IMG/VR virus record: IMGVR_UViG_3300037042_003892 | Location: 1 to 24,970 of that record | Length of the DNA stretch: 24,970 nt | Source: a virus | Strand: one strand, 5' to 3' | In this document: one piece after another, positions 1 through 24,970 of the stretch | Layout of the letters: every line of letters starts with the position of its first letter | Numbering within the stretch: position 1 is the stretch's first letter | Notes under the pieces: model-generated | Told to the model about the DNA's origin: nothing | Seen by the model: only the letters and a program-made list of their open reading frames with translations | Database searches by the model: none | Made by a program: the position numbers and the translations under genes

Positions 1-2
1 GC

Positions 3-173
3 TTCCTCGAAAGTGGATTCGTCTACGCTCCATACGTTCCACTCCAAGTTACACCAACCATCTTTGGTACAGAAGACTTCGTACCACGTAAGGGTGTCAT
101 GACCCGTTACGCCAAGAAGATGGTACGTCCAGACATGTACGGCTTAGTAGTGATCCAAGATATGGTAGGTTGA
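3..173 (+). CDS. gp23: Major capsid protein gp23, C-terminal end (partial)
   Basis: The window opens inside this gene; 56 residues and a TGA stop are visible. The fragment reads LESGFVYAPYVPLQVTPT, then FGTEDFVPRKGVMTRYAKK and MVRPDMYG. This is the conserved C-terminal signature of T4-type major capsid proteins (ESGFVYAPY, PRKG-MTRYGKKMVRPDFYG). In T4, gp23 forms the hexamers of the prohead and mature capsid shell. The 5' part lies outside the window, so length and cleavage site cannot be judged. A strong intrinsic terminator begins 18 bases after the stop, as expected for a highly expressed gene at the end of a transcription unit. Codons here are richer in C at the third position than in most neighbours, which suits high expression. 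The identification is secure. Confidence 0.93.
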   Translation, partial: FLESGFVYAPYVPLQVTPTIFGTEDFVPRKGVMTRYAKKMVRPDMYGLVVIQDMVG

Positions 174-191
174 TCTTAAACTAATCTACTT

Positions 192-219
192 AAAAAAGGC
201 CCTTTACGGGGCCTTTTTT
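192..219 (+). terminator. Intrinsic terminator after gp23
   Basis: GGCCC (198-202) pairs with GGGCC (209-213) around a 6-base loop. Six A upstream pair with the six T downstream, so the hairpin can extend to 11 bp and ends in a T tract. It lies just downstream of the capsid gene stop and separates it from the homing endonuclease gene. Confidence 0.9.
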
Positions 220-241
220 ATTTGTTAAAATATTTATTGAT

Positions 242-817
242 ATGCAAGCAATATATCAAATACAAAATATAATAAACAATAAAATATATATTGGAAGTAC
301 CAACAATATCCGCAAAAGATGGAACAACCATCGTAGTAAATTAAACAATAATATCCATGAAAATAAATATTTACAACAAGCTTGGAATAAATATGGACAA
401 AATAATTTTGAATTTTCTATCATAGAAGAAGTTCAAGATTTTAATAGAATAGAAAAAGAAATATTTTATTTAAATGAAAAAAAATCTTATGAAAGACATA
501 TTGGATATAATTTTGATAAAAATCCAACAGACAAAAGTGGTAAAAATAATCCATTTTATGGAAAACAACACTCACAAGAAGTCAAAGATAAAATTAAATT
601 ATTAGCAAACAATAGAAGCGAAGAATTAAAAAAGAAAATGGGCGAGAAAAATATCGGACAAAACAACAAGTCTGCCGTTTTAAATTGGGAAAATGTTAAA
701 GAAATAAGAAAGTTATATTCTGATGGCAACGAAACATATAGAAGCCTAGCATCTAAATTTAATGTTGCAAAAAGTACAATACAATCAATAATTGAATTTA
801 AATCTTGGAAAGAATAA
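242..817 (+). CDS. Free-standing GIY-YIG homing endonuclease with NUMOD3 and HTH motifs
   Basis: This 191-residue protein has the GIY-YIG nuclease fold at its N-terminus: AIYQI (3-7) and KIYIGST (14-20) are the two signature strands. R26 and H30 in RKRWNNHRSK are the expected catalytic region, and E73 in EKEIFYL is the likely metal-binding glutamate. Residues 102-140 carry NUMOD3-like elements (NPFYGKQHS, then a second G-KN element). Residues 148-190 resemble the helix-turn-helix of intron-type endonucleases (EIRKLYSDG, SLASKFNVAKSTI). Such enzymes nick or cut a homologous allele and spread by recombination. No intron is evident: the gene stands alone between two terminators, directly after gp23. 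It is more AT-rich than gp23 and has no clear Shine-Dalgarno, both typical of a mobile gene. Family assignment is strong; the target site is unknown. Confidence 0.9.
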   Translation: MQAIYQIQNIINNKIYIGSTNNIRKRWNNHRSKLNNNIHENKYLQQAWNKYGQNNFEFSIIEEVQDFNRIEKEIFYLNEKKSYERHIGYNFDKNPTDKSGKNNPFYGKQHSQEVKDKIKLLANNRSEELKKKMGEKNIGQNNKSAVLNWENVKEIRKLYSDGNETYRSLASKFNVAKSTIQSIIEFKSWKE

Positions 818-859
818 TCATATGGTCGGCTGATAGTAGCGAGTTGTTTGATAAAGAAG

Positions 860-888
860 CCCGCCAGAAATGGCGGGTTTTCTTTTTT
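860..888 (+). terminator. Intrinsic terminator, GAAA tetraloop
   Basis: CCCGCCA (860-866) and TGGCGGG (871-877) form a perfect 7-bp stem closed by a GAAA tetraloop, followed by TTTTCTTTTTT. It lies 42 bases past the endonuclease stop and before the first adhesin gene. It is nearly identical to the terminator at 2637-2669. Confidence 0.92.
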
Positions 889-900
889 GTAAACATTAAA

Positions 901-908
901 ACTATTTA
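901..908 (+). promoter_or_regulatory. Candidate phage late-promoter motif ACTATTTA
   Basis: ACTATTTA lies just after a terminator and 39 bases before the first adhesin start. Closely similar motifs stand in the gaps before three other structural genes (2674, 5904, 8985). T4-type late promoters consist of a single AT-rich -10-like element read by gp55, and this motif would suit that role. Function is inferred only from position and recurrence. Confidence 0.4.
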
Positions 909-947
909 TATCTGTTAATAAGTCACGATGTGACGGAGGACAAAAAA

Positions 948-2609
948 ATGTTTTTTTATACAGAAGCAGATAATGGTGGATCTCAAGCTCAAGGATATAC
1001 ATCAAATGTTATTTTCTTTAGCGACTCAACATTAAATTTTAATAATACATGCATTAACAATACAGATGAAGTTATTGTTAATATTAGCGCTACAGGAAAT
1101 GGTTCTGAAACAATTACACTGAGTGATAATTCAGATCAATTTATGTTTTCACCATCATCTTTCACACTTGCTGCTGGAAGCAGTCAAGCTGTAACTGTCA
1201 CATTTAATCCAACTAATTGGGGAGTAAAAACTGCTAATTTAATTGCTAGTTCTTCTGGCGGTAATTCTGCAACAGCTTCATTAACAGGTATTTGTGTAGC
1301 AGATCCTCTTATAATAACCTCAAGTGTTGGGTCACTCAACTTTAACAACACATATGTTTCGCAAACTTCTAGTGTGACATTTACTGTTTCAGCAGGTGGA
1401 ACAGTTCAAGATATAGTATTAATGTCAGACGATACAGATCAATTTGATTTCTCACCAGCTTCATTTAGTATGACTGGAGCCAATCAATCTCAGACTGTCA
1501 CAGTATATTTTACACCAACCTCTAATGGTTCAAAAGTTGGTATATTAACACTAAGTGCTTCAGGTGGTGACGTCGCTCACGTATCAATGAGTGGTTCTGC
1601 TATTTATCAACCACTTGTATTATCATCAAGTGTTAGCAGCCTACAGTTCAATGATACTTCAGTCAACACAGTAAGTTCTAAACAATTTAATATAACAGTT
1701 ACTGGTACTGGCTCAGAACAACTTACATTTAGCAGCAATTCCAGTAATTTTTATACAACTGCCGATCCATTTATAGCAATAGATGGTGGCCAAAATTATA
1801 GAATTACAGCTATGTTTGCTCCTACAACCGTTGGAACTAAAACTGGTCAATTAACAATAAGTTCTTCTGGTGGAGACACTGAAGTAATTAATGTACAGGG
1901 TAGTGCAATTGAACAGTATTATAACAATACTTCACTTCTATTAAGAGGAGATGGCTTGAATGGTAGTACTAATATAATTGATAGTAGTATGAATAATTCA
2001 ACTGTTAGCGTATTTGGAAATACTGCGATAAGTACTACACGAAGTAAATACGGTGGAAGTAGTATATATTTTGATGGTAACGGAGATTATTTAACAATAC
2101 CTAACAGCACAAATTATGATTTTGGTACCGGTAACTTTACAATTGAAATGTGGGTTAATCCATCCGCTACCGGTTTGGCAAATGGTGCTCAAAAATTCCT
2201 TTTCGGTAAAAGAGCGTCAGCTACTTCTTATGCCTCAGTTGTAGGTTTCTTGACATATAGCACTGTTACCTCTAATTTCAGTGTTTCTTTCTTCCGTTCA
2301 ACAACTGGTACTTCGTATTCTCTCCAATACACTTCGCCAGCAACTTTTGTTTCACCAAATGTTTGGACGCATTTAGCATTTGTTAGAAACGGAAATGAAT
2401 ATTCAGTATATGTTAATGGTATTAAATATATTGCTGCCGCTGCAGCTTCTGGTCTTGTATTCAACAATACCAGCGCATTCTCTGTTGGTTCAACATATTC
2501 GGCAGTTTCACCTGGCACATCAGGATTTGCCGGTTATATAGACGATTTCAGAGTTACAAAGGGTGTTGCAAGATATACCAGCAACTTTACTCCTCCAGGA
2601 GCACTGTAA
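948..2609 (+). CDS. Adhesin-like virion protein, 3 Ig-like repeats plus LamG lectin domain
   Basis: I start this 553-residue protein at ATG 948 because GGAGG (935-939) sits 8 bases upstream; an in-frame GTG at 930 would put the Shine-Dalgarno inside the gene. Three tandem repeats of about 100 residues follow the pattern LxxSSVxxLxFNxT ... SDxSDQFxFSPxSFxL ... FxPTxxGxKxGxLTLSxSGGD, typical of ASH/HYDIN-type (choice-of-anchor D) Ig-like domains. The last 220 or so residues form a concanavalin-like LamG domain (LLLRGDGLNGST, GTGNFTIEMWVNP, WTHLAFVRNGNEYSVYVNG, and a C-terminal DDFRVTKGVARY). Such proteins usually decorate the capsid or tail and bind cell-surface glycans. It lies between gp23 and the neck genes and is a paralogue of the next gene. 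Domain calls are good; host-binding is inferred. Confidence 0.8.
   Translation: MFFYTEADNGGSQAQGYTSNVIFFSDSTLNFNNTCINNTDEVIVNISATGNGSETITLSDNSDQFMFSPSSFTLAAGSSQAVTVTFNPTNWGVKTANLIASSSGGNSATASLTGICVADPLIITSSVGSLNFNNTYVSQTSSVTFTVSAGGTVQDIVLMSDDTDQFDFSPASFSMTGANQSQTVTVYFTPTSNGSKVGILTLSASGGDVAHVSMSGSAIYQPLVLSSSVSSLQFNDTSVNTVSSKQFNITVTGTGSEQLTFSSNSSNFYTTADPFIAIDGGQNYRITAMFAPTTVGTKTGQLTISSSGGDTEVINVQGSAIEQYYNNTSLLLRGDGLNGSTNIIDSSMNNSTVSVFGNTAISTTRSKYGGSSIYFDGNGDYLTIPNSTNYDFGTGNFTIEMWVNPSATGLANGAQKFLFGKRASATSYASVVGFLTYSTVTSNFSVSFFRSTTGTSYSLQYTSPATFVSPNVWTHLAFVRNGNEYSVYVNGIKYIAAAAASGLVFNNTSAFSVGSTYSAVSPGTSGFAGYIDDFRVTKGVARYTSNFTPPGAL
1010..1914 (+). repeat. Three tandem Ig-like coding repeats, period about 300 bases
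   Basis: Repeat units begin near 1010, 1305 and 1611. Each opens with the pattern leading to SSVxxLxF and closes with SxSGGD and a G-S-A-I linker. The units are similar in protein sequence but diverged in DNA, so they are old duplications rather than a fresh expansion. Confidence 0.75.
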
Positions 2610-2636
2610 TAAACAACAAACAATTTAATTTGTTAT

Positions 2637-2669
2637 CCCGCCTGAAATATGGCGGGTTTTCTTTTCTTT
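2637..2669 (+). terminator. Intrinsic terminator after first adhesin gene
   Basis: CCCGCC (2637-2642) pairs with GGCGGG (2651-2656) over an 8-base loop and is followed by TTTTCTTTTCTTT. Stem and tail closely match the terminator at 860-888, suggesting that the terminator was duplicated together with the downstream adhesin gene. Confidence 0.9.
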
Positions 2670-2673
2670 AAAA

Positions 2674-2681
2674 ACTACTTA
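2674..2681 (+). promoter_or_regulatory. Candidate late-promoter motif ACTACTTA
   Basis: This is a one-base variant of the ACTATTTA motif. It lies 4 bases past a terminator tail and 11 bases before the second adhesin start. The layout of terminator then motif then adhesin repeats that at 860-948. Confidence 0.35.
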
Positions 2682-2692
2682 CAACAAAGAAT

Positions 2693-5600
2693 ATGCTAGC
2701 TTTCTATAGAATAGATCCTGAAAATATTTTCAATTTAAGTTCAAGTGTTGAAAGTATTACATTTGATTCTACAATTATTAATAATATTAGTAATGAAGAA
2801 ATATTCTATATTTCCGCTACAGGCAATGCTACAGAGACTGTTTTTATTTCTTCAAGCAATGAATTGTTCGGCTATTCATCTTCTAGTTTTGAATTGGTCG
2901 GTGGTCAATCTCCAATACCTATAGAACTAGTATTCTCGCCTGATACTATTGGTCAAAAATCGGGTAGTTTATATTTAAGCAGTTCAAACGGAGACACATT
3001 AAATATTTCGTTAAATGGTCTTGCAATTCCAGAACCATTAATTTTAAAATCAAGTGTTGAAAATATATATTTTCCTTCATTATATATTGGAAGTAGCAGT
3101 CAGTCAACATTTACAGTTACAGCAGACGAAGACAATATAGAAACAGTAACTTTATCTGACGATAGCGATCAATTTTCATTTTCACCAGCTAGTTTTGTAT
3201 TAACTGGTGGTGTTACGATTCAAACAGTTACTGCTAGTTTTACTCCAACAAGTCTTGGTTCAAAGACAGGTAATTTAACTTTAACGTCTACAAGTGGCAG
3301 CACACTTATTATACAACTTGATGGGGCTGGTGTACATACTGCACTAGTATTAACTTCTAGTGTTTCAGTGTTGAGTTTTTCGGGAACTTACATAAATACA
3401 ACTAGCTCAAACACATTTACTGTTTCTGCTGCTGGTTCTGGACAAATAGAAAATATAACAGTTACAGATAATACAAATCAATTTAATTTTAGTCCGTCTA
3501 ACTTTTATTTAACTGGTGGTGGTAGTCCACAGATTGTTAGTGTTGATTTCGCTCCAACATCAATAGGTGTTAAATCTGGGCTAATAACATTCAGTTCTTC
3601 AGGCGGGGATTTACTTGACGTAGCTCTTTCGGGAAGCGGGATCATTCTTCCACTTTTCTTGACATCAAGTGTTGAAAGTTTAGTTTTTCCAGAAACATCA
3701 TTAAGAACAATCAAAAGAAAAACATTTAATGTCACTGCTGGTGGTACTGGTAGTGCTTTAGTTTATGTAAGAGAGAGTCTTGCAGATTTTCAACGCTCTC
3801 CTTCAAGCTTTAATTTAGTTGGTAGTGATATAAATCCAGATGTAGTTACAATTACTTTTTATCCTTATAGCTATGGTATAAAAACTGGTTTGGTAACGCT
3901 TACTTCAAGTCAAGGTCAAGTAAAATATATTCAAGTCACTGGTACTTGTACGCCACCACCAGCAATATTAAAATTAAATAAAACCAATATGATATTTCCA
4001 AATACTTTTGTTGGTAGTTCTAGTTCTCAAATATTTACAGTATCTGCTGCTGGAACAGTTAATGAAACAGTAGTAATAACTGATAATTCAAGTTATTTTA
4101 GTTTTAATCCATCTAATTTTTCATTATCAGGTAGTAGTCCATCTGTTGTCATTACTGGTTCATTTAATCCAGATTCTAAAAGCTTATTTACAGGATTGGT
4201 CACAGTAAGTGCTAGTCGCGGTAGTGTTAAAACACTAAGAGTAACCGGTTCTGGCATATATGCGCCACTAATTCTAACTTCAAGTGTAAATTCTATAGAT
4301 TTTGGAACTTTTTATGTTGGAACTTCTAATTTTGTTTCTTATAGTGTTTCTGCTGGTGGATTAGGTAGTGAAACTGTAACTGTTTCAGATAATTCTAGTC
4401 AGTTTAGCTTTAATACATTAACATTTCCATTAACTGGTGGGGGTTCTTCTTATCCAGTTACTGCATCATTTAATCCAACAAGAACTGGAACAAGTACTGG
4501 TATTATGACACTAAGTGCTAGTGGAGGAAATATTAAAAACATTTCTTTGACAGGCTCTGCTATATATGCTCCGCTTGCTCTAACTTCAAGTACAAATGTA
4601 TTAAATTTCCCCGATACAGTTGAAAGCGAAACTAATATATTAACTTTTACAATTTCTGCTGGAGGTCTTGGTGGAACTGAAACAGTCACGCTATCCGATG
4701 ATTCTGATCAATTTAGCTTCTCTACTTCTTCTTTTAATTTATCAGCTGGTGGTTCAATATTGATAACCGGCTCTTTCTCCCCTACTTCTATTGGTATAAA
4801 AACTGGCTTGCTTACACTTAGTGCAAGTGGTGGAGACATTGAACAAATACAACTTAGTGGAACAGCTACGGCTTATATGACACCACTTGCAATATCGTCC
4901 GTTACAAATCCAATAATATTTGGAAATACAAATATTTTGTCAATTTCTTCTTCTATTTTTGTTGTGACAGCTTCTGGTCCTTCTTCCAAGACTGAAACTG
5001 TTACGATAATAGAAAATTCACTAGATTATTCATTTTCTCCTTCTGTGTTTAATATTAGCGGCGGCGCACAGCAGTATGTTACTGCAACATATATGCCAAC
5101 TTCAAATGGTGCGAAATATATAACAGCATCCCTAAGCGCCTCTGGTGGCAGTACTTATACGATTCAAGTCAGTGGAACAACGACAGATCAATATTCTTCC
5201 AGCATTTCTTTCCTTTTGAGAGGCGATGGTGTTTCAGGTAGTACTACCATAGTTGATAGCTCAACAAGTCCAATAGTTCTTACAAGAAGAGGTGGCGAAT
5301 TCTTGAGTAGTGATCAAGCAAAATATGGTCCAACAAGTATATATTTCACTGGTTTTAATAGTAATTTGCGTCGCACTGAAGGTACTCCAACTTCTACTAA
5401 TTTTGCTTTTGGTACCGGTAGTTTTACACTAGAATGGTGGATGTATTATACAAACCCTGTTAATACTTCTGAACAGCCTTTTTTATTTTTAAGTACAGCA
5501 ACTGTGGCTAGTATCAACACGGCACAAATGAGAATATCTCTTGTAAGTCCTTCTGGCGTATTACGAACAATAGCAAGCAAAGTTAATGCGCCTGCTGAAA

Positions 5601-5893
5601 CAGTCACTATTGATTCTTCAATTACAAATGGAGCATTTTTTCGAAATGGCTGGCACCATGTCGCGGTTACAAGAGAATCTAGTATATTAAGAATATATGT
5701 TGATGGAATTCATCGTGTTTCAGGAACACTTAATGCGCATAACTATACAAATATACAAACTTTATATATTGGTAGTGTAACGACAAATTCAGGAGTAAAT
5801 TCTTATATGGGTTATCTTGATGATTATACCGTAACTAAAGGCGTTGCAAGATATATAGGAACCGGCAGCTTTACACCACCGGGTGCTTATTAA
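2693..5893 (+). CDS. Large adhesin-like virion protein, 8 Ig-like repeats plus LamG lectin domain
   Basis: This 1066-residue protein has the same design as the preceding gene but with eight tandem Ig-like (ASH/HYDIN-type) repeats. Repeat starts read SSVESITF, SSVENIYF, SSVSVLSF, SSVESLVF, NKTNMIFP, SSVNSIDF, SSTNVLNF and SVTNPIIF, near bases 2732, 3037, 3340, 3648, 3963, 4264, 4570 and 4882. A LamG-like domain fills the C-terminal 240 or so residues (FLLRGDGVSGST, GTGSFTLEWWMYY, WHHVAVTRESSILRIYVDG, DDYTVTKGVARY). The repeats probably form a stalk that presents the lectin tip. The start has only a weak ribosome-binding site (ACAAAGAAT). There is no terminator before the next gene, but an ACTATTTA motif follows at 5904. 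Role as a fibre or decoration protein is inferred from domains and position. Confidence 0.8.
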   Translation: MLAFYRIDPENIFNLSSSVESITFDSTIINNISNEEIFYISATGNATETVFISSSNELFGYSSSSFELVGGQSPIPIELVFSPDTIGQKSGSLYLSSSNGDTLNISLNGLAIPEPLILKSSVENIYFPSLYIGSSSQSTFTVTADEDNIETVTLSDDSDQFSFSPASFVLTGGVTIQTVTASFTPTSLGSKTGNLTLTSTSGSTLIIQLDGAGVHTALVLTSSVSVLSFSGTYINTTSSNTFTVSAAGSGQIENITVTDNTNQFNFSPSNFYLTGGGSPQIVSVDFAPTSIGVKSGLITFSSSGGDLLDVALSGSGIILPLFLTSSVESLVFPETSLRTIKRKTFNVTAGGTGSALVYVRESLADFQRSPSSFNLVGSDINPDVVTITFYPYSYGIKTGLVTLTSSQGQVKYIQVTGTCTPPPAILKLNKTNMIFPNTFVGSSSSQIFTVSAAGTVNETVVITDNSSYFSFNPSNFSLSGSSPSVVITGSFNPDSKSLFTGLVTVSASRGSVKTLRVTGSGIYAPLILTSSVNSIDFGTFYVGTSNFVSYSVSAGGLGSETVTVSDNSSQFSFNTLTFPLTGGGSSYPVTASFNPTRTGTSTGIMTLSASGGNIKNISLTGSAIYAPLALTSSTNVLNFPDTVESETNILTFTISAGGLGGTETVTLSDDSDQFSFSTSSFNLSAGGSILITGSFSPTSIGIKTGLLTLSASGGDIEQIQLSGTATAYMTPLAISSVTNPIIFGNTNILSISSSIFVVTASGPSSKTETVTIIENSLDYSFSPSVFNISGGAQQYVTATYMPTSNGAKYITASLSASGGSTYTIQVSGTTTDQYSSSISFLLRGDGVSGSTTIVDSSTSPIVLTRRGGEFLSSDQAKYGPTSIYFTGFNSNLRRTEGTPTSTNFAFGTGSFTLEWWMYYTNPVNTSEQPFLFLSTATVASINTAQMRISLVSPSGVLRTIASKVNAPAETVTIDSSITNGAFFRNGWHHVAVTRESSILRIYVDGIHRVSGTLNAHNYTNIQTLYIGSVTTNSGVNSYMGYLDDYTVTKGVARYIGTGSFTPPGAY
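2732..5184 (+). repeat. Eight tandem Ig-like coding repeats, period about 300-315 bases
   Basis: Eight units encode a strand pattern beginning xLxSSVxxxxF and ending TLSxSGGxxxxIxLxGxxIxxPL. Unit 5 (near 3963) is the most diverged at its start. Variation in unit number between this gene (8) and its neighbour (3) points to expansion or loss by recombination between repeats. Confidence 0.75.
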
Positions 5894-5903
5894 TATAAAT
5901 TAA

Positions 5904-5911
5904 ACTATTTA
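5904..5911 (+). promoter_or_regulatory. Candidate late-promoter motif ACTATTTA
   Basis: This exact ACTATTTA lies in the 42-base gap between the second adhesin gene and the gp13-like gene, 24 bases before the ATG and upstream of its GGAG ribosome-binding site. Confidence 0.4.
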
Positions 5912-5935
5912 CAATAGCCTTGGAGAAAATAATTA

Positions 5936-7252
5936 ATGTCTGTACCTGTTTTAACACCAAAACAACAAACTAGCGCTATTATACTGCCAGCAACAGGTAC
6001 ATTTTCAAGTGTTGCATCTAATTTACCTATCGGTGTTTATTCTACAAACACAGACTTTATAAGTGGCGCAGTAGATCAAGTTGCCTATACATATAAAATG
6101 ATAGGTGGAGATGTTCTTGATATAGAAATAACTGAAGGTCAAGTATATGCAGCATATGAAGATGCTGTACTAACTTATTCTTATTTCGTAAATCTTCATC
6201 AAGCAAAAAGTTCTGTTGGTATGCTTCTCGGTTCACCAACAGGTACATTCAATAGTGATGGTGAAATAAAGAGCGGAAGTGCTCTTTTTGATCTTATTAG
6301 TGGTTCTGGTCCATTAAATCTTGCATATCCAATGTATGACATTACAGCTGTTCGTGATGTTGCTGATGCATTTTCTCATGAAGCTGGCGTCGGCGGAAGA
6401 ATAGATATATATTCAGCATCATTTGAAGCTGGAGAAATGAAGCAAGATTATGATTTACAACAAATAGTAAACAATTTGGCAAGCGATGTTAGCTCTTCAC
6501 TTTACGGTAAAATAACATCAGGTGCAAGAATAACAGTTAGAAAAGTATTCTATAAATCAGCACGTGCAATGTGGAGATTTTATGGTTATTATGGCGGTTT
6601 AAATGCAGTAGGAAATCTTTCCACGTATGGCCAATATGCCGATGATAGTACTTTTGAAGTCATTCCAGCTTGGCATAACAAACTTCAAGCTATGGCATAT
6701 GAAGATAATATTTATACTCGCATCTCTCACTATTCATACGAAATTAAGAATAATCATTTAAGACTTTATCCAGCTCCCGATGCAACAGATATCAGAACAT
6801 TCTGGTTTGAATTTAGTGTTGGTTCTGGCGCTGGTGCTAATGTCGGTATTGGTCAACTATCAGGCTCTTCTTATACCGAAATAGCTGCAAAAGATCCACG
6901 AATTGGTGGTGTTAATAATATTAATACTCTTCCTTTCTCAAATATTCCATTCCAGAATATAAATGCGATTGGTAAGCATTGGATTCGTCGTTATGCACTA
7001 GCAGTTGCCAAAGGAATGCTAGCAGAAGTTCGTTCTAAATTCCAAACAATACCAATCCCAGGTGAGAGTGTTACGCTAAATGGAGCTGACTTAAGAGCGC
7101 AAAGTAAAGAAGAAAAAGATGCTCTTAAAGAAGAACTTGTAAAAATTCTTGAAGATACAGATTATGCAATACTTGCAGAAAAGAGAACAGCTATGTCTGA
7201 TAATACTAATAAGATATTGAGTGCTGTTCCGAATGTTATATTTGTTGGTTAA
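5936..7252 (+). CDS. Neck or head-completion structural protein (gp13-like candidate)
   Basis: This 438-residue protein starts at ATG 5936 with GGAG at 5922-5925. It is immediately followed by gp14- and gp15-like genes, the position gp13 occupies in T4 (13-14-15). I see no textbook motif. The central part is aromatic-rich (RAMWRFYGYYGGLNA, VIPAWHNKLQAMAYEDNIY). The C-terminal part reads KHWIRRYALAVAKGMLAEVR, then IPIPGESVTLNGADL and a charged helix, a pattern I associate with head-tail connector or neck proteins of T4-type phages. It is longer than T4 gp13 (309 residues). A structural role is very likely from context and the absence of catalytic motifs; naming it gp13 is tentative. Confidence 0.6.
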   Translation: MSVPVLTPKQQTSAIILPATGTFSSVASNLPIGVYSTNTDFISGAVDQVAYTYKMIGGDVLDIEITEGQVYAAYEDAVLTYSYFVNLHQAKSSVGMLLGSPTGTFNSDGEIKSGSALFDLISGSGPLNLAYPMYDITAVRDVADAFSHEAGVGGRIDIYSASFEAGEMKQDYDLQQIVNNLASDVSSSLYGKITSGARITVRKVFYKSARAMWRFYGYYGGLNAVGNLSTYGQYADDSTFEVIPAWHNKLQAMAYEDNIYTRISHYSYEIKNNHLRLYPAPDATDIRTFWFEFSVGSGAGANVGIGQLSGSSYTEIAAKDPRIGGVNNINTLPFSNIPFQNINAIGKHWIRRYALAVAKGMLAEVRSKFQTIPIPGESVTLNGADLRAQSKEEKDALKEELVKILEDTDYAILAEKRTAMSDNTNKILSAVPNVIFVG

Positions 7253-7269
7253 ATTTGGTGGTGATTTAA

Positions 7270-8088
7270 ATGTCTAGAAAAAAGAAAATAGATCAAAATA
7301 AATGGTCGCAACCAGAACAACCTCCTCCACCAATGTTTTTGGGAAAGAAGGAACGAGATTTAACCAAACAAGTCAATGATGAATTGATTGAACGAGTTAT
7401 TGGTCAAACTATTGTTTATTTTCCATTAAATATAAAAAATAGTAATTTTCACCCTCTTTATGGCGAAGCAATAAGCAAATCTTTTCTTCGTCCTATTTTA
7501 ATAAAAGCACTAATCAAAACAGACGAACATGAAACTTCAACTGAAGTTTATGGTCTTGATAAAAGCTCAAAAATAACTATTAATTTTCATAAAAGAAGAT
7601 TAACTGAAGATCAAGATCTATTCGTTCGTGAAGGTGATATTGTTTTTTATGGATTAAATTTTTATGAAATCGTAAAATTAGCAGAACCAAGACCATTATT
7701 CGGTCAAGTTGATCATAAATTTGAAATTCAAACAACATGTATTCGCGTGAGAGAAGGTTTCTTTAACGAACCTATTGAGCTATTACAAATAAGAGAAAAT
7801 ATTCGTCTAGCAGGAACACAAGAGCAATCTGTAGCCGAACAAATAATAGCTTCAACTCCTATAGAAGTTGCATGTGGTGGCAAAATTCAATTAGTTTCTG
7901 CTAAAAGAACTAGTTCACAACGCTCTCAGTTTTTAGATTATGTAAATAATGGTCAAAAATATAAAGGATGCATTATTTACATAACAGAAATTGATGAAGA
8001 TGAAATCTATGGAGTGTTTGACGTTGCTGAAAAATTCTTTTTCAACGAAGGTGGAAATTGGATTGAAAGTAATTTGTATGCTTTTTAA
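7270..8088 (+). CDS. gp14: Neck protein gp14
   Basis: This 272-residue protein (T4 gp14 is 256) has the conserved N-terminal block LGKKERDLTKQVNDELIERV, then GQTIVYFPL and YGEAISKSFLRP, and a central VREGDIVFYGLNFYEIVKL, typical of gp14-type neck proteins in marine and distant T4-like phages. A GGTGGTGAT ribosome-binding site overlaps the end of the preceding gene region, so the two are likely cotranslated. In T4, gp13 and gp14 form the collar that closes the filled head and receives the tail. The residues after about 190 are less conserved to my eye. The gp13-like, gp14, gp15, gp18, gp19 order supports the call. Confidence 0.72.
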   Translation: MSRKKKIDQNKWSQPEQPPPPMFLGKKERDLTKQVNDELIERVIGQTIVYFPLNIKNSNFHPLYGEAISKSFLRPILIKALIKTDEHETSTEVYGLDKSSKITINFHKRRLTEDQDLFVREGDIVFYGLNFYEIVKLAEPRPLFGQVDHKFEIQTTCIRVREGFFNEPIELLQIRENIRLAGTQEQSVAEQIIASTPIEVACGGKIQLVSAKRTSSQRSQFLDYVNNGQKYKGCIIYITEIDEDEIYGVFDVAEKFFFNEGGNWIESNLYAF

Positions 8089-8098
8089 GGATTAAAAC

Positions 8099-8953
8099 AT
8101 GTCAGACAAAACAGAGTATGAAAGAAGAGGTTTAGAAAAAAATCAAGTCTCTATAGAACCATCTACCATAGAGACAATAGACCTTGCCGTATATGAATGG
8201 CTAGATAAGATAATGAATATTCATACCAATACCAATCGTGGCTGGAAAAAGACACCGGTAATCTGGGTAAATGGCGAAAGAGCGCATCAAATTAAATTTG
8301 ATAGAACTTTAAGAGATGTAAATGGTAATTTTATATTACCAGCTATAACACTACAGAGAGACAATATAACAAAAAGTTTAACTAAAAAGGGCGTATTTTA
8401 TGCGAATGTGCCACCAGATGATTTTCGTGGTGGTGTTGTAACTGTAACTAAATTAGTGTCTCAAGAAAAATCAAATAATTATGCTAAAAATAACAATTAT
8501 AGAAAAACAGTTCAATATAATGTAAAAGAAAAAAATAATAAAATAGTTTATGAAGTCACAAAGATTCCATTACCAACTTATATTGATGTAAAATATACAA
8601 TAACTGTAAATTCAGAATATCAACAACAAATGAATGAAATAATACAGCCTTTTATGACCTTTACTTCTGGTATAAATCATTTTATGATAAGTAAAGAAGA
8701 ACATAAATATGAGGCATTTTTTGAAAGAGATTCAAGCTTTAAAAACGGTGGCAATATAACAAAGCTAGAAAATGAAAATCGTCTTTTTACAACAGACTTT
8801 ACAATAAACGTATTGGGTTATTTACTTGGTGCTGGAGCAAATTCAGAAAAACCAAAAATAATCACTTCAGAAACTATTGTTGAAATAAAGATTCCAAAAG
8901 AAAAAGAAATGTTTGGTGAGAGTACTGATTTAGACAAAAAGAAATACTATTAA
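8099..8953 (+). CDS. gp15: Tail completion and sheath stabiliser gp15
   Basis: This 284-residue protein (T4 gp15 is 272) begins 10 bases after gp14, with AAGGA as ribosome-binding site. Matching blocks with T4 gp15 are the segment ending LPAITLQRDN, the DVKYTITVNSEYQQQMNEII block (T4 has YELSIFTRYEDDMFQIVEQI) followed by QPFM, and FTTDFTINVLGYLLG (T4 has IEWSLTFEVNGWMYP). gp15 caps the top of the tail tube and sheath and links it to the neck. The tail is charged and probably disordered. Spacing and position directly before the sheath gene support the assignment. Confidence 0.7.
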   Translation: MSDKTEYERRGLEKNQVSIEPSTIETIDLAVYEWLDKIMNIHTNTNRGWKKTPVIWVNGERAHQIKFDRTLRDVNGNFILPAITLQRDNITKSLTKKGVFYANVPPDDFRGGVVTVTKLVSQEKSNNYAKNNNYRKTVQYNVKEKNNKIVYEVTKIPLPTYIDVKYTITVNSEYQQQMNEIIQPFMTFTSGINHFMISKEEHKYEAFFERDSSFKNGGNITKLENENRLFTTDFTINVLGYLLGAGANSEKPKIITSETIVEIKIPKEKEMFGESTDLDKKKYY

Positions 8954-8984
8954 AGTATTATTCTTACTTTTCAAAATAAATCTT

Positions 8985-8992
8985 ACTATTTA
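8985..8992 (+). promoter_or_regulatory. Candidate late-promoter motif ACTATTTA before the sheath gene
   Basis: This exact ACTATTTA lies in the 74-base gap between gp15 and gp18, 35 bases before the sheath ATG. The sheath is made in many copies per virion, so a dedicated late promoter here would make sense. Confidence 0.4.
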
Positions 8993-9027
8993 CCTAAGAA
9001 ATACATGCTGTATAGGAGTATTTTATA

Positions 9028-11868
9028 ATGAGTGGTGCAAATAAGTATCGTTTCGTTTCCCCCGGAATTCAAATAAAAGAAATTGATCGTTCACAGGTCA
9101 ATAATGTAAATGACGCAGTAGGACCAGTAATAATTGGTCGTGCCCGTCGTGGTCCAGGCATGGTTCCTGTAAAAGTTCGTTCTTATGAGGAATTTGTACA
9201 AATATTCGGTGAACCTGTTCGCGGTTCAACAGATGGTGATATTTGGAGAGAAGGAAACTTAACCGGCCCAGCATATGCATCATGGGCAGCCAAAGCTTAT
9301 TTAGCAAATTCAAGTCCACTAACTTTCGTCCGTTTAATGGGCTCTGAGCACCCACAAGCAAATGCTCAAGGTTATGCTGGTTGGAAAACAGATTACAGTA
9401 TCACAACTGCAGTTACCGCAAGTGGCGGTGGCGCTTATGGTCTTTTCATTGTACCATCAAGCTCAAACGCACAAGTAACTGGCGCACTAGCAGCTATATT
9501 TTATGTCAACAGTGAAGCTGGCCTAGCTCTTGTAGGACAGAATCCATCCGGAACAGTGACAACTGGTTCAGCGGCATTTATTAAATCAATTGGAAATAGT
9601 TTTGAATTTAGAATGAAAGTCGTTGGAACAAACAGTGTAAACGATGCAGCTCCTTTACTAGACACATCATTTAACTTTGATAAAACATCAGATAAATATA
9701 TTCGTAAAGTATTCAATACAAATCCAACATTAGTAAACACAGCTATCACATCAGTTGATAATCGTGAGAGATACTGGCTCGGTGAAACATTTACCGACTT
9801 CGTAACTGACACAGTTGCTACTGGAAGTGCTTATGCGTTTATTGCAGGACTCAAGAGTACAACTGCAGATCTTTCTGATTTCCAACTTGAAGCTCAAGCA
9901 GCAAAAACAGGTTGGGTGCTCTCACAAGATTTAAGTAATGTAACTGGTTCATTTAATCCACAAAACATGTCTAAGCTATTTAGATTTGTTTCTCTTGGTG
10001 GTGAAGGTTCTGGCGATTGGACACAGCGTTCATTAAAGGTCGCTATAAGAGATATTAAATACTCACCAACACCATTTGAAAAATATGGTTCGTTTACTGT
10101 AGAAATTCGTAAAACAGACGACAATGATGCTCAACCAGCAGCACTAGAAATATTCACAAACTGCAATCTAAATCCAAATTCAGAAAATTATGTTGCCAAG
10201 AGAATTGGTGATAAATATCTTGAATGGACAGATGATACTGCAACTGGTGAAAAGAGACACAAGATGTTCGGAAACTATGATAACGTTTCTAAGCTTGTTC
10301 GCGTTGAAATGAATTCACTCGTTGAAGAAGGCGGTGTTGATCCAGAATCACTACCATTCGGCTTCCTCGGTCCTGTAAAATATAAAGCAGTAACAGTATT
10401 TAGTGGTTCTGCTGTATCTGGAAGTGATTTACTTAAAACTGTAGGTCAAATTCCACTCGCTCCAGCTGGTACAACAGGAACAGTTGATGTTACCGGTATA
10501 GCTGCACTAACTGCATCAATACTCTTCCCAGAATTAAAAATGAGAGTTTCAAGCTCTGAAGCTGGTGTGTTAAATGATCGCGATACATACTTTGGTACTA
10601 TAAGTAACGTTGCAACTCGCGCACAATTTAACGAAGAATATGTTGATCTAGTAAGAGTCAAACCATTCAATCTAGATACATTCGTTCCAACCGGCTCATT
10701 AACAGAATATTCAACAATATTTACACTTGACGACGTTAACGAAGTCTCAGGTAGTGCTGGTAAATTCTTCTGGAAGAAAGATAGTCGCGTTGCCGGAACT
10801 TCAATAACTGCGGTTAGTAGTTCATACAAGTATCTATTAGATAAGGGTGTTGATAAGTTTGTCATGCCAGTATTTGGTGGTTTTGATGGTCTAAACGTTA
10901 AAGAAAAAGAACCATTTGCAAATCGTGTTCTTGGTGCAAATTCAGAACCAAGAGACAATTATGCGCAATATAGCGTTCAAAAAGCAATTGATATGGTTTC
11001 TGATCCAGAAGTTGTTGAAATGAATCTTGTAACAATTCCTGGTGTAACAAATACTACTGTTACAAATAAACTACTAGAAACTGCTAAAACAAGAAACGAC
11101 GTTCTTGCTATAATTGATATTGAAGGTGGCTATAAACCAACTACAGAAGAAGCAACCGCAGAACGCTCAAGACTTGGTAATGTCAATACTGCTGTTGCGA
11201 TGATTAAATCACGTTCATTAAATAATAGCTTTGGCTGTGCTTACTATCCATGGGTTTCAATTGATGCCGGCGGCGGCATTCCACTATGGGTTCCACCAAG
11301 TGTTGTCGCTCTTGGAACAATGGCAAGCAGCCAAGAAGCAACTGCTGTATGGTTTGCCCCAGCAGGATTTAATCGCGGTGGCCTAAGTAATGGTTCATCA
11401 GGATTAACAGTTCTTGATGTTCGCGAAAGACTAAGCCTCAAGCAACGTGATGGATTATATGAAGTAAATGTAAACCCAATTGCTTCATTCCCAAGTGAAG
11501 GCATTGTAATCTTCGGTCAAAAGACACTACAAGCAACTTCAAGCGCTCTTGATCGTATTAACGTTCGTCGTCTTGCAATCTATCTCAAAGATAGAATTGC
11601 CAAGATTTCAAGAGGCATCCTATTTGATCCAAACTTACAAGTTACATGGGATCGCTTCCTTGCACAAGTCAATCCGCTAATGGCTGATACAAAGGCTCGC
11701 TTTGGCCTGAGTGATTATAAGGTTGTTCTTGATAATTCAACAACAACTCCAGACTTAATTGATCGCAATATCATGTACGCCAAAGTCTATATTAAACCTG
11801 CCCGTGCTATTGAATTCATTGCAATAGACTTCATAATAACAAATACCGGTGCAAGTTTTGACGAGTGA
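9028..11868 (+). CDS. gp18: Contractile tail sheath protein gp18
   Basis: This 946-residue protein opens with the diagnostic sheath N-terminus (RFVSPGIQIKEIDRS, then VGPVIIGRARRGPGMVPVKV and YEEFVQIFGEP). The C-terminal third is the conserved sheath core: AIIDIEGG near 690, AYYPWV, WFAPAGFNRGG, the VNPIASFPSEGIVIFGQKTL block and RRLAIYLKDRI. The sheath polymerises around the tube and contracts to drive DNA injection. T4 gp18 has 659 residues, so about 290 extra residues lie in the middle, probably as outer decoration domains between the two halves of the core. AGGAG at 9014-9018 sets the start. Third-position C/G is more frequent than in surrounding genes, fitting high expression. Confidence 0.95.
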   Translation: MSGANKYRFVSPGIQIKEIDRSQVNNVNDAVGPVIIGRARRGPGMVPVKVRSYEEFVQIFGEPVRGSTDGDIWREGNLTGPAYASWAAKAYLANSSPLTFVRLMGSEHPQANAQGYAGWKTDYSITTAVTASGGGAYGLFIVPSSSNAQVTGALAAIFYVNSEAGLALVGQNPSGTVTTGSAAFIKSIGNSFEFRMKVVGTNSVNDAAPLLDTSFNFDKTSDKYIRKVFNTNPTLVNTAITSVDNRERYWLGETFTDFVTDTVATGSAYAFIAGLKSTTADLSDFQLEAQAAKTGWVLSQDLSNVTGSFNPQNMSKLFRFVSLGGEGSGDWTQRSLKVAIRDIKYSPTPFEKYGSFTVEIRKTDDNDAQPAALEIFTNCNLNPNSENYVAKRIGDKYLEWTDDTATGEKRHKMFGNYDNVSKLVRVEMNSLVEEGGVDPESLPFGFLGPVKYKAVTVFSGSAVSGSDLLKTVGQIPLAPAGTTGTVDVTGIAALTASILFPELKMRVSSSEAGVLNDRDTYFGTISNVATRAQFNEEYVDLVRVKPFNLDTFVPTGSLTEYSTIFTLDDVNEVSGSAGKFFWKKDSRVAGTSITAVSSSYKYLLDKGVDKFVMPVFGGFDGLNVKEKEPFANRVLGANSEPRDNYAQYSVQKAIDMVSDPEVVEMNLVTIPGVTNTTVTNKLLETAKTRNDVLAIIDIEGGYKPTTEEATAERSRLGNVNTAVAMIKSRSLNNSFGCAYYPWVSIDAGGGIPLWVPPSVVALGTMASSQEATAVWFAPAGFNRGGLSNGSSGLTVLDVRERLSLKQRDGLYEVNVNPIASFPSEGIVIFGQKTLQATSSALDRINVRRLAIYLKDRIAKISRGILFDPNLQVTWDRFLAQVNPLMADTKARFGLSDYKVVLDNSTTTPDLIDRNIMYAKVYIKPARAIEFIAIDFIITNTGASFDE

Positions 11869-11906
11869 TATATTTAATAATATAACTGATAAAGAGGAAC
11901 TTTAAA

Positions 11907-12527
11907 ATGGGTAATTTAATTTGGACACAAGCAAGTTTAGAACCAAAAAGAAAATTTAGATATTTGGTTAGTTTTAGTAATTTTGCAGACGTAAGATTTT
12001 TGGCTCAAACATGTGATAGACCAGGAATAAAGGTCGCGAATACTGAACACAAGTATTTTGATAAAACATATAATCACCCAGGTCGTGTTACTTATGACCC
12101 AAATCCTCTTAATATAAAACTTGTTGATATACAAAACAAAAATGGTAGTGGAGTAGATACAAATGGTTCTTTATTAAGTATATTTGTAAAATCAGGATTA
12201 CAAATTTTTACAGACGATAATGAATTTAGAACAATAGGCAAAAATTCTGCAGTAAATGCCTTGGGTCGTGTTACGGTAACCGTATTAAACTCTCTCACAT
12301 CGGCGCCCGGTGTAAATGATTTTGTTGCAACCGGCCCAGACGTTGAAGCAACTGGAACAGCAGGAAATACTGGAGTTGCTGAAAAGTGGTATCTAAATAA
12401 TGCTTGGCTAGAAAGTATAAAACCAGATTCTTTAGATTATGGTTCAGATGATATACTAACTGTAACAATACAAGTTAGATATGATTATGCAAATTTTGAA
12501 GATGCAACTGGTAAAATAGTAATTTGA
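11907..12527 (+). CDS. gp19: Tail tube protein gp19
   Basis: This 206-residue protein follows the sheath gene with an AGAGGA ribosome-binding site, the usual gp18-gp19 order. T4 gp19 has 163 residues. The N-terminus reads RKFRYLVSFSNFADVRFLAQ, then CDRPGIKV, and is followed by YNHPGRVTYDPNPLNIKLVD, the pattern of T4-type and related (gpFII, Hcp-like) tube proteins: a two-stranded sheet, a loop that contacts the neighbouring subunit, and a P-I-x-I-x-L strand. The C-terminal ILTVTIQVRYDYANFE is also typical of tube monomers. It forms the rigid inner tube. The extra length is an insertion around residues 100-170, rich in Gly and Ala. Confidence 0.88.
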   Translation: MGNLIWTQASLEPKRKFRYLVSFSNFADVRFLAQTCDRPGIKVANTEHKYFDKTYNHPGRVTYDPNPLNIKLVDIQNKNGSGVDTNGSLLSIFVKSGLQIFTDDNEFRTIGKNSAVNALGRVTVTVLNSLTSAPGVNDFVATGPDVEATGTAGNTGVAEKWYLNNAWLESIKPDSLDYGSDDILTVTIQVRYDYANFEDATGKIVI

Positions 12528-12535
12528 GGTGATAA

Positions 12536-13405
12536 ATGAATGATAGAGACAACGAACGCAGACTGCAAATAGCAGCTGAAGATCCAGTCTCTACAAGTGT
12601 AGTTGCAAGCGGCGGGCTAAAGTCCAAATTAGACTTGGCCTTTGCCGCTCCAACTCTTTTTGTAGAGCTTCCATCAAAAGGTAAATTCTATAAATCTGGA
12701 AGTCCTTTGCATGGAAAAGAAACTTTAGAAATAAAGTTCATGACAGCTAAAGAAGAAGATATTCTTACTTCTAAAGCTCTTATCAAGAAAGGTGTTGTTC
12801 TTGATAGGTTGTTAGAGAGTGTTATTGTAGATAAATCATTAAATGTTGGTGATTTATTGGTTGGAGATAGAAATTCTCTACTTATTGATGCCAGAATATC
12901 TGGTTTCGGAAGCAAATACGTTACAAGTGTATCTTGTCCTGCTTGTAATACTGTATCAAAACATGCTTTTATGTTGGATGAAAATAAAAAATTAATTGAT
13001 GGCTGTGTTCCACAGCATCTCGCTGATAAAGTGAAACATATTGAAGATAAATTGTTTGCTATTACTCTCCCACAAACAGGAGTAACAGTACACATTCGTC
13101 TCATGACAGGTAATGATGAAAAAGCAATTGTACAAATTGCAGAAGCAAACAAGAATAGCGCCGTTGATAATAGCAATACACAACAATTAAAATTGCTTAT
13201 TGAATCTGCTGAAGGTGAAAAAGATAAAAAACTCATATCTCAATTCGTTGATGTTATGCCGGTAAGGGATTCAAGATTTCTCAAGGAAGCGTACAAAGCT
13301 ATTACACCAAATGTTGATTTGACTCAGCAATTTGAATGCAAAGCCTGTGAGTACAGTGCAGACATGGAGGTTCCATTTAATTTGGAATTTTTTTGGACTA
13401 AGTGA
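12536..13405 (+). CDS. gp26: Baseplate hub assembly / tail assembly chaperone-like protein gp26
   Basis: This 289-residue protein matches the T4_baseplate (gp26) family pattern: FVELPSKGKFY (42-52), IKFMTAKEEDILTSKALIKK (66-85), NVGDLLVGDRNSLLIDARIS (103-122) and a Cys pair CPAC (134-137) that probably joins CKAC (268-271) to bind zinc. GAGGTGAT, a near-perfect Shine-Dalgarno, overlaps the gp19 stop, so translation is probably coupled. The protein ends FNLEFFWTK, right at a T7 run (13388-13394). In the +1 frame the next ORF continues FGLSDEYMESVYEM without a stop, raising the possibility of a frameshifted long form. T4 gp26 (208 residues) is a hub assembly factor. Confidence 0.75.
   Translation: MNDRDNERRLQIAAEDPVSTSVVASGGLKSKLDLAFAAPTLFVELPSKGKFYKSGSPLHGKETLEIKFMTAKEEDILTSKALIKKGVVLDRLLESVIVDKSLNVGDLLVGDRNSLLIDARISGFGSKYVTSVSCPACNTVSKHAFMLDENKKLIDGCVPQHLADKVKHIEDKLFAITLPQTGVTVHIRLMTGNDEKAIVQIAEANKNSAVDNSNTQQLKLLIESAEGEKDKKLISQFVDVMPVRDSRFLKEAYKAITPNVDLTQQFECKACEYSADMEVPFNLEFFWTK
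13388..13394 (+). promoter_or_regulatory. Candidate +1/-2 translational frameshift site (seven T)
   Basis: The run of seven T is read as TTT TTT T(GG) near the end of gp26. A +1 or -2 shift here joins gp26 to the following ORF. A -1 shift would hit TAA after two codons. No downstream stimulatory structure was identified. Confidence 0.4.
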
Positions 13406-13412
13406 TGAATAC

Positions 13413-13580
13413 ATGGAAAGTGTTTATGAGATGTTTTTCGCACTCAAATATCATGGCGGGTGGAGTTTTACAGAAGCCTACAACTTACCAATACCAATTC
13501 GTGACTGGTTCGTCAAGCGTCTTGTGAAGCAGAAAAAAGAAGAAGCAGAACAAATGGAAAAAGCTTCTCGTGGTAAATAA
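13413..13580 (+). CDS. Small protein downstream of gp26, independent ORF or frameshift extension
   Basis: This 55-residue reading (MESVYEMFFALKYHGGWSF, then EAYNLPIPIRDWFVKRLVKQ) is in the +1 frame relative to gp26, and its ATG lies 8 bases after the gp26 stop. It has no convincing ribosome-binding site. The open frame extends upstream through GLSDEY to an ATG at 13332, which overlaps gp26 by 74 bases and also lacks a Shine-Dalgarno. The pattern of an aromatic helix, then LPIPIRDWFV, then a basic coiled helix resembles C-terminal parts of tail assembly chaperones and T4-type gp26/gp51-region proteins (LPxxxRxWF). It sits just before the tape measure gene, the place where frameshifted chaperone pairs occur in many tailed phages. 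It may act alone by coupling or as the tail of a gp26 fusion. Confidence 0.6.
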   Translation: MESVYEMFFALKYHGGWSFTEAYNLPIPIRDWFVKRLVKQKKEEAEQMEKASRGK

Positions 13581-13587
13581 AGAAAAT

Positions 13588-13635
13588 ATTATACCTTGTT
13601 ACTAAATAATAATGTAGCAAGGTATAATTTTATTT
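13588..13635 (+). terminator. Strong hairpin and T-rich tail before tape measure gene
   Basis: ATTATACCTTGTTAC (13588-13602) pairs with GTAGCAAGGTATAAT (13614-13628): 15 bp with one G-U pair. The tail is TTTTATTT. The 11-base loop is TAAATAATAAT, which itself resembles a T4-type late-promoter core (TAAATA). It probably terminates or attenuates the sheath-tube-gp26 transcript, or processes the mRNA before the tape measure gene. Confidence 0.7.
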
Positions 13636-13649
13636 AGGAAATGTATTAA

Positions 13650-16337
13650 ATGGCCGATAAAGATTTAAATGAGATAATTCAAGCTCTTGTTGATGCTTTA
13701 AATAACAAACTATCTAGTCAAAAAACAACTAGGCCATTAAGTAAAGAAGGAAAAGAAACAGCTTCTTTAGCATCAGAACTTGAATATGATAAAATGCAAG
13801 ATTTTATCAAAAATCAAGAAAGATGGTCGGAACAAATAAAAAGAAATACTCGTATAGCAGAAGAATCTGCTAAAGAGACAATTGATTCAGAACAAATAAT
13901 TAATGATTTAAAAGAAGAAAGAATAAGACAGATAACAGAAGAATTTAGACAAAATCAATTAATTTTATTACAATTAAGAAAAAAACTTGACGATGCTCAA
14001 AAAGCTTCCGTTCAAGATCAGAAAGCTATTGATGATTTAATAAAAAAAATAAAATTGATGGAAGACGAAACGAAAGAGCAGGCAAAACTATTAGAAGGTC
14101 ATAAAAAAGAAGAAAAATTAAAAGAAGGTATATTAAATATTGGTAAAGAAATACTTAATAATTCTTTAAAATATGGTCAAGAACTAGAAAAACATATAAT
14201 AGAAATAAGTAGACTAAATGGTGGATACGATAAATATAAAGAATCATTAAGAGAAGCAAATAATTTAATGTACGGAGCTAGTGTTGGAACTGGCTTAAGA
14301 ATAGAAGAATTAAATAAAGCATTTCAAGGATTATCTGCAAATTTTATTGGACTAACAACTCAATCCATAGATTCGCAAAAAGTAATGGGGCTTGCTGTAG
14401 CTCAATTAGGTAAACTAGGAGTTGACGCAGCAACAGCGTCAAAAAGTTTTGATAGTCTTGTTGCTGCAATGGGAAAGACTCCACAACAAGCAGAAAAAAT
14501 ACAAACTAGTTTTGTTCAAATGGCAGCAAAAAATCGTCTTGCTCTTGGTTCAGTAACTCAAGCATTTGCTGAAAATTCAAGCAGATTCGTCGGATATGGC
14601 GAACAAATGACTAAAGTTCTTGATGGACTTGCAGAACAATCATTGAAGACCGGTATTGCTATGAATAAATTAGTCGGAATAGCTCAACAATTTGATACAT
14701 TTGAAGGTGCAGCAAAAGCTGTTGGTAATTTAAATGCATTATTAGGTGGAGATTATTTTAACAGCATTGAATTATTAACAGCAACTGATGATGAAAGAAT
14801 AAAATTATTAAAAGATGGTGTTGCTGCAAGCGGAATGCAATGGGAAAGTATGAACCGTTTCCAGAAAATGGCAATTGCAAATGCTGCCGGCATCAGTGAT
14901 TTAAATGAAGCATCAAAACTATTTGGTCAGACTTCTCTGCAAAATACGAGACAACAAGCAGAGGGAGCTGAAGTTCAAAAAACACTTGCAGAACAAGCAC
15001 AAAGCATGACTCTTGCCACAGATAAATTAAAAAGCTCTTTAAATGGTTTAATGTTGATATTAGAACCAATCGTTACAACATTCATGAAACTTATAAATGT
15101 TATATCCGATATTGTTCAAGCTGCTAATAATAAATTCGGTCCAATAATTACTAGCTTATTTATTGGTGCAATATATGTAGTTGGAAAACTTGGATTGTCA
15201 GTACTTTCTTTGGGTGGAGTATTTAGAGCATTTGGCTCTTCGTTGTCTGGTAATCTTCTAAGAATGAAACAGTGGATCACACAAAAAGAATTAATGAATA
15301 AAGTTTCTCCCACACCTTCTCCAGCTACCACACCTTCTCCAACCACAACTGCTTCTGCGGCTGGTACTAGTCCAGCTGGAGCAACAAACGGTTTTCTTTC
15401 TAACGCCGGAAATATGTTAAAAGCTGCTGGAGCAATATTATTATTCGCCGCAGCATTATTTGTTCTTGCCAAAGCGTTACAAGAATTTAGTAGCAAAGAA
15501 ATAACCGGAGAGGGGATCGCAAGAGCAATTGGTGCTGTTGCATCTTTAATTGGTATATCATATTTAATGTCAAAATTTACTGTATCGTTAACTTCTGGAG
15601 TTATAGCTATCGCTTTAATCGCCGGGTCACTATTGCTACTCGGACTTTCTTTGAAAATTTTTAGTGGTGTAGATTGGAAATTAGTAGCAGGAATTGGCGT
15701 AATTATACTTGGTCTTGGTCTTGCTATAGCTGGATTTGGTATGGCAGTTAGTGGACCACAAGCACTACTGATAGCAGCTGGAATTGGTATAATTATTGGT
15801 ATCGCTGCGGCACTTCTTGTTTTAGGTAATTCATTAGAAAAAATATCAACATCATTTAAAACATTAGCAGAATTAAAAAATATAGGAGAATTATCAACTA
15901 ATTTAATAAAATTCCTTGATGATTTAGCCGATACAAGTGTAAGTCCTATACAAAATCTCGCTGAAGCAATTGGTTTATTGGCAGAAAATTTACAAAAACT
16001 AGCCTCTGTTTCTTCAAGTATGTCTCTAAATGTTAGTGGAAATGCTAAAACTGTTTTAACCGAACAAGTTAATGCAGCGGCTTCGGCAGTCACAAAAACA
16101 TCAGAAGCAGCTTCTGCTGCAGCAACAAATACATCAATACAACCATTAATTCCAGCACAACAAACTGTCACATATGTCCCTCTCGTTGTTCAGATAGATA
16201 AGAAAACAATAGTTGAGATATTAAAAAGTGATATAGAAAATATAGCTGGCGGTGTAGCAGCAAATACACTTGAAGCAGTAGGGATCGTTCAGAGTGGATT
16301 TACTGTACAAAATCGCTTGGCTGCCGGAAGTGGTTGA
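13650..16337 (+). CDS. Tail tape measure protein
   Basis: This 895-residue protein has the layout of a tape measure: a charged coiled-coil N-terminal part (about 30-185, with NQERWSEQIKRNTRIAEESA and many E/K/Q heptads), a helical middle, a Pro/Thr/Ser/Ala-rich linker near 553-578, four hydrophobic stretches (about 594-613, 649-671, 678-700 and 705-727), and an Ala/Thr-rich helical tail. Tape measures set tail length and form a channel in the inner membrane, which fits the hydrophobic stretches. Its position after the gp26-region chaperone pair and before the baseplate genes is diagnostic in tailed phages. T4's own tape measure is gp29 (590 residues); I cannot show homology to it. AGGA at 13636-13639 supports the start. 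The T4-order context makes this call robust even though sequence motifs are weak. Confidence 0.82.
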   Translation: MADKDLNEIIQALVDALNNKLSSQKTTRPLSKEGKETASLASELEYDKMQDFIKNQERWSEQIKRNTRIAEESAKETIDSEQIINDLKEERIRQITEEFRQNQLILLQLRKKLDDAQKASVQDQKAIDDLIKKIKLMEDETKEQAKLLEGHKKEEKLKEGILNIGKEILNNSLKYGQELEKHIIEISRLNGGYDKYKESLREANNLMYGASVGTGLRIEELNKAFQGLSANFIGLTTQSIDSQKVMGLAVAQLGKLGVDAATASKSFDSLVAAMGKTPQQAEKIQTSFVQMAAKNRLALGSVTQAFAENSSRFVGYGEQMTKVLDGLAEQSLKTGIAMNKLVGIAQQFDTFEGAAKAVGNLNALLGGDYFNSIELLTATDDERIKLLKDGVAASGMQWESMNRFQKMAIANAAGISDLNEASKLFGQTSLQNTRQQAEGAEVQKTLAEQAQSMTLATDKLKSSLNGLMLILEPIVTTFMKLINVISDIVQAANNKFGPIITSLFIGAIYVVGKLGLSVLSLGGVFRAFGSSLSGNLLRMKQWITQKELMNKVSPTPSPATTPSPTTTASAAGTSPAGATNGFLSNAGNMLKAAGAILLFAAALFVLAKALQEFSSKEITGEGIARAIGAVASLIGISYLMSKFTVSLTSGVIAIALIAGSLLLLGLSLKIFSGVDWKLVAGIGVIILGLGLAIAGFGMAVSGPQALLIAAGIGIIIGIAAALLVLGNSLEKISTSFKTLAELKNIGELSTNLIKFLDDLADTSVSPIQNLAEAIGLLAENLQKLASVSSSMSLNVSGNAKTVLTEQVNAAASAVTKTSEAASAAATNTSIQPLIPAQQTVTYVPLVVQIDKKTIVEILKSDIENIAGGVAANTLEAVGIVQSGFTVQNRLAAGSG

Positions 16338-16361
16338 GATTGGTAATTAAAGGATTAAGAT

Positions 16362-17084
16362 ATGGTTAATATTCCAAATAATAATGATAGAGCGAAAATA
16401 AAAATAACTTCTCTTGCTCACAAGTTTGGAGATTTCCAATCTGAAGTTATATTTTTCCCTTATGACTTTGAATTTGATGATACATATAAGCCAGAATGGG
16501 GTTCATATGATGCTTTTGGAAGAATGGATCCTGTTATGACCTACAAGAGAACAACACGAGATATTACAGTAAGTTTTAATGTTGTTGCGGAAGATTCAAT
16601 CACGGCTAAAAATAATTTTAATAATTTACAAGTTCTTATTAATTGTTTGTACCCAAAATATAACGACTTTAATACTGATATATCGTCATTGGAAGCAACA
16701 CTATCTTCAAAACAACAAGAATTGGATGCATTTAAAAAAGTTACAAAAAAAGACGATCCTGGCTTTCAACAACCGGTAGATAGAATTACGCAAGAACAAC
16801 AAAAAATTCAAAATCAAATAATAAATGCACAACAATTATCTAGTTTTGGTGTTCAAGTTATTCAAAAATCTCCTTTATTTCAAATATCTTTTATGAGTTT
16901 ATTGAAAGGTGATGAATTTGTTGCCGCAATAACTAACTTTAAACATAAATTAAAATTTGATGCCGCAGATACCAGTTTATCTGTTGATGGCGCAGTAATA
17001 CCTGGCGAATTTAATATCAGTATGACATTTAAAGTTCTACATACTTATGTTCCTGGTTCATCTTTCAAGTTAAACTATTTTTAA
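16362..17084 (+). CDS. Baseplate / tail-tube initiator-type protein
   Basis: This 240-residue protein lies between the tape measure and the gp53-like gene. The first 100 residues read EVIFFPYDFEFDDTYKPEWG, then DAFGRMDPVMTYKRTTRDIT and SFNVVAEDS, a pattern (F.P..F.D.Y...W...GR.DP...Y..T.R.I..SF) that I associate with tube-initiator and baseplate proteins of contractile tails. A short coiled coil follows (about 105-155, SKQQELDAFKK, QEQQKIQNQI). The C-terminal part (SPLFQISFMSLL, the TNFKHKLKFDA block, EFNISMTFKVLH) looks like the second half of a split tube-like beta domain. T4 counterparts would be gp48 or gp54, but I cannot choose between them. AAAGGAT precedes the start. Reading of the role rests on motif shape and neighbours. 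Confidence 0.6.
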   Translation: MVNIPNNNDRAKIKITSLAHKFGDFQSEVIFFPYDFEFDDTYKPEWGSYDAFGRMDPVMTYKRTTRDITVSFNVVAEDSITAKNNFNNLQVLINCLYPKYNDFNTDISSLEATLSSKQQELDAFKKVTKKDDPGFQQPVDRITQEQQKIQNQIINAQQLSSFGVQVIQKSPLFQISFMSLLKGDEFVAAITNFKHKLKFDAADTSLSVDGAVIPGEFNISMTFKVLHTYVPGSSFKLNYF

Positions 17085-17099
17085 TTAAAGGTATTTTAA

Positions 17100-17441
17100 A
17101 TGGCTATAAAAAGATATAAAAATAGAAAAATAAAATATAACACTAGTGAACTGATACAACAAGTATTGGATATTAAAAATATTGAAGGAATAAGACAATA
17201 CATCTCCCCGGAATTTAAAATACCAACTTATTTAGATAGAATAGATATTAAAACAGTTGGAGCAGTTTGGAAAAGAGGAGATCGCTTGTTTAAATATGCA
17301 GAAAAGTATTATTCAGATCCACAATTATGGTGGATTATAGCATTATATAATAACAAACCAACTGATGCACATTTTACTATAGGTGATGTTTTTTATATAC
17401 CAACTGATCTAAATAATTTATTTGAATATGTGGAAATATAA
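17100..17441 (+). CDS. gp53: Baseplate wedge protein gp53-like, LysM-type
   Basis: This 113-residue protein has a LysM-like core: VWKRGDRLFKYAEKYYSDPQ (56-75), LWWIIALYNNKPTD (76-89), then IGDVFYIPTDLNNLF (94-108). The W..GDRL...A..YYGDP.LWWIIA.YN motif marks the gp53 baseplate family in T4-type phages and the small LysM proteins of other contractile tails. T4 gp53 is longer (196 residues). It probably helps fix the wedge to the hub at the end of the tube. It begins after AAAGG and is followed 3 bases later by the large hub-like gene. An ACTATTTT sequence near 17074 is a possible weak late motif. Confidence 0.72.
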   Translation: MAIKRYKNRKIKYNTSELIQQVLDIKNIEGIRQYISPEFKIPTYLDRIDIKTVGAVWKRGDRLFKYAEKYYSDPQLWWIIALYNNKPTDAHFTIGDVFYIPTDLNNLFEYVEI

Positions 17442-17444
17442 TAT

Positions 17445-19970
17445 ATGGCTGATGATGAGAATCAAAAGATAAACACAAGAAGAATAACCGATCAATCTGC
17501 CTTAATGCAGAATATTGATACATTAAAAAATGCTAATTTTGTTAATATCAATAACGGACCATTTGTTAATGGTGTATCACTAGAAGAAGAAGGTTCTCTT
17601 GAAAATTCTGGAATAATAATAAATAAACTTTATAATTTTAAAGATTTTATTGCAAGTTATAATAAATTAACACCAGCATCTTTATCTACTTTAATTCCTT
17701 ATATACAAATTTTTAAAATTTATGAGGATAATGCAGAATTTTTAATTCCTTTTAATAATTTTTATCCTAAATCCGCAATTGATGCTATAACGTCTGCAGG
17801 TTCTGATCGTGGCCATCAAGCTAATTTAGTAAACCTAGAATTAGTATCTCAGGGTAAAGATACAGCAACAACTTTTATTTATCAAGTAAAATTAAATATA
17901 ATTTTTGATTCTGTGCAAACATTGTTTAATGAAAAATCTAGATATATAGAACTTTTTAATCCTCCAAAAAAATATAGTCACAAAAGAATGGAGCGAGATC
18001 CAAAATATTATCAAATAAAATTAAAATTTGGTTGGAATTTTAACAAAGAAATCCCAGCTGATCTTAATCCAAAAGAGCTGCAAACTTTTGCAGATTTTTC
18101 AGGAAGTGAATTATTTTTAAACTATGTTATACACAAATTAACAATAAATGAAGATGGTTCGGTTGCTTTGCAAGTTGAATATATCGGTTCTCTTGAAGCG
18201 GTAGGTAGAGATTCTACAAAATTAAATGTTTTATCTTCTAGAACAATAGATGAATTAGATAATATTTCACAAAAAATTAGTGATATTGACGAGAGACTAC
18301 AAGGCAGAAATTTAAAATATGAAAAAAATGAAGATAAAGATGGTAAAATTACAATAAAAATTGTAAAAATTGATCAACCACAAACCGAACAACAAGCGGC
18401 CGAAAAAAATGATTTAGAAAGATTGTACAACGAAATATCTTCTAAAGAATCAAATAATAAAAAAGAATTTATGAATGGAATTTTAAAAAACATTCAACAA
18501 CAATATAGTGGTAGCTTTCCTCAATTAAAAATAAGATCTGATATTTATACAAAAAGGCAACAATTAGTAGAAAGCTTTTCTTCTTTAAGCGAACAACAAA
18601 AAATTGACGACACAGAAGAAGCGAAAAGCATTATATCTACGGATAAAAATCCAGATAATGTTAAATTTGAGTGGAACGTTTTAAAGCCAGAAGAAGTTGC
18701 AACATTTAATATTGAAAATTATTTAAAAAATCTTGATACCCCATCTGCTGCAGCAGCCTCCAAGGAAAACCCTTCAGAATTTTATTCAATTCCGTTTTTT
18801 ACGTTCGGCAGATTATTGAAAGCCATTGATACTCTTGGTGGAAAAGACGGAAAAGAAAGCGATTTTTTGATTCTTTGTTCTGATTGTAATATTGCATATT
18901 TTGGAAATGGAAATTTCGTTGATGCTAGAGATTTAGCAAAAAATCCTAATTATAAAATTTTAATTAATAATGGTTTAGTTATTGGAGATAATTTAGCAGT
19001 TTTAAGAAATGATATAAGTTTGGTAAATATTACACAAATACCAATAGCTCTTAGTACTTTTAAATATTGGATAAATAAAAACATCACTTCTCAAAATCTT
19101 ACACGCATGAATTTAATTAATTTTTTAAATTTAGCAATAATAGATTTATTAAATTTAGCAGTAAAATCTACAAATGAAGATTATCTTCCAACTCAAAATA
19201 TACAATTTAAATTTTTCCTTGATAAAGTAGAATTTAATAACGATAATAATTTTTTAAAATTAATTCGTAGTAATCAAGGAACATCAGAAATATTAGGAAA
19301 ATCCAATTTTAACAAAGAAAATATTAAAGAGCTTATTTTAAATAATCAAATAACGTCTTCTAATTCAATTAAAAAAAATATTATAATATTTTATTGTACG
19401 CCAACTCATAATGTAAGAAAAAGTAATTTTAAAAAAGATTTAGAAGACGGAATACCTCATTTTTTTTATGGACAAAACAAGGGAATAATAAATAAAATTT
19501 CTTTTAGAGAGGAAAATATGCCTTTCGTAAGAGAAGCAAATATACAAACTCAAGTAGATAGAAAACCTTGGAAGGCCGGGGTGTTTCTAAGAGGAAAATA
19601 TAATGTAACAATAGAAATGCTTGGGACAGTAAATTTTAGAATAGGAAGCATGATTTATATTTCCCCATCATTTCCAGGTGTTATAAATTATGATGATCCT
19701 GTTTTATATGGAATTGGAGGCTATTTTGTTATAATATCAATAAAAACCTCTATTGAATCTGGAAAATACATAACAATATTAGAAGCAAACTGGGTGGCAA
19801 CCGGTACAGGAGAATTTACAGATTTAAGCCATTTACCATTTAAGGTTGTAAAACTTTCAAAACCTTTAATTGATTTAGAAAAGGAATCTGCAGAAGCTAA
19901 ATACAAGTCTGAAGAAAAAGCTGAAACAAAAATACGAAAAGCCGATTCTATGACTAGAGCTTCAAAGTAG
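17445..19970 (+). CDS. Large baseplate hub-like virion protein
   Basis: This 841-residue protein begins 3 bases after the gp53-like gene. Its N-terminal part reads NFKDFIASYNKLTPASLSTL, then IPYIQIFKIYED and NPPKKYSHKRMERDPKYYQI. The central part, about 270-400, is charged and helical, probably coiled coil. The C-terminal 200 residues carry GIINKISFREENMPFVREAN, then FLRGKYNVTIEMLGTVNFRI and IGGYFVIISIKTSIESGKYI. This resembles the end of baseplate hub proteins (gp27/gpD type), where a beta domain packs on the tube. A short Lys/Glu helix closes the protein. I cannot name a T4 equivalent with confidence. Tight packing with gp53 suggests the same complex. The gene is strongly AT-rich and has a poor ribosome-binding site. 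Confidence 0.58.
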   Translation: MADDENQKINTRRITDQSALMQNIDTLKNANFVNINNGPFVNGVSLEEEGSLENSGIIINKLYNFKDFIASYNKLTPASLSTLIPYIQIFKIYEDNAEFLIPFNNFYPKSAIDAITSAGSDRGHQANLVNLELVSQGKDTATTFIYQVKLNIIFDSVQTLFNEKSRYIELFNPPKKYSHKRMERDPKYYQIKLKFGWNFNKEIPADLNPKELQTFADFSGSELFLNYVIHKLTINEDGSVALQVEYIGSLEAVGRDSTKLNVLSSRTIDELDNISQKISDIDERLQGRNLKYEKNEDKDGKITIKIVKIDQPQTEQQAAEKNDLERLYNEISSKESNNKKEFMNGILKNIQQQYSGSFPQLKIRSDIYTKRQQLVESFSSLSEQQKIDDTEEAKSIISTDKNPDNVKFEWNVLKPEEVATFNIENYLKNLDTPSAAAASKENPSEFYSIPFFTFGRLLKAIDTLGGKDGKESDFLILCSDCNIAYFGNGNFVDARDLAKNPNYKILINNGLVIGDNLAVLRNDISLVNITQIPIALSTFKYWINKNITSQNLTRMNLINFLNLAIIDLLNLAVKSTNEDYLPTQNIQFKFFLDKVEFNNDNNFLKLIRSNQGTSEILGKSNFNKENIKELILNNQITSSNSIKKNIIIFYCTPTHNVRKSNFKKDLEDGIPHFFYGQNKGIINKISFREENMPFVREANIQTQVDRKPWKAGVFLRGKYNVTIEMLGTVNFRIGSMIYISPSFPGVINYDDPVLYGIGGYFVIISIKTSIESGKYITILEANWVATGTGEFTDLSHLPFKVVKLSKPLIDLEKESAEAKYKSEEKAETKIRKADSMTRASK

Positions 19971-19983
19971 TGTATAAAATATT

Positions 19984-21258
19984 ATGAAATACAAAAATAC
20001 ACAAGATGAATATCTTCAAAAAATGAATAAAATAGCTGACGAAGCTAATTTATATTCTACTCATCCCGAATACAGAATAATTCCGCAAGCTAATAACGAG
20101 TCTACATCAAAAATTTTATATTATCAAAGATTAAACTATGAATTAGAATTTAACAATATTGCTTTAACAAAAACAAGATTTCCAGAAAATTTTAAAGATT
20201 ATCTTTATTCTAACCAATTGTATGGAAAAATTAATTTAAATAATGACGTTATAAATATTGATGAAAATAGATTAAAAAATCTATTTTCAAATTCTAATTT
20301 GTTTCTTTCGGCACCCGCAGCTGACGCTTTTAATGCATTGTTTGATAGGCATGCTGCACTTATAAAAAATAACTCTATCAGTTCAAAAAGTAAATTTTAT
20401 GAAATAAAACCAAAAAAAGCTTTTATTTCTGCAAATTTAGAATATTCTAAATATTTAAATATTTATTTTAATAAATTTTATAATTTTATAAATGATAATG
20501 ATTTAAATAATAAAATTACTGATTTTAAAACATATATAAAATATTTTATAATGTTTTATAATGAAAATGATAAAATATTAAATAAAAGTGAATTCATAAA
20601 AACATCGATGTGTTCTCCATTTTCTTCAGGCTTAGTAGTTGAAATAAGTTCAGATAATCATGGTGATGATAAAAATGCATATTTAAATTATTTACAAGAT
20701 GAATATTTTGCAATTTTTGATACTTTATCAAAACAATATGGATTTGTGATGGACAAACATTCTCCTTGGAGATTGACGTTTGATCTTGCTGGAGCAAATG
20801 CTGAAAAATACTTAGAAGTTTATAATATTCAAGATTTAAATTCTTATTTTGATCAATTTTATTATTTTACTGAATATTTTAATTTTGAAAATTTAAAAAT
20901 TAATTTATTAAATTTATATAATTTTATTGTTGAAAAACAGCCGATTGCAAAAACTATAGTTACTAGCTTTAATAATTCAAAAGCTTGTATTGGTGAAAAA
21001 CAAATATTAAGATATTATATAAACTATGAAAATCTTTACAGTCATACAACAGAAAATAATTTAATGAAATTATATTTTTATATTAAAATAAAAGAAAATA
21101 ATTGTATCTCTTCTGATAGTCAATTTGAACAATTATTTAATGAAGTTTCTACAGTTAATAATTATAATGGAAATTTTGCTGCTTTTGATTTTATTAATAA
21201 TAAATGCAAATTTATGAAAAATACCGGAGACGCAAAATATACAAAAACGTTTTTATAG
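19984..21258 (+). CDS. Unrecognised virion-type protein, last gene of structural block
   Basis: This 424-residue protein follows the hub-like gene by 13 bases with no Shine-Dalgarno (TATAAAATATTATG), and is probably translated by coupling. It is the most AT-rich gene of the window, full of Asn, Lys, Tyr and Phe. Visible blocks are SMCSPFSSGLVVEISSD (about 208-224), then YLNYLQDEYFAIFDTLSKQY, GFVMDKHSPWRLTFDLAGA (about 251-269). I recall a similar GF.vDKnaPWRL.aDl block in unnamed structural proteins of aquatic T4-type phages, but I cannot attach a function. There is no signal peptide, membrane segment or catalytic motif. Its place after the baseplate genes and before the replication promoter suggests a baseplate or fibre-attachment role. 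Confidence 0.55.
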   Translation: MKYKNTQDEYLQKMNKIADEANLYSTHPEYRIIPQANNESTSKILYYQRLNYELEFNNIALTKTRFPENFKDYLYSNQLYGKINLNNDVINIDENRLKNLFSNSNLFLSAPAADAFNALFDRHAALIKNNSISSKSKFYEIKPKKAFISANLEYSKYLNIYFNKFYNFINDNDLNNKITDFKTYIKYFIMFYNENDKILNKSEFIKTSMCSPFSSGLVVEISSDNHGDDKNAYLNYLQDEYFAIFDTLSKQYGFVMDKHSPWRLTFDLAGANAEKYLEVYNIQDLNSYFDQFYYFTEYFNFENLKINLLNLYNFIVEKQPIAKTIVTSFNNSKACIGEKQILRYYINYENLYSHTTENNLMKLYFYIKIKENNCISSDSQFEQLFNEVSTVNNYNGNFAAFDFINNKCKFMKNTGDAKYTKTFL

Positions 21259-21259
21259 A

Positions 21260-21288
21260 TTGACAAGACAACGGTGGTGGGCTATGCT
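21260..21288 (+). promoter_or_regulatory. Sigma70-type promoter for the DNA polymerase gene
   Basis: TTGACA (21260-21265), a 17-base spacer and TATGCT (21283-21288) form a near-consensus promoter. Transcription should start at about 21294-21297, that is at or within three bases of the polymerase ATG, giving a leaderless or nearly leaderless mRNA. Confidence 0.75.
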
Positions 21289-21296
21289 GTTGACCT

Positions 21297-22478
21297 ATGA
21301 CTTTTCTAACGTTAGACGACAAAAATGAATGTGTTGGGTTCTACTCTAATGGAGAACTAGTTTTTGGTCAAGTTCCAGAACAAAATCTAGATAAAACTTG
21401 GAAATATTCAAGTGCATGTAGTGAAAATACACTGTATGCCAATATCCTTTGCAACGGTAAAGATATTAATGAAGTATGTCCAGAATCTCTCCAAGAACAA
21501 TGGACAAGGCTAAACAATTTATCAAAATCATATATTCGTTCATTTATTGAATCCAAGGTTTCTCTTAGGGAAAATTGTTTTTATGATCTTGTGCCAAAGA
21601 AATTTTTAATTGATTTATGTGAAATCAAATGTCAAATTATTGATCATGTCTTTTCAACATATGAAAAGCCAATTGATTATGAATTTAAATCATCTTTGTC
21701 AAAATTGTTATATAATATTTCTTTTCAAAATCTTTCTTTTGACGAAGAATTTATTAAAAATAATTTGCATGATCAGAAAATAAAAGAATTCCAACAGAAA
21801 TATCTTGTAAAAGATAATTTTATTATTTATAATCAATTCAGTTCCAAAACCGGTCGGTTGACAACAGAAGAAAAAAGTTTCCCTATTCTCAATATTTCAA
21901 AAAATTTAAGGAGTCTTATTAAGCCAGATAATGATTTTTTCTTAGATATTGATTATAACGCTGCAGAAGTACGTGTGTTTCTTGCTTTAAACGGCTTTAA
22001 ACAGCCTGTAATGGATATTCATGAGTGGAATCGTGATAAGTTTGGGTATGCGGATAGAGACACCGCTAAAAACGATTTTATTTCGTGGCTGTATGGCAAA
22101 AAGAACGATAGAGAAAGAGATTTTAAAAAATACTATAATACTGATTTTCTGAAAAAGAAATATTGGAACGGCTCAACTATAACAAGTTATTATGGAAGAA
22201 GAATTGAATCTGATGAATTCCATTGTATAAACTATACTGTTCAGAGCACAACAGCGGACATGGTTTTGCGTCAAGTTCTAAAGGTAAGTGAATTGCTAAA
22301 AGGTTGTCAATCAAAGATTAAAATGATTATTCATGACAATATTGTAATTGATGTTAAAAAAGAAGAAAAAGAACTTGTAAAAAAGATTGTAGATACTTAT
22401 AATGAGACTGAATTTGGAAAATTTAAATCTTCTGTGAAGATTGGTAAGAATCTTGGAGATATGAGGAAAGTTCTATGA
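21297..22478 (+). CDS. Minimal family A DNA polymerase (no visible exonuclease domain)
   Basis: This 393-residue protein has all family A polymerase motifs. SSKTGRLTT (182-190) matches the TGRLSS block. Motif A is DIDYNAAEVR (217-226; D219 and E224 correspond to Pol I D705 and E710). Motif B is R254-x3-K258-x7-Y266-G267, the exact O-helix spacing of Pol I. VQSTTAD (315-321) matches QGTAAD. Motif C is IIHDNIV (344-350), where HDE has become HDN at residue 348; the catalytic D347 is kept. The first 170 residues show no 3'-5' exonuclease motifs, and the size equals a bare polymerase domain. An in-frame TGA at 21291 excludes any upstream start, so ATG 21297 is the start and has no Shine-Dalgarno. 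It lies with gp32 and uvsX, so it is probably the replicative enzyme in place of gp43. Confidence 0.88.
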   Translation: MTFLTLDDKNECVGFYSNGELVFGQVPEQNLDKTWKYSSACSENTLYANILCNGKDINEVCPESLQEQWTRLNNLSKSYIRSFIESKVSLRENCFYDLVPKKFLIDLCEIKCQIIDHVFSTYEKPIDYEFKSSLSKLLYNISFQNLSFDEEFIKNNLHDQKIKEFQQKYLVKDNFIIYNQFSSKTGRLTTEEKSFPILNISKNLRSLIKPDNDFFLDIDYNAAEVRVFLALNGFKQPVMDIHEWNRDKFGYADRDTAKNDFISWLYGKKNDRERDFKKYYNTDFLKKKYWNGSTITSYYGRRIESDEFHCINYTVQSTTADMVLRQVLKVSELLKGCQSKIKMIIHDNIVIDVKKEEKELVKKIVDTYNETEFGKFKSSVKIGKNLGDMRKVL

Positions 22479-23308
22479 TTTCTATGGTTGGAATAGGAAA
22501 TTTTTGTTCTGAATTGGTTAATAAATTCAGTCAATATCCTCAATATACAGTTTATACAATCGGAACTGAAGATACTTCTTTTATCTTGCCACAATTAAAG
22601 AATTCTGAAGAATATGAAAAAAATTATCCAATCAAATTAAATTCTTTTATTTCAGATGAAAATAAAGAAATAACAGTATTTGTTGAAGGTTCTGAATCTG
22701 TAAGTGGAATACTTCTTAAGTTTCTTGAAAATTTTAAAGATCGTAAGATTAACATTTATTATATTAGATCAGATTTAGAATTAGTTGGAAATATAGAAAA
22801 ATTACAAGATAAAATAGCATTCAGTGTATTACAAGAGTATACAAGATCAGGTTTGTTTAATAAATTTGTATTATTTGATAAAGTAAAAATAGAAAAGATG
22901 CTTGATAATGTTAGTATTTTAGAGTTTGATGAAAGTTTTTACGATCTTGTAACAACAACTTCCCACTATATAAATGTTTATTCAAACATTAAACCAATTA
23001 TATCAAACAATATAGAATTAAGCGATATATCCAGAATTGAAGTTTATGGATTATCAGAAATAGGTAGTTTAGATATAAAATGGTTTTCTGATTTAGAAAA
23101 TATAGAAGAAATAATATATTATTTTGCTATAAATTCAAATACTCTTAAAAAAGAAAAGAAACTGCTACAAACTTTGAAGTCACAAGTAAAAGAAAAGCAA
23201 AAAGAAAATTTAAAAATTTCTTTCAATATCTATGAAACAAGTTATGTTGAAAATTTTGTATACTGTGTCGGAAGAACAAAAATCATCCAGCAGCCGAACC
23301 GGGCTTGA
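22475..23308 (+). CDS. Putative tubulin/FtsZ-fold protein, translationally coupled to polymerase
   Basis: This 277-residue protein overlaps the polymerase stop by ATGA and has GAGGAAAG upstream, so coupling is clear. Its layout parallels FtsZ/tubulin: a first strand and turn VGIGNFCSELVNKF (5-18), strand VYTIGTEDTSF (26-36, compare FFAVNTDAQAL), then ITVFVEGSESVSG (66-78) in the place of MVFIAAGMGGGTGTG. KINIYYIRSD (91-100) matches the strand after it. LQEYTRSGLFNKFVLFDKVK (119-138) with IEKML resembles the helix and the S-I-P-N-D-K-L region. NNIELSD (178-184) fits the T7 catalytic loop NxDxxD as N179-x-E181-x-x-D184. The long helix at 220-245 and KISFNIYET (247-255) fit the C-terminal domain. 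The glycine-rich GTP loop is degenerate, so GTP binding may be lost or altered. No homology search supports this yet. Confidence 0.5.
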   Translation: MISMVGIGNFCSELVNKFSQYPQYTVYTIGTEDTSFILPQLKNSEEYEKNYPIKLNSFISDENKEITVFVEGSESVSGILLKFLENFKDRKINIYYIRSDLELVGNIEKLQDKIAFSVLQEYTRSGLFNKFVLFDKVKIEKMLDNVSILEFDESFYDLVTTTSHYINVYSNIKPIISNNIELSDISRIEVYGLSEIGSLDIKWFSDLENIEEIIYYFAINSNTLKKEKKLLQTLKSQVKEKQKENLKISFNIYETSYVENFVYCVGRTKIIQQPNRA

Positions 23309-23333
23309 CAAGCGATCTGATCGGTGGTACGAT
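23305..23333 (+). promoter_or_regulatory. Sigma70-type promoter with palindromic spacer
   Basis: TTGACA (23305-23310), 17-base spacer and TACGAT (23328-23333). The -35 box contains the stop codon of the preceding gene. The spacer holds the palindrome CGATC-T-GATCG (23313-23323), a possible operator. It drives the small basic protein gene, with a leader of about 50 bases. Confidence 0.72.
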
Positions 23334-23391
23334 GCCTCATCATCGCTGCTCACACAGAGTGTTGTGACAGCGCAATAACAAAGGATAACAA

Positions 23392-23769
23392 ATGTCAAAA
23401 GTAACAGTAAATCGTCGTGGTCCAACAGGAAATGCCGGTCGCGTAACACTCTCACATCTTCGCGCTGGAGAAACTTTCCGTTTCCCACGTTCAGCTGCTG
23501 GGACAGTATATCAACTACTATCAGTAAGTTCTCGCTCACTTGACGAAGGAACACTAGATGAGGTTGATTCATTTATGTTTGCCAATGTAGCTACCGGACA
23601 AGTCTATGCCACAGAAGATAGCCGAACAGTTGTTCCTGTAGACTGTTCACTAACGGTTCGTGAGCGTGTCAGCACTTCACGCACTAGCTCAAATTCACGT
23701 TCACGTTCTACATCAACAGTTGTTCGTGCTCGTAAGGCTGTAAAAGCCAAGCGTCGTTCACATCGCTGA
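23392..23769 (+). CDS. Small basic Ser/Arg-rich protein of unknown function
   Basis: This 125-residue protein has a good AAAGGA ribosome-binding site and its own sigma70-type promoter. Residues 1-90 look like a compact beta fold (LRAGETFRFPRSAAGTVYQL, FMFANVATGQVYATED, TVVPVDCSLTVRE). The last 35 residues are a basic low-complexity tail of Ser, Arg, Thr and Lys (SNSRSRSTSTVVRARK, then VKAKRRSHR), which suggests nucleic acid binding. I do not recognise the family. It lies between the polymerase/tubulin-like pair and gp32, so a role in replication or in regulating these genes is possible. Codon use is richer in G and C than in the AT-rich genes just upstream, more like gp32. Two hairpins follow its stop. 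Confidence 0.72.
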   Translation: MSKVTVNRRGPTGNAGRVTLSHLRAGETFRFPRSAAGTVYQLLSVSSRSLDEGTLDEVDSFMFANVATGQVYATEDSRTVVPVDCSLTVRERVSTSRTSSNSRSRSTSTVVRARKAVKAKRRSHR

Positions 23770-23786
23770 TAAGTAGAAATACTTAT
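23769..23786 (+). other. Perfect hairpin with GAAA loop at stop codon
   Basis: ATAAGTA (23769-23775) and TACTTAT (23780-23786) pair perfectly around a GAAA tetraloop, starting on the last base of the stop codon. There is no T tract, so it is more likely an mRNA 3'-end stabiliser or processing element than a terminator. A second GAAA-loop hairpin follows at 23794. Confidence 0.5.
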
Positions 23787-23793
23787 AAGTTTA

Positions 23794-23822
23794 GGGCAGA
23801 GAAATCTGCCCTTTACTTTTTT
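23794..23822 (+). terminator. Intrinsic terminator, GAAA tetraloop
   Basis: GGGCAGA (23794-23800) pairs with TCTGCCC (23805-23811) around GAAA, followed by TTTACTTTTTT. It ends the unit of the small basic gene and separates it from gp32. Confidence 0.9.
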
Positions 23823-23848
23823 ATGAGAGCATGATAAGTACAGATAAG

Positions 23849-23906
23849 TCGGTATTGAAAGCAAGTTTGATAAACTTACCGACGCATGATTGGCATTGAA
23901 CGCCAA
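23849..23906 (+). promoter_or_regulatory. Structured gp32 leader, candidate autoregulatory RNA
   Basis: Two stem-loops can form in the gp32 leader. In the first, TCGGTA (23849-23854) pairs with TACCGA (23877-23882) and encloses AAGTTT-GAT-AAACTT (23863-23877), which shares one T with the outer stem. In the second, TTGGC (23890-23894) pairs with GCCAA (23902-23906). GATAAGT occurs at 23833 and 23843 just upstream. T4 gp32 represses its own translation by binding a structured leader (a pseudoknot plus single-stranded run), so a similar role is plausible. No clear sigma70-type promoter was found between 23823 and 23958. Confidence 0.4.
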
Positions 23907-23958
23907 CATTTACGGTCTACGCAACAATAAGTTGACGTGCCACAAGGAGTAGTTAATT

Positions 23959-24699
23959 ATGGGTATTGATATTCGCGCTATGCAGAAAAAACTTGATAAG
24001 CTCAACAATAAGGGTAAGTCAAGTTCCGAATCAGCTTTCTGGAAGCCAGAAGATGGAATTCATGAAGTTCGTGTTCTTCCAACACCAGACGGTGATCCAT
24101 TTAAGGAGTTCTGGTTCCATTATAATGTCGGAAACCAGAGTGTAATGTGTCCAAAGCGTAATTTTGGAGAAGATTGCGCTATTTGTGAGTTTGCAACAAA
24201 GTTGTTCAAGAGTGGTGAGCCAGACAGCGTTGCAGCTGCAAAGGATCTTTTCGTTCGTCAGCGTTTCCTTTCACCAATTCTTGTTCGTGGAAGTGAAAAG
24301 GACGGAGTAAAGGTTTGGTCTTACAGTAAGACAGTTTACGAGGAACTTCTTAAAACTGTACTTGATCCAGATTTTGGAGACATTACTGATCCAGAGAATG
24401 GATTTGATCTAAAGGTTGATAAGGGCAAGAAGAATGGCGCTCGTTATTCAACAATGGGTGTAAAGCCAAAGCCAAAGTCAACACAGATGTGTAGGGGTCT
24501 TGGTAGTCAGGAGTGTAAAGATCTACTAGATAGTATTCCAGATCTATCTACAATCTTTACCCGAATGTCACCACAGGAAGTTCAAATCGCACTAGATAAA
24601 CATCTTGCTGAACCAGATGAAGCTAGTGTTGGAGTAGAAAAGGGTGGAGGTAGTGTTGATAATGCTGTAGACGCTGCTATCCGAGAACTTGATCTCTGA
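23959..24699 (+). CDS. gp32: Single-stranded DNA-binding protein gp32
   Basis: This 246-residue protein carries the gp32 zinc site as H54-x9-C64-x8-C73-x2-C76 in FHYNVGNQSVMCPKRNFGED, then CAICEF (T4: H64-x12-C77-x9-C87-x2-C90). The N-terminus has a short basic segment (MQKKLDKLNNKGK), where T4 gp32 has its cooperativity region, and FWKPEDGIHEVRVLPTPDGD begins the OB fold. The C-terminal 40 residues are acidic and Gly-rich and end in RELDL, like the tail that recruits polymerase and recombination proteins. It coats single-stranded DNA in replication, repair and recombination. AAGGAG lies 9 bases upstream. It is shorter than T4 gp32 (301 residues). Its leader is structured, and codon use is GC-richer than in the polymerase gene, fitting high expression. 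Confidence 0.9.
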   Translation: MGIDIRAMQKKLDKLNNKGKSSSESAFWKPEDGIHEVRVLPTPDGDPFKEFWFHYNVGNQSVMCPKRNFGEDCAICEFATKLFKSGEPDSVAAAKDLFVRQRFLSPILVRGSEKDGVKVWSYSKTVYEELLKTVLDPDFGDITDPENGFDLKVDKGKKNGARYSTMGVKPKPKSTQMCRGLGSQECKDLLDSIPDLSTIFTRMSPQEVQIALDKHLAEPDEASVGVEKGGGSVDNAVDAAIRELDL

Positions 24700-24712
24700 T
24701 ACAAACTAAAGC

Positions 24713-24741
24713 TTGACAGACGACGACCTAGGACGTAAAAT
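24713..24741 (+). promoter_or_regulatory. uvsX: Sigma70-type promoter for uvsX, nested in a terminator
   Basis: TTGACA (24713-24718), a 17-base spacer and TAAAAT (24736-24741). The spacer is the ascending arm of the gp32 terminator hairpin and the -10 box is its loop. The predicted start near 24748 leaves a leader of about 40 bases that contains only part of the hairpin. Confidence 0.75.
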
Positions 24742-24762
24742 CTCCTAGGTCGTTTTCTTTTT
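24723..24762 (+). terminator. Intrinsic terminator after gp32
   Basis: ACGACCTAGGA (24723-24733) and TCCTAGGTCGT (24743-24753) form a perfect 11-bp stem over a 9-base loop, followed by TTTCTTTT. It insulates gp32 from uvsX. Confidence 0.9.
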
Positions 24763-24788
24763 GGACCATAAATACTTTAGGAGAAAAG

Positions 24789-24970
24789 ATGAGCATGGCA
24801 AAATTAAAAGAAGTAAAAGCCGGTAAAGTAGATGTAGGTGAATTAAGAAAAGCACTTAATGGTAAATTAAAAGGTGCAGTTTATGATCTGCGCGAAGAAA
24901 ATCCAACAGATGTAAAAGAGTGGGTTTCAACTGGATCAACTTGGTTGGACGGTATTATTGCAAAAGGTAA
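24789..24970 (+). CDS. uvsX: RecA-like recombinase UvsX, N-terminal part (partial)
   Basis: Sixty codons are visible before the window ends. ATG 24789 follows TAGGAG (24778-24783) with ideal spacing. The segment EWVSTGSTWLDGIIAKGK (43-60) matches the STGS..LD..L element that precedes the Walker A loop in RecA/UvsX proteins, and the Lys-rich first 30 residues match the small N-terminal helical part. The ATPase motifs lie beyond the window. UvsX forms filaments on single-stranded DNA with gp32 and UvsY to drive strand invasion and recombination-dependent replication, so the neighbour gp32 supports the call. It has its own promoter nested in the gp32 terminator. Confidence 0.8.
   Translation, partial: MSMAKLKEVKAGKVDVGELRKALNGKLKGAVYDLREENPTDVKEWVSTGSTWLDGIIAKG

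Follow-up and report, generated by a model that had tools for sequence, protein, structure and literature searches.

The question raised by this locus is how two long adhesin-like genes, here called A1 and A2, came to lie between the major capsid protein gene (gp23) and a neck gene of a virus, and whether the second of them arose by copying the first. The window, the whole stretch of 24,970 nucleotides analysed here, begins within gp23; the 3' end of this gene (positions 3..173; this and all features below lie on the plus strand) was recognized by a 56-aa match, 79–100% identical in relatives, and forms the left border. The right border is a neck or head-completion protein gene (5936..7252) that matches PHROG 211, a head-tail adaptor family (3.9e-11). 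Flavobacterium phage immuto has an annotated gp23 upstream of its neck homolog, which is itself annotated as a putative head completion protein. Judged by the neck protein, the nearest cultured phages are this one and Microcystis phage Mel-JY01, at only 29–30% identity; no relative turned up when genome contigs were scanned with this protein. A DNA search of named phages with the interval gave ten records, nine through an endonuclease gene and one through a short piece of A1.

Behind gp23 stands a terminator-like stem-loop (191..220; terminator scan and stem comparison among relatives), followed by a gene for a GIY-YIG homing endonuclease with NUMOD3 (242..817; Pfam PF01541, 1.4e-13, and PF07460, 6e-07). 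This stem-loop probably came with the endonuclease gene. Stems of the GGCCC or GCCCC type are found 3' of gp23 in L009, L012, L018, L022 and L024 (L numbers denote loci of relatives), where an endonuclease, another large gene or a remnant occupies that place, and other stems in relatives that have none of these there. The next terminator (856..890; stem 856–881, tail to about 890) is the left joint of A1. Because such a terminator lies directly 3' of gp23 in relatives lacking the GIY-YIG gene (L010, L023 and L026), it is probably the native terminator of gp23, displaced by the endonuclease gene.

The leader of A1 contains a promoter-like box, AAACTATTTATA (899..910), at a position equivalent to that in other cassette leaders, a set chosen by the presence of the box, and a hairpin, GTCAC-GAT-GTGAC (922..934), abutting the Shine-Dalgarno sequence GGAGG (935–939). 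A1 itself (948..2609) encodes 553 aa, with the start MFFYTE, three HYDIN/ASH Ig repeats and a LamG domain (Pfam, repeat HMM and AlphaFold); a start at GTG 930, which lies within the leader hairpin, was rejected in favor of ATG 948 (MFFYTEA...). A cassette-type terminator, CCCGCCTGAAATATGGCGGGTTTTCTTTT (2637..2667; stem-loop 2637–2656, tail to about 2667), forms the joint between A1 and A2. A second box, AAACTACTTACA (2672..2683), ends 9 nt 5' of the ATG of A2, with no Shine-Dalgarno sequence between. A2 (2693..5893; 1066 aa; Pfam and repeat HMM) starts with MLAFYR and has eight HYDIN/ASH Ig repeats and a LamG domain, with orthologs in L009, L018/L027 and L016; no terminator is present between it and the neck gene (5894–5935), which has a box of its own, AAACTATTTACA (5902..5913).

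Two near-identical terminators, each followed by one motif, had been described in the earlier note. Both terminators indeed have the run GGCGGGTTTTCTTTT and a stem of six pairs (CCCGCC/GGCGGG), but their loops differ (AGAAAT versus TGAAATAT). Likewise an ACTA(T/C)TTA box follows both, but the second is ACTACTTA (2674–2681), one mismatch from ACTATTTA; a third, ACTATTTACA at 5904, lies 5' of the neck gene. Positions 1–7300 hold nine terminator-like sites, against 3.4 +/- 2.0 in shuffles, and 26 sigma70-like sites against 30.9, which is background level. Exact ACTATTTA occurs three times in the window, with 2.76 expected, so that its count was rejected as evidence by itself and the meaning of the box rests on position. 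The box lies 5' of neck, sheath, tube and scaffold-type genes as well. In the 187.7-kb record G001 it is enriched not in number (11, with about 8 expected by shuffling) but in position and strand: 8 of the 11 lie 17–37 nt 5' of a start codon, and 10 of the 11 are on one strand. It differs from the T4 motif TATAAATA, which appears on its opposite strand. The box may well be a late promoter.

The three Ig repeats of the first gene and eight of the second, each with a C-terminal LamG, were confirmed as the earlier note had counted them. Laminin_G_3 scores above the Pfam cut-off of 27.6 in both (A1, 67.8 bits; A2, 49.1 bits), as in LamG or concanavalin-like lectins, and the two may bind glycans. 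The AlphaFold model of A1 has a mean pLDDT of 78, residues 4–16 being below 50; its top matches among solved structures are ciliary central-apparatus proteins, and the sole sequence match among solved structures is a HYDIN chain (2.3e-05). A1 matches 326 records of named phages, chiefly cyanophages, and the best 15 of the 326 cover the LamG-containing part at no more than 42% identity. The two units are not alike, since A2 has no terminator, only 9 nt from box to ATG and no Shine-Dalgarno sequence. Lacking in addition the hairpin, and starting with MLAFYR, it fits the cassette plan only loosely. The idea of a self-contained cassette is supported for A1, whereas A2 lacks the terminator. A1 is a typical cassette, A2 an untypical one, and they are two separate genes side by side in the window.

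In many relatives only about 100 bp separate the end of gp23 from the neck gene. Among the 70 loci with both borders, 41 are empty (76–105 bp) and 29 are filled (243–5819 bp). The interval is an insertion hotspot, and the insertion that separates gp23 from the neck genes in the earlier note is supported. In the close group (neck protein 82–100% identical; 23 loci) four sites are empty and 19 filled, and cassettes with an MFFY start occur in 17 of the 19, the other two being L024 (an endonuclease remnant) and L025; in one relative (L013/L015) they form tandem arrays of five. None of the ten filled intervals of remote relatives (neck protein 52–57%) has an MFFY cassette; seven contain one kind of gene (MGSKFSV..., 134–149 aa as read) and three contain other genes. 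The cultured, distant phages Mel-JY01 and immuto have other genes in the interval, including PhoH, and no MFFY start. MFFY cassettes thus do not explain the gp23–neck site in general. At a second genome site, nine loci with the left border comprise seven with different MFFY cassettes, one empty (97 bp) and one with other genes; the MFFY share is biased upward, since an MFFY pattern had served to retrieve eight of these loci.

A typical cassette consists of the promoter-like box, often a hairpin at the Shine-Dalgarno sequence, an MFFYxE start, a variable, beta-rich body made up of binding-type domains, and a terminator. A stem abutting the Shine-Dalgarno sequence is present in 19 of 34 cassette leaders (2.1 expected), and the remaining 15 have no stem of at least five pairs there; in other box-bearing genes the hairpin is weak (6 of 55, with 2.7 expected). 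The leader hairpin covaries, and at many joints its structure is conserved while its sequence varies. In all of the 26 cassettes that combine ATGTTTTTTTAY with an exact box, codon 6 specifies Glu, and eight different codons are used at position 5. By a strict test, terminators lie downstream in 18 and upstream in 17 of 25 cassettes, all of which have the box by construction of the set. The bodies behind this one type of joint include Ig plus LamG, LamG, triple LamG, FG-GAP_2, Gly_rich_2 and some of no family. Leaders are 85% identical within a genome (16 pairs, of which L013 contributes 10) and 66% between genomes (545 pairs), a difference reached in none of 5000 permutations.

Exchange borders fall within the joint in five pairs of loci. 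L007 and L008 show 99.6% identity as far as the ATG and once more from the stop codon onward, and their bodies have no DNA similarity except in a short segment where the MFFY start is encoded. L018 and L022, 94.8% identical up to the terminator after the first cassette and 95.9% identical from the one preceding the neck gene, differ in the gene that these terminators enclose. In two pairs, L023/L026 and L216/L217, the border reaches six codons into the gene, the aligned block stopping after 18 bases that encode MFFYSE. In the fifth (L009/L036), the final 46 aa of A1 and a terminator stand in L036 ahead of a neck gene whose product has only 55% identity, a junction across lineages; this block, which stops at the terminator joint between A1 and A2, is 95.8% identical in DNA between L009 and L036, and 85% between the window and L036. 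The window itself contains a conflict of leader and body: the A1 leader is 96% identical to that of L023 and 68% to that of L009, whereas the bodies are 71% and 83% identical, respectively. The border has no fixed base; depending on the pair it is the ATG, codon 6, the stop codon or the terminator.

We consider it likely that, in this phage and its close relatives, late-type cassettes dock in the gp23–neck interval and their joints serve gene exchange. This reading draws on the cassette anatomy, the empty and filled sites, the swaps between near-identical phages, the junction between divergent phages and the second site. Cassettes resemble one another in terminator, box and first codons, and these elements would thereby make up a joint of roughly 90–130 bp of common sequence. 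During co-infection, homologous recombination at such joints would exchange, insert or delete whole genes and would leave the expression of capsid and neck unharmed; the phage's own recombination machinery presumably performs the exchange. The products are probably carried on the virion, where the MFFYxE end perhaps holds them, and may bind host or environmental glycans.

Genes might instead have been acquired independently at a tolerant site, their terminators and boxes being alike as common late-gene signals. The box in front of neck, sheath, tube and scaffold-type genes fits this explanation, as do the quite different genes at the site in remote and cultured relatives. Yet the hairpin marks cassettes and is weak elsewhere, leaders within a genome resemble each other, and one gene has replaced another between phages otherwise 99.6% identical; independent acquisition is thus unlikely. 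Slightly less probable is conversion driven by the homing endonuclease, in which cleavage of relatives at the gp23 end by the GIY-YIG enzyme would lead repair to copy the adjoining cassettes as well. Of the 23 close loci, six do have its gene at the left end of the interval (the window, L009, L018, L022, L027 and L032), and the same place holds a different large gene without a Pfam match in L012 and a deleted remnant in L024; the gene is cut in L006. However, inserts occur without any match to the endonuclease in 11 of the 23 (L007, L008, L013, L015, L020, L021, L023, L025, L026, L029 and L031), L024 has only the remnant, and swap borders coincide with joints. The same is true of the second site, whose displayed intervals carry no endonuclease gene.

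It is very improbable that, as the earlier note proposed, one terminator-promoter-adhesin cassette was duplicated locally in the lineage of the window and then changed its number of Ig repeats. The two units do have the same terminator stem, a similar box and the same order of Ig and LamG; A1 and A2 match at 41% over 509 residues, and the partly related LamG bodies in the five-cassette arrays of L013 and L015 make tandem gain probable in those relatives. But the LamG domains of A1 and A2 are only 34% identical and are not sisters, that of A1 being 48–53% identical to those of seven other loci. In the Ig tree, parts of which are unresolved, the A2 repeats group with the same-numbered repeats of their orthologs and no fork joins an A1 repeat with an A2 repeat. 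The orthologs keep their repeat numbers, eight for A2 (window, L009 and L018) and three for A1 (window, L009 and L023), and they are separate: both occur in L009, A1 alone in L023, and A2 accompanied by another first gene in L018/L027. Among relatives A2 varies at its C-terminal end, with a different Ig8 and LamG in L018 and L016, rather than in repeat number. The leaders of A1 and A2 differ, and the first terminator probably belongs to gp23. Two unrelated genes (LamG and FG-GAP) with independent terminators, which the earlier note had named as contrary to a copy, stand in the interval in L021 and in L022/L032. Duplication and repeat-number change were both rejected on the LamG and Ig trees. 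Least credible is integron-like site-specific recombination with stem-loops as folded recombination sites, for although the cassette array is promiscuous and has a structure-conserved, sequence-variable hairpin at many joints, the crossover varies by pair and lacks the fixed point of integron cassettes, the cassettes bring their own promoter-like box, and no integrase or tyrosine recombinase was found among the eight family-scanned proteins of the window fragment, its other ORFs being only read.

By analogy, the docking-site reading would best be seen as a late-gene counterpart of the PeSL shuffling cassettes of T4, with probable virion adhesins as cargo. PeSLs are reportedly mobile regulatory cassettes of T4-type phages; they have early promoters and lie in regions of small nonessential early genes. 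As in PeSLs, a promoter (in the inferred role of the box) and a stem-loop terminator stand at gene borders, and exchange borders fall within the element in the five pairs described. In contrast to the early sigma70-type promoters of PeSLs, the box here precedes late structural genes; in addition, the joint frequently includes a ribosome-site hairpin together with a coding tag, and the cargo is adhesin-like. The covarying leader hairpin and the common N-terminal tag are new relative to PeSLs. In the literature searched, PeSLs, late promoters and the virion were not found together, nor was MFFYSE or MFFYRE found.

Lambdoid morons are inserted genes, each equipped with a promoter and a terminator, whose two flanking genes are direct neighbors in relatives; they are mostly prophage-expressed and single. 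The cassettes resemble them as extra genes between neighbors with their own terminator (A2 excepted) and, if the box acts as one, promoter, but their signals are of late type, their arrays reach five members, they have a common N-terminus and their carriers are T4-like phages. Moron elements are described as horizontally acquired and independently transcribed (PMC6469090). The g15–g18 hyperplastic region of marine cyanomyoviruses has 4–14 genes, metabolic ones included (Millard et al. 2009; PMC2984593). That region is likewise a variable insertion region inside the structural module, whereas the site described here, flanked by gp23 and the neck gene, carries cassettes of adhesin type that have a joint in common. 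T4 Hoc and other Ig-like phage decoration proteins also have Ig repeats and a gene among late genes, but the Ig type here is HYDIN/ASH/Cep192, with a C-terminal LamG.

More tentatively, it is possible that MFFYxE is a common docking tag that mounts unrelated adhesin bodies at the same position of the virion, and that the joint of terminator, late promoter, hairpin and tag doubles as a crossover track for trade in adhesins at two or more sites of the genome. The common N-terminal tag is a concrete candidate for a mounting signal, and the joint sequence offers a simple search pattern for more binding proteins in metagenomes. If the docking-site reading is true, this phage group would change its binding proteins gene by gene while its essential head and neck genes remain undisturbed, and the idea of shuffling cassettes would reach beyond small early genes to late adhesins that are probably carried on the virion.

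The window represents a fragment of a distant T4-like phage (24,970 bases, IMG/VR), in which the end of gp23 is followed by the interval in question, the neck gene, the sheath gene (PHROG tail sheath match, 5.9e-67), and then more tail-type genes and an A-type DNA polymerase gene. Between gp23 and the neck gene lie a GIY-YIG endonuclease gene (242–817) and two genes of Ig repeats plus LamG, namely A1 (from an ATG, 948–2609; three Ig repeats) and A2 (2693–5893; eight Ig repeats). The repeats are of the HYDIN/ASH/Cep192 kind. An AlphaFold model of A1 (mean pLDDT 78, pTM 0.46) is consistent with this type, and its top matches among solved structures are ciliary central-apparatus proteins, with the CEP192 SPD-2 domain lower down; residues 4–16, right after the start, have pLDDT <50.

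The two terminators described in the earlier note, each followed by a promoter-like box, are both present. The first probably belongs to gp23, because in the related loci L010, L023 and L026 such a terminator directly follows that gene; in the window the endonuclease gene now sits between them. Over 242–838, bases resembling the gp23 end of the endonuclease-free L023 remain behind the GIY-YIG gene (822–838, ATGGTCGGCTGATAGTA). In L024, the endonuclease gene is reduced to its first and last codons, a deletion remnant. No terminator was found between A2 and the neck gene of the window; by eye, a degenerate one seems to persist there in L009.

The same note had read A1 and A2 as a cassette copied in tandem whose Ig number then changed, and LamG identities, constant repeat numbers and the grouping of the repeats speak against this reading. 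The LamG domains of A1 and A2 are only 34% identical to each other; that of A1 is 48–53% identical to those of L012, L013, L018, L021, L026, L217 and L299. A2 has eight repeats in the window, L009 and L018 (the ortholog in L016 is cut), and A1 has three in the window, L009 and L023, as does the A1-like gene of L217. In an Ig tree with few columns and several long branches, A2 repeats 1–7 each cluster with their same-numbered counterparts in L009 and L018, and repeat 8 with that of L009 only; A1 repeats 1 and 3 group with those of L009 only, repeat 2 also with L023, L217, L228 and L299, and L023 repeats 1 and 3 do not fall beside those of the window. Judged from these sequences, the change in A2 lies at its C-terminal end, which is probably receptor-facing, because Ig8 and LamG of L018 and L016 are unlike those of the window and L009; L018 also has a second LamG-like match.

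That the interval may be a hotspot was borne out by empty and filled sites among relatives. The best 80 of 224 relatives in a neck-protein scan, plus the window, gave 81 loci; 70 have both borders, and the other 11 lack a match to gp23. Between the borders lie 76–105 bp in 41 of the 70 and 243–5819 bp in 29. Empty sites make up 4 of 23 close loci (neck identity at least 82%) versus 37 of 47 remoter ones, or 3 of 21 versus 22 of 30 after removal of identical intervals. Genes starting with MFFY occupy 17 of 19 filled close intervals and none of the 10 filled remote intervals, which contain other small genes; in seven of these (L044, L065, L071, L072, L074, L081 and L082) it is a 134–149-aa gene starting MGSKFSV..RMRKEL, read with a longer start in L065. 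MFFY genes upstream of the neck gene also occur in records G001 and G004 (neck 58–59% identical) and in the cut locus L035. Two cultured relatives have additional genes in this interval (L309 4791–6971, L310 3783–6477), including PhoH in both, and that of Flavobacterium phage immuto encodes a 546-aa repeat protein (repeats by eye). In L214 (13310–13495) and L215 (18693–18953), a partial second copy of a gp14-like gene directly follows the first, after the neck gene.

Most inserts in the close group share one plan: an AACTATTTAYA box, 15–30 nt, a Shine-Dalgarno sequence, ATGTTTTTTTAT..GAA, a variable body, and a CCCRCC..GGYGGG stem-loop with a T run. Five such cassettes stand in tandem in L013/L015. 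In a scan of viral contigs, the box combined with ATGTTTTTTTAY matched 41 stretches, some by chance in frames <25 aa; with a frame of at least 25 aa, all loci then collected yielded 26 distinct cassettes. A Shine-Dalgarno sequence combined with any MFFYxE start, used as a second pattern, matched 113 stretches, many outside the present phage group. Bodies scanned for families contained LamG, triple LamG, FG-GAP repeats, Gly_rich_2, or a single Ig repeat alongside a kelch match below threshold; two had no family found. Cassettes of two genes occur in L219, L031 and L220; the first gene encodes a short MFFY peptide (26–82 aa) with a GW-/SW-type end, and the second starts M-G/A-Y/Q-S-D-W.

The search pattern fixed codons 1–4 and left 5–7 free, and codon 6 is Glu in all 26 cassettes (25 GAA, 1 GAG); codon 5 shows eight codons for six residues, and codon 7 seven residues. 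The MFFYxE start is thus probably kept for the sake of the protein, since a pure recombination track would hardly hold codon 6 while codon 5 drifts. Exceptions are L035, with Gln at codon 6, and two more tandem genes of G001, both without the box (L204, 15272–16331 in reverse-complement coordinates; MFFYRQ, 244 aa, and MFFYRS, 108 aa), which have a common TGGRGTATATAAT-type leader and form a third kind of MFFY locus. Other starts among array genes are MLAFYR (A2), MFFNKN (L029) and MNIVST (L007).

A stem of at least five pairs ending no more than 2 nt from the Shine-Dalgarno sequence occurs in 19 of 34 distinct leaders, where dinucleotide shuffles predict 2.1 (sd 1.4). The 19 stems comprise 14 different sequences. 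Without selection for hairpins, 61% of symmetric positions pair around a centre 7 nt before the Shine-Dalgarno sequence in 30 distinct leaders, against 29–47% at eight other centres tried; among 55 non-cassette genes with the box, such a stem occurs in six (2.7 expected). These results mark the predicted hairpin as a cassette feature whose structure is kept while its sequence changes. The hairpin may protect the mRNA 5' end or keep the ribosome site open.

The late promoters reported for S-PM2 and T4, NATAAATA/TATAAATA (PMC2984593), differ from the box and match only its reverse complement, so that we infer a putative promoter role from position. For boxes of the TATTTATA form (window 901–910), the reverse complement TATAAATAGTT includes T4's TATAAATA, on the strand opposite the genes. 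Either the box might fire forward, or the phage's late sigma factor might read the mirrored motif. A2-type genes (window 2672–2695, L009, L018) have about 9 nt from box to ATG and neither Shine-Dalgarno sequence nor hairpin, and stand outside the 34-leader set; were the box a promoter, their transcripts would have almost no leader. The nearest known system is PeSL of T4-type phages (PMC4503421). The joint, that is, the shared stretch of terminator, box and first codons, has the shuffling features of PeSL but lacks its early-promoter feature, and is thus classed here as a new variant, a late counterpart rather than a member.

A second cassette site lies downstream of a gene encoding an M15-type peptidase-like protein of 140 aa and upstream of a muramidase-like gene, both named from the look of their sequences. 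Nine loci include its left border: seven have different MFFY cassettes, L201 has unrelated genes, and L244 has an empty interval of 97 bp. MFFY patterns had been used to retrieve eight of these nine, so that the share of filled sites is biased upward. For L228 the right border lies beyond the stored stretch; L228 and L011 are on one contig, with the gp23–neck site empty and the second filled. The LamG of L217, from the second site, clusters with A1-type LamG of the first (support 88/88, below the tool's star level), which suggests that cassettes move between sites.

In five pairs of loci selected by eye, exchange borders fall in or at the joint. The swap spans ATG to stop in L007/L008 (flanks 99.6%) and terminator to terminator in L018/L022; in L009/L036, the A1 end and terminator are followed by the other lineage's neck gene; and in L023/L026 and L216/L217 the alignment block stops after MFFYSE. 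Histories are mixed: the leader of A1 in the window is nearest to L023 (96%), its body to L009 (83%). Leaders are more alike within one genome than between genomes, with 10 of the 16 within-genome pairs coming from L013. In the likely mechanism, two phages of the group would co-infect one cell, where their shared joints would align and recombine, and a crossover in two joints would replace, add or remove a whole gene together with its own signals. The products, presumably transcribed late, would be located on the virion and serve in binding; and, because most units end in a terminator, expression of the neck and capsid would stay undisturbed by the exchange.
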